From Polychytrium aggregatum (lineage: Eukaryota > Chytridiomycota > Chytridiomycetes > Polychytriales): 64,000 nucleotides of DNA. A program made the translations under genes and the position numbers. The notes under the pieces are model-generated. The model searched no databases. It saw only the letters and a program-made list of their open reading frames with translations, and was not told the DNA's origin. The stretch covers positions 186,001 to 250,000 of the forward strand of contig NW_026516238.1 in assembly GCF_025602895.1 (NCBI RefSeq), in the 5' to 3' direction. Shown in pieces: positions 1 to 64,000 of this stretch (the stretch's first letter is position 1; each line of letters starts with the position of its first letter).

Positions 1-2
1 AT

Positions 3-371
3 CCGGTCCGGCCGCTTCGTGGGCACCCGAATTATTCTGCCACCACCACTACCACTATTAGCAACACTATCGCCACCACCACCACCACTACCACTATTAA
101 CATCAACACCAATGCCATCCCGAACACCAACATCAACGCGTCTCTGGATGCCCCAGCATTTGGTTCTCATGACCGGATTCGCCAGCGATGCCCAAGCCGC
201 GTCGGGACTGGAGGAAGATTCTTACAAAAAGAACCCGGACGTTTGGAACACTGTTGGGATTTGAAGCACACCGGGTCCGGTGATGCTGCTGACGAGCATG
301 CTCATTCCTCCGGAGAGGGCGCTGCGAGTCCCCATGTCGCGTCGTTGGGAGTAGGGTTCGGCACTGATTAG
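3..371 (+). CDS. Possible 3' end of an unidentified gene (partial)
   Basis: One forward frame stays open from the window edge to a TAG at 369-371, about 122 codons. The first half encodes low-complexity Thr/Ile/Asn runs from a CCACCA/ACT/ATT trinucleotide repeat at about 43-115. The second half is ordinary in composition, with a short acidic His/Ser/Gly tail. I recognise no domain. It may be the last exon of a gene that begins outside the window, or a chance open frame over a repeat. The only support is openness and the change of composition. Confidence 0.2.
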   Translation, partial: PVRPLRGHPNYSATTTTTISNTIATTTTTTTININTNAIPNTNINASLDAPAFGSHDRIRQRCPSRVGTGGRFLQKEPGRLEHCWDLKHTGSGDAADEHAHSSGEGAASPHVASLGVGFGTD

Positions 372-1024
372 CACGGCATATCCCGCGAACCAATGCAGGG
401 CAGACAAATGGCTGCGCGAACGAGGCCATACGCATCGGCTACTCATCACACACAACCCAGCCCAACCTCAGTCTGCCCCGACCGAGTCAGCCGCTCGATG
501 CAGTCGTGCGGAGCGGGCTGTCGGCAGTACTCACACATTTTTCTTGTATTCTTCGGACATGCTTTGCGGCCTTGGCAGCAGCACTGGGACGAGGTCAGAC
601 TCCAGGCAAGGCTTCCGTGCCCAAGGAAACTCCTATTGCCAAAGGGCGATCCGGCAGGGCTGGCACCGGCCGAGCCAGGTGTACAACAGGTCGCACATGG
701 GATGCTGATCCGCCGATACCCACAGCGACCCAGCACCGACACCAAAGCGAGAGCACCGCCGAGAAGGCCCTCGCGAGACGGCCCGCCCTCGGCTGTGGCG
801 CAGGACGGCGTGCGCAGCCGCCGTGTCTCGCTCATGCCGCCGATCAGGCCGCTGTCGTCCCGGTCAAACCGGACTCTGCTCCCCTCCTTCCAACCAACAT
901 CAGCCATCCGCCGGCAGGCCCAGCAGCAATGGCCACCGATACAGCCCCGAGCGACCCGCCAACGACTCTGCTGCACCCGGTCGCCACAAAGTCGCCACAG
1001 CTACAGCCCTCTGCTGTCCTCGAA
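372..1024. other. Intergenic stretch, no supported gene
   Basis: Several overlapping open frames occur on both strands, all Arg/Pro/Ser/Ala-rich and without family motifs, as expected by chance in GC-rich DNA. The stretch probably holds the upstream region of the cyclin-like gene that follows. Confidence 0.5.
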
Positions 1025-2518
1025 ATGAGCCCGGCGATGGAGTTCATGGCGAAATGCTGCCACCTTCTCCGCCTGAAAGACCATGTGCTTGCAACTGCTG
1101 CACTCTATTTTCACCACTACTACTGCCACTTTGAAGCCCTCAGGCATTCGCCCGACCGACTCTCAGGCGGACGGTTGGATCCAGCCGTTGGTCTTGCCGA
1201 GTTCAAGATCGACTTGCACGTAAGCGAGCGCTGAATGAACATCCAGATCACCCATACTGGTTCTCTGCCAAGGATGGCGGGCTTTGTGTGAACCAGCGGC
1301 AATCGTGGGCAACTCACGGCAATCGCACTCGTCCACCAGACCATGGTCATTACATGCATCCAGCTCGCCTGCAAGCAGTGCGAAGCAATCCGGAAGACCA
1401 GGGACATCATCAATGTTGGACATTGGTACGGCAGCAGCTGGCCCAGTCTATTGGAGCAAGTTGCACTCCGGGCTGTGTATGACCGTCCGATGATATGCGA
1501 AGCCTGGATCACTGCCTGAAATCTGAGTCTCATCGCATTTGTCCCTTTCGCCCCCCACTTGTGCACAGGCTCGTTGACGAGGTTCCAGGAAATTATCTGA
1601 AAATCGGTGAAGTAAGATGAACTGTGTTGACCGGATCATTGGCTGCGGTCACTTTTGTCGACAGAGCACATACCTCAGAAGACGTTGATGACTGATACCA
1701 GTTTTGCTTGCCGGGCGGTCGCTTCGCTACCTTTGAATCTCGCTCCTCAGAAATACCACATCATACGGGAGTCGCTGATCTCCTCTGAGCTTTGTCTGCT
1801 CCGTGTGCTGAACTTTCAAACTGCGATCCGACTCCCGCACGACTATATCCCCGATATCTGCCTGAGCACCTTCGACCTCTACCGTAACCAAGGCAAAGGT
1901 GCGCACCAAGCTCGACAGGCGATGGGCTTGACTGCTGTCTCGGAGGCTGGCAATGATGCAGCGAATCCAACTGAACTGATCCTGACAATGTCCTTGAACC
2001 GAAACACAGAACTGGATGCCACCCAGGCCAGCGTCGGGGCCATTGCTTTGAACCTGGCCCAGGATGCATGTTGCTGCTCGCAGTTTGTCGCTCAGGGGAT
2101 TCCAATGAAGGCGGTGGCCATGGCCTGTGTGTATTTTGCTCTGCGGTTACGACAACTCGAGCTGCCCATACCCCCCGAGGAAGTGAGTATATTGCGGTCC
2201 CTCCCTGATGGCAAGTTGCACATTCGTCCACCACTCCACTCACGCCACGGCATTCATTCGACCAGTGGTATCGGATGTGCGATACACGAAGATCGGAGAG
2301 CGAGCCCAGTCTCAAATCCAACGTCCATCGTACGTGGCCACCGTTTGTGCCTTATCTGCTGTGAGAGACCGGCTCAATTCTCGCGCAAAGCGGCAGCGGC
2401 AGCGATCCGATACTACGAGCGGATGTTCGATGCGATCGGCGACGCGGATCGATATCTGCGCGACAGACGCTCTTGTCCATCGACCGCTCAACCAGATGTA
2501 TTTGCCTCCTACGAATAG
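1025..2518 (+). CDS. Cyclin-Q-like (FAM58-type) cyclin
   Basis: Probable atypical cyclin; in animals cyclin Q partners CDK10. Three blocks match the cyclin Q order. The first, from an ATG at 1025, carries EFMAKCCHLLRLKDHV and ALYFHHYY (start of the cyclin box). The second, after an acceptor at 1339, reads VITCIQLACKQCEAIRKTRD, equivalent to the LAGKxEE..RTRDIINV segment. The third (about 1751-2182) holds SSELCLLRVLNFQ, the PHDYI pair and VAMACVYFALRL of the second cyclin fold. GTAAGC at 1220 and GTGAGT at 2183 look like donors. A short last exon with AIRYYERMFDAIGDADRYL probably ends at the TAG at 2516-2518. Exon 2-3 and 3-4 phases were not resolved. Cyclin membership is fairly secure; the subfamily is inferred from these motifs. 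Confidence 0.6.
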
Positions 2519-2779
2519 GGTCGATGCGCATTCTGGTTGCCTTCCTGTCGACCAACAACCACATTTCTTGAATCTAGGGCCACTACAATCGCTCACTACA
2601 AGTACTCACTGCTGGTGCTCACGAAATGAAACGAGACGTTCTTGTCTTGTGGCCTTTGATCGAGTGTGGCTGGATCTTGAATACACACATGCCGATACGG
2701 TGTCTCCAAGAGTGTCGAAATATCACTCAGCCTTCCGAAACCCCTCCGCTCCACGGCCAGCAGAATGTATCCCCAGTCG

Positions 2780-3733
2780 TCAGCGTCCACCACCCGATCG
2801 GAGTCTCTCGATCTCACGGCGAGCTTCTTGAAGCTCCTCCTCCTTTGCAGCCAACTTGCTTCCCCAAACTCGTTCGAGTGCCTCAATGCTCGCCGACGCT
2901 TTCTGAAGGCGACCGACCAGCTCCTCGAGTGCTGCAGCGTCCTTGGATTGTAGGCCTCGGTCGGATGGAGTCGCAAATACAGCCTCGAGTCTCTCGACAA
3001 GTGGAAGTAGTTGCGAATACGATGCCGATGAAACATCGCCTTGGTTGCTGGGGCTGCTGCATCGATTGAGCACCAATGCTGCCTGCTCGAGGCGGGCGGC
3101 AAGTCCATCCAGAGGCTCAGCATGCTCGAGGCAACGAGGGCATATCCGCTCGCTGGGAGGAACCACCGAGATCTCGGATGGCGGAGGTACGGGTGCGGGT
3201 GCGGGGAGTGCCTCTTTGGCAGGGACGCTCACGGCAGAGGATTGTGTGGCAGACGACGGTCCGAAAGTCAACTGGATTGCGCTTTCGCCTTGAGCTGGAA
3301 GTGCACTGGGCGCCGTGACAGCGTCGAATCGGACGGGGGTGCTGATCGCCACCGGAATGTCTGCTACTGCGTGAAACTCAGGGTTATTTTATGAGTGGCC
3401 CAAAATGAACATGCATCCTGGGGGAGGGTCGGCGGACCCACCTGGTCGAGAACGAGCGTCGCCGGACCCACCTGGTCGAGAATGAGCGTCGCCCAGGGCC
3501 TCGGGATGGTGCTCGGTAGTGTCTGGGGTCTTGGGATGGCGGCTGCTGGTGACACTCGATTCGGCAGTTCCCTTGGGCCCAGGACGAGCAGCATTGCTTG
3601 CGGCGGCTGGGGGGCGGGCCTGAGGGTCCTTGTGAAGCGGCTTCTGGTCGCCAGCAGCCGCTGGCTTGTCTTGGGAATTCAAGTTGCTGAAGAACTTGAA
3701 TGCCTCGTTCTTGGATAGCCCGTGGGATGACAT
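2780..3733 (-). CDS. Unknown Pro/Ala-rich coiled-coil protein
   Basis: Two minus-strand open frames appear to form one gene. Exon 1 starts at the ATG at 3733 (MSSHGLSKNEAFKFF) and continues with a Pro/Ala/Ser-rich low-complexity region. Exon 2 follows an acceptor CAG near 3373 and runs to a TGA at 2780. Its second half is Glu/Leu/Ala-rich with heptad-like spacing (EELVGRLQKASASIEALER, then KLAAKEEELQEARREIERL), predicted coiled coil of roughly 70 residues. A CPRC pair lies just before the helical part. The end of exon 1 overlaps a 29 bp tandem repeat that contains GTGGGT in each copy, so the donor is ambiguous. I recognise no family; a structural or trafficking adaptor role would be speculation. 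Confidence 0.45.
3433..3491. repeat. 29 bp minisatellite, two copies
   Basis: Two adjacent near-identical 29 bp units (one mismatch) containing CCACCTGGTCGAGAA. It overlaps the presumed end of exon 1 of the coiled-coil gene, and each copy carries a possible minus-strand GTGGGT donor. Confidence 0.8.
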
Positions 3734-4111
3734 GTTGGCGACGATGGCGGCAAGTAGCTGGGAACGAAACTGCCGCTATCTTTGACGAGCAAGAGCGACA
3801 GAAGGCGACCGACACTGTTCTGGAAATGGAGCTCTTCGAGCCAACGACCCCTCAATCACAATCGCAACGGGCATTGTATTCCGAAAGTTGTGCAGTAGAG
3901 TACAATGTCATGAATCATGGACTGATGAGCCGAGCCTGGCTGAGGATGCGGGCTATTGGGCTGCTGATTTGGGCTGCTGTTTTGGGCTGCTGATTTGAAC
4001 CTCGGGGCAGATGCTACTCGCATGTGATATTCAGCCAGTTTGCACCTCGCTCGGAGCCTTGCCTCCGCATTCAAGCGCTTACGGCGCTTGTGAAGCGGTA
4101 GTCGACACAAT

Positions 4112-6455
4112 CTACACCCTCCACTGGACCGCCGGCCAGGTTTCGGCCATGATCTGGAACAGCTCGGGCTTCAGTCGCTCCATCGTGCCAGGATCCTCAG
4201 CGAGACACACAAACGTTGTGGAAACGCCCGAGGTGATGACCCTCAGCATGGACATGAAGCACGAGAACGAGAGGACGAAGCCAATGATGCAGTAGAGCAG
4301 ATATGACTCGACCGTGGAAGCCACAAGGCTGTCCAAGAACACCACCAGAAAGCCGACAAGGGCGCCTATGAATCCCGCGCTGATGCCTCCCATCAGAATG
4401 ACGTTGTCGATCAAGTTGTCGTTGATGATCTGTCCGTAAGGGCGGCAATTGCATCGATCGAGTTCGAGTCAGCCGAGTTGTTGCGTGCCGCTCCGCCCAT
4501 GCCTCTGCTGGACACTGTCACTCACCGCCTCGATACCCCGGTTCAGAAACAAGTTCCATGTGTCCTTTCCAGCAGTGCAGTAGTCCTTTCCGTAGATGGC
4601 CACTTGGGTGAAAGCATACTGAGAGCCAACCGATACAAGCAGATGGATCAAACAGCAGCCAGGTCAAGTGCAGTGCTGATCAGACCCATCGAACCAGACA
4701 TTCGATTCCTCAGTGCGGGTGCACATCAATCGGGGCAGATGCACAGACGTACGTGATTGAAGTAGTTGAGCATATCCTCGAGGCAAGCCAGGATGCAGTT
4801 CAAGCAGCACGCCAAGAGACACAGAAGCCAGTTGCCCTCTCGGGCAGACTCATTTTGGGCCATCCTCGCCAAGAAGCGGAGTGTCTGGATAATGGCAATG
4901 AGCAGCGAGCCAAAGCAGATCGAGCCGAAGCTGGTGGTCAGCGCTCGCCGAGCCGATTTGAGGGTCGGATTGGAGACTGGAACATGGAAGGCGAGGGCAT
5001 CCCCAGTGCTGGTTCCCGTAAAGTAGACGGTAGCGTAAAGGCCAGCGATGGTGACGTGGACGGTGTTTTTGACGACCTCTTGTGTCCAGTAGAGAAAGAA
5101 GACTGCATCCAGTCCACAAGGCCAAAGAAAGACTTGGTTAGATCTTCCTCCTCGATTGTGATGAGCGGAACTATAACCAAATGCCGCGCTCGTTTGAGCT
5201 GCGCCAGCGATACACTTGCCCATGAACACCAAGATCACCCAAACGGTGGCTCCTGGCTGGGCCGAGTTGGAGTAGAAAACGTTGAATAGCCCCAGGAGAG
5301 CAATATACCACACAATCTGGAACGCCAGCGTTAAGAGCGTAGCCAGAAATCCGATCCACTGCGTCGCTGGGAACTGCCTGGAGATGCTCGTCGTGAGCTG
5401 GAGCCTGTTTGCGACCAGCATGGATGGCAGTTCAGCATCAGTGACAGTAGTTGGCGAGGAAGAGCAGACACCGGGATATTGGCATGTGCAGGCAAAATAC
5501 AAATGGCGCTACCGACATGACTGTGGCAAATGGGACCTTGAAGAGCATCGCGCGATAGGCGAGGGCATAGAGCAGTCCGAGCAGGATCATGAGTCCCCCA
5601 AAGATCCAGGATCGCACGCCCAGTAGAAAGATGCCAAAGAGAATCAAGTACGCAGCAGAGACCCAGTATGCGACCTTGATCATCTGGCGAGGGTATCTGG
5701 GGACGGCGGAGACGGTAGAGGCGTCGATGAGGGCCGAGGCCATATGCGATGCAGTCAGTGATGGAGGTCTCGGAGAGGCTGGACTACTTACGAGCGCATG
5801 AGGTAGAAGAATGCCATGGCGAAGACGAGGGCCGCGACAATGACCACGGCGAGCGGATACAGGAGCCGAATCCAGCTCGGAGCAGAGCCTGCAGCACCTT
5901 GGGTACTGCCTGGCCAGATTCCTTGCTGGATCTGTGCTAATGCCGGAGGAAACCCCACGACACATGCATAGATGAAGGCCGCCAGGCCGATGAGATACAG
6001 GACCGTGGCCCACACATCCTGTAGGAGCCAACGACAGGCGCGATGGATGCAGCTTCGGGGTTAGGAACGGATTGCCTGGAGAAGCAAGGGACGGCAGAGA
6101 GCACAGCGGCAGAGGCGCTATGAAGTCAGCGAAACTGGCAACGAGCTCCAACCTGCCATGCGGGAGCAACTGCCATTTGGGGTGGCTTCGGGCTCGGCAG
6201 CGTGTACTGGGGACGATTGTCGTTTCCGCCCGTCAGGACAGTAACCTGCGGTGCATACTGCGGGTCGTATTGCGAAGAGTATTGCGGGTCGTATTGCGGA
6301 GAGTATTGCGGATAGCCCTGATATACGGCTTGCTGCGGGAAGGCCGGGCCGGCATAGTATGAGGACTCGGGCTGCTGCGGAAGAGGTGGGGGGTAGTACT
6401 CGGGGGGCGGGTCTGGCGGCGGCCGATAATGACCGGAAGGAGGTTGCTGATACAT
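4112..6455 (-). CDS. PNS1: PNS1/choline-transporter-like (SLC44) membrane protein
   Basis: Multi-pass plasma-membrane protein of the CTL/SLC44 family. Start ATG at 6455; the N-terminus is Pro/Tyr/Gln-rich and cytosolic, with repeated QYDPQYS units as in fungal PNS1. Exon 2 begins near 6020 (donor GTAAGT at 5791) and carries two hydrophobic segments. Exon 3 has KVAYWVSAAYLILFGIFLLG. Exon 4 (about 5414-4758) holds the signature FGSICFGSLLIAIIQTLRFL and the NYFNH block. Exon 5 (4618-4526) has YAFTQVAIYGKDY. Exon 6 (4429-4112) has the family's C-terminal loop VSTTFVCLAEDPGTMERLKP. These blocks occur in the same order as in yeast Pns1. Roughly ten membrane segments are visible. Choline transport by fungal PNS1 is unproven, so the substrate is not asserted. 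Its start is 586 bp from that of the divergent cysteine synthase gene. Confidence 0.92.
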
Positions 6456-7040
6456 TTGCGCCGAGCCGAATCTCGAATGCGATGCGATGCGGTGCGATGC
6501 GGTGCGATGCGGTGCGATGCGGTGCGATGCGATGCGATGCGATGCGATGTTGGTCGGCGAGTCTGCCGAGAATCAAGTTCCCAGGCTCGCCATCGGCGAT
6601 TTTGCGCTGCTGGCGAATCAAAACAGCCACGGCGAGTCCAATCACTCCCATGGCGATGCCGAAAGCGAGCCCAGCCGTCGTCCCATCTGCAGAGATGTCA
6701 TCCCATCAGCAGAGATATCCGATATCGACCTCGTCAGGCCGCCGCCGCCCGATGTCCTGTCCGCCGGTCGATATCCGACCCCACATCCGCCAAACAGCCC
6801 CACACCTCCGCTGCTGCATGGCCACTCTCGGCTGCACATCCCCTCGATGCTGCCCAACGATTCGCGCCCGATGACGTCTTCGCGCGTCGTCGTCGTCGCC
6901 TCTGGGAACGGCTCTGGCCTGCCCTCCCTCGCCCCCCACGCCCGTTTTTTCATTTTTCATCCTCATCTCGGTCGCTGGCACCCACATTCTCCACTCGACT
7001 CTCCTCTGATCTGTCTCCCGGCTCAAGCCCTCATCGCACC
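6456..7040. promoter_or_regulatory. Divergent intergenic region between PNS1 and cysteine synthase
   Basis: A 585 bp gap between two outward-facing start codons, so it must hold both 5' leaders and promoters. The right half (about 6900-7040) is pyrimidine-rich (runs of TTTTTT, CTCTCC, CCTC), common in leaders of strongly expressed fungal genes. No TATA box stands out. The GATGC microsatellite occupies the PNS1 end. Confidence 0.5.
6477..6549. repeat. Pentanucleotide (GATGC/GGTGC)n microsatellite
   Basis: About 14 pentamers, alternating GATGC and GGTGC and then pure GATGC. It begins 22 bp upstream of the PNS1 start codon, so it lies in the 5' leader or promoter of that gene and in the shared divergent region with cysteine synthase. 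Confidence 0.95.
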
Positions 7041-9073
7041 ATGATCTACAAGGACATTCTCGCCACGATCGGACGCACCCCCATCGTCCGCATCAACCGT
7101 CTCGCCCCCGAGGGCGTCAACGTGTTCGTCAAGGTCGAGTCCTTCAACCCCATGGCCTCCGTCAAGGATCGTCTGGCTCTCGGTATCATCGACGACGCCG
7201 AACGAAAGGGCCTGCTGAAGCCGGGCATGACCGTCGTCGAAGCCACCTCGGGCAACACCGGCATCGCCCTCGCCATGGTCTGCGCTGCCAAGGGCTATCC
7301 CTTTGTCGCCACCATGGTCGAGACCTTCTCGGTCGAGCGCAGAAAGCTGATGAAGTTCCTCGGCGCCAAGGTCGTCCTGACTCCCAAGGAGCTCCGCGGT
7401 ACCGGCATGGTCCAGAAGGCCGAGGGTGAGTCTCGGGCACAAGCATGAACAGCGTGGGACGTGGAGTCGCTCGCTGGTCATGTCGCGGGTGTGGCTCGGC
7501 TATGGGATGCAGTGAACGGGAATGTGCCGAGTGGGGCCGATGCGAGGCGGGTGCAGGCTGCGATCGCTGCTGCTATGTGCCGTGGGCTGCAGTGCGGGCC
7601 TCCTCCAGCCCGGATACCACAGCGCACAGGCTCCAACCGTGGGTATGACTCGCTCGCTGAGGCTGGTCGAGGAGCAACCTGATCCGATGGCCCACTGGAG
7701 TCTCGACAGCGACGATCCGGCGGCCCAACAGACCCCAGCTCGCACACCCCGCCGTCGCTTCTCTGTCTCGGACCAAGCCCATCGGTTTGGACAGAGCGCT
7801 GACATATGCCTGTTATGCTCTTGCCCGCTGCTCTCCGTGGCGATTACTAATGCCTCGGTGTCTTTGGTGGGCTGATCTCGGATGGCCACGACGCCGCTTC
7901 TGCACACAACCAGAGCTCGCCAAGAAGAACGGCTGGTTCCTTACCCGCCAGTTTGCCAACCCTGCCAACCCCGCCTTCCACCGCCAAACCACCGCTTCCG
8001 GTAAGCACAAGTGGCGCACTCGAGGAGCTCTCCAACGATTGGCATTATGGCTGTGGCTCGCTGCCAACAGATCCGCATGGCTCCGCTTGACCCCGCATTC
8101 AGATGCTAATGCCGACGCTGTTCTGGCTCGGGCTCTGTTTCCTCTTCTCTTTCATCTACAGAGATCCTCTCTGACTTTGCTGGCGACCGTCTCGACTACT
8201 TTGTTAGCGGCTGGGGCACTGGCGGCACCATGACTGGTGTCTCGTCGATGCTCCGTCTCGCCCGCCCCGACGTCAAGGTCATCACTTGTGAGCCTGCTGG
8301 TGCCTCTCTCCTCGCCGGTATGTGTCGCTGTGTCTGCTGCTCAAATATCGTATGTCAGTTCTGAGCATGCCGTGGATGCGGGCTGGATCGGCGGGGGGGG
8401 GGAAGACTATTGGCCTGGCGCGGCATCTTGGTCCTGTCGACGGTCGAACTGGAGATGCCGATGCTTCGTGGAGAGGTGGTTACTACTCAGTGTGCTTACA
8501 CGAGCGCCGCCCATGTTTTCGATCTGGATCTGCAGGAAAGCCCTTCACTCCCCACATGATCCAGGGTTGGACTCCGGACTTTATTCCCGAGGTGAGTACG
8601 GACGACGACAGCACAGACATGCTGTATCGAGTGGAGAAGACAGACTCTGACTCGGGCTTTCGCCGCGACAACCAGGTTCTCGACCGCAGCGCATATGACG
8701 AGGTTCTGCCCGTCAACGATGCCGATGCCATCGCCACTTCCAAGGCCCTGGCCCGCCAGGAAGGTATCGCCGTCGGCATTTCGTCGGGCGCCACCTTCCA
8801 CGCTGCCCTCCAGGTCGCCAAGATCGCCCCCAAGGGCTCCAACATCCTGGTCATGCTCCCCGTAAGTAGTTATGCTGTCGATGGCTGTGAGAGCGCCACA
8901 AGGCAGCGGACGACGCTGGGGATGCGGCAAGGCGGCTTAATGGACAGCACCCTTCTGCTGCGCCGATTAGCGACTGATACAGCCTCCGCTTTCACTCGCA
9001 CCAGGACACTGCCGAGCGCTACCTCAGCACCCCTCTCTTTGCCGACATTACCGAGGCCAGCGACGAAGTCTAA
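7041..9073 (+). CDS. Cysteine synthase A (O-acetylserine sulfhydrylase)
   Basis: PLP enzyme that makes cysteine from O-acetylserine and sulfide. Six exons splice in phase: 7041-7425, 7914-8000, 8162-8317, 8536-8591, 8676-8861, 9005-9073, giving 312 residues, the usual CysK length. Donors are GTGAGT, GTAAGC, GTATGT, GTGAGT and GTAAGT; every acceptor is CAG. Visible motifs: the PLP-lysine segment NPMASVKDRLALGII (about residues 34-48), the substrate loop EATSGNTG, the phosphate-binding GWGTGGTMTGV, and the late GISSGATFHAAL. It starts directly at MIYKDILATIGRTPIVRI, the bacterial-type start without a targeting peptide, so it is probably cytosolic. Intron 1 is long (488 bp). A cystathionine beta-synthase is excluded because heme and CBS domains are absent. 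Confidence 0.95.
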
Positions 9074-9791
9074 GCTCCTCCTCCATGCCGGTGCTGGAGA
9101 GAAACAGCATCGCTGCCAACGCAGCATCCGTCAATACAGCCAATGCGTTTTTTGTTTGAATGAGATACAGCCCAGCCATTCCAATAACAACGGAACATCC
9201 AGGCATCCAAGTGGATCCAGAGCACCCACATGGTCCTTGGTCCTTGGTCTGCAGCGGACTCTGGATTGGCTGTGCCCCATTGTGAATCACGCGCGATCCA
9301 CGTGTATCGGCTCACATGACCGGGTTCGTGATTGGCTGGTGCTGCGTGATCAGAATAGTCACGTGCCTTGTGGCTTGGAGGCCGAGCCAGGGACCTCAAA
9401 AGCGCGTCGTTGCCTCTCTCGTCCAGAGCGCGATCGCCCAATCTCCCCCCCGCCCGAAACGCCAAGTGGAGCACCAAGTGGAACACCAGGTGAATATCGG
9501 GCCCACGTCCGCCGTGGATGTCGTTCGTCCACAGCCTGGCCCGCCGCAGCAGCCCTCGCGATGCCCTGCTTCCAACATGATGAGACACGTTGTTTCCTTT
9601 GGCTGTCCGAATGCCGTGACGAAAACCCAATTTTTCGCTAGATTTTTCTCTGAGAACCCGAGGAAGCTCGGGGGGCATCGCATGGGGCGGCTGCTGCTGG
9701 TGGCATCTGTCGGTGCTGTCTTGGAGACCGCTCTCTCCCATTTCATGCCATGCTAACCAAGAACGCACTCCGCCACTTGCTCAGGGCCGCA

Positions 9792-9836
<45 letters not shown>

Positions 9837-10170
9837 GTAAGACGAAACAGTGTCGCATGTATCGGCCAGTAATAAAACCAGATATCAAAACCAACATGAT
9901 GGTGTCCGTACAGCGAGGAGTGGGGCATTCGCTGGTTCATCAGATCAGTGAGCTGAGGCGGGCCTGGATTGATCGATCGTTACGACTAGAGCGAGGGCTG
10001 AAGGACGTCCACACAACGTCCCTGGCGACCAGACTCGTCCCTGGTGTATTGATGAGCGCCATCGGGGAATACCCAAGAGGAGATTGCCCAGAGTTCCAGC
10101 AATCAAGATCGGGCTCTTGCGATGGATGGTGTTTCTCGTTCGTTCGTTTGGGAGCCGCTGTCGTTATCCA
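9074..10170. other. Intergenic region with (CT)n tract, no supported gene
   Basis: About 1.1 kb between the stop codons of two convergent genes, cysteine synthase (+) and BUD13 (-). Open frames of up to 230 codons exist but have chance-like composition and no recognisable motif. It holds both 3' UTRs and a CT tract at 9796-9833. Confidence 0.55.
9796..9833. repeat. (CT)n microsatellite
   Basis: An uninterrupted run of about 18 CT dinucleotides preceded by TTTT. It lies between two convergent genes, outside any supported exon. Confidence 0.97.
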
Positions 10171-11592
10171 TCACATATCCTGCGACAAATGCAAGAGAAA
10201 GTCGTCAGCATGCGAGTCTTCGAGGCACATGCCCCGCGCGGCGGCGACATATCCCGGATACTTTCCCGGCACGGAGCATTCAGCGCCTACCTCGGTCGAC
10301 CACTTGTATGCCTCCTCGGCCATTGCTGTCCGGGCATTCTGTTGCTGGAAAAGCCGAGCCTCAAATCCGTTGGAGCGATCGACGCCGTCCCACCGATATC
10401 CCGGCAGGATTCCAAAGCGGTTTGGCGGGCCGGGCGGGCCCGAGTACACGGCCTTGCTGCTGTTGCTCCTCTTCTTGACGAGACCGGCCATGGGATCGCC
10501 CCAGCGGTCGACCTGTTTCAGGCTTTCGTTGCGCTCGCGGTCGTCGGCATAGAAGGAGAACTTTGCCGACTTTTCAGCCTCGAGACGGCGGGCGGATTCT
10601 TCGGCCTCCTTGACCTGGGCATATCCCTTGCCCCAGACCATGCGGGCGCTTTCCTGCTCCTCCCACTTGCGCTGCAGCTCGGCCTGGCGGGCCCGCTCGG
10701 CGACCTGGTCGACCTTCTTGCCCATGCGGTCGCGGTAGACTGTCTTGGCATCCCGGCCGGTCAGCGAGGGGTCGAGCTCGTTGAACCGCTGCTGCTGGTC
10801 CTGCTGGCGCCGCTCAAAGTCGGCTCGGATCTGCCTGCCGGTTTGCAGGCCGGCAAGAGACCCATCCGACATGCGGATGGTGTTGGAATCGGGCGACGGG
10901 CTGCCGCCGCGTCCCCGGCGAGCATCGTTGGCATCGTTGGTGTTGTTGGTGTCGTCCTGACTGCCGGGTGGCGGAGGGCTCGGGCTGGGCGTGCGTCGTC
11001 GTCTTCGGGCTCGTCGCCGTGGCGGTGAGCTCTGCTCCTCTGGGCGGCCCGAGTCGTCTCTTGGACCTGTGGGAGAAGCCTGGTTGCTATCGAGCTGCTC
11101 GTTGTCCTTGGCTCCTCCAACCACAACCCAGCCGCTGCTCTTGAACCGGGCCTGTTTCTGCTGCTGGTCCAGCAGGCGGGCGGCATCTTCATCGATCTGC
11201 GGAGCAAACTCTCCGTCCTCGTCGTCTGCGTCGTCCCGGTCGGCGGCATTGTTTCTGCGGTTGTCGCCGTCGTCACCATCATCGTTGTCACGATCGTCCT
11301 CGTCGTCATAGCGATGGCTTCGGCCAAGCCGGGCCGGTTCAGAGGGTCGACCGGGTGCTCTCAATCCATCGCGGCTTGATCCAGCGTCGCCTGGGCCCCG
11401 ATTCCAGCCGAGACTGTCGTCGTCGTCGATGATCTGGGTTCCGAGTGCTGGCCGGGTCGAGCTCGAAGCCGATAGTGACGATGGCGCCGAAGCGGGGGCA
11501 CCGTCCTTTGTCTTTCGCTTCTTCTTCTTGGATCCGTCTCCAGGAGGGCCGGAGAGGTAGTGCTTGTTGAGATAGTCCTGAATGGACGACAT
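10171..11592 (-). CDS. BUD13: Pre-mRNA splicing factor BUD13 (RES complex)
   Basis: Subunit of the retention and splicing (RES) complex, which acts in the activated spliceosome with Snu17 and Pml1. Exon 1 is 11592-10291 and exon 2 only 9 bases (10179-10171, encoding Asp-Met-stop), giving 436 residues. I chose the ATG at 11592 (MSSIQDYLNKHYL) because BUD13 starts there in other fungi; an upstream in-frame Met gives an unlikely hydrophobic leader. The order is typical: Lys-rich N-terminus, acidic and Arg/Ser-rich middle, then a helical Gln/Glu segment and the conserved C-terminal block GPPGPPNRFGILPGYRWDGV, DRSNGFEARLF and AYKWSTE. Without the tiny exon the frame would run on into 37 unrelated residues. 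With it the protein ends in the family's usual EDM tail. Identification is firm. Confidence 0.95.
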   Translation of the reverse strand: MSSIQDYLNKHYLSGPPGDGSKKKKRKTKDGAPASAPSSLSASSSTRPALGTQIIDDDDSLGWNRGPGDAGSSRDGLRAPGRPSEPARLGRSHRYDDEDDRDNDDGDDGDNRRNNAADRDDADDEDGEFAPQIDEDAARLLDQQQKQARFKSSGWVVVGGAKDNEQLDSNQASPTGPRDDSGRPEEQSSPPRRRARRRRRTPSPSPPPPGSQDDTNNTNDANDARRGRGGSPSPDSNTIRMSDGSLAGLQTGRQIRADFERRQQDQQQRFNELDPSLTGRDAKTVYRDRMGKKVDQVAERARQAELQRKWEEQESARMVWGKGYAQVKEAEESARRLEAEKSAKFSFYADDRERNESLKQVDRWGDPMAGLVKKRSNSSKAVYSGPPGPPNRFGILPGYRWDGVDRSNGFEARLFQQQNARTAMAEEAYKWSTEVGAECSVPGKYPGYVAAARGMCLEDSHADDFLLHLSQDM

Positions 11593-11755
11593 TGCATTGG
11601 TGGGTTGCAACAGCAGAGGCAGGAATGACAGCAGAGGCAGCCGATGCAGTATCAGGTTGCTGAGATCTGGCACAGAGGCGGGCATATGATTGGCCAGGGG
11701 TTATGCCGGGGCGGATATCACGTGACAGCGGCTATATTACGCGATTCCAAATGAA

Positions 11756-12345
11756 ATGGGACGCCCCGTTTTGAGCCATGACTGTGTTTTTCTAGAACCT
11801 GAATACACCCACCCACTCATCGCATTCATGGCCAAGCAAGTATGTCCAAGGGAGACCGAGGTGGTGATTGCCTTTGGAAATGCTTCCTGGAAACAGGGGA
11901 AGGGATACGCATCCAGCCCACGGAGACTCAGGTTTGCCAAGTACTTTGAGCAGTTCATACACCACCAGAGACGCCCACCAGACCGATCCGTCTCCAAGAT
12001 CCATGTGTGCTCGGTGAACGAGTTCAACACATCCCAGGTGTGCCCACATTGTCGGGAAGCCAAGCGACTCGAGAAGGTCGACCATCTTGATATCGAGAAA
12101 CCATGGAGTTGTCCAGAGAGTCGAGTGAATGCACCACACTCCCACATCGAGACATCAATGCAGCCAGGAACATGATCTCGGTATGCCAGTCGATCATCGC
12201 CACAGGAGATCGACCGAGTGTATTCAAGACTGTGCTCCCGAAACCAACCAAAACCACTCGATTGCCAACGAAGACAGGAGTGCAATGCCATGGCCTACCC
12301 GCTGGGTCTACAGTCAGTCAGCGGGCTTCAGAAGCCAGAAAGTGA
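11756..12345 (+). pseudogene. Decayed C-terminal part of a Fanzor/TnpB-like (OrfB) nuclease
   Basis: Fanzors are eukaryotic relatives of TnpB, RNA-guided nucleases carried by mobile elements. The first frame (11756-12175) includes TEVVIAFGNASW, then NEFNTSQVCPHC, half of the zinc ribbon between the RuvC-II and RuvC-III parts. After WSCPE the frame is lost. In the next frame, from about 12120, the expected continuation appears as ECTTLPHRDINAARNM, the second zinc pair region plus the RuvC-III motif with its Asp and the NAA box. So one small indel splits the motif block. The RuvC-I/II part and the N-terminus are missing: only about 160 bp separate this block from the BUD13 start. It is a 5'-truncated, frameshifted relic. 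A host zinc-ribbon protein is less likely because of the HRDxNAA motif. Confidence 0.65.
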
Positions 12346-12480
12346 CTGTCCCGTTACTTTCTGGACCGACTGTATGCACACACCAGCACATCAGCACATC
12401 AGCCCATCGGCACATCCGTATATGCAGAAGCTGTCGCAATGGCGCGACGCAGCAGCTCTGGTCCTGCAGCCGTCGTTGCG

Positions 12481-14383
12481 CTACAGCTTGCTGGCGGGGA
12501 GCTTGGCGGGGTCGACGCTGGTGTAGGCAAGTGGCTCGTAGATCTGTTCCGACAGGTTGTCGCGGATGGACACGCCCGCATGCGTCGTCAGGTCCTTTGT
12601 GATGACCATGGAGCGGGTGAGCTCCTTGAGGCTGCGGGCGCCCAGCATGCGCATGACCATCTCCATCTCGTCCTTGAGCAGATCGAGAGCACGCTCGACT
12701 CCTTCTTGGCCGTAGCCAGACATGGCGTACAGGAAGGGCCGGCCAATGCCGACGCCGGTGGCACCCAGGGCCAGGGCCTTGACAATGTCGGATCCGCGCT
12801 TGAAGCCGCCGTCGACGTAGACCTCCATCTTGCCGACAATGCCCTCGTGCTCAAGGGCCGACATGACCTCGACCAGGATCTCGATGGCGCTGCGGGATGT
12901 GTCCAGCTGGCGGCCGCCGTGGTTGCTGAGGACGATAGCGTCGATGCCGTGCTGATGTGCAAGAAGGGCGTCCTCGGCGGTCTGGATGCCCTTGAGGGCG
13001 ATGGGCATCTTGGTGATGGACCGGAACCAGCGAATGTCGTCCCAGTCGAGGGTCGGATCGATGAATCCCGAGATGGCGCGGGCCGCCCCCTGGGTCCGTT
13101 CCGAGACCGAGCCCTGGACCTTGGGGGCATCGATCTCAAACTTGGTTCGCATGTCCTTTTCACGATGACCCAAGGCCGGAGCGTCGACGGTAATGAAGAG
13201 GCCCTTGCATCCACGCGCCTCGGCGTGCTGGACAATCTTCCTGGTCAGCTCGCGGTTGGGGTTGACGTAGAGCTGGAACCACTGCGACTGGCCAGGGACG
13301 GCAGCGTCCATCATCTCATCGAGGGAGCACGAGGCCAGCGTCGGCATCATCTGGACGATGCCGCGGGTGCCGGCAGCACGGGTGAGGGCCACTTCGCCTT
13401 GGGGATGGCCCAGCTTGCCGAGGGCCGTGGCGGTGATGTAGATGGGCAGCTTGGTCGGGCTGCCGAGGAAGACGGTTTCGAGACGGACATCCCGGACGTT
13501 TCGAAGCACGCGCGGACGGAACCAGATGCGGTGGAAGGCAGAGTGGTTCTCGCGCAGGGTAAGCTCGTCGTCGGCGCCGGAGGAGTAGTAGGCCCATGCG
13601 TTTGGAGTGAGAACTCGCCGGGCCACAGCCTGGGAGGGTTGGCGGTGTTAGTTCAAGCCGCTGGACCAGAGGACGGGCGATGCTCAAGGACGATGATGCA
13701 GCGACCAGATGCTTCGGCGTGCAGAGTCAACGTCTGCATCTGCGTTGGCACATCATTGGCGCATCATTGGCATTGGTGCATTTGAGCAGCGACAACGAGC
13801 CGATCGACCTCGACTGGCAGCGAAAGCGCACCTCAAAGTCAAACAGATTCAAGACGGACGAGAGCGGCGGCACAGCGAGTTTCTGGGTGGCCATCACGTC
13901 ACTCTGCTCGGCATCGCCCGGATGTGCTCCTGGCTCCAGCAGCCCAACGAGTGCCTCGGCGCCGAGATGGGCCTTGAGGATATCCTTGGAATGGATAGCC
14001 TCGAAGGACCGGGTTCCATCCTTTCCGGCCTCGCGAAGGATAATCTGCCGTGACCGGGGAAGGGGACAGAGAGCGAGTCAGACCAGCACCGTGGAATCAA
14101 TGAGCATCCCAGATGGCTGCGAGCGGAAGACGTACGTTGGCACCGCCGGGATGCTCGCTGAGGAAGCCGGTGAGGTTGTAGACATGGCCGTGGATGGCGA
14201 CCTGGGTCAACAAGACCGGTGGGTGAGTATGCGAGCCTGGGGCTGGGATGCTTGTGCAGCCGAAACGACGATGCCAAAGCCGGATGCTCCTGGGAGGGGG
14301 GCACAACGAAACGGGGAGCGGCTTACCCAGCAGTCGCTCGCCGAGTTGTGTCTGGACAACTCCTCGCGGGTGATGGGCTTCAT
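12481..14383 (-). CDS. CYB2: L-lactate dehydrogenase (cytochrome b2), FMN- and heme-dependent
   Basis: Flavocytochrome b2 oxidises L-lactate to pyruvate and passes electrons to cytochrome c. Four exons splice in phase: 14383-14327, 14201-14136, 14044-13832, 13629-12481; 494 residues. Exons 1-3 form the cytochrome b5 domain: DCW, HGHVYNLTGFLSEHPGGAN with the first heme-ligand His in HPGG, then AIHSKDILKAHLG with the second region. Exon 4 is the TIM-barrel flavodomain: AWAYYSSGADDE, LPIYITATALGKLGHPQGE, the substrate-site YVNPNRE, LKGIQTAEDALLA, and the catalytic His with neighbouring Arg in SNHGGRQLD; then VYVDGGFKRGSD and GIGRPFLYAM. No presequence precedes the heme domain, unlike yeast Cyb2, which is imported into the intermembrane space. 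Glycolate oxidase is excluded by the b5 domain; mandelate-type relatives cannot be. Confidence 0.94.
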
Positions 14384-15875
14384 CGGGGGACTGGGGACTG
14401 GGCAGCCGACTGGGCAGATGGACGGACAAGCAAAATGCAAACCGAGCCCCCTCTGGCAACCGGTTGTGGTCGGCCGTGGCCGAGCTGTGAGGGGCAGCTG
14501 ATCGGCAGGATCCCCATCAACGACAGGCTACACTTTGGGACGCTGGCGATGACGACAACGGCGATGGTGAGGACAGCGCCCGACAATCTGGCTGGACGCA
14601 GCCTCGCCCAATCTCCAGTCCATCCGCCGAGGGATCCGCGCATCCAGCAATGCGATAAGGAAGGGGCGTCCGAATGGTGGTGGTTTTGCTGGGCTCGTGG
14701 AGGCCAAGCGCTGGCGTTCTGCTCGTCGGACTGAGTCTCGATGGCGAGTGGTGATGGGCGAGGACATGCCGGCGACCGTCGGCGATGGGACAGACACTCG
14801 GCGGACAATGCCAGCGAGACCAGCCAGTCGATAGCAGCAGCGATACCGCCAGGCAATCTCCGGCCCAACCAAGCAGAGCAGCCCGAGGGGACCGCGAGCT
14901 CTTCACTGGCCTCATGCGCAGAGCAAGGCGATGGGCGGCTGTGGTGGAGCTGAATGGGAAGCAGGCGGGGTGCGAATGAAATGCAAGCGGGAGAGGACGG
15001 CGAATGGGATGCAGGCGGGAAGCAAGGACGGCAATCGGATGGCAATCGGATGGCAATCGGGATACCAGCAGGGTGCTCCAAAGACAACGACACCGGCGGT
15101 TCATGCCCACCTGCTCGTCCTGGGCCGAGCTCCATGGCGTGTCCTGCCTCTGGACTCGCACAGAGCAAATTTGCAGGCTCAGCCCCGCCCACCAAGGCTG
15201 CACCACGGCTGCACCACGGCGTCCCACAGCAACGGAACATTGGCAGGCCCAAACGAGCACAGCCGCGGGGGAAGAAAGACAGCCCAGGCAGGCGGGATGC
15301 AGACGCCGTCGCCCAACAACCAGGGCTGCACGTTCCGGCAGGATGACGTGCCGTGGATGCGACCGAGAGAGGACGGGATACCCCGGACACCGGCAGCGAT
15401 GGTCAGGGCGGTTCTCGGGAGCGATATACGCTGCTACTCGCTGCTACTCGCTGCGGGCCAGAGAGCCAGGCAGTTGCCGAGCCGCGACGACGCGCAGGAG
15501 CGTCCCCAAGAGAGGTGAGAGAGTCGGAGATGCAATCAGGCTCTGGGTTGTGCGCACGGGGCCAATGTTGGCAAGACCAGGTGCGGATTGCGTCGCCCTG
15601 GGCAGCGCGCTGGGCAAAGAGACGGGCCTGGATGCTTTGGTGTGGCTCTGCAACCGGCGATGCGATGGGAATGCAGGCGAGGACGGCGGGTGTGGGCCCA
15701 ACGTGCGGGCGAGAAGGCCGCGCCGATAGAGTTGGCGTGGCGCTGCCCAGGCACTGCCGCGCAAGTGCAGCGGTGCGACAGACGGGAATGCGGTGGGGTG
15801 GTTGCGTTTGCCGTTTGGGTTGAGATGGGATGCAATGCGATCTTGTCGTGCCAAGTTGCATGGCGGGATAATGAA

Positions 15876-15979
15876 TGTGTGATATTGAATGTGTGATATT
15901 GAAATGGTGTGATATTGAATGTGTGATATTGAAATGGTGTGATATTGAATGTGTGATATTGAAATGGTGTGATATTGAA
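15876..15979. repeat. 30 bp minisatellite, about 3.5 copies
   Basis: A unit made of GATATTGAATGTGT and GATATTGAAATGGTGT repeats without interruption. It is notably AT-rich in a GC-rich setting. Confidence 0.93.
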
Positions 15980-16205
15980 GTGTCACGGCGGAGTTTGGCA
16001 TCGCAGTCAACCTACAAACACCTGGCTGCAGAAACAGCGACAGAAGGACACCGACACCGCACCCGCTCGGCCCCCCCCATGCAGCCGTGCGTGTCGGTCC
16101 AGCGGGCCCCGAACGCGCCTGCCCTGGCAGCATGGCTCGGGCTCCGCGTATCGGTTTGTTTGCCGTCGTGGCCTGGCAGGACGGTTCGGGTGCGGCTGCC
16201 TGGAC

Positions 16206-16278
16206 CAGGGCTGATGCCAGGGCCGATGCCAGGGCCGATGCCAGGGCCGATGACAGGGCCGATGCCAGGGCCGATGCC
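16206..16278. repeat. 12 bp tandem repeat (GCCGATGCCAGG), about six copies
   Basis: Consecutive GGGCCGATGCCA units with one A/C change near 16253. No supported exon covers it. Confidence 0.93.
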
Positions 16279-17731
16279 TGCTCGGGATAGCGCATATTCA
16301 GCGAAGCTCTGGCTGGCCGGCGGGATCGACCGGATTCACCTGCGTCCGACTGCGTGGCGACCGAGAGCACCCGGAGGGAAGATGGGCCTGAGGCACGCAG
16401 GGCGGTGTGGAATGCCAGGACGATGCACACTGGCGTTGCGGAGGGCGCGTGACGCCGTGGGGGGGGGCGAACAGCCGAGGAACAGTGTCCAGGATGGCGG
16501 CATGGATGGATGTGACACTGTCGACACTTAGTGGTGTTGATACTTGGTGGTGTTGATACATGAGTGTTGTCGATATTGGGTCTTGGCATTGATACCCTGA
16601 GCCTCGACACAGGTGCCAGTCGCCGATGCCAACCGTCGCCGTCGACAGTAGTCAGGCTCGGCAGTAGTCAGGCTCGACTACACATCACATCATCAACACA
16701 TCATCAACACATCAACACATCAACCGCATTATATCACCCCCGCTTCTCTCCAACAAGGCCGCCCGCGCTTGCCCATGTTGCCGTCCATGTCGCCCAGCCG
16801 CGTCTGACGCTATTGTCCGCGCGCGTGGCGGCACTGTCGCATGTGCCCGCTCCTCTGTGCGCCCGCGCGTCTCGCTGACATCCTTTCGCCGTCACCCGTT
16901 CTCACCCACCTGCGCTATATATCCTCCTGCGCCGGCGGCTCTTTCCCTCGTTCTTTTCTCCATCTGTCTCCTCGCAAATCGCCCAGGAACCCACGGCGGG
17001 ACCTCCCCCCCTCCTCCTCCTTGATAGCTCCTGCTCTGGCTCCAGAGTACGCCTCCGTCTGGATATCCACAAGGTGACGCTTCCTTGCCGCCACCGGCTC
17101 GCCGTTGCCTCTCGATGCCTCCCTGAATGTCCGCCACCAGCAGCTTCCACAGAGATTGGCTTGGCATATCCAGCAGCCCCACCACCACCTGTCCTTTTCC
17201 CATCTTCTCTCTCTGCCTCTGGCTTGGCTTCAACCGACTTGCCTCGTCTGCTGCTACTGAACCCTGTCTGTCGGACAGAAACAGACGTGCATGCTAACCC
17301 CCGCCACCGCTCATTCTCCTTGGCCCTTGCTCGCGGCCCTTGCTGGTACATATCTCCCTCCCTCACATGCCTCTCCGGTCCCCCTCTCACCTCCTTCATC
17401 TGCGACAAACTTCCTTGTCGCAATGGTGGCCGCCCGTGACGATCCGATCCTGGGACCGAACTGGTTTGACGTTGCCACTATGATGGCTCGGACATGTCTA
17501 CGCTACTTGGGCATATGCACGCCTGTGCTGCTTGGACATGTGCATACTTATGCATGCCTGTGATGGCGTTTGGACACGCCTTCTCGGATCCATTTATTCC
17601 ACTTGGACACTTCTGCTCTCGGCTTGATCACATCCCCGTCTCCTGTCCCGTCCACTGCCCTGGTTCCCGCGCCATCCCCAACATCGTCGTCACAACCATT
17701 CTCGCCATCCAGAATCCCTCCCGCTCTGCAA

Positions 17732-19962
17732 ATGACAAGCCACTTCCTCGCCGGCCCAGTACCGCACCTCGACAAGAACGAGCGCCTGCAGCCCTCATAT
17801 CCTCCCGACTACGCACTCGATCTGATCGGCCATTCCTTTGTCCACAGCGATGCCTTCCCGGCCGATCTGTCCCCCGTCGCCATCAACGGCTCCTGCTACG
17901 TGTCCCCCATGCCGACCCCCATCATCCACGAGCAGCTCCTGCCGCCCTTCCTCGGCTCCTCCCTCGGCTCCTCCCTCGGCTCCTCCCTGGCGATGGCCCA
18001 TCCCCTCGTTGCCACCCCGGTCTCGCAGTCCTTCACCATCGTCCCGAAGCTCTTCCTGGACCCGTCCGATCCAGGCCACCCTGACTTTGGCCTCCCCAAC
18101 TACCTCGTGCCCTCCCACACCCCCCTGGCTCCGGCCTATCTCTCGGCTGCCGACTGGACGATTCTCTCGACCGTCCCTAGCGCTGCGTCTTCCTGCGTCT
18201 CCTCCTGCGTCTCTTCTCCCTCCATTGAAGACCGCCCTTCTGTCGACGTCCTTAGCGACCGCGAAGGCAAGATCGACTCGACCTGGCTGGACTGCTTCAA
18301 CATCCAGGCTGCCGAAGATCTCTCCGGCCCGTTCGGCTACTCCTCGGACTTTCCCTCTGTTTCAGGCATGGTCAACATCTTCACCGAGGTCCCCTTTGCC
18401 GAGCTGCCGCCTTACAGACCCGACGACCTTCGATTCGATGATACCCCCCACACCAACACCATGGGCTTGATCGACCGCTCGGCTCCTGCTGCTGTTGCTG
18501 CTGTCTCCATGCCCTCGCACCTCCCCGACCTCTCGTCCGCAATGTCCGATATTTTCTCGACCGACCTGCCCGCTGAGGCTTGTGTTTCCCACAGGGACTC
18601 CACCCCGAGCAGCAACTGGCTCGGCCAAACGCAACTGACATCGTTCTCGCCTTATGAGGACGACGACAGCGACGACGCTGACCATGTTCTTGCCTACCAG
18701 CCGTCTGTCCAACGCCAAAACATCACCGGCAACTCGCTGATCGACACCCACCAGCTCTCGGCCGACACACCTTCCATGGCCCATCGCTCGCCCCCGCTCG
18801 AGGACCCGCAGTTTATCTCGACCGAGCAGCTGCTCGGCTGTCCGCTCATTTCGCTGCCTGAGCCCCGCATTTCCCTGGCCCGCTCCTGCGACCAGGGCGT
18901 CAAGCGCAAGCGCTCGCGCATCGTCAAGCGGATCGACGCCCCCATCACCCCGGCTTCGTCTCCGCCGCCGCCCCAGCGCCGGAAGAGCAGCTACTCGCTC
19001 CGGAATCGCATCCGCGCCGCCAGCCCCATCAACACCTCCAAACCCCTGTTTATGCTGGCGAGCCTGATGGGCTCCCCGCAGCTGTCGGCCGAGGCACAGA
19101 TGGATCTCCGTGCCGAGTGGGTTGATGTCCAACCTGTCCGCATCACCCGGTCCAAAGCCTCGCAACTGCTCGGCAAGAGCTCTCCGAGCGAGCGGCGAAT
19201 GTCCTTTGACAGCTCGTACGAGTTCTCTTTCGAGGACCAGAGCCCGTCTCGCGAGGGCAGTCCCTTCTTCGACACCCACAGCCTGCCGCGCTCTCCTTCG
19301 CCCGCCAGCAGCACCTCGACCCTGACCACCGACCTGGACTACTGCCCCAGCGAGGACGAGGCCCAGTCCAAAGCTGCCCACGACGACAACGACGAAGGCA
19401 ACGGCGATGACCGCGGCGATGACGACAGCCACAGCGTTGCTGGCAAGCCCGAGTCGCGAAAGGCCGCCTCGGCTTCGGACCATGATGGTCGCCGCAAACG
19501 GCCCCGGTCGTCCTTTGGAGACGACGGCCACCGACCGACCATCGTTGGCCCATCGACTGCTGCTACCTTGAGCAAGACCCTTGGCCGAAACGGCAGTCGC
19601 CGCAAGGAGGCCAAGTCGGCCTTCCGGTGCTCGGAATGTAGCCGCGGGTTTGTGCGCAAGCACGACCTGAAGCGACACCAGATGATCCACGACAAGAACC
19701 AGATTCTGCATGCCTGCACCATTTGCGGAACAACATGTAAGTGGTGGTCCATGCGTGCCGCGCCACCCCATGCGGTGATCCGTCGAGGAGGCATTTCCTC
19801 CCGGCTGCAATATTGTCGCCCCGCTGCCTCTGCGGTTCTCATTTTTCACACTTTCTCTTTCACGCGCTCTCCCCGCTCCCCCCGCGAATCGACTCAGTCA
19901 CTCGCACAGACGCTCTCCAGCGCCATGTCAAGGGCAAGCGCTGCAAGGGCAAAGCCGAATGA
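17732..19962 (+). CDS. C2H2 zinc-finger transcription factor (two fingers, C-terminal)
   Basis: Probable sequence-specific DNA-binding regulator in the nucleus. Exon 1 is 17732-19736 (donor GTAAGT) and exon 2 is 19898-19962 (acceptor CAG): 689 residues from the ATG at 17732; an in-frame ATG at 17570 would add 54. Residues 1-600 are Ser/Pro/Asp-rich and lack a fold I recognise, typical of activation regions; KRKRSRIVKR is a likely nuclear signal, and a Glu/Asp/Asn-rich stretch (DDNDEGNGDDRGDDD) precedes the fingers. Finger 1 is FRCSECSRGFVRKHDLKRHQ with MIH; finger 2 is HACTICGTTFTRTDALQRH ending KGKRC, so its last ligand is Cys (C2HC). The intron cuts finger 2 between the Cys pair and the Phe. 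The layout recalls fungal CRZ1/MSN2-like factors, but no orthology is claimed. Confidence 0.85.
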
Positions 19963-21642
19963 ATGTGGTATTTTCGAACTGTCGTTGCTGCGGTGTCTCG
20001 GGCCTTGCTTCTCATGCAGCTCCCCGGCACCCGATTCCAACCGCTCTTTCCCCCGAGGGATGGATGGACATGTTGTATGTATACTGTATTATGTCTTCCT
20101 CCGGCCACGATCCATTCGCCCTGAGCCCGAATGCGATCGGCCCCGATGAGCAAGCCGTCCAAGTCCTCCCTTGGATTTGCTCTCTCCCTCCCTCCCTCTC
20201 TCTCCCTCACGCGTCTCCTCCTTCAATGTTCTATATGTATATTATGCCTTGTACACACCTATTCCTTTGTGAACGCTCCTCTCCCACTCTCTCGCTTCTT
20301 GTCTTTGCTGTTGATCCCTTCGGCCCTGTCTTTTGTTATCTGCTTGTCGTTTCTTATTGTCCCCTTGTATCTTGTCTTTGCTTTCCTTTCGATCCGACTT
20401 GATGTTCCTGTGAATGATATTAGCTTCTCCTTCCCTTCCTCTCGTTTGAATGCATACCCCCTCTCCCTGCGCTCGTTATGTTATTTCCGCTTCCCCGCTC
20501 CTCTTTTGCTCACTATGCTCGATTGCGCTTGCTCCTTGGAAGCACTCTTTCCTTGCCTGCTTCCTTCCTCTCCCACTCCCTCACCCTCTCCCACTTGCCA
20601 CTCGCCACTCGCCACTCGACTCTGCCGCTCGCTACTTTGGGCAGCAGATTGTCTCCTCTTCTTGATGGTCTTTTTTTTTCTTCTTCTTTTTTCTTTTGCG
20701 CCATCGCGAAGTGAAGACTGCACATGCGACCGACCGGCGACGGCTGGTGATTTCGATCTTTTGTATCGTTGGGTCCTGCTTCTGTGCTTGCCATTCGTTT
20801 CCCTCGTGCCCCTCCTCCTCCCACCCTTCACTCTCTCGCTTTCGGCTGACCAGACCGGCGTCTCTTTCCCATGTGAGTCGCCCGTCCTGTCTCTGCCTAT
20901 CCAACCGGCCGATGGATCCGATTTACGCTGTCGGCTCCGGCAAGCTTTTTCCAGATCCCTCTCCTCCCTCTCCTGAACGCACAACACGTTGTGACCCCCT
21001 GGTTGGGCTTCCCCTGTCCCTTCCTCGCTCTGAGCCCTCCTCCTCCTCCGCCCTCCTTTGTGGAATGGGGAAGTGGGCCACACGCTCCCGAATATATAAA
21101 AAGCAATGCAGAAACCAAATCACATACTTGATGAGGGGGATCCTTTTGCCTGAGATCCCCATTACACACGGGGTGTGAGTCACTTCTATCGTCTCGCCTG
21201 AACAATGCACAATAATGCACAACACCCGTCCCTGATGGGCTCGTCCTACTCTGATGGTTTGTGATGCATTGAGAGTCCCTCCCCTCCCCTCCTCCTCGGC
21301 GATGTGCCAACTCGATGTGTCTCCCTTGCCCTGCTTTCCGCGGTGTGAACAACGTCGTACTCTTGAGCACATAGGATAAAGACGAGTGTATTTGTGGGTC
21401 CAGAGAGCAATTGACCCAGAGTGGACGGACAACAGTGGGGATGGGAGAAGTACTTTTGGTGGTCGAGAGCGGTCCATCTTGGGTGTATATAGACTTGCTG
21501 AGGAGGCGAAGGGGAGCCACAGTGGAGAAATCAAAGCCATCTTCAAAAATATAGCCAAACTTCACCCCCTCCCTTCCTCCCTCTCCCATAAAAGAAAACT
21601 ACACAGAACAATCGAGCGAGCCGTCCCAACCATGCACATCTC
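19963..21642. other. Pyrimidine-rich intergenic DNA between convergent genes
   Basis: About 1.7 kb between the stop codons of the zinc-finger gene and the mitochondrial carrier. Positions 20160-21060 are extremely C/T-rich on the plus strand, giving Leu/Ser/Pro-rich open frames of up to 281 codons that I regard as compositional. It includes both 3' UTRs. Confidence 0.55.
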
Positions 21643-23681
21643 TCAAATCGGCTCGACGCCCACCAGCCTTCGGAGCTGCTCCATCACCATGAAGGTCACG
21701 ATGGTGTGAGGGCCGATTCGCATCCAGTTCGGCAGCCAGCCCTTGAAGAGGCCGCGCACGCCTTCGTTTTGGACCGTCTTGACGAAGCAGTCCAAGGGCG
21801 ACTTGTACAAGATAGCACCCGGTGTGCCGGAGGGGCCCGAGGCTTTGCGCTGGTTCATGTAGCGGGATTTGACGAGGTCCTGTTGACAGTTGGAGGAAAG
21901 GGTTTCATATGAATCAGGGTGGCCGGGATGGGATGGGGGGGAGGGACAGAAAGGAAGGGCAGCGGCGTGCAAAGGATGGAAGCAGAGATGATGGATTGCG
22001 ATCGCAAGCAGTGGCAGCATTGGAGGCAGTAGTGGAAGTAACAGCGGGATCGATGCCGAGTTGGCAATGGAGGCAGCAATGTGTGAGTCGTAAGAGACTC
22101 AGCGGCGCACGTACAAAGGGCGATGTGAATGTCGCTGCAACCAATCCTGTGAGCAAAACGAATGCGGTCCTGGTCAGCAATTTCAACCGCACTTTGCCGT
22201 TCCAGATCCTCCCACCCACCCCTTCTGTCACCTCTGTTCCTGGTACCGTCCGCCTCCATCCTTCAATATTCTCGTTCCCACGGGTAGTACCATTAATGGA
22301 TAAATGGGCGGGTGGATGGATTTTGCCGACCCCTCGGGGCGGCGTGATCAGCGGTCACTCACCAGCAAACATCGAGCAGATGACGTGGGCAACGATGCCC
22401 TCCTGCACCAGTCCAGAGCCGATGAGGACTTTCTTGGAGTGGTCGTAGCTGTCCGTGGCAAGGTTGCTGTGCTGTGAGCCAGACGAACAGGAAGGGGCAG
22501 CGTGGATCCCGAATCGAGTCCCCTGCACCGCACCACTACCTGGGTAGTTGGGATGCCGTCAGCACCGCTGCGCGCTGGACATTCGGGCCCACGCCCTTGT
22601 ACAGCCCTCCGAGTCCTTCGTTACGGGCGATGGTTCGGAATGCATCGATGATGTTCTTGTAGGGAACCTGCTGATCGCCGCGGGCCTGCATCCGGACTTG
22701 ATGAGATGAGTACGTGGGGCATTAGTCCAATATGCCGAATGAGAGAGAGAGAGTTGTCCATCGCAGACAACAAAACAGCCCATATAATCCTTGGCCGGAT
22801 ATAGCTCGCCATCTACAGTGGGCACAGACAGAGAGACAGGCAATACAAGGCGTCGCGGGCCTGCAACGGACGAATCTCGGCTGCTATGATGTGCTCTCCG
22901 TTGCATCGCTCGAGAGAATGAGGCAGTCGAAATGGGGCGGATGTGGTGGCGGACTCACTCTTGATCAGGTCGACGGGGTTGGTGATTGCCGAGCCGATGG
23001 CGCCTGCAGGATGAATGCGTCGTCGAGAGTGATGAATCAGGGATTGACCAGAGGGGTGTTCATCCGAGGGATTGATGCGGGATCGATCAGAGGAGCCAAA
23101 GGTCAGTGGTATGGCCCATCGCTGGAGCTTGCAGCGATCCGATGCAGCGATCCGACGCTGCCGCCGACATACCCGAAGATGCGGCCGCGACGACCTTCTT
23201 CCACAGCAGCTCATGCGTCTCTCCTGGGGTCTTGAGGGCGTCCTTGATGGGCTGATACAGCCCCATGCGCAACGTCGAGTACGTGCCCTCGCGAAGGAGC
23301 GATGCCGAGATGCCCTTGTAGAGACCTCGGGGTCCCTCTTCGGTCACGATCGTCAGCATGCCCCGGAGAAAGCCATTGTACTTTGGGGCATCGTGGGCAG
23401 CGGCGAGCTGCCCTTGCAGCTGCAGCCGAGTCTTGATGACGTCGACGGGGTTGGTGACTTGACCGCCAGAAGGCGAGAGGGAAGAGCAAGATGAAAGCGT
23501 ATGGTGGCAGACGCAGCGATCGGGTTCAGCGACTCGGTTCAGGCTCTCCTGCCCTGGCCCGCTTGCAATCCGCTAACGCACCCAAGGCTGCGGTCATGCA
23601 CGAGATGCCGCCAAAGACAAACCCCTGTGTCGGGGTCATTTTTGTGGGGCGCTGGGTTTGGTTCTTGGTGCTCGAGGACAT
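21643..23681 (-). CDS. Mitochondrial substrate carrier (SLC25 family, dicarboxylate/UCP-like)
   Basis: Inner-membrane solute carrier. Seven exons splice in phase: 23681-23582, 23457-23173, 23003-22959, 22696-22540, 22448-22363, 22146-22115, 21879-21643; 313 residues, the family's normal size. Three repeats are visible, each with the carrier signature: NPVDVIKTRLQLQ, NPVDLIKIRMQA and SPFDLVKSRYMNQ. Each is followed by a matrix-helix block (GPRGLYKGISASLLREG, GLGGLYKGVGPNVQRAA, GVRGLFKGWLPNWMRIG). The ends of repeats 2 and 3 read TASQLPSYDHSKK and GPHTIVTFMVMEQLRR, as in the dicarboxylate/oxaloacetate/uncoupling-protein branch. One acceptor is AAG (23460-23458) and another AAG (22699-22697), where CAG is the rule here. 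The substrate cannot be fixed from motifs alone. Confidence 0.92.
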
Positions 23682-24384
23682 CTTGGGCGGCGAGCAGACC
23701 TGCACGGTGCTGTGAGATTCCGACGGAGGCGGTCGCAGGAAGGGCAGGGCAGGGCAGAGCCGAGCAGCGCACTGCCAGATCAAGCTACAAAACCCGGTCG
23801 GTCGGGCAAGACGAGGCGGGGACGATATGCAGGGCGGCCCAGGGCGGCCATTCCTCGGAACCGGCTTGCAATGAGCACAACCGGAACAGAAACCACGCAC
23901 AAACGCATTCGCGGAGAAGACACCGGGACGGGGCTGGTGGCGGCGACGGATGGTGAGGAACGGATATTCTCTGTATTCCACCAGGCCGTGTGCATCGCTC
24001 GAAGAGTCACCCAGCAACTGGGAGGGACGCCGGAAGCCAAACAGGAGGGAGGAAGGTACATTCACACACACCGATGTTGCAAACAGCAAACAGGAAGAAC
24101 CCAAAACAGCATCGTCGGTCTTGTGGGTTGGCAAGCCAGGCGACACGCAAGTTCATCGACGGTACAGGGGGTTATCGCTGTCGGCTGTTCACACCATACG
24201 AAGTAAAAAAAAAAAGAGGGATCAACCCGAGGGCGGAGCGAGCACGTTTCGGCGTCGCCGCAGAATCCATTTCCGAGCCAGGGATACTGGCTCTTGGAGC
24301 AAAGATAATGAGGGAAGGTAGGGAATATATCAGGCCGAAGAAGACGCCCCGGCCAGACGAAAGCAAGGATCGACGGACGCTGGC
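23682..24384. other. Intergenic stretch, no supported gene
   Basis: About 700 bp between the start of the carrier gene and the stop of the first DOMON-b561 gene. It contains an A11 tract near 24205-24216 and overlapping chance open frames only. Confidence 0.5.
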
Positions 24385-25966
24385 TTAGTAGCGGCCTTGC
24401 AGAGGCTTGTTCTGCTTGGGGCGAGACAGGGAGTGCTGTTCGGCATCTCCGGGCTTGGCTCGTCGGGTGCGGGTCTGCTGGACCTTGAGCAGGACAAAGA
24501 CGGCAACAACCAGGGCCAGCCACACGCCAATGACAACGTAGATCCAGGTGGGGGCAACGTAGAGAATGCATCCCAGGATGATGTTGACGATGGCGAGAAG
24601 GGTCACGAGTCGGCCAATGTACCAGTGCAACTTGTCATGGAAAGGAACGGAGGTGCGATCCTTGTTGTAGAGACGGTCGATGACGACACCGAGGACGATC
24701 TGGATGAGCATGAGGACAGTCAAGATCAGGCCAAGGATCTAGGAAAGCAAGAAAGAAAGGCGGGTTAGAGGTTGTGTTGGGTGGCAATGGTTGCGACAGC
24801 GGGCCGTGAATCGAGGCATCGTCAAGTGCTGGGATGCTCGTGTGGACAGAGTCAGGAGCGATCCAGGTATCGACCCAGTGTCGACAATCTCACGTCGGCC
24901 CCGCATCAGCCCAGGATTACTGATCCCCCGGTGGCCAATCGACAGTCTCAGCATCTCTACTTACGCCATGCAGACCCGTGTCGGCGTACGAAAAGTGGTA
25001 GTCGCCGGCAACTTGCTTTTGGTAAAAGATGAGCCAGAAGCCAACCAGGGCAAGGACACCGCAGCCAATGAACTACACAGAGCGAGACAGGGGACAGCAC
25101 GGTTAGCACCGATCCAACACGCGGGACAGTGTGCACGGACGGGTGACACCTACCATGAAGAACTGGTGCAGGCGGAACCACCAGTTGTGCCAGCGCTCCT
25201 TGAAGAACTGGGCGATAAAGATGCCGATCGGGGTGGACACCAGCCAGGCAAAGGTCATGAGATAGCCGTGGGCCACAGTGAAGTCGGGAAGACTGTCACC
25301 GCCAGTAATGTCGTCGGTGTCGGTGTTGCCGCTGCTACCATTGTTGCCGTTGTTGCCATTGTTACTGCCGGGGGGGCTGGGGGCGCCGTTGGAAGACTTG
25401 GGAGGAGGAGGGGTCGAGGGCGAGCCACTCTTGAAGGAGTTGGCCGAGGTCAGCAGCGAACCCTGGATGATTCCGCGGGTATTCCGGGCGTGCTGAACAA
25501 AGGTGGCGGCGTTGGGGTCGTTCGAGGTGGGCAGCGAGCCAGTGACGTACGCCCAGATGAAGGAGGAGGACGAGGCCCAGGAGCTGGGGACGATCACGGT
25601 CGCGACGTAGACATTGCTGGGGACGGCGACCTTGCTGGCCTGGTTGGCCACGATTGAGATGGCCTGCTGGTTGACGGGCGAGGGCAAGCTGTGGCCAGAG
25701 GCTTGGCGGTGCGAGACAGTGACGGAGCCGTCGGTGTTTTGCCAGACGACGACAATGTCGGAGCCAGACATCTTGGAGCCGGTGCCGAGGGCAAAGTACG
25801 AGAGGGTCTTTGGGATCTGGAAGCGCAGCTGCACGGCGCCGTTGGCGGCGGCATCAGCGTAGACCAGGACGCTGGAGGAGGCAGCGCTGAGGGAGATTTG
25901 GGCCCACGCCGAGGGGACCAGGAGACAGAGGGCGGCAAGGCATGCCAGGAAGGCTCTGGGCAGCAT
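24385..25966 (-). CDS. Secreted-type DOMON plus cytochrome b561 membrane protein, copy A
   Basis: Predicted trans-membrane redox protein: an extracellular heme or sugar-binding DOMON domain (as in the cytochrome part of cellobiose dehydrogenase) fused to a di-heme b561 that moves electrons across the membrane. Exons: 25966-25154, 25072-24965, 24738-24385; 424 residues. The signal peptide is MLPRAFLACLAALCLL up to AWAQ. DOMON motifs: YFALGTGSKMSGSDIVVVWQ, PSSWASSSSFIWAYVTGS. A Gly/Asn/Ser/Pro linker follows, then b561 with conserved His in VAHGYLM, FRLHQFF, DTGLHG and HWYIGR. The tail is short and basic. It has a paralogue 2.5 kb further right with the same order of domains and the same intron positions around the second b561 segment. 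A role in extracellular metal or ascorbate redox is inferred. Confidence 0.9.
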
Positions 25967-28521
25967 GCTGGGCGAGAATCGGCGGCGAAATGCTTGGGAT
26001 GGGGCCGAGGTGGATCTTCAGCAGGACAGGGGGGTCGCTGATGCAACGATGCTGAGGAAGGGCGACGAGGCGGGAGAAGCCGCGGAATATATAGCCTGGA
26101 GCCGCGCGGTGATGCAACACGGACTGACGCATCAGGCCACGGCGGCAGGCCGGTGCCCGCGCCGCTGACGCAAATAGAACGGAGCGCACAGGGACAGCGG
26201 AGTGGAGAACAATAAGGGAGGCAGAACAGGAACAGTGGCGGACAACAGAGAGAAAATGAAGGGTGGCGATGGTACCACGGCGCGGAGGGTCCCACGGCGC
26301 GGGCACATGCACAACGGCGTGCAGCGTGCAATGTGCAATGTGTGCAATGGCAATGGCAATGGCAATGGCAATGGCAATGGCAATGGGCAATGGCAATGTG
26401 TGGAAGGTGCAAGACCAGGATGCGCGGCGGCTCCATGATTGAGACCTGTATCGATCTCAGACAGGCGACGATTGCGCATCCTCGCCGTCCCCCCACCACA
26501 AGAGCAACCGCACCAGACCCCAGCACGGCAGCACCGCAACAGGCAAAGGGCAAAGACAGCGCCTGTCCACTCAACCGCCGACAGATTTGCCGATCAAAGG
26601 CGCCAGGCTGCGTGCGCGTCAGCAAGGCGGCCGGACACAGCGCCTGTCCGTTCGTGTGCCCACCCCCTTGTCACGCTGACAAGGGACGGCGGATCCGCTG
26701 CGGCGCTGCGGCCGGGCTGTGTGACGTCGGTAAATAGCCAGCGATGCTGCGCACCAACGAACCGCGTGCCCAGCGCGGTAGGCACGGGGTCCCGGGTGGC
26801 GGGATGGCGGGATAAATTAGTAATACGCGCGCTGATTGGACGGCGCCGGTTTGCTGGTTTGGATCGGGCCTGGCTGGCACGGCGTGGGGCGGGCGGACGG
26901 GGAGCGGACGGGGAGCGGACGGGGAGCGGACGGGGGAGACAGACCAGGGCCGGGTGCGAGACAGCAGTTGCAGACGGCAGCTGCAGACGGAGCAGTTGGC
27001 CAGACCGTCATGGTGACGGAGGAGGAGACCAAGACAGAGAGACGGAGGGAGGCATGAAAAGCGGGTGCATGGAGGGGTGCGCCCGCAAGCGGAGGCCCCG
27101 AGCCGGCGCCCGCGACACGACACGGATTCGGCCGACGGTGCACGGCCTCGGCCCAGGGTGCGCCAACACCAAGCGTGGAACGAACCGAGGAAAGAAGACA
27201 TGCGCATGGACTTCAAGCCTTCAAAGACTCCAAAGGCCCCAAGAAGGAAGGAGCCACACAATGGGTCCCAGCCTGAATCGCACCGCAAAGTCAGGCTGCT
27301 CCATCCACCCATCCATCCACAATCTACGGCTGCCATCGCTTGTCTCGAGCCTGTCGGTGGATTGCATCCGTCTCGCCATCTCGGCCCTCCTATCGATCCG
27401 GCCCTCCTGTCGATCTGGCAATGTTGCCATCCTGACCATGCTGTCGGCCTGGCAATGTTGCCGAGCTGACCACCCTTCGCCCACCGTGTCTGAGCATCTG
27501 TGGTGGCACCGCTCACAAGCACGAGACGAGCACATCGGGCTGCCCGGGAGGTTGAGCATCACCGGGTCGTCCTGCGCGAGCCTCCCTGTCCTCGACGCCT
27601 CCTGCTGCATCCCTTGGTCCACCTTGCTCTGGGCCGTTCCCATGACGTCCAAATCCCCCCCCCTCGCCTTCCTGTGCTGGTCTGGTGGCCATCCTGTCGC
27701 CCTGTGCTCTTGTCTGAGGGGACCAATGCATCTCCTGTGTTCCCGTCTGGTGCCCACCCCTCGCCTTTCTGCCTTCCTGCCCACCGAATATCACGTCCCG
27801 TCGTCGTCATCGCCATCCATATGCCCGCCACCGCAACACTTTTTCGGCCACAAATGCTCCACCCGACTCGCTCAGCAGCCACCCGTGCCCAGCGTCTGCT
27901 TCCTGGGAGGTCCCCTTCGTTCCATGCTTGTCCGTCCATGTGCTTTCCGTGCTCGCCGGGCAATATGTCGTTCGGTCCACATGCCCTTCCAACCCATTTG
28001 TCCTCTCCCTCAGTCCCGCAAATCGAGAAAGGCGCTCGCTTCTGCTATTGCCAGCGTGACGGCGCCACCGAGACCACCGGACCTGCTCAGCGCACCTCGG
28101 TGCCTTGGTGCCCCTCGTCGAAAGCGACAGCCACCGACCCAGCATGAGGGTCGCGTGTGGCCTGCCAGGCGCAGACCATGCACTGTGCATTTGAGATCTC
28201 GTCGGCATTGTCTCGCTGCGTTTCCGCAGGTTTGCTGACTCGAAGGTCGCATCAATCACCAGCCGATGGTTTGAATCATTTCAATTGTATTCGAGTGAAT
28301 CGCGCTCGATCGCATCGTATAGATTTGTAAGAGTTCCACCCGTTTGAGGGAAAGAAAGCAGCAACCAGAAAATAGAAACCAGAAAATAGAATCCAGAAAA
28401 TAGAAACACTACAAAGTGATTGCCATAGGATGATGAGGGTAGTCAGAAAGAAAGGCAGAAATTTGGCCCCTGCGCTGCAAGGTGCCCCAGTTCTCCCGCT
28501 GTTGTGCTATCGTCGTTCCAG
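25967..28521. other. Long intergenic stretch between the DOMON-b561 paralogues
   Basis: About 2.5 kb. A forward open frame of 599 codons (26439-28238) and overlapping reverse frames of 180-280 codons are present, all Arg/Cys/Pro/Ser-rich with no motif, so I treat them as chance. Repeats: AATGGC hexamers at 26344-26398, GGGAGCGGAC units at about 26890-26935, and three copies of a CCAGAAAATAGAA unit at about 28361-28408. It includes the copy A promoter and copy B 3' UTR. Confidence 0.5.
26344..26398. repeat. (AATGGC)n hexanucleotide repeat
   Basis: About eight CAATGG units with one extra G near 26385. Located upstream of DOMON-b561 copy A. Confidence 0.95.
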
Positions 28522-31259
28522 TCAATTGCGCCGCATCGAGCCGGAGCCGGAGCCTGAGCCTGAGCCTGTTTCGTCGAGTCTCTGGGGCCCAGGTGAGTTG
28601 TCGTTGCGGCCGCGTCGGTTCAGCGACGCACTTCTGTCGCTGTAATTCGCAACGAATCTTCGGCCCTCGCTACCGCTGCTGCCAGTCGACGACGAGCCTA
28701 TGGTGCCGTTCCAGTTGGAGGAGCCGCCAGTCGGCCGTCCCCGGGGCGCGCTGCCAGAGGGGTCGTTCAGTCGGGGCATCGGTGGAGTCGCCCCAAAGCC
28801 CTCGGGTGTATCCAGACGCCGTCTGGAAAGCGAGGTGTTGGGTGTGTCCAGGTTCCGGCTGCGGGGGGTGTCGATCGTCGAGGCCTTGGACAGCGTATCG
28901 GCTCGGTTCATAGACCCAGGAGTTCGCTGCGTCTGCCAAGGCTGGTCTTCGGGCGCTCTCTCGGACCAGGCAGAGGAATGGTGACTGTTGGCATCAAAGG
29001 CCTTGTTGCTCGGGAGCCGCTCGATCGTGTCGGGGCGGGCCGGCATGCCGCCGCGGCTCATGCTACTGCTTCGGGAGGCCTGGAGCCCCTTGAATGCGTC
29101 TGAGTTGGCAGGGCGTCCAAGCGAGTTGGTCGGGTAGCGTCGCAGAGAGGCAGTGTCGCCGGTCGGGTTGCGTTTCAATGAGGCATCGCCGGTGGTTGGC
29201 AGGCGCAACAGCTTGACCGACTCGGATCCGGGCAGGTGCTCAAAATCGTGTCCCTTGGACTTGCTGAGATGCCGGCTGTATGCAAGCAATACAAAGACCA
29301 CCAGCCATGCTGCCAGGATGAGCCCAATGACCAGCCAGATCGTTGGATCCACGCCGTACAGAATGCAGCCGAGCACAATGTTGATGATCGACAGCAGCGT
29401 CGTCAGACGGCCCAGATGCCAGTGGGCCTTGTCGCGAACAGGGACCGATGTGCGGTGCTTGTCGTACATCCGATCGATGACGATGCCCAGGATGATCTGG
29501 CCAAGCATGGCGATGGTGATGATGAGCCCGAGAAGCTGGGATAGACGACAGAGATAGTGGGGATTCGTTAGCCCGACAGCATCAAGCCGAATGCAAGAGG
29601 ACTGAAATCAGGCGATGCGACCGATGCGCTGGGCTGCAGGTCAGAGCATCGAGCGACAAAGGCAGTGCAGACTATCGCTGATAACCGGCGCAAAGCACCC
29701 TGCTGGGAAGGTCCAGACGAGTCGCATAGCCACAGGCCTCGGGAAACACATACCCCATGCAGACCCGTGTCGTTGTATGCAAAGTGGTAGTCGCCGGCAA
29801 CTTGCTTCTGATAGAATATCAGGATGAATGCCGTCAGGCAGAGTGCTCCACAGCCAACGAACTGTGATGAGGCAGCGGCAAGACGCGAAACAAGCAGCCA
29901 AGGGGGGTTAGCACTTTGATCGGGGTCGATTCGTCGTCCATCCAAGTTGCCACCAGCAAAATGGACCGAAGCAGAAGCAGAGACAGGACATACCATGAAC
30001 AGCTGGTGGAGGCGGAACCACCACTTGTCGAGTGACTTTTTGCAGAACTGGGCAACCAGAATGCCGGCCGGACAGGCAATCATCCAAGCAAAGCCCATCA
30101 GATAGCCGTGTACGACCGTAAAGTCTGGAGGATCAGCTTGGCTGTCATCCGAGTTGTCTTGGCCCGATCCAGCGGTCGGAGTGGCTGTCGGAGCTGGGTT
30201 GGGCTGGATGGAACTCGAGCGAGTGGGGGATGCAGAGCCAGCTGAGGGCGAGACCGAGGCCGTCACGGATGAGCCGGAGGCAGATGCAGCACCAGAGTTG
30301 GTGGACGCAGGAGGTGCCGAAGGTGCAGGCGGAGGACCGTTGGCCTGGGCGAACGAGTTCTGGGGAACAAACAGGCCGCCCGAGAGCGTTCCTCTCGTTC
30401 GGCTCGAGTGCTGGGAAAAGCTGGCGGTGGGGTCGTTGGTGTTGGGCGACGAGCCCGAGACATAAGCCCAGATGAACGAGCCGAGCGAGCCCCAGGAGGA
30501 CGGCACCTGGACGGTGATGACAAAGGTGTTGGCCGGCACGGCAACCTGGTTGGGCTGATCATTTTGGAGCACGGCGATGCTGCTCTGGTCGCCCGGCTGT
30601 GGGAGCGAGTGGCCGGTGGCATGGCGGAACGAGGCCACGACAGAGCCGTCCGAGTTTTGCCAGACAACCTGCGGCGAGGGGAGGGAAGGAATACGAATGG
30701 CAAACGTGAGGAGGCTGCGTCGAGCCAAGGGGAGGCGGGCGGGTGGTATCGGTGGTATGCAAGCCAGGGTCCTGGCCAAGGGGTATGACATGTCCAAGCG
30801 CCGGCATCCCAGCACAGCCCGCTGTGGGCCAAGAGCGAAACCCACCACAATGTCGGAACCCTTCATGGACGATCCCGTTCCGACGGCAAAGTAGGCCAGG
30901 TTGTTGGGGACATGCAGACGGAGCTTGAGCGAGCCGTCGCTGTTGGTGTCGGCATAGATGGCGACTTGCGAGCTGCCGGTCGAGACGGTGCTCTGGGCGT
31001 GGGATACTGGCAGGGCGGCAATGGCAGATTGTCAGAAACCAGGTGTTGCCGAGAATCGACGGAGCCGATGGCCAGCCTCGCCGCACATCGAATGCTGCAC
31101 ATCCAGCCTCCTGCCCGACATGCATCGCAACAGCCGCGGCTCCAGGCTGGGAGGAGACCGCCGTCGTCCTGCACCAGCCCTGATCCACCAGGACGACTCA
31201 CCTGTAGAGCAGACCGCCAGCAGCCACCAGAGACGGCAGAAGAACGAGCCCAAGCGCAT
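28522..31259 (-). CDS. DOMON plus cytochrome b561 membrane protein with long Ser/Arg-rich tail, copy B
   Basis: Paralogue of the gene at 24.4-26.0 kb. Exons: 31259-31202, 31006-30846, 30668-29994, 29861-29754, 29535-28522, all in phase; 671 residues. The signal peptide is split by intron 1 (MRLGSFFCRLWWLLAVCST, then VSHAQ). DOMON: YFAVGTGSSMKGSDIVVVWQ and PSSWGSLGSFIWAYVSGS. Ser/Pro/Thr linker, then b561 with His in VVHGYLM, FRLHQLF, DTGLHG and HWHLGR. Compared with copy A it gained two introns in the DOMON part and has about 240 extra C-terminal residues, Ser/Arg/Asn-rich, ending in a (Gly-Ser)n run encoded by a CCGGAG/CCTGAG repeat. The tail is on the cytosolic side if topology follows b561, and could be a phosphorylated regulatory region (inference). 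Confidence 0.9.
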
Positions 31260-32115
31260 CGGTCTGGTTCTTGGCAGGAAGATGAGGAGGATGGCGGCCA
31301 GAGCCAGATCGTCGAGCGTTCGGCTGGAGAGCAGACCGGCAACAGCGAGCGCCGGCGACCCAACTCGCAGACCATCGCACCCCCCTTGGCCTTTGGCAAA
31401 AGAAAGCGGTCGACGGTTGGCTGGAGCTCAGCTGCCCACCACAAAGACATCCGCGACTGCGACACCGACGAATGCTTGTTTGGCTGCATATCCCTGTTCC
31501 GTGTCAAGAGAGCAGGCGGTGGGACAGAGGAGCAAGGCTCGGTGGCTGCTCTGGCCACAGAGGCCCTTCACCAACCAACCAACACCGCCATCAAGGCCAG
31601 GGACCGCACAAGGAACAAGCGTCGGCAAAAGTGTCTGCCCTCGACTGGACCAGGAGCGGCACTGCCGAAACGCACGCGGCCGATGGAATGCGGTGGGTTG
31701 CGATGGATGCGATGGCTGCGATGGATGCGATGGATGCGAGGAATGCGTTCGGTTGCGAGGAAAAACAGCACCACCACCGCCGTTGACGAGCAAGACTGCT
31801 CTGTATCGGCTCAGCAGCCCAACCAAGCTGGCCCAGCCAGCCCATGGCTGCTCTTCTCCAGACCCGCAACGGCCGCGTGGTCGCCAAACCCAGCGAAGTG
31901 CTGTCCAAGCCGTGATCGGCTGATCCGCCCGCTTTTCCCTTTCCCTTCTCGTCGGGCGGGCGACAGCCAAGTCGGTCGATGAGATGTAATGTTCGCTGCG
32001 ACTCCATCCACACAAGCAGGTCCGACACGCACTCCGAATGCAGACCGTGGCTCTGATGCACCAGAGCGCCGGTGTCGATGCCGATAGTCCCAGGGAATCA
32101 AGCCGGGGCGGAGGC
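31260..32115. other. Intergenic stretch, no supported gene
   Basis: About 850 bp between the 5' end of DOMON-b561 copy B and the 3' end of the LIM gene. A GATGGATGC/GATGGCTGC degenerate repeat lies at about 31697-31742. Only chance open frames are seen. Confidence 0.5.
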
Positions 32116-32913
32116 TCAGACTTTGGTTGCCGGGGCTTGCGACGGGTCGTCTTGGCCGGCGCCCTTCTGGATATTGCCAATGTTTTCGATTGGCTTCTTG
32201 GGGGCGGCTACGGAGCGGCGAGGATACTCAAGTCAGCAGATGGTGCCATCGGCGGGTCGGAGCCGCCGCTTTCCAGCCAGCAGACGAATCGCATCCTTAC
32301 CGAGTGCATGCTGGGTCGATATCGTGTCCAAGCCAAAGGACGGCGCCTCGCCGGTTCCGACTTGGGTCTTGTGCAGCCCTTCCGTGGTCTTCTTCGGGGC
32401 ATCTGTAGAGGATGGATGGGGAGTGACGGTGAGCAGGGACACTGACCCACGCAGTCGAGCCAGGGCCTGCGATATGGCCTGCCAAGCACATCCCATGGCG
32501 GCACGATGCTCCCGGAAGCAGAGCGGCGGACTCACGCAAGGCATGCATCACCGAGACCGAGTCGCTGACTGTGGTGGCTTTGGGCTTGGGGAGGTGCTTC
32601 TCACACCAAACGGCGCCGTTGGCTGCCTTGAAGTTCTTGAGGTTCAGAGAAATACCGCATTCTGCGTCCGCGCACTTGAAGCAGCCCTGTGCGAGACATG
32701 ACACCCTGGAGAGTTAGCGCGCAGGAACTCCAAAGCGGTTCGGAGAATGTGACCGTGCGAACCTCGACGGAGCAAACGCCGAATGACCGCGGAGATGCTG
32801 GTCCATGCCCAATGCACCGCAGGACATACCTTATGATACCAGTGGCCAGCAGCCTCGACTTTTTCGGTCTGGTAGACCACCTTGTTGCAGGCACCACAAT
32901 CCTGAGAGACCAT
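32116..32913 (-). CDS. Small single-LIM-domain protein (LASP/CRP-like)
   Basis: LIM domains are double zinc fingers that bind proteins, often at the actin cytoskeleton. Exons: 32913-32830, 32686-32536, 32402-32301, 32207-32116, in phase; 142 residues. The LIM domain occupies residues 6-60: CGACNKVVYQTEKV, then GHWYHKGCFKCADAEC and WCEKH, giving the zinc ligands C-C-H-C-C-C-C-H in order. The first exon ends inside finger 1. The rest (residues 60-142) is Lys/Pro/Ala-rich without a second LIM or an SH3 domain, with two APKK-type motifs. The VYxTEK sequence is typical of LASP and CRP LIM domains. The start ATG at 32913 leaves only five residues before the first Cys; an upstream non-coding or tiny exon is possible. 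Confidence 0.85.
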
Positions 32914-33565
32914 CGGTGCAGTTGGATGAAATGGGGAATATCGCTGAGCGGGTGAAGGATGCTCTTGAACGGGTTGATGGGCTGGAATGGACCAGCGGCA
33001 GAGCTCAAGGATGGTGCGAATCAGGACGACGGCGAGTCGGAATTTGGAAGGTGCAGCAGTCCATTGTTTGCGGCCTCCATCAGGATTCACATTCGATTTG
33101 GTTGAATGATGTCGACCAGCGCTTGGACTGTTGTGGAGACATTGGGGTCTTGGACAGTCTCCCTGGGACAGACACGCAGGAAGATAACTTGACCCGCTTG
33201 GCCGTTGCTGGCCGAGTATGACACCATCTCAACTTTGGTGTATTGTGTTCGAACAAGACGATGTCCGTTGTGTCAAGACACTGGACGGCCCAGAGCACAC
33301 ATAGCGCACCCAAGGCCCACATGGAGGCCGAGCGACTCGTTTGTCTCGATCACCCTATCGTCGAGAGCCACACCTTGTACAGAGCTATCCAGAGGGTCGA
33401 ATGCATAGTATATATCAAGGCTGCTCTGCAAAGCGGCAGTCGGGACAGGGAACAATCACACGGCCTGCCCACTGCAGCCTGCAGATCACTGCGCTGAAGA
33501 CCATGGTTGATGTGAAGAGCACACATCGGCGGGCCTGTTCGGCGTGAGCCTGCTGCACTCCAGCA
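32914..33565. other. Intergenic stretch, no supported gene
   Basis: About 650 bp between the LIM gene start and the stop of the receptor gene. I see nothing beyond short chance open frames. Confidence 0.5.
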
Positions 33566-36500
33566 TCACACCCTGTCTTCGATGGTCTTGGCACGAGACA
33601 AACGAATCGAGCGAATCGTGTTGCCGATCTTCCTCTTCTTCTCTGGAGGTATCTTTGAGAATATCTTGACGGGCACCAGCAGGACACAGGGTATGATCGT
33701 TGCGATTGTCTCTTCGACCAGCGAGTCAGTCGATTCGATTCCATACTGGTCCAGGAGGTACTTTTGACGAAGCTCGAGAGAAAACACGACTATCAAAGCC
33801 ATGTATCCGACGATTCTGACGGCGTTGTCAGCCGCCAGCTTGTATGGCATCACAAACGTACTGTGGTCGGGCATAATGTCAGCGACAGACGACCTGCCAA
33901 TGGTCGGCGAGCCCCACCACATCACCAACATGTCGTCTCGCCAATGCCTGTTGGTGTCAGCGACGGTTCCCAGCCACGTCCGCATACTGCATACTGCATA
34001 CCGCACAAGCAAAAACATCCACAGAATGAGAAGTGTTGCGTATCTGGGCGTGTAGGCTGAGATGGTGGGAATACGGCGTCACTACCATGGCCGGTCTTGG
34101 ATGATCTTCGAGGACCGTGTGACATCCCGCCGAGCCATGTACAAGCGTCATTGTGGCCGATACCCACCTCCTGTCGAACGAAGCAGCAGCGGCAGTCCGA
34201 CGATCATGGAGCGCTCTATCAGGTCCACCGACATCCACCAACGATACCGTCGAACGTAGCAGCTGTACAGATCATAGAATGGATCCGTTACTTCCGATTC
34301 GACTGAGGGCACATTCGATTCGCTGTGTTTGCGACAGACAATGAGCGTCGATGCCTTGTTTGCAGTCCTTTCTTTGTCTCGCTGATAAAATCCCCGACGG
34401 AAGATGACACTGGGAAGTACGATCACTTGGGCGACCAGGATGATGCCGGACAACACCGCCACGGTTGTGTGGGAATCGGTCCAACACTGGCATCCGATCC
34501 GCCGATGGTGACAGTGGCGATGGTGGTGAGAGCGGTGGTGGGAGTGGTGTTGGCATGGTGGGTCGAGTCGAATGGATCCCAGATCAGTCCGACTCCAGAG
34601 TGACCCGATTCAAACGCACTGCCTCCACTCCAGCAGCAAGCAACGGCAAGCAGCGGCAAGCAGCGGCAAGCAGCGGCAACGCACCTGGACCGACGGATAG
34701 TCCCAAACGACCGATGGAAACCCCTCGATGGCCCGACAGGACAGGATCGTCACGGCTGGAGAGCACTGGTCAGTTCATCGCCTCATGCAAGCACCGACAC
34801 ATTCAAAGTGCTGACCCATTCAAAGCACTGACCCATTCGATTCACCCGTCGAAGCCACTCCCTCGTCGACATTGCTCACTCGACCACGCTCCCCCCCCCG
34901 GCGACTGTGCTGGCATCTCACCTGTGCTGTACACCGGACTGAAGCTGAACAGCGCCAAGACGATGACCGATCGAGTCAGCGAGTGTTTGAAGCTGGTGTC
35001 GAGGTACGGAAACCACCGAACTATCGTCTTCCAGGCCCTCCTGGCCAGCGGGCCTCGATTCGGACTCCTGAGCACTTGGATCAGAACATGCCACAGTCCC
35101 AGGCAGACGACCATCGCCATCACCATCACATAGGCCGAGATCATTTTGGCAAACTGGTCGAGTGGGAGGATGCATCCATTTCCGCCACTTTGGATGTTCA
35201 AGCTCAGGGTCAGAAACGCCAGGGCTCGAGACAGGGCCGTTGTGTGGTCAAAGTCCAGGAGGTAGGCAACCTGGTACACAAATATCTGAGATGGATGCAG
35301 AGACAGCGTGAGTTCATGGAGCATGTCCATCCTTGCCAGACAGCCAGTCGCCGCAGGGTCCACGGCGATGTTCTTGCCGCTCTTGCCGCATACTCGCAGC
35401 ATACTCGCAGCATACTCGCCGCATACTCGCCGCATACTCGCCGCATACTCGCAACACGAATGCTTACCAGGTCGACCAGAAATCCCTCCTTGGATGTTGG
35501 AATCACACACAGAATGCAGACGACAACGAAAATAGCAACAAATGCCGCGACTCCGACAGCAATGTTGCTGCCGAGGCTGTCGCAGTGGGTGCATTGGCCG
35601 CCCCATTCGTACTGGCCGCTGGGACACTGCGAACAGAGCCTGAAGAGTCCCGAGCTGTCAGCCGTCGTTGTCGCCATCGCCGTTGGTTGCATCTGCACGG
35701 ATGTGCTGCTGTGCGTGGATGTGCTGCTGTTCACTTCCACTCTGTCATCGACCCTCAAAGCAGCGACCGTATCACCGATCCAATCCATCACATCAGCGAC
35801 CATACCACCGACCCAACCTCCCTCGTGTTCCCAGCGCCATCTCGATCGAGTCCCTGCCGATACATACACTCCGCTGTGTTCGTGGATGCACTGGTTTCCA
35901 CCACCGATCGGGCATGCGTTTGGACAGCCTGTTCAAGGCAGAATGGTGAGTATCTGCACCATCGAGATCGCACCAGCAGCATGCCAGCAGCGGCCGTGGG
36001 GCACCAACGAGCTCACAGTTTGCGGTTGCATCGCACAGATAGAATGCGGAATCGATTGCCGAGGCATTCGCGTTGTACCAATAGCCCTTGGCGATCATGA
36101 TGCTGCCACTCTGGCACACCGCGCCAACAGGACAGGGCTTGCAGGTCGAATTGGAGTTCAGATTGTATGTTCCTGTGGCAATGGATTCGATCTGTGAGCA
36201 CCAGCAGGGTCAATGTGTCGACTATCTGCAGAGTCTATGTGTCGACCATCCGCAGCGATGCGGGTGCTGTCTGCGTTTCGTCGAGAGCTTTATCTTCCGA
36301 GTGCGAGGCAGTCCAGGCATACCCTCAGGACATGGGACACAGAGCTGCGACACCACTTCACTGGAATACGACTGCCATCCAGGCGGACACACTGAAGCGG
36401 GTCCGTGAGGTGGTCCATGGAGTGATCCGTGGAGTGGTCCGCGGAGTTAGTCTGAGGAGTTAGTCTGTGGACGTGGTGCATCGGCGAGCGACGGCGTCGG

Positions 36501-39500
36501 CCCTCACCTTCAAAGAGCGAGTCGGAGGGAACCTGGACATCCGAGCGAGTTGTGAACAGCAGGTGTGTCGTCGATGCACCGCCGCAGAGCATGGACCGGG
36601 ATGTTAGCAGTGGCCTGCCAAGAGCGATGCGGCCCATCAGCAACCACGGCCCAGACACCAGTCTCAGGGGTGGCCGTCTTGGATGACTCACCTTGGTTGA
36701 GCCATCAAAGTTGTAGTATTGACACATGTGACAGTCTGTGATGATCTCGTCGTTTTCGTAGTATGCCACGTAATCATAATTCATCGTGTCGTTTTGGCAC
36801 ACAAGAGAAATGATCGCATACGGTCTCTACAGATGGTGATGGCGGAGCTGTTATAGCAATAAACACTCAAGCCCGCTAATCATCATCATTACCGACCCGG
36901 CTGGGCGGACAGAGCACTGCCTCTGCCAGAGGAAGCATCGGACCAAGTCCAACAACGATCTCGACCACCGACCTCCACGATTCCATTGGCATTGAAGATT
37001 GAGTATCCCGATGCGCCGTCGTAGATCAGATTCTCAACGGCGCGCAAGGGATACGTCGAGTTGGTCGCCAGCAGCTGCAGGAACGGGGTGTCCGGGTAGA
37101 TCCGAGTGAGGTTGGTCTGTGAGACAACCGTCGACAGGGAGGTGAGCAGTCGCAGATTCGCTGCTGAGTGTCCACCGTTCCATGACTGTGCACAACGGTG
37201 CACGATTGTCCACGACTGTGCCGTCAGAGTATTACCCATGCCAGTGCCATGATGTAAGCAGCGTCGTAAATCGTTCTTGAGACGGGTGGGAGGTTGTTGT
37301 TCGCATGAGAAAGATGGCAATTGCACCGATTCACTCAACGACAGAGTGGGAGCGGGATCAGATCATCGGCTCTGCGATATGCGCACGGCTGGCGAGATAT
37401 CCACCTAGCAAACCATTCCCATGAGCTGCCCGACAACAGCGGATACATGGTTGCGTTCTGGAGCGACATGCTGTTCCATTTGTTGCTGAACTCGTTGTAC
37501 CCGACTCCGTTCGTGATGTTCGGATAAGCTATGGTTATAGCGGCCATGGAAGGCTGAGATCAGTAAATGGTGCGTTCCATCAGCACGACATCATAAGGCA
37601 ACAGTGCCGAGCCATCCGCGAACACGGATGCTTGCAGAACGTACGTACGATACATGTAGCCCTGTGCCGCTTGTATCGGATCACCGCTGAACCAGGATAG
37701 GTCCAGATACTCGTAGTACGGGATGTTGATGCCCTGAATGGTTCGGTGTGAGCACCTGGGAAGGCATCCTGGACGACCCCACTCAGCGACACCGACATCG
37801 GGCCGACGGCGCCACTGACCATCCAGACATATGTTGGGCCCACCAAGCCGCGCTCATATGCCATGTAGTAGAGATCGGATGTGTATGGAACCGAAGCACA
37901 GACGATGATGATCTTTGCCCTTGACTTTTGGAGATTCTCGAGAGGAATGGCCAGGTCGGAGCGGTTCCCTTGAGTGGGTCCGTAGAATCCCTGGTGGCGA
38001 TTGCGAGTCATGAGGCAGTCAGGCAGCCAGACAGTCAGGCAGTCAGGCAGCCAGGCAGTCAGGCAGTCAGGCAGCCAGGCAGTCAGGCAGTCAGGCAGCC
38101 AGGCAGTCAGGCAGTGGACTGTGGGTACTCTGGGACTGGGCACTCGGGGTTGTTTGACAGAGCCCAGATCCCGGCCCAGAGATCCAGGCCAGACCAGTGC
38201 CCCCCCCCTGTCCGTCACTCCACCGGCTCGGGTGCAGTTCCCACCTGCTCGAGAACGATATTGAATCCCATTGCGTTGGCGACGGACTTGGCATCGTCCC
38301 TTGCTGCAGGACATGACGCATGGGTGAATATGGCGTGTCCCAATCGTCCGTGCTCGTGAACATGATTCGGCTCTGGCAATCCACTCTGCTCGGAACTCGA
38401 TACGACCCACAGATCGAGACGACATTTGCAGCGGCTGGCTCACTGGCATGCTTACCCGTGGTTCCAAATGGCTCACGACTGTACATTAGAGCCACCTGAT
38501 TGTGAGTTGCCGGATGAGCAGATCAGTCGGCCGACACGAGAGATTCGCCCCCGAGGCGAGACCACTCGGACCAGTTGGATCGCTGGACCAGTCGGATCAC
38601 TCAGACAGTTGGATCACTCAGACAGTTGGATCACTCGGATCACTCACGGCACCTCAGCTCTGTTCAACAACACGGTGCATACCGATCGCCATCCCATGGC
38701 TCTGGCAAAGGCGAATAGTGCTTGGAGATAGTATATGCTGGGCTCAACAAGAGAGAGATAGGTCTGCAAGCACAACTCGGTGAGACGGCTATTGCGTTAG
38801 ACGGCCCCTGTGGGATCACTCCTGTGAGGCAACCACCGAGCCATCGGGACATCGGGACATCGGGCCATCAAGCAGTCAGGCTGCGTGCGGCTGGAACCGT
38901 ACCGGGTATGCTGTCCTGTTGGTGAGTATGGTTGCGGAGGTGAACAGACCGATGTGGAGGATCTGTTGATGGGCAGCGAGGTCAGTAAGCAACAGGCAGA
39001 TCAGTCGCCGGGTCTCTGAAGCGCGAGACTCACACGATAGAAACCGGAGATGGTTGCTTCATATTCATTTTGCTGAAGATATGGCGGAGGTGTGAGTCGA
39101 TGATCCAACGAGATTTGCACAGAGCGTCGCGGGCGGACGCACCCCACCTCGCTGGTTGTGTCTCCGATCACAGCATTGATGCCGTCGTTTTGTATCATAT
39201 CGAGGAGACCGACTCTGGAACGAACGCCGGCAAGGAGCCGCACTTGTGAGCGGCGAGTTCGGCGCAGCAATAGTAGCAAGTGCAGTAAGTGCAGCAAGTG
39301 CATGTGAGGCCCAGAAATCGCGCTTCGAACCATTACATTCCGTCATTAGTCAAGTAATGACTGTTTCTGACGACAGGCACTAGCGTGACATCTGCTCGTC
39401 GAGCACAATGAAGGTCATATTGGGTCCTGGGTGAGCATGGCGTCGATCACGGACGGAGGTTTGCATGAGAACGAGCGACGCGAAAGGGTCTGCATGCACC

Positions 39501-39735
39501 GGCGTCAATGGCGCATGAACGCACTCGGCAGGATCGTCGAGCTGTTGTTGATTTCGTTGAAAGCCATCTGGATTGTTGGCAGGAGATATGGACCCTCGGT
39601 GATTATTGCCGGATCGCTAAAGTCGTAATTGAGGCCGACCTTGACCGCGACGGATCCATGATGCACGGCATCGACCATGTCGGCCAAGATGGAGAGCAGC
39701 CACAGGACCAAGAGAGACCCAAAGACACGCAGCAT
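33566..39735 (-). CDS. Receptor-like protein: periplasmic-binding-type ligand domain, Cys-rich stalk, multi-span membrane domain
   Basis: A large minus-strand gene with more than 20 short exons; not all junctions were resolved. Exon 1 starts at the ATG at 39735 with a signal peptide (MLRVFGSLLVLWLLSILADM) followed by VKVGLNYDFSD and the ANF-receptor-type block GPYLLPTIQMAFNEINNSS. Later exons carry the same fold: GLLDMIQNDGINAVIGDTTS (39.2 kb), LQALFAFARAMGWRS (38.7), DDAKSVANAMGFNIVLEQ (38.25), KSRAKIIIVCASVPYTSDLYY (37.9), SRTIYDAAYIMALAW (37.25) and GASGYSIFNANG (37.0). A Cys-rich stalk follows (CKPCPVGAVCQSGS, CSQCPSGQYEWGGQCTHC). Then come about eight hydrophobic spans, from IAVGVAAFVAIFVVVCILCV (35.5) to IIPCVLLVPVKIF near the end, and a short basic tail. 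The layout resembles class C receptors, but I do not recognise the membrane domain as a 7TM GPCR. Confidence 0.7.
35388..35453. repeat. 12 bp minisatellite in a receptor intron
   Basis: Six tandem GCATACTCGCCG/CAG units. It lies just after the donor GTAAGC that follows the first membrane-span exon of the receptor gene, so it is intronic. Confidence 0.9.
38010..38115. repeat. AGGCAGTC/AGGCAGCC minisatellite in a receptor intron
   Basis: About 13 octamers alternating AGGCAGTC and AGGCAGCC. It lies between two ligand-binding-domain exons of the receptor gene. Confidence 0.93.
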
Positions 39736-40335
39736 TGCTCAGAGAAGGCAATTGCCTGATGGATGCATGTGGTTGGGAAATGGTGGTGGCCGAGATGGTG
39801 GTCGCCGGGTTGATGGTCGTCGGAATGATGGTCGCCGAGGCAAGCCACAAGGCAAATCGCCGAGAGGGAAGTGTCCCGTCGGTCCGGCAGCGAATGTGGT
39901 CAAAGTCCATGGGCCACAGTTGTCCCATAGCAGGATGCAGAGCCGAGTGGTATCGTCACTGCCAATCAGGCAGCTGTATCACTCTTCTGCGCTGCGCTCG
40001 GCGATGGAGCTGCACACCACGACCATGATCCCGGCTGCATAGCTGTGACGATCGATACATAGCTCTGCGTCAGGTCCATTGTCGTTCATAGATATCGAGC
40101 AGCGGGACCATATTCGTGTGGGGCCATAGATATCCCGGCCAAGATACTCTTGTTCCACCCACATCCCGGTGCCGCTGTTGCATTCGCTCGTTCATGGATG
40201 GATTTATTGGGGGCAGCTGGTGCTCAACGCAGGTTAAGCATCAGAAATATAAGCAGGACAGTCATGGAGAAGCGTGCGGTTCAGCAAGCCAGAACGGGGA
40301 GACGTCAGAGACGAGACAAGACCGACGATGGACCA
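39736..40335. other. Intergenic stretch, no supported gene
   Basis: About 600 bp between the receptor start and the end of the pseudokinase-Sel1 gene. It contains GGTGGTCG/GATGGTCG-type degenerate repeats at about 39782-39840 and no convincing exon. Confidence 0.5.
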
Positions 40336-43189
40336 CTAACGAAGATACTGCGCCCTGATATCTTCGTCTTCGAGTTCTGACCCGGTACTGCCGTGCTCTG
40401 CAGCCATATTAAACCAGTATTTGGCCATATCGGAGTCAGGCTGGACACCTATGCCACTTCGATAGCATCGCCCCATGTTCAGCCGGGCATCGGCATTGCC
40501 CTGGTTTGCCGCCTGGCGATACCAGCTGATGGCCTCATCACAGTCCTTCCGTACACCTTTGCCCTGCTCGTAATGCTCCCCAAGGATGTTTTGAGCCCAG
40601 GGGTTGCCATTATCAGCGGCCATTCGTACGTAGTCCAGACTTGCTGCAGGATCCGGCCGAGGGTTGGTGGTGTTCGTGAGCCAGAGTCCGAGCCAGAGTT
40701 GGCAGAGATCTCGAGATTGCTCGTTAGCAAGCCTTTCGATGGTTGTCAGGGCCGAGCCCTGCTGACGAGCAACACCAAAGCCGCTGAAGAGACAGACAGC
40801 CGCCAGGTGCCCGCAAAGCCAATCTGACCTTGCACCGAGAGAACAGAGGCGGTGGAAGAGGGCGGTTTCGACAGAGCTGACTCTCGTCAGCCCTCCGAAG
40901 CAACCGGCATCCTTGAAGGAAAACTGAGGACAGTTGCTCTTCTCCATGTACTCGAGAGCCTTGTTCTGGTCAAAGTCAGTGCCTCGTCCGAGGTAATGCG
41001 ACCAGCCAAGCATCTGGGTGGCTATGGCTTTCAGTCCGTCGCTCGCTGACTCGCTGACCTCGGTCCAGTGGAAAAAGGAGCTCCTGTAGTTTTGACTCAC
41101 ACCGAGGCCAAGGAAGTAGAGCCAGGCGAGCTGGAACGAGGCACGGATGCACGGACGGGCCCCAGTGACGCTACAAAGCTTGAACACGGGCTTCCACACG
41201 TCATCGTCGGTATCGGGCTCGGCGTCAATAACCAGCTGCGCGACATCAGCACAGGCCTCGATGTCACCCCGCTGGAGTCTTGGAATCAAAGCTGCGGGTA
41301 TTTGGACAATATCTTGAATGAGCCTGAGCTCGCGTTCCGTCAGAGTGCTCGTCTGTGGCGTTGATGCCACACTGAGTGGCGTGCTTGAAGCACAATGTGA
41401 CAGGTGGTGGCGCGGGGTTCAGTCGTGGGGGGGGGATTGGGTGAAAGCATGCAGGTACAGAGTGATGAGAGAGAAGCAGTAGTCGTCGGGAGAATAGAGA
41501 GTCAGTCCGTTGCCGTATCACTGCAACTTGATAAGCGACTGCGCATACTACAGAGCAGGGTGTGAACAGTGCTTCTTGAGCAGGTTTGAGCAGTCCTCAT
41601 CGAGCAGGGTGATCGGACAGAGCAGCGCTCTCAGAAGGTCGATGCACTTACGGGTGTGGCTCATCGTCCGTCGGGAGAGTGGTGAAGTATTCAAGGCGAA
41701 GAACAATCTCCTCAAAGTAGGGTCGGTCATGGCGATCGCCATTCCAACAGTCTTGGATGAGCAACCACAGATCTTCATTCAAGCCAGGGATCCTCGGGGG
41801 ACGTTCGCCACGAAGAAGAGCCGTCTGTTGGCTCCTCGACCTCATGGGCTGGCCCTTATCATCGACCCAGCTGTGTCCCTTGTTCATAACTTCGTAGCAG
41901 AGGATCGCGAACGCATAGACATCGCTTTGTTCGTTGGTGCTGGCAGGACCATCAGTCCCGACACCAAAGAGCTCGGGGGCCATGTGGAAGGCGCGTTCTC
42001 GGTGCGCGTTGTGCAGATTGTGGTGGAAGCTCATGGAGACGTTTCTGGTCCGGGACATGCCAAAGTCGGTTATGACAGCATCAAATCCATTGTCGAGCGA
42101 GACATTGGCCGTGGTGAGGTTGCCGTGGACAACGCCGTTGGCATGGAGATAGCTCATGCCGCAGGCCACTTGATAGATCCAGCGGATTTTATCCCTTGTG
42201 GTGTACTTGTTATCAGGATTGGTGATATACGCCTGGAGAGTGCCGTTTGTCATCAGAGGCGAGACCATGAAGAGCCTCTCGTCAGTGTCGCAAGCGCCAA
42301 TGAGAGTGAGGATGTTGGGGTGGTTGAGATTCTTCCAGACGAGGAGTTCACGGCGAAAGTACTTGACGTCGCTCTCGGGGTAGGTGCCAAAGAGCTGCTT
42401 GACGGCAACAGGGGAGCCGTGGTACTTGGCCGAGTACGTTTGAATATACCCATCTTCGCTAATCGGGAAGGTAGACTTGTCCATGATAGACAGCGGCGAA
42501 ATGCGCCAAGATTGAGGCTCCATGGACCTCGACGCCGGCGACTGGCGTTGGAGCAGCTGGAGAACGGGATTGATGGCATCGATGACGCCCTGTTGGGTGC
42601 CTCTGGTGGCCGTCTGGATGGCATCGGTCAGTCGCCGGATCTGCCATTCTTGCATGTCCCGGAGCTGGATGCCAGCACCGGCAAGGGCGGCATTTGGGTC
42701 TTTCTGGAATTGCTCACGGAACTGGCCAAGCCTGGTGGCGTCTTGAATCTCGTCGCGGGCGACGGCTTGAGCGACGGCTTGGCCGTTTCGGCGAGCTTGG
42801 TTGGCGATGCCGATGGTGAGAGCCAGCATAATGCTCTCTCGGAGACCTCTGAGCTCCCGAGCAAAGCCTTGGATCCGTTGGCGGGTGTCGAATCCACTGA
42901 GGACCATTTCGAGCCAAGAGCGCGACTGGATCTTCTGTCGAAAGAAGCGCTCAATCTTGGAGTGAAAGTCGTCGAGACGCCTCACCTGCCTAACAAACAC
43001 GGGGCCGTTGTCCTCGCATCCAGCGAGCATCTCCAAGAGTAAGTAGGATTCTTGGGCCAACTCGGACCACGTGGCTTCGTTCTGACCAGCGGCCTTGACA
43101 TCGTTGAAGATCTTTTGGATCGAAGTAATGGATGCGCGAAGCGGCATCGGTGCGGCGTGTTGGAGAATGCCGAACGCAAGAGTGTCCAT
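40336..43189 (-). CDS. Helical domain, TKL-type pseudokinase and Sel1 repeats in one protein (MLKL-like architecture)
   Basis: Exon 1 is 43189-41652 and exon 2 is 41371-40336. The apparent stop of the kinase frame (CCG TAA) lies inside a perfect GTAAGT donor, and an acceptor CAG at 41374-41372 restores phase exactly: 858 codons including stop. Residues 1-150 are helical (IFNDVKAAGQNEATWSELAQ, LDDFHSKIERFFRQKI). The kinase domain spans about 255-510. It keeps the ATP lysine (SPVAVKQL), an RREL helix-C Glu, TDFGMSR and HMAPE, but the catalytic loop reads VVHGNLTTANV: HGN replaces HRD, so the proton-accepting Asp is missing, and the Gly-rich loop is degenerate (SEDGYIQTYSA). Exon 2 has Sel1 repeats, for example NPWAQNILGEHYEQGKGV and NADARLNMGRCYRSGIGV. 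A plain TKL kinase next to a separate Sel1 gene is the alternative. Confidence 0.8.
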
Positions 43190-43857
43190 GTTGCCGATAG
43201 CCCCAAGGGCGGGCGGATGGTGGTGCTGGGAGTGGTGGTGCTGGGAGTGGTGGTGCTGGGGGAGGGGGATTATATACCCAAGGGAGGCACAGCAGCCGAG
43301 GGTATCCAGACACTGCAGCTGGCTCTTGCCAAGGGGCAGAAACATCACAGCACGCCGCGTGACACCGAGCGTGCCCCAAAACGGCTCGAATGGTCGCCAA
43401 AAGGAAAGAGCGATTCGCGTTTGACATTGGCGACAAGGACTGCTGGGCCGCTGAAACCAGCGGCCATCGCCGAGGGGGTATCCAGCTGCTGCCCTCGGGC
43501 CAGGTCGCTGTCGCCGCACGGCACCCCAGAGCCGTCCCCCCAGCACCACCAAGACCGTCCTCCCTCGGATGGCCTGGATCCAAGGACCGCTCGGGGCCGG
43601 GGCCGCATTGGACTGTGACCTCGACTCTGGCTTTGCCCCGGCCTCGACTCTGGCTTTGAGCTTGGATTCCAGCAGCCGCGCGCTTCTTGGGTCGCCTCGG
43701 TCTGCTCCGATCTCTCCTCCGTCTGCAGAGCCGTCGGACGACCCAAAAGCCGCATCGGCCAAGCATCCATCCTCTTTCGCTGGTCTCCGGCCTCCCTCTG
43801 TCCACCCCCACGCGATCGTCTCTGGCCCGATCCTTCGGGTGCTCACCTTCATGATTT
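43190..43857. promoter_or_regulatory. Divergent region between the pseudokinase-Sel1 gene and the coiled-coil gene
   Basis: A 668 bp gap between two outward-facing starts. Three copies of GGGAGTGGTGGTGCT lie at about 43216-43262, just upstream of the pseudokinase start. The minus-strand frame is open through much of it, but the encoded sequence is low-complexity His/Gln and Arg/Pro, so I keep the start at 43189. Confidence 0.4.
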
Positions 43858-45034
43858 ATGTTCAATCGACAGTCACCCTCACGAGAACCCCGGCCCCTCC
43901 CGAGGCTGAACCAACCCGGAGGCCGCCGTGCTCCTGCAGAAGCGGTGCATTCCTCGTCTCCGCCACGTTCACTACCAAAATCGACGGCAAAGCCCCTTCG
44001 ACATCCCGGGCCGGTAACCCTTCCGCTGCAGTCTTCGACCAGAGCCCCCACTTTGATATCTGTCCGGGACCACGATGATCTCCGGATCAAAAGCCAGCAG
44101 CTACAGTCCCTGCTAACGGACTCCGAAGCCATGATCCAGAAGCAGCGAGACGAGATCCGGGTGCTCAAGCAGGTCTTGTGCGAGACACTCTTTGGCGAGC
44201 GTCATTCCGAAGTAGGATCGGAGCCGCCTGGGCTGTCGCAGCAGCTTGAGACCCATCGTCGTTAGGTCGCCGCTGCCGTTCTTGCCAGTTCCGGCGACCG
44301 AGAACCCGTCTCGATTGTCATTGCTGTTCTCGGAGGAAACCGAGCTTCTGGCTTTCTGCTGCATATTCACTTTGTGCCCTCCACCTCGCCCATTCCAGAC
44401 CCAGGCTGCGTCGATCATGGACAGGGACTTTAGCATCTATGCCGAAGGCGGCCATGCACTCTCGGAGCTTTCTGCTGCATTGCCGCCCAGAGAAAAGTCT
44501 TGGATCCTGTCTCATGAGCCCATCGATCCCTCGTCCTCGTATCAGCTGGACCGCATCCGGGCTGAGCGAGACGACCTTCGCTTCAAGTACCAAAGCGCCT
44601 TGAACGACGCACAAAAATACTCAGAGCTAGTCGAGGGCCTCAAGAGCGAGCTCGAGAACACCTACATCGACAATATGGCGCTCAACGCTCGCATCGAGCG
44701 GCTGCAGTGCACCCAGCCCATCGCCGACCATCTCCACCACAATGCTGTCCCGGGCCCGCACTGCGCTCCTCGGTTGTCTGGGGAAAAGAGGCAATCCGGG
44801 GGTTGGGACAACTCGCTCGCCCTGTCGCCCTGCTCGAGCAGCCATGGCCCCTCACTTGGGGACTATGTTGAATTGAAGCACCGATGCGAGCAGCTCGAGA
44901 GGGAGCGCGATAGCCTCGAGGAAGAGCTCATTTTGCGATACAGCCAGCTCCGAGAAAACGAAAAGCTCTATCGATCCGAGTTGATGCGGATCCTGGCCAC
45001 GGTGGGCCAAGCGCATCTGCGGGAGCTGGAGTGA
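43858..45034 (+). CDS. Unknown coiled-coil protein
   Basis: Two plus-strand open frames join well as one gene: exon 1 43858-44211 (donor GTAGGA) and exon 2 44405-45034 (acceptor CAG), in phase, 327 residues. Residues 1-65 are Arg/Pro/Ser-rich and probably disordered. Helical coiled-coil segments follow: RIKSQQLQSLLTDSEAMIQK (about 75-95), DRIRAERDDLRFKYQSALND, YSELVEGLKSELENTYIDNM, and at the end LKHRCEQLERERDSLEEELI. A Ser/Pro/His linker separates the helices. The protein ends HLRELE. I recognise no family. The coiled coils would suit a centrosomal, flagellar or trafficking scaffold, but nothing shown here decides it. If the GTAGGA donor is wrong, these are two separate small genes. Confidence 0.55.
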
Positions 45035-45379
45035 CGGAAAGTGGGGAAGGTCTATTGATCTACAACGCCACTGCCGAGGACGGCGGGGCCTCCTTCGATG
45101 CTAGACAGGCACCGGCAATAACCTCTGTCCGACTTCCACGGCCATCACGGGTGATGGTCGGTCATTCTATACATTCTATACATTCGCGATCCATGAATTG
45201 CGAAATCTCTATCACACAATGGTGCTGCTCATTTGTGAATGCGACTCAGATGCGCAACGCCCTCCCTCTTCCTCACGTATGGATATGGTGCACCAAGCTG
45301 CTCGATGGCGTCGCTCTGGAGCCGAGGAAAGCAGCCAATATAGAGTGTATGATCAGCTAGCGGACGAGGCTCGATGCCC

Positions 45380-47078
45380 TCATATCTGATTTGGCATGAC
45401 ATCCATGATGTGATCTGACTGGCTGCGGTTTGCTTCTTGACCGCCGCTGCCATTGATTATCCGATGCTCGGACTTTGGTGCGGTCTTTCTCCAGGGATTG
45501 CGCTCGCCAGCACCCCGATTCTCAAGGTACTCCAGCGTTGATATTCCAAAGGCCACTGTGGTTTGTGGAGAGACAGAGCCGTTTCAGAACCCATGCGCCA
45601 CAGAAATCAGACGGTCGCAGCGACCACTCGCAAGGGAAACAGTGGATCGAATGCAATGGGCAATGGCGAGGAGACTTACTGAGTCGAATGTGGAAGATGG
45701 TCAGATACCACATTGCCCCCGCAATCACGATACAGATCATCGAATACAAAAACACAACCGACACCACAGCGATGCCAACATTGGGCCCCTGGCCAAACAT
45801 CGAAGCCACTAGGAATGATGGATATCACCCAGATTAGCTGCGCTTGTTCAGCAACACGAGGAATGAGACGGGCTCTCACGATAGCTTCGGGACTGTTGCT
45901 GCTTACACTGGCTTTGGAAGTCCTCGTGGCGAGTATAGTATTGGCTGATGACATAGCATGCAATGGCCCCGTAGAGTGTCGTTGTGATCGAGGTGAGCAG
46001 CGAGGTCGTGAAGAACTGTCTGTAGTTCAGCCCACCGATGCAGGTCGAGAGGTACGGGCAATGGTGATCAAATTGAGCGACGCACTTGTTGCAGGGCTGC
46101 AGAAGCGATTGTCGATTGTGTCATCGTGAGTTCCTCTTGGCCCACGCAAAGAGCCCATCTTTTCCTCCTCCTCCTCTTGCTGCCGCTGCGACCTCCGAGT
46201 CCGAGCATCCCGGCATCCACCAGCCTACGGCAAACCGCAATCACCAGTACCTTGCAATGCTTGGTCGTTGGCGCCACCACGACGTTGCAAATGTTACAGA
46301 AGCCTGTGGCCGGATCGATCACAGGCACTCCGGCGTACTTGATAAAGTCGATATTGCGTTGCACGTTGGCCAGTCGCACGTTTGGGTCTTCCGTGTTGAT
46401 GCTCATTGTCCAGAAAGAAAATACGGCCTGGGCAAATGACAGCAGACCCATGACCACAAACGCCGCGACCCGGAATTCGTCACTCAGGAAGCGGGCATTG
46501 AACAGGAAGAAGCCCAAAACAACCACAAGCCATGTTCCCCACTGGCAGAGAAGATAGACTTTGGGGTGTGAGAATATCCACCAGCGCAGCGGAGACGATA
46601 CGCGAGACCGCATTCGAGATATTAGTGGCTGGGAGAACGGCGATCCGCACCCCGAAAGCGCCGCACACCCTGCCTCCAATTCAGTCGCCACCCTTCCGCA
46701 ACATGATCGCCGAGACACCCGTCCGCGCGATCGCCAAGCTATTGGGGATGCAGTCGCGACGGAGAAGGTGCCGTATGCATTCGATTGTACCCATAGCAGC
46801 TTGCGCACCCGCACGCGCAGAGAGGCTCACTCACTATGAAACGGCTGCTGCCAGCCCGACCGCTTCGACCAGGCGTTGAAGAACTTGGGATCAAAGTGGT
46901 CCGAGGAAAAAAACAGATTGTGGTTCAGGACGACGCAGGGCATGGCCACCTTCCCCGATGGCTGAGGCCTCGGGTCGTCGTCCATTTTCGTGTCCGCTGA
47001 CTCGCCCATCTGTTCGGAGGTCAGGATGACCGGAACAAGACCTCGTTGCTTTGACTGTGGAAAATCGGCGGCCGTCAT
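45380..47078 (-). CDS. DHHC-type palmitoyltransferase
   Basis: Integral membrane S-acyltransferase that moves palmitate to protein cysteines. The order fits the family: N-terminal cytosolic exon (ATG at 47078) with LFFSSDHFDPKFFNAW; two membrane spans (YLLCQWGTWLVVVLGFFLF and VAAFVVMGLLSFAQAVFSFW); the Cys-rich domain split by an intron near 46240, with FCNICNVVVAPTTKHCK and then CNKCVAQFDHHCPYLSTCIG; GGLNYRQFF; two more spans (SLLTSITTTLYGAIACYVIS and GIAVVSVVFLYSMICIVIAG). The last exon (45555-45380) begins in the TTxE-like motif STLEYLENRGAG and ends at a TGA. All catalytic DHHC residues are present. Introns 1 and 2 are uncertain: the junction before WWIFSHPK needs an unusual acceptor. The substrate protein cannot be inferred. 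Confidence 0.85.
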
Positions 47079-47860
47079 GGAGGTGGAGCTCGGCCGCGAC
47101 GAGGTCCCCCCCTGGCGACGAGCGGACAGTAGTTATGAAGAGTGTGTGGATGCCGATAGATGGTCCCCAGAGGAAGCAGGCGGGCCTCCAAATGACTCCG
47201 GGCTGTGGACTCCCAACCTCCTCTGGAGCCCTCGTCGATGCCATGCACCTCAATCATGCGGATATTCTCCGGCGCGACCTGCACTATTCAGCTCAATCTC
47301 TGGAGCTGGCAAGATGCCTGTTTGCTCGAATCAAGATCAAGAGATCAAGTGATCAAGTGATCAAGTGATCAAGAGATCAAGAGATCAAGAGATCAAGAGA
47401 TCCGCAGACTAGCCACCATATCTGTTGGGCTGCTCGAGAAGGGAACATAGTCGCAAACCCGCCGGACCTGGCTTTGTGCAAGCAGGCCATGTGATTTCAT
47501 CCGTCAAACTCGATTACTCTCACTATCGCATGCCTCATTGATTGCTACTGCTTGCAGATATCTTATGGCACGGCGATGCGTACTCCAGCAGCAAGGGCAC
47601 AGAGATTCTCCCGGGTGCCCTGGCTTGCTGTTCCCACACCACTCCAGGACTCTTCCCCCCCCCATTGGCGAGAACCCCCAACGGCGGGCTTCCCTCCCCC
47701 GATCCTCATAAGCGCACGTGAACCACCAGGTTCCCCGCGGGTGCCCGGCTTGCTGCCACCATTCGATTTCGATGTCGGCGTATCGATCCTGATCTCGCTC
47801 AGCACGCACTCTGCCGTCTTCTTTCCACGCGATCCCAGCATCACACCACCGTATTCAACC
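47079..47860. other. Intergenic stretch with GATCAAG repeat
   Basis: About 780 bp between the DHHC gene and the ARL2BP gene, whose starts face outward. A tandem GATCAAGA/GATCAAGT repeat occupies 47335-47402. No supported gene. Confidence 0.55.
47335..47402. repeat. GATCAAG(A/T) tandem repeat
   Basis: About seven 9-10 bp units GATCAAGAGA or GATCAAGT in direct order. Confidence 0.9.
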
Positions 47861-49418
47861 ATGTCGATGGCCACGGCAGCGAGTGAGTGCTTCTCTCTTC
47901 CTCTCCCTTTCTCCCTTTCTTTCTCCCTCTTTCTTTCTCCCTCTCTCATCGCTCTCATCGCCTGCAAAAGGGGGACGATCTGCAGAGCGGCCCTGGCTCC
48001 GCTGCACACGAGTCTGTCAAAGCAGCGCGTTCTTGGGCCTCATGCGTTCGAGTGGATTCGGACCTGGAGACGGCGCTGCATTAACAGAGCTTCACGGCGT
48101 CACAGACCGCTTGTTTGGAGGACGACTCGGCAGCACACCTGCACTCGACGACGAAACGATTGCCGAAAGGTACACGAGGCAGGGGAACGTGCGTTGTGGT
48201 GTAGGGCAGCTACAGTCGCGTGAGACCATCGATTGGAGAGGTGCAAATGGGAGGGATGTCATCAGAGCTGTATTCTGGCCAGGGAGTATGCCATGCCGGG
48301 GCTGCACTTACACGTCTATCGTCCGGCCTTCGTTCCTGTGGCGATCAGCAAAACATCACTGGGCGACTCCAAGTTTGACGAAGTCATCGGCGAGCTCGAG
48401 AACCTGCTGCTCGGTAAGGAGCTTGCAGAGCAGCACATATCCCATCAAGATGAGATGATGCTGCTGGCCCCATAATCCCAGCGCCGCCGGATGGTGTGTC
48501 GATTCCTGCCCGCTGACGCTGAGGGATGGACATTTGTGCCAGACTCGGATTTTGTCGACCTACAGAACCGATTCTTTGATCGTCATTATCGCGAGTTTAC
48601 CGACGAGGAAGAGAACAAGCTGGTTTACATGGACATATTCAAGAGCTATGTGAGTGCCGAGCCGGCGGACGGAGCCAGTACGCATCGTGGACAGTCGATA
48701 ACGCGTCCGGCGCCGGCTATGATCCCAGGAAGTGATGGAGAGAAAGCGACCAGGGAGGTGGGGAGGTGGTGGTGTGATTGCATCAGCCTGATGCTACGCA
48801 GCAGCAACTAACGACTATGGGCCCGTCACTGCCGGAATCGCCCAAAAGACAGACGTGATCGAGAGCTTCATCAGCGTCTACATCAAGAAGCGACTCTCGT
48901 GGTTCTCGATGCCCGAGTTTCTGGAAATGCTTCGGTAAGAAGCTGCTTTGATGACCACCGGACCGCTGGGCTTCCGCAGGATGAGATGGCGTCGCCCATC
49001 TTTGGTCGCCCATCTTTGGTCGCCCCTTTTCATCCTCTTTGCATTCGCGCGCAGGTCAAAGCAGGCCGAGGAGATGAGCGGCGATGTCTTTGATGTGCTG
49101 GCGTCGATCGGCGACTTCACGGCCTTCAAGGAGCTGATCATGGACTACAAACATGTGAGTTGCTTGCTCGCGACGGCGCCAACTCCAATCTCGAATAACG
49201 CTCTGGAAGAGCCGACATGGGCTCCTCCCCAGCATGCTGGCAGTGAATTCAAGGTGGCGGCAGGCGAGCGAGCGTCGTGATTGAGTCCAAAGTCGATATC
49301 AGGCAGGGTTCTCTGACGCTCCCCGTCCTCGGTCCACCGCCAACGCTCGTATCAGGAGAAGGAGGGGAAAACACTCGACTTTTCCGACCTCTTGAGTGTT
49401 CGGTACATCAAGTCGTAA
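47861..49418 (+). CDS. ARL2BP: ARL2-binding protein homologue (BART domain)
   Basis: BART-domain proteins bind the GTPase ARL2/ARL3; in animals ARL2BP sits at the ciliary base and in mitochondria. The helical domain is spread over in-phase exons: one ending at 48413 with DSKFDEVIGELENLLL, then about 48524-48649 (FVDLQNRFFDRHYREFTDEE and ENKLVYMDIFKSY), 48849-48934 (TDVIESFISVYIKKRL, MPEFLEML), 49055-49154 (AEEMSGDVFDVLASIGDFTA, FKELIMDYKH) and 49356-49418 (EKEGKTLDFSDLLSVRYIKS, stop). These blocks match the family in order and spacing. The 5' end is unresolved: MSMATAA at 47861 followed by a GTGAGT donor is a candidate first exon, but its phase does not join cleanly to the next exon, and the 48413 donor phase is also off by one. 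Confidence 0.85.
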
Positions 49419-50079
49419 CACCCCATCCAACCCCACAGCGATCCCAGCGAAGCCCCATCGTCGACTTGGAGTACTGCTTCTCTTCCTCTCAATGATGTAC
49501 AGCAACGTTGGGACGTAGACATCCACGGCGCCCCCTCCCTCCAATATTGCACAAACCAGAAACGAAAAATAGAAACACAGTGGTGGACCGTCAACAGATA
49601 TCCGTTTGTTTGAGCCCATTGTGAACTCATTGTGGTTGAACTTTCGGCAGTTGAGGAGATTCGAGGGTGGTGGCGGGAGCCACATTCTTCAAAAATGGAG
49701 AACAACAACAACAACAACAACACAAAGAAGCACAGATGAGGCTTGCGCGAAGGACGAAGCAAGGGAGGAAGCAAGGGAATATGGGAAACAAGTGGAGGCC
49801 GATGCCCTGGTGGACAGCAGCGATGGAGACTGTCGAGGCAGCGGAGCAGGCGGGCATATGGCGCGACAAGCCAGATGGGCAAAGCGCGCGAAGAAGCATG
49901 CTGGGTGAGCTACCCAAGGCATACATGACCCCATGACAGGAGGCGAGCAGGAGAAAGACGAAACGAACAGCATAACAAAAGCCAGGGAAATAACGATTTG
50001 AAAAGATAGGTCGCAAGGGCCGACAACGAATGAGTGGCGTCCTCCTTCCGCGCGAGAAGAGGGGCGCGGGAATCGGGGT
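49419..50079. other. Intergenic region between convergent genes
   Basis: About 660 bp with both 3' UTRs of ARL2BP and ELMO. An AAC trinucleotide run lies at about 49697-49722. No supported gene. Confidence 0.55.
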
Positions 50080-53000
50080 CTAGTTGGAGCCGTAGAATCC
50101 AGTTTGCGAAAGCAGGTTCATGACACCTGGGCTCGGCTGCGGCGATGGTCTTGCGGGGCTATCGCCAGGAATCACCGAGTCGACGCGATCTGGGATATTG
50201 AGGCTCGGCGAACTCGCCGAGTGCAGTCCGTAGTGGAAGGATCCGCCAGGAGACGCGAGCGAAAAGAGGTTCGTAGCCCCGACCATGCCGCCAAAGCTGC
50301 CTTCTCTGCGATGGACCGAAGGCCGTGGCGAGGACGAGCGCCCCATCAGCGGCCCTTTGAGGATTGACGATCCGCTGCGCCGCTCGATGCTGAGAGTGCG
50401 GCCCAGGAAAGAGTCGGCACCGTAGCCCACGCTTGCCGGCGATTTAGATCGTGCGTGCGAGGCCACGGGCGACTTGGACCGCCGTGGCAGGGTGCCGCCA
50501 AGGCCAATGTGATAGTCGTTGATGAGCAGCTCGTCGCGGCCGTACAGATCAGGCTCGTTCCACCACTCCTCGTCAAAGTCGTCCTCCTGGTCGTTGGTGG
50601 GAGGGTTGATGATGCCTGGGCCAAGGCTGAGTTCCGAAGCGCTGATGATGCTCGAGCCTGGGTCGATACCCTCCTCCGGCAGACCCTCGTCATAGTAGAA
50701 GCCCCAACTCTGCGGATACTCTGGCACCGCAGGCACACCCGAGGCAGGGATGTTGATGTCTTCGCCGGTGATGTCCAGCAGCGCAATCTTGACGCCAACT
50801 TCGGTCAGGATCTTGATGTACTCGTTTGTTTCTTTGAACTCCATAATCAGGTGATTCATGATCACCTTCAGGCCGTCCGTCCATTCTCCGATCTGTACGT
50901 CAGTCATGCAGACAAAGTCGACCGGTGGCTGTGAGTCGTCCACTGCCGAGACCAACGAGAAGCATCGTTTGGGGTCCACGGTCGAGAGCTTCCGTGAGCT
51001 GAATGCCGGAGACGAAGCCCCAGTCGCAAGGGTCCACGACTGCGTCAGGTTGACTGTGGTAGGAAACAGCGGACCAGATTGGGTAGCCCGTTAGAACAGC
51101 GATTCGCTGGTGCCCCGGACAGCGAGAGGAGGGAGCACATCACCGCGAGGCGGGAGTCATCCAGCTGATTAATTTTGCATACAAGCGGAATCCGATCGTC
51201 CCCCCCCCCTGTCATCCACATACCCTTTTCTGGCAGCTGGTGCCATTCCGGCCGCACGCCGTTGTTTGGGAAATCTCCGTAATACAGGTCCCGCATATGG
51301 GGAGCCAGGACATAGAATCGATAAGGATTCGTGGCCGAGGACATCAGGCCCTTGTCCTTGACGTTGTGGAACCAGCCGCCCCGGATCATGCAGTTGATGC
51401 GCTGCTGCTTGACCAGCAGCTGAGATTCCTTGTCGAGCCGCTCACGCAGCATGCTTCAGCCGAAACGAGCAAAGCAGCACAGGCGATTGGTTGGTGAGAG
51501 GTTGGTTCGCACTGCAGTCCATAGTGTGGAGCAGAAACACAATCGAAGCAGCGTGCAACATACCTGACTGGGGCTCGTGACATCAGATCTTGCTCGTCGT
51601 CAATCAGATATCGCTCCTTGACCTCAGAGTACTGCACGCTCTGCATCTCGTCGACGAAGCGCTTGAAGACATCGCTCGACGCTGGCGAGTCGATGTTTTG
51701 GATGACTTTGCGGAAGTGCACCCGCACAAAGCTCGATACACGGAGCATAACGCTGCCAGCCTCTTCGGAGCCGGAGCTGTTGGCGATGGCCGAGTCCCAA
51801 AACTGATGGAATATGTCGATCAGGACTGCAAACATTTCTTCAAACATCAGCATCAGCGGCTGACACTTGGACGCCGTTGTGTCTGTGGAAATAAGCGAGT
51901 CCATGTGGTCAGATACTGCTGGGCAAGAAGCCGCTGATAGCGTTCCTCTGCATCGCCCATGACATCACAGGCGCAGCATTGAGAGTGCCCGCACATCATC
52001 CAGGCCGCTTTGTTGTCAGTCCACCCCAACAATATAGAGTCAACACGGCTTGGCAGCGATAGGCTCTATACAAATGGGTGTGCTGTCAGTGCAGACTTAC
52101 AGCCCGTGCCGAGATCGCAGATGCCTCCGATGATGTCAGCGACTTCGATCGCCATGCGTGCAAAAGGACACGATGGAGCCGAGTGCGAATAGGGTAGATA
52201 CTAGACAATTTGCAAAGAAATCAATGAGTGGACGTACTCCAAGAAAAACAAGCTGGTATCAAGCCCGAAGTGCCAACGATTTGCCGGCGAGGATTCAATC
52301 GCCATCAAGATCGATAGCGGCCGGCGTGCAGATTCGTCAGTGTGTTTACCGTGCGGTACTCGGAGTGATTTTTGACAGCGTAAATGTGGATAAGCTCGAC
52401 GCCAAGAAGACCGACCTGGGCAAGCTCCCTCTTGGGAAACTCGGTCTGTTTGGAGAAACAAAGGCGCAAATCAGCCCAAGTGCATCGATGGTGCACGGGG
52501 CTTCGATGCCGACTCGCTGCTCAGGTACGAGTTACGCAGGGAAATCCACAGAACACGCGGGGCAGATCGATCGGCCAGATCAATGGACGGCGCGTCGTAC
52601 CTCGAAGCCAAGCTGGGTCCACTTGTATCCCGGTCGCTCGACAAGCCCCGAGGCAGACCAGAGCTGTTCAAGAAGATGGTCTGTTGTCTTGGACATGACG
52701 GTGAGCTTCTTGCGGCGGTTGGCCTCCATCACGATGAGCTTCTGGAACTCCAGCAGCAATTTGCGGAACTCCTCGGTCGGCGACAGCTGCATCAAGTGGA
52801 TGACGACCTTGCGGATGCCCAGCGAGTCCAGTGTGTTGTAGAACTCGGTTTTGAATGGCGGAGTGGCATGCCGTAACAGCGCATTGATCAGATTCATAGA
52901 ATTCAGCTGCAGCAGGTACTCGGTGCCCTTGAGCCGCTGAATAAGCGTTGGAAGAAAGGCGGACTGCAGCAGAATAGCCTCGTGCACAATGTCGAATCCA

Positions 53001-54288
53001 TATGAGTGGACGCGGCTGGTATTGGATGTTGAATCGGAGATGACGAGCTTGATGATGATGGCTGTGGCTGGCCGACAGATGTTGACCATGTTTTGCTTCA
53101 CGATGATCGAGACGAGCTGGGGTGGGTATCGCGGTAATGGCAGGCGGGTCAGCTCAAGACGCAGACTGTATCGGATCTGAGGTATTTGGTAGAGCTTCAC
53201 GATGGCCTACCGTGCTGATGAATTTGAGATCAAAGTTATCCCAGCCGTGGTTGTGCTCCATCAGACTCAGGAGAGAGGTCAGGGCATACGCAAGAGCGTT
53301 GCCTTGGCTGGCGATGATCCACTCCTGGAGCCGCTCGAGGCCGTCTCGCGAGATGAATTCGTCCATGAAAGTCGACTCCTATGCACCGACCGAGACACGA
53401 TGGCGGTAAGAGATCACGAATGCCGGGCCGCTACAAGCAGACAATTGGGCACAAGTGCCTCGCGGCTCAGAGTCTTGGGCCACGATCCCATGGTGACTCG
53501 ATGATGGTGCGGGATCGACCAGATACGACGAACGAAAGGATCTCTATCACCGACGACACTTTGTGGATCACTCAGGCTGATCTACAGAATGCCCGTGGTG
53601 CTTTGCTGAGAGCTCGCGCGAGCTCACGGCGGGTTTTGGATGACTCATAAATACCTTGAGTAGCTTCTGAAGCTGGAACAGGGTTCGCTTGACAGCAAAC
53701 TCATCGTCCGAGTCGAGTTGCTTGATCATGTTGGCAGCCATGACCTTCGGAGCAGCAACGATCTTGAGATTGGTACCGTTCTGGATGAGGCTTCTCATGT
53801 CCTGGGATGACACAGCGGACGAGACAGCGGTTCAGAGTTCGAACGGATCATGGATGTTGCCAATCGGCGAGCGGGACGCTGCTGCAATTGGGCAACTGGT
53901 GGGGGGGGGGCACCACGATAGGCACTGGAAAGATCAAGATATAGCTGCCCGACGGCGTGGCAATGGCGTTGGGGAGGGGGCTCAAGCAGGGCGGTCGAGA
54001 CGTAACGGAGATGGGTGGTGGGTGATGGAATAGCGACCGCAGGGGGGTTACCTTTTCGCCAACGAGATGCTCCGTGTCGAGGACCCTCATGCAGAGCATA
54101 TCGAGGCTAACGTTGCTTTTGAACCGCCCGTGAACCTCCTTAATGATGGTCTGGACATTGAGCTCGAGGTTGAGATCGTATTCTATGGGCGGCTGGTTGG
54201 AGGAGGAGGGACCGCCCCCGCCTGGGTGCTCGTATGCCCAGAAGATGTTGACCCTGACCACGTTCTTGGAGTCCATTTTGGGCGACAT
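50080..54288 (-). CDS. ELMO/CED-12 homologue (engulfment and cell motility adaptor)
   Basis: ELMO proteins partner DOCK exchange factors to activate Rac and drive actin. Start ATG at 54288 (MSPKMDSKNVVRVNIFWAYE); exon 1 54288-54052, exon 2 53801-53655, exon 3 53378-53211, then several more, ending at the TAG at 50080-50082. The armadillo-like N-terminal region is recognisable: MRSLIQNGTNLKIVA, QLDSDDEFAVKRTLFQLQKL, FISRDGLERLQEWIIASQGN, HGWDNFDLKFIS. The ELMO domain is in exons around 53.2-51.6 kb (AIEVADIIGGICDLGTGCK; SVQYSEVKERYLIDDEQDL). The PH domain follows (INCMIRGGWFHNVKDKG, RFYVLAPHMRDLYYGDF, QIGEWTDGLKVIMNH). The last exon adds about 200 Ser/Pro/Arg-rich residues, SRSP-like, with possible SH3-ligand motifs. 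Exon borders between 53.2 and 51.0 kb are approximate. Confidence 0.88.
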
Positions 54289-54721
54289 GAGTCGGGCCGG
54301 TCGGGTGTGTGCGGGAGAGAGGCTCTGCGTTCACGGACAGATGCAGCCGGCGGCCTGGGAAGCAGCAGATGGCCAAAGGAGAGCAGCGACACCGATGACG
54401 CAGATGAAGACCAAGACCAAGACCAAGACCAAGGACGAGGAAAGATGGGATGGGATGGGATGTGGGGGACGGCGATCTCGGAACAGCGACAGAAGCTGCA
54501 CCCGCCGCTGTTTCTGTGGGCACGCACACACACCGCACTGAGGCTGTGGGCGGGCCAGCAGCGCGCCGACGCGGGCTCTGCGGCACACTCGCCGTTGTTT
54601 TTGTGCAGCTCTATTTCGGTCGCGTCCGGGTGCCACAGGAGCCACAGGCCTCACAAACAGTGCAACAAGGGCCCTCAGAGTCGCACACCCGATCCCGCCC
54701 CGCTTTCCCACGCCGCGCGGC
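54289..54721. other. Short gap with (ACCAAG)n repeat
   Basis: About 430 bp between the ELMO start and the stop of the methyltransferase gene. It contains an AGACCAAGACCAAG run at about 54406-54436. No gene seen. Confidence 0.55.
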
Positions 54722-56398
54722 TCAGAGCGCAGCAGGCGCCTCGGGTTCGTCGAGTCCAAGTTCAAGTTCATCAGGCTCGTCAGGCTCTTCGGCCTGCAAC
54801 GTCTGCAGATACTCGACCACCACGGGGCGCTCGCAGTACTCTTCCTGCAGCGCCGTCAGCAGATCCATCGCCTCCATGAGCAGCTGCCGATGCCCATGCC
54901 GGAGGATGCCCACCATGGCCTCGCTGCCCGAGGCAGGCTCGTTCCAGCCGCCGAGCTCCTCATCGGATCGGTGCAGTTCGTAGAGCCGGAACGAGATCAT
55001 CTCCAGGAGCACCGTCCACACCCGCAGCTGGATCACATCAAAGTGAGGCAGTGCGTGGATGGCAGTCAAGAGCTGGTGCTTGTCCGCAACTTGATGTGCG
55101 CCGATCGCGATGGTAACGGCATCGCTGCCCCGGATGGGCTCGAGGCGCAGTCCGTCGTCTTCGGTCATCAGGCAGATCCAGAGCGTCATGAGCGACTCGT
55201 CGTTCAGCACCCCATGAAGTTCGCCGTTGTTCTGCTTGGGAAAGGCGGTACAAACAGTTACGTTGCTCTGTAGTCCCAGAGCTCGCAGCGCCTGGCGCTT
55301 GAACGCGATGAGGGCCTGCTTGTGTTTGGCAGCTTCAGTACTTGGGTCGTCGTCGCCCGGCTCCTCGCTGGTTGCCTCCAGGATGGGTGCAGGGAAAGCC
55401 ACGCTGTCGTGAGGATTGCCGTCGATTGCGAAGCCGTGGATAAAGAGAAGCTCCGAGTTGGGTTTTTGTCCGTAGCTGATGTGCAGCTCTTCCTCCGAGT
55501 AGATCGGAATCACCGCCGACGACCCGGCCTCGTCCGCAGCGGCATCATAGGTGACAAGCGAGATCGACCGATCTTTTTCGATGTTCCAACGCAACTTGGG
55601 CTCAAACGAGTGGTTGCAGAGGTCGATGAAGGGGACAAGGTGGCAGTCGTCGGTGCCTGGTGGAGCGGTGGCTGTCCCAGCCATAGCATCGAACGATCGG
55701 AACGAGATCACTCGCGACCAGAAGATGCCGTCGGCCCAGCAGTAGGCGTCAAAGGTCAGATCGTCATCGCTGTCGTCTTGATCGCTATCGGTCGCCGCAG
55801 ACTTGCCAAAGAGCACTCGCAGATGCGGCTGGAGCACCTGGAACTCCCGGTGGAGCTTGGCAAGTTTCGCAGCCACAGCGCCGTCCAGGCCAGTTCCGGT
55901 GAGCAACTGCATCTCGCGAGACGAATGCTCAAACATCACCGGGGTGTAGAGTCGCTCGGGGAGGATGCGAACGTACGGCACCCAGAAGGACGGATTCGAG
56001 GGATCGGGCGGAACAAGTCCCGCGGCGTGCTTGGCCACCTTGAACTTGATCCACAGCAGAAATACCATCAACGTCTTGCGTTCGTCAAGCCCAGCCTCGG
56101 GTGCGAGCCGGATCGACTCGAGACACTGCAGAAACGCCGCGGCAAGCGGCGAGTCAAAGTTGGCAATCTTATGGACCTTGGAGGCATTCAACAACAGCTG
56201 GCTGGGCACGTTCACGAGACGGTTGTTGGGGCCCAGAGGGAGTGACGACAGACTGGATTTTGGTGCAAAGATTCCGGCACCTTTGTCGACATGATCGGCG
56301 CCATCGTCGCCGGAATGGCATGGCCGACATGTGAGGTTGATGACCCTCGAGATGTGCGGCAGGATCCACGCCTCAAATCCTTCTAGATCGGAAGTCAT
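54722..56398 (-). CDS. SET-domain protein methyltransferase (Rubisco LSMT/SETD-like)
   Basis: A single uninterrupted frame of 558 residues, rare in this intron-rich window. Non-histone SET methyltransferases of this class modify Lys (or His in SETD3) of ribosomal proteins, cytochrome c, elongation factors or actin. Evidence: N-terminal GIFAPKSSL (the usual GxxA SAM-contacting start of SET), VFLLWIKF and SFWVPYVRILPE in the inserted iSET helix region, YCWADGIFWSRVISFRSFD, the SAM-binding FIDLCNHSFEPKLRW with the conserved NHS, and the catalytic EELHISYGQKPNSELLFIHG with the family Tyr and GF. A Rubisco-LSMT substrate-binding C-terminal helical region follows, ending in an acidic Glu/Pro tail. 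The substrate is not predictable from sequence alone. Confidence 0.9.
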   Translation of the reverse strand: MTSDLEGFEAWILPHISRVINLTCRPCHSGDDGADHVDKGAGIFAPKSSLSSLPLGPNNRLVNVPSQLLLNASKVHKIANFDSPLAAAFLQCLESIRLAPEAGLDERKTLMVFLLWIKFKVAKHAAGLVPPDPSNPSFWVPYVRILPERLYTPVMFEHSSREMQLLTGTGLDGAVAAKLAKLHREFQVLQPHLRVLFGKSAATDSDQDDSDDDLTFDAYCWADGIFWSRVISFRSFDAMAGTATAPPGTDDCHLVPFIDLCNHSFEPKLRWNIEKDRSISLVTYDAAADEAGSSAVIPIYSEEELHISYGQKPNSELLFIHGFAIDGNPHDSVAFPAPILEATSEEPGDDDPSTEAAKHKQALIAFKRQALRALGLQSNVTVCTAFPKQNNGELHGVLNDESLMTLWICLMTEDDGLRLEPIRGSDAVTIAIGAHQVADKHQLLTAIHALPHFDVIQLRVWTVLLEMISFRLYELHRSDEELGGWNEPASGSEAMVGILRHGHRQLLMEAMDLLTALQEEYCERPVVVEYLQTLQAEEPDEPDELELGLDEPEAPAAL

Positions 56399-57043
56399 TC
56401 AAGCTGGCTGCGCGATTGGCTCAGAGACGGCGAATGCGGCTGCTGAAGAGTGGCGGCTATCGGAAAGCCTGCCGGAAGGTGGCCCTGGGCAACGGTGAGG
56501 TCTTGGGGACTCTTGGGCTGGAGAAGGAGAGAAGCCAAGCGAGCGGCTGGGAGGAAGAATCGGGAGCCAAAAGCGCAGCGACCCGCCATCGATGGCTGTA
56601 TTGGCTCCGGCCTGAGAACCCGCAAATTGAAGCGGAGTGCTCTCCTCTGAAGCCAGATGCTGCCACTTTCGGAGTCCCGGATGCACACTCGAAAATACAC
56701 ACATGGTGCATCCATTCCATCCGCGATCATGGCTTTCTGTGGCATTCTCGCAGCGGGTCCGTGACATGGGCCGTGGAAACGGCGGCAGTGACGATGAACC
56801 GAGCCGTTGCCACTGACCCACACTGCTCGGATGCGTGCATTGTGCTATGAAGCAGCCGTGGTGCTCCTATGGGGGATTCAATAGTCGAGTGATTCACAGC
56901 CGACGTCACTAACTAGCGGCGGCCGTGCTCATCGATGAGCAGCAGCAGCTTCCGCCCAGGGGCCGTGGGATCGACGCCTCTATGGTGTCCTCAGTTCCAG
57001 CCAGCACCAACGCAAGCCATATCCCAGGTTGGGCGGATATAGT
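56399..57043. promoter_or_regulatory. Divergent region between SET methyltransferase and TTLL genes
   Basis: A 645 bp gap between two outward-facing starts, holding both promoters. The middle third (56619-56818) is one copy of the 200 bp inverted dispersed repeat described separately. Confidence 0.55.
56619..56818 (+). repeat. 200 bp dispersed repeat, copy 1
   Basis: Reads CCCGCAAATTGAAGCGGAGT at its left end and CCGTTGCCACTGACC at its right end. The reverse complement of 61981-62180 matches it over the whole 200 bp with about four differences. Flanking bases differ immediately on the left and diverge within about 10 bp on the right. No terminal inverted repeats or target-site duplications are obvious. 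Confidence 0.93.
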
Positions 57044-60000
57044 ATGAAAAGACCTGTAGCGCCCTTGGCAGGCGGTCCAAAATCCAAGTCTGGCTCGGGT
57101 ACAACCGTTGCGAATCAGAAATCCTCCGCCGAGGCCGTTGCGAGGCCCAGACAGGATGTCAAGTGCAAACCCACGACAGTCAAGCGCCCCAAGAAGCCAG
57201 AGGAGCCCGAGGTTTTCTTCAAGCCTGCCTATCCAGTAGGGACTCCGGGGCTGACCGCCAGGATTTCCACCCAGCCTGGTGGAGGCCGAGCAGAGTCAGT
57301 CCTACTGATGTCGAGCGTGAGTTCTCCGGAAGACAGTGAAAACCCAGCTGGTACTCTGCGATGGATCGACGAGTCTCAAGTCCCTCACAATGAAAATGGC
57401 GATGGCTCCGAGTGCAGCTCTGAGTCTGACAACGGAGCTGCATCGCCCTGCGACTCGGACGACGGTTCGGAGGATGGAGGTAATCTGGATGAAGAGGAAG
57501 AGTCCTGCAGCGACTTTGATGACGACGAAGAGAGCTATAGTGACGAAGAGGTCCGGCAAGTACACCACGACCGACCGACCATCCGGGAGGGCGGAACAGC
57601 TCAGAAGAAGCCTTTGAAGCAGCCTCCCGCCGAACCCGTTGGACCGTCGTATCAGCCCGACAACGAAATAGTCCGACCCGCCATCTCCCTCAGTCTCTTT
57701 GCCGATGGAGAGAATGTACTGTACTTTCCCAAAGCCGACGAGACGGGTATGTACGAGCCGCACACGGCCATATCAGAGAAGTACCTGATCGACTCTATCA
57801 AGCGTTTGAACTCACTGGCGGCGACTATACTCCGCAGTCTCTCCCCTGCCGGGCAGCATCAAGGAAATCATGAAGTGGAAGATATCCAAGTACACGCCGC
57901 GGGTGGTTCGAAGTATGGGAGGAGTTTGCACATGCCCCTGTAGCCGTTGGTGATGACTGAGAGCGTTAACCGAGGCTCTGTGGAGCGAGACAATCTCTTG
58001 GGATGATGTTGAAAAGCACCAAATGGATCAGTCGGCTCGCTGCTTTTATATGCAGCTACAGGGGTCGGTGCCGACATATCAAGTGACAGTGCAATGTGGC
58101 CTGACGAACACCTTGCTACTCCTGCACAGACATTCTGCGGCATACTGGCTTCAAGCTTGTTCGAGGAGGCAAAACCTGGGTTGGCTACTGGGGCAAACAC
58201 ATTTCTGCGGACAAGTTTCATTTGGTCCAGCCTTGGCAAAAGGTAAGTTCGCTGTGTGATGTCTGTTGCTGATCTAGCTCTGGCAGCTATAAGCTTGGCT
58301 CAGTCGCAAGTGCAAAGAAAATTGCTGGGTTGGGCTGAACGGATGTTGCGCCGCAGGTGAACCACTTTCCGATGACTTTTGAGATCGGTCGCAAGGACAA
58401 GCTTTACGCCAACCTCACCCGGCTGAAACAGCGATACGGCGCCTTGGTATGTCATGGTGGGGGTGCTGATGATGCCAGACTTGCCTGTCACTTCACCACC
58501 TGTGGGAGTCCTGCCCGACACCTGGCCCGCAAAATACAACTGGCACGGAAACGAAAGGCAGAGCTCTGCATAACAACCATGTTCCAATCCTTGACTCGCG
58601 ACCCAGGATTTTGATTTTCTGCCAGAGACATTCATCTTACCCCAGCAGCGGCGCAAGCTAAAACGTGTGTTTGACCACCACCCCGTGTGGATCATCAAGC
58701 CCCCAGCATCTGCACGAGGAAACGGAATCCGTTTGGTCAACAAGTGGTCCGACGTTCCAAAGAAGAAGGAGTTGGTGGTGTCGAGGTAAGCCAAAGTCAT
58801 AGGTTTCGCAGAGACAGAGGCCTTCCCATGGTGACTGCGGTACCGCTTCTGCAGTCCTATTGCCTTCGAGTTTCCCGGGCCCGAACGGCCGTTTGAAACG
58901 AAGCGAATTGACCCATTCTCCGATGCAGGTATATACGCGAGCCATTCTTGATCGACAAGAAAAAGTTTGACTTGCGCATCTATGTCCTGATCACCAGCTT
59001 CGAGCCGCTTCGGCTATACATCTACCGCGAGGGCATTGTCCGCTTTGCAAGCGAGCCGTGAGTATATCGGGATCCAGTCGCCGCTTGCTGCGATCTAGAG
59101 CGACTGTTGACGGCTTACTCTCTACCCGATCACATTTCCAATGCGCAGATACCAGTATAGCACCAGCAGCAAGGTTGTCAAAAACAAATTCATACACTTG
59201 ACCAACTACAGCGTCAACAAGAAAAATAAGTCTCAGAAGGGAACTACCGCGGAAGCGCAGCCCCATCCGCTAGCGGGCGATCCAAAGTTCAGCACTGCCA
59301 CAAACAAGTGGTAAATGTCGCCTTGTCTGCCTGTCTGCCTGTCTGCCTGTCTGCCTGTCTGCCTGTCTGCCTGTCTGCCTGTCTGCCTGTCTGCCTGTCT
59401 GCCTGTCTGCCTGTCTGCTGCTTCATACCCAGATGGTTTCAATGCGAGGCAAGTCACAGCCACCCTAATCGCCTGGTTCTCTGACCGCTGTCATACCAGG
59501 AGCCTGGAGCTGCTCAAAGAATACTTTACAAAGATCGGGATCAACTACAGCCTTGTTTTTGCCTCCATCAAAGATCTAGTTGTGAAGACGGTTATCAGTG
59601 CATATTCGGCAAACGCAAGCGGTGTCCGGCTCTATGTACCCAACCGGTAAGCACGGTGGTATCTGCACAAACGAGGGGAACTGCATGTGCTCGCGATCTA
59701 GCCATCCAAAAGGTCGCTCCTAGCCGTGGCACAATCGTGATTGCATCGACTCGCCAAGCCAATGGATGATGCTAGCATTGGTGGCATATGGCGGTAACCC
59801 ATTGAATGACATGCTCGGATGTGATGCTGTCCTGTCATCTCGATGCATGCTCAACAACATCGCCAAACGACTTCAGAACCAGTGCGTACGAGCTCCTGGG
59901 GTTCGATGTTCTTCTCGACATGAACTTGAGGCCGTGGTTGATGGAAGTCAACATCTCGCCATCTCTCAAGGCCTCGTGTCCCCTGGACGAAGATATCAAA

Positions 60001-61844
60001 TCCAGACTCGTCCAAGATCTGTTCAACCTCGTTGGATTCCGGCTCAAGGACCTGGAAATGTGCCGAGATTCCCAGAATGGTAACAAAAGGTGGGTAAATT
60101 CACAGCCAGAGATTAATGCGATGGCAATGGCTGATTCGATCGGGCTTCTTGGGCGCCGTTGATGATTTGGCCAAAGCAGGGCCTCGCAGTGGCGTAAGCC
60201 AAACTTGACGACACAGGAGCGCTTGAAGCACAAGTACCATACAGCAATGGACAAGGCCAACTGCCTGGCGACCCTTACCGAGGACGACTTTCGGATCTTG
60301 CGAGAGACTGAGAACGAGGTAAGAAGCCAAGTAGAGAGACCTAGGCCTGGGTTTGCACTCATGTTCGGATGTGTGTCGGTCGCTGCGAAGAAGCAGTACG
60401 GGGGAGCTTCTATGGAGCTTTGGGGGGGGGTGTATTTTATCTGCATGGGGTGACGGAAAATGCCTCTCAGTTTTATCGCAGCGGCAGCTTCGAGCGCCTG
60501 TTTCCGTCGTCAGAATCACAGAAGTATCACCAATACCTGCACTCGCTGCACTACTACGACCGCCTGCTCCACCAATGGATCACGAGCTCGCAGCTCGATC
60601 CAGCCACAAACTTGATGATCCTTCGCAAGCTGCCGCTGCCGCCGCTCTCGTATCCATCTGTCAAAGACCAACTTCTGGAGGTCGACATGGCTGGCATGAT
60701 GCAACGTGCTCTCCGCACCAAGAAGCAAACCACTTCCTCGCGTGTCCCCGTCGAAAGCCCTGTGAAGATGACAAAGTTCTCACCGCCGCTGCCGGTCCGC
60801 GGTCCCAAGGCGGTTGGCATTGGCTCCAAAGCAAGCCTCAGCCAGCAGTCTTCGTTCTCGAGCTTGAGCACGTCTTCGTCTTCAACATTGCTCAACTCGT
60901 CGATCTCGAGCCTTTCGGCATCATCGGCGACCTCGCTCAGCTCAACTCCCCTCTCGAGCAGCCAGTATTTGAGGGGCGTACTGAAGAAAACACGAGCCCA
61001 GTCCAAGTTGCGAGCCAGCCAATCGATGCTCAGGGAAAGCACCGAACCCGCCAAGCGCATCAGTCAGAACAAGTATCAGACAAAGGCAGCCGACTCCGTG
61101 CCCCAGGATATCTCGATGAGGAGCGACGATCACGATGACTGCGATGGCCGAGATGGGCACAATCCCCATTATAACCATTATGACGGCAACTATTCGTCGC
61201 TGTGTACGTACGAGAGTGGCCTCAGCCTCGAGGAGCTGATACTTGCCGCACACCAAGCGCCGGATCCCTCCGAGCCCGAAATTGCACTTTCGGACATGGT
61301 TTCGCTGAGCCTGCGAGACTGTCTCAGCGAATCAACACGGGACGACTCTCCAGCCGAGCCAGCAGCACTCCGGGATGCTTCGCTGAGTCTCGATGACCTG
61401 TCATGCTCCAAGCCCATGTTGTCGGTGCCGAGTCGACTGGCTCCAAACGGCAACTTGCTCAAGGCCAGGGAGGCGAGCCAAGCTCGCACCGACATTGAGT
61501 CGATCCCGACCACCGATCCGTACACCAAATCATCGCACCTCGACCTCTTTGTGGCTCCGAGCGTTCTTCGTATTGCCAGCAGCACCAAGGTGCAGCACAG
61601 TCTTGCGACAGCGACAAGCTTTCCTGCCTGGTCGGCGGGCAGGATGGTCGTTGGTCGGTCCGTCAATCCGCATCCCCTGAGACCCGAAGCACCACCACCG
61701 CCTCCACCGTCGATGCTGAGCGGGACTCGGCAGTTTCGCCGGATTGGCGCCAAGGAGAAACTGAGCGGGGCTCGTCGGTCGAAGAGAGACCGAAGCTCGA
61801 TCGTGGACATTCCAAGCTTTCCGTCAACTCTGCAGTTTGAATAG
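57044..61844 (+). CDS. Tubulin tyrosine ligase-like glutamylase (TTLL4-like)
   Basis: Adds glutamates to tubulin tails, as on flagellar microtubules. Eleven exons in phase: 57044-57746, 57838-57912, 58130-58242, 58357-58446, 58607-58785, 58929-59057, 59149-59310, 59500-59646, 59883-60089, 60180-60318, 60471-61844; 1105 residues. The N-terminal 200 residues are disordered and acidic (SCSDFDDDEESYSDEE). The TTL domain runs from about 215: NVLYFPKADET, SKYTPRVVRNILRHTGFKLV, HFPMTFEIGRKDKL, ETFILPQ, then the ATP-grasp core WIIKPPASARGNGIRLV, KKFDLRIYVLITSFEPLRLY, KFIHLTNYSVNKKN, ELLGFDVLLDMNLRPWLMEV and NISPSLKASCPLD, with the metal-binding Asp-Glu-Asn set intact. The last exon is a Ser-rich tail of about 400 residues. 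TTLL4 and TTLL5 are hard to separate by eye. Confidence 0.93.
59322..59418. repeat. (CTGCCTGT)n repeat in TTLL intron 7
   Basis: About twelve 8 bp units directly after the GTAAAT donor of intron 7. It occupies half of that 189 bp intron. Confidence 0.96.
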
Positions 61845-62168
61845 CTGAACACGCATTGGGTTCTGGAGCCGCTTTGTGATGATGAATGAATGAATCGACG
61901 GTACAGTCCGATCGCGGCTCTTGGGACTCGCAAGTGCATACGAGTTGGTTCCCACATGGCGCAGATATTCGGGCAATGCTGGTCAGTGGCAACGGCTCGG
62001 TTCATCGTCACTGCCGCCGTTTCCACGGCCCATGTCACGGACCCTCTGCGATAATGCCACAGAAAGCCATGATCGCGGATGGAATGGATGCACCATGTGT
62101 GTATTTTCGAGTGTGCATCCGGGACTCCGAAAGTAGCAGCATCTGGCTTCGGAGGAGAGCACTCCGCT
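61845..62168. other. Gap between convergent TTLL and permease genes
   Basis: A 324 bp gap holding both 3' UTRs. More than half of it (61981 onward) is copy 2 of the 200 bp inverted repeat. Open frames here are shadows of the repeat. Confidence 0.6.
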
Positions 62169-62180
62169 TCAATTTGCGGG
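61981..62180 (-). repeat. 200 bp dispersed repeat, copy 2 (inverted)
   Basis: On the minus strand it matches 56619-56818 from CCCGCAAATTGA onward. The last codons of the permease (Pro-Ala-Asn-stop, 62180-62169) fall inside its left end, so copy 2 supplies the stop codon and the 3' UTR of that gene. Confidence 0.93.
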
Positions 62181-64000
62181 CTCTGCCTCATGCTCATCAA
62201 TAACAAGCGGCTCATGGCTGTCGGAGGAATTGCTATTGGACTGCGAGTTTTCGTTCACTTTCTCCGGCACCAGAGGATACCGATTTCTCGAGTTCCAAAT
62301 GCCATAGGGGAAGTAAACCCCGAGCAAGCCAATAAGCAGCCATATGATCACCCTGAGAGTGATTGCAATGTTTCCGCCCATCCAGATCAGGGCAGCCGAT
62401 GTCGTTGCGCTGAGCAAGGGAACCAGGTTGCCTCCAATCCAGAATCCTCCAGGGATCTGGAATCGCCGCTCTCGCTCGGGCTGGCGCCAGCGCAGAATCC
62501 ATACCGAGAGCGACACCAGTATAAATGCAAGCAGGGTGCCGACCGAGGTCAGATCGGCCAGTAAGCCCACCGGGAATACCGAGCCAAGGACAGCACAGAG
62601 CATCCCGCTCAAGATAACGGCAGGCAGCGGTGTCCGAGTGCGCGGGTGGATCTTGGCGAGAAACTCCGGCAGCAGGCCGTCCTGGGCCATCGTTTGGAAA
62701 ATGCGAGGCTGGCCGATCATGGCGACAAGCATCACCGAGGCGAGTCCAACGACAGCACCAAACTCGATGATGACGGGGACCAGGGCCGGTGCACCGACGA
62801 TGCGCATGGCGTTGGCTACGGGGGCATCCGTGGGGATCTGCTGGTACGGGAGGATGCCGGTCAAGACAACCGACACCGATATGTACAGAAGGGTGCAGAT
62901 CGAGAGCGAGCCTATGATGCCGATGGGCTGGAGCGATGGACGAGATGAGACAGCGAATCCAGAGCCGACTGCTCCAAGATCGACAATAGAGCACTCTATG
63001 CAAGCCTCGTCTCCGGATGCATTCCTCGATCGACTCACCACATCGCGCTTGGGAAATCGAGCCTCTTGTGCCGTCGCCGAGACGACGTCGAAGCCGAGAT
63101 ATGCGTAAAACACTTGAAGACTGGCCTTGAACATACCCGCCATGCCGTATGCTTCGGTAGTGGGGTCGTATGGTGGAATGAACGGGGTGTAGTTCGCCGG
63201 CTGGATATACGACAGGCCGGTGCCGATGAAGATGAGAATGCACACAAACTTGAGCACAACGATGATGTTCAGCGTCGTTGAGGACTGACGGATTCCCGCG
63301 GCCACCACCGACATGATCAACAGCGAGATTAAGGCAGCAGGGAGATTCACAATGGCATTCGCCTGCGAGCCGTCCGGAAGAACCACAACGACCGGATAGA
63401 ATCCAGGAACGGGGTTGTTGATCCACTGCACCGGGGCATTGACGAGGCGGGGATCAAAGATGTCGGATCGCCCGCTGGCATCATGCACAAACGAGACAAA
63501 GTAGTTGGACCAGGCCGAGGCTACAGCTGCAGCGCCAACGAGGTACTCGAGGATCAGGTCCCATCCGATGATCCAGGCGACGATCTCGCCCATAGTGCTG
63601 TATGTGTAAGTGTATGCCGAGCCCGAGAGCGGGATCATGGATGCGAGCTCGGCGTAGCAGATTGCGGCCAGGGCACAGACGAACCCTGTGGTGCAGCGAC
63701 AGAGCATCGCGCGGCACCGAGGCACATGCATCGGTGAAATGCAATGGACGATCAGTTTCGGCACAAGAGCCGGGGCGGGTCTCTGCAGTCAGGTACCAGA
63801 ACCGTGGGAACACGTCCACCGACCGATGCGGCGGTGCCAACCATGCATCAACGGACCACCAGCGCCCGAACGCAGCAGCTTGCCCACACGAACACTCACC
63901 CGAGATTAGAAACGAAATCACGATGCTCGGGCCCGCGAGATCGTGCGCGGCCCTGCCGGTGATGATGAAGATGCCGGCACCGATGATGCCGCCGACGCCG
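62169..64000 (-). CDS. APC-family amino acid permease (CAT-like), 5'-partial
   Basis: Multi-span amino acid transporter; the N-terminus lies beyond the right edge. Exon pieces: 64000-63901 (partial), 63685-63039, 62927-62169. The edge exon has VGGIIGAGIFIITGRAAHDL, the APC signature in span 1. Then CALAAICYAELASMIPLSGS and AYTYTYSTMGEIVAWIIGWD, LEYLVGAAAVASAWSNYF, a loop typical of cationic amino acid transporters, VFYAYLGFDVVSATAQEARF, and GQPRIFQTMAQDGLLPEFLA with KIHPRTRTPL, the conserved loop between spans 8 and 9. About 13 spans are expected in all, with a Ser/Asn/Glu-rich cytosolic tail. The intron 63038-62928 is 111 bp, open and a multiple of three, so unspliced mRNA would still code. 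The substrate is uncertain. Confidence 0.9.

Follow-up and report, generated by a model that had tools for sequence, protein, structure and literature searches.

A gene on the minus strand of the window (the whole 64,000-nucleotide stretch of Polychytrium aggregatum DNA analysed here) raises the question of what a kinase domain that has lost its catalytic Asp might do between a helical N-terminal domain (NTD) and C-terminal Sel1 repeats. An earlier note, made from the sequence alone, had read this arrangement as a spliced fusion and as a candidate MLKL-like cell-death effector. We examined the splice, the kinase motifs, the NTD and the relatives of the gene within its own assembly (64.7 Mb, 418 contigs).

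Gene structure and spliced product

With the ATG at 43189, an intron at 41651-41372 and the stop codon at 40336, the spliced product is an open frame of 857 residues in the order NTD, kinase domain and Sel1 repeats. The features were located as follows.

41652..43189, minus strand: exon 1, with the ATG, helical NTD and pseudokinase (by motif); ends in phase 2; homologous exon in the paralog L009
41372..41651, minus strand: intron, 280 nt, GTAAGT...CACTCAG; the L009 intron (202 nt) is at the matching position and phase
40336..41371, minus strand: exon 2, with a linker, Sel1 repeats and the stop codon; Pfam Sel1 (PF08238), E 2e-29, four stretches
42734..43189, minus strand: N-terminal helical module, residues 1-152; AF2 model; joined directly to Sel1 in the paralog L046
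42503..42733, minus strand: extra helices between module and kinase, residues 153-229; AF2 model; aligned in the 30-member alignment
41696..42433, minus strand: degenerate kinase domain, residues 253-498; Pfam PF07714, E 5.2e-47
42119..42127, minus strand: HGN, residues 355-357, replacing the family HGD; sequence and family comparison
42059..42067, minus strand: DFG, residues 375-377, retained; sequence and family comparison
42398..42400, minus strand: Lys 264 of the AVK motif, retained; sequence and family comparison
43269..43276, minus strand: possible TATA element TATATAAT, 80 bases 5' of the ATG; read directly, putative function

Positions 43189..41652 comprise 512 codons plus two bases followed by the GTAAGT donor, and the kinase frame ends there and resumes in phase in the Sel1 frame, as had been claimed; the donor, acceptor and phase all stood, while the intron measured 280 nt and not the 278 given before. 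An alternative acceptor at 41324 is likewise in phase, but its use would delete TERELRLIQ, whose counterpart TDRELQFIQ exists in the closest paralog. A further in-phase AAG acceptor 12 nt upstream was noted by eye. The GTAAGT motif was not rare in the window (6 per strand vs 10.3 expected by composition), and the evidential weight for the splice therefore rests on the paralogs. Pfam searches of the spliced product returned the kinase at 160.8 bits (cut-off 23.1) and Sel1 at 101.4 bits (cut-off 30.7), with no model matching residues 1-252 up to E 1.

A modular kinase family within one genome

The window gene is a member of a large, modular kinase family in its genome, with at least 84 matches to exon 1 in the assembly (84 of 272 candidates were scored, and all 84 matched). 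Its closest loci were L009 and the near-identical L010, at 59% identity to the window protein. In L009 a GTAAGT donor was observed at the matching aligned position in phase 2, opening an intron of 202 nt whose longest match to the window intron does not exceed 7 bases, and exon 2 aligned along its length with that of the window gene. The earlier suggestion to survey kinase and Sel1 architectures was followed within the same genome, where the fusion was found to recur: 15 of 20 long-flank loci (L009-L028) encoded all three parts (NTD, kinase, Sel1) in an uninterrupted reading frame with no intron. These 15 are not independent, since they include close copies (L012, L013, L016, L019 and L022; also L023/L024). 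The split frame with an intron in L009 and L010 was observed among the other five. Because of the homologous intron in L009 and the read-through frames at these 15 loci, the fused NTD-kinase-Sel1 product is, from sequence, well supported.

Departures from this layout were also observed. One locus (L014:1456-5778) encodes the NTD and an intact kinase with WD40 repeats at the C-terminus and no Sel1 among the best 25 of 56 Pfam families, and, judging from this swap, one type of C-terminal repeat can replace another. L046:155-1804 (C290:308304-309953), which lies on the same contig as the window, is a single 549-codon ORF in which NTD residues 1-152 lead directly to Sel1 without a kinase. The open frame of L017 stops shortly after the kinase, and L021 is split into several frames. 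Among kinase relatives with no detectable NTD, at least three (L048, L049, L052) had Sel1 in the same open frame.

Loss of catalytic residues and selective constraint

Most relatives carry the motifs GGFGEVY or near, A(V/I)K, HGDLKxxN, DFG and APE, while those of the window protein read EDGYIQTY, AVK, HGNLTTAN, DFG and APE. The window kinase is without the catalytic Asp (Asn at residue 357), the catalytic-loop Lys (Thr) and the glycine-rich loop, and retains K264, the alpha-C Glu, D375-F376-G377 and APE. The HGN (H355-G356-N357) with retained Lys, DFG and APE described in the earlier note was confirmed by sequence and family comparison. The Asn stood as an oddity and the Gly did not, since HGx is the family norm and only the Asn departs from it; the altered glycine-rich loop (GGFGEVY in most siblings) and the Thr had not been reported. 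By motif, the HGN, the Thr and the lost glycine-rich loop support the reading of the window kinase as a pseudokinase. Its sister L009 keeps the Asp (HSDLRTAN) but has GFG in place of DFG, and so lost a different catalytic residue.

Under a rule based on the Lys, the HxD Asp and the DFG Asp, 22 of the 29 NTD-kinase sequences retained the catalytic residues, five of these 22 being close copies of one another. The residues were lost in seven, namely the window gene, L009, L027, L034, L037, L039 and L042, with Asn at the catalytic Asp position in six. L041 (YGD, DIG) passes the rule and was counted as kept. The fewest changes between intact and lost on the 29-row tree were six, with four forced by well-supported branches, on a tree from a quick search in which 15 of 26 inner branches were weak. 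Shuffled labels gave a mean of 6.5 changes, and 223 of 500 shuffles were as low as the observed six, so the losses appear scattered, with no trend. Six of 35 rows were left out of the tree: L010 and L024, as near-copies of L009 and L023, and L030, L031, L032 and L038, whose kinase either was truncated in the retrieved sequence or ran across two frames. Of the six, L010 scores as a pseudokinase by motif; the other five retain the catalytic Asp in so far as their sequence extends. All ten sampled kinase relatives with no detectable NTD had intact HGD, Lys and DFG; the difference from the NTD-bearing genes (0 of 10 vs 7 of 29 pseudokinases) was not significant (Fisher p 0.16). A long stem (0.88) leads to the window gene and L009, which may therefore have departed from the function of the family.

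Omega between the window gene and L009 was 0.23 for the NTD, 0.15 for the kinase and 0.23 for Sel1, values that are rough (dS 1.2-1.7) because pS is high (0.60-0.67). The most constrained part was the kinase, and the strong conservation of a dead-looking domain speaks for a retained role that would be non-catalytic.

The N-terminal helical domain

All 54 genomic candidates for the NTD were scored and 51 proved to be matches, a count that takes in pairs of equal score. An AF2 model of residues 1-229 built from a 30-member alignment was all helical (pLDDT 92.2, pTM 0.86), with helices at 3-12, 15-34, 38-56, 63-88, 92-97, 99-124, 135-163, 165-171, 181-197, 200-216 and 218-221. A helical domain in the first 150 residues, as first proposed, is borne out by this model, and L046, where residues 1-152 sit on Sel1 without a kinase, marks these first 150 residues as a separable module. 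The first 18 residues were hydrophobic, ranking within the top 5% of the domain in 17 of 27 rows, and their helical moment was not raised (median rank 0.61; 27 rows). Searched alone, the window NTD matched a single Pfam family up to E 1, TBPIP_N, with no match to the fungal HeLo, HELL, SesA or Goodbye domains in that range, and these four were also absent among the best 25 of 43 families in other members. No match with E <=0.001 was found by Foldseek against viral models, and none was found in viral contigs scanned with the NTD of one relative.

The earlier note had suggested an MLKL-type or HeLo-type executioner domain, to be checked by HMM search and structure comparison. No Pfam MLKL_N match was found in the window protein. 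MLKL_N was the Pfam family that matched the greatest number of members, though this was 5 of 30 and below threshold (best E 0.0025), and in ten members rerun singly it was recovered in three, collinear, with the two best spanning profile positions 5-135 of 142. A reversed-sequence control of the 30 NTDs gave two unrelated families at 4 of 30 each (best E 0.0028), and E-values better than those of MLKL_N were measured in single members for DUF2935 (0.00014), Phasin_2 (0.0002) and FAM220 (0.001). Of two family consensus sequences, one placed MLKL_N last among six families (E 0.13), whereas no MLKL_N match came from the second. The NTD profile gave seven matches to PDB sequences up to E 10, the best being MmpL5 (E 0.0026) and none MLKL. 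None of the 58 Foldseek matches in the PDB reached E 0.001, and MLKL was absent from the best 50 of them; a control model for L043/L044, the MLKL_N-like kinases of the same genome, was of low confidence (AF2 pLDDT 54.1) and equally free of MLKL among its best 50 of 340 matches, so the Foldseek negative weighs little.

These two loci (L043:761-3541 on C24; L044:538-3240 on C96) encode kinases with MLKL_N and beta-propeller-like C-termini. Against a cut-off of 27, six-frame MLKL_N searches scored C24 at 27.6 bits (over) and C96 at 19.2 (under), while the whole proteins scored 23.6 and 16 bits, both under. By eye, no DFG was seen in their translations, and one has HGD and the other HGN. In the control genomes, 1 of 14 also matched MLKL_N, below the cut-off. 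Compared by hhalign, the NTD and the profile of L043/L044 matched at E 0.068 (probability 0.8%). Taking the sub-threshold matches, the reversed control, the consensus, hhalign and Foldseek results together, we regard kinship of the NTD with MLKL as conceivable though doubtful, and an executioner function, which these comparisons do not establish, as unlikely.

Discussion

We give about an even chance to the reading that the window gene encodes a non-catalytic, receptor-like scaffold in a large family built from a helical NTD, a TKL/TK-like kinase and C-terminal repeats. Most likely the protein would be a pseudokinase that senses or scaffolds in concert with active siblings. The Sel1 solenoid may bind a partner or ligand, the pseudokinase would serve as a docking and conformational module with no phosphotransfer, and the NTD could assemble homotypically with its counterparts on siblings whose catalytic residues are intact. 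In this way the window protein might tune or gate, by scaffolding or restraining, the signalling of those siblings. The NTD occurs mostly on intact kinases, once before WD40 and once on Sel1 alone, which makes assembly or partner binding its simplest role; in the simplest function common to the family, the repeats would add recognition and the kinase would signal. Pseudokinases that gate their siblings are familiar, with KSR tuning RAF and IRAK-M tuning the IRAKs. Like the window protein, these are degenerate TKL kinases in families whose active members share non-kinase domains; to our knowledge neither has Sel1 repeats. KSR chains were present among the best 60 of 1002 PDB sequences.

An MLKL-like executioner, in which a HeLo or four-helix-bundle NTD would disrupt membranes under a pseudokinase switch and a Sel1 sensor, we consider improbable, at perhaps one chance in several. 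It is favoured by the helical domain preceding a TKL-like pseudokinase, by MLKL_N matching the most members and aligning collinearly, by the hydrophobic first residues and by the presence in the same genome of kinases with MLKL_N. Published descriptions add to this, in that PMC9815663 describes an extra N-terminal helix in basidiomycete MLKL-likes, which the extra N-terminal helix of the NTD resembles, and PMC8778642 reports Sel1-bearing homologs of MLKL, which it found in Glomeromycotina alone. Against it, reversed sequences matched unrelated families almost as often, unrelated families scored better in single members, and the window protein, the consensus sequences and Foldseek gave little or no sign of MLKL. 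This NTD also stands before intact kinases in 22 of the 29 sequences, close copies included, a pattern at odds with a domain peculiar to killers with a dead kinase.

The other alternatives to a scaffold are weaker still. Some proteins without the HRD Asp retain nucleotide binding or rare activity, and with Lys 264, the alpha-C Glu and DFG retained, the kinase could still be active through another residue or an alternative nucleotide chemistry; the joint alteration of the catalytic Asp, the catalytic-loop Lys and the glycine-rich loop, and the loss of the DFG Asp instead in the sister, make this quite improbable. A decaying duplicate without function would explain the lost catalytic residues and might suit the dispersed repeat close downstream, but 857 spliced codons without a stop or frameshift, and omega values well short of 1 for NTD, kinase and Sel1 alike, render it very unlikely. 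Least credible are two separate genes, in which the kinase ORF would end with CCG TAA and Sel1 would form an ORF of its own: the genomic frame does stop there and Sel1 lies in a different frame, yet the intron homologous to that of L009 (and of L010, its near-copy), the read-through ORFs and the open spliced frame all argue for one product.

Several known systems resemble parts of the scaffold-like protein favoured here. Many Sel1 kinase genes of the same genome likewise have a TKL/TK-like kinase followed by Sel1 repeats; the window gene differs in adding the NTD and a degenerate kinase. Many-copy kinase and Sel1-like classes are already known in Rhizophagus irregularis, where PMC8647823 lists both among the high-copy gene classes, a likeness at the level of gene classes. 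MLKL, the effector of animal necroptosis, and the fungal HELL/HeLo-kinase proteins also place a helical domain before a pseudokinase, and could work alike; in contrast, the window protein has Sel1 after the kinase and its NTD also occurs on intact kinases. The Glomeromycotina homologs, compared by description only, share the MLKL label and Sel1 in early-diverging fungi. According to a review (PMC12881547), certain HELL domains of fungi form an integral part of proteins with a kinase or pseudokinase. Among the open-licence papers searched, we saw no account of this NTD, nor of catalytic residues being lost repeatedly in a family of this kind.

The family offers a natural series, within one genome, for how kinases become pseudokinases, holding many copies of the NTD on intact kinases, six or more apparent transitions between the intact and the lost state, one swap to WD40 and one NTD-Sel1 protein that lacks a kinase. 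If the NTD were HeLo-like or MLKL-like, a necroptosis-type architecture would exist in this lineage, and one could ask whether the killer domain preceded the loss of kinase activity. A bolder proposal, that the lineage built a sensor-switch-executioner repertoire on a kinase rather than an NLR chassis, with a membrane-active NTD, a repeated pseudokinase switch and exchangeable Sel1/WD40 sensors, seems to us a little less probable again than the executioner itself. NB-ARC domains gave six matches from 55 scored candidates in the genome, few beside the matches of the kinase family.

Surroundings of the gene

The region at 36500-39500 of the window is a dispersed repeat near the gene, with copies at five other places on four contigs (90-92% identity, 1.1-2.9 kb) and three short matching pieces besides. 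The flank at 44300-46300 had one match in the assembly; absence of a second allele was considered and set aside, as a single match fits collapse and hemizygosity alike. Elsewhere in the window we observed two proteins with cellobiose-dehydrogenase cytochrome (CDH-cyt) domains (25106-26017, also with a weak DOMON match, and 29571-31031), the Bud13 splicing factor (10177-11700) and an amino acid permease (62172-63788).
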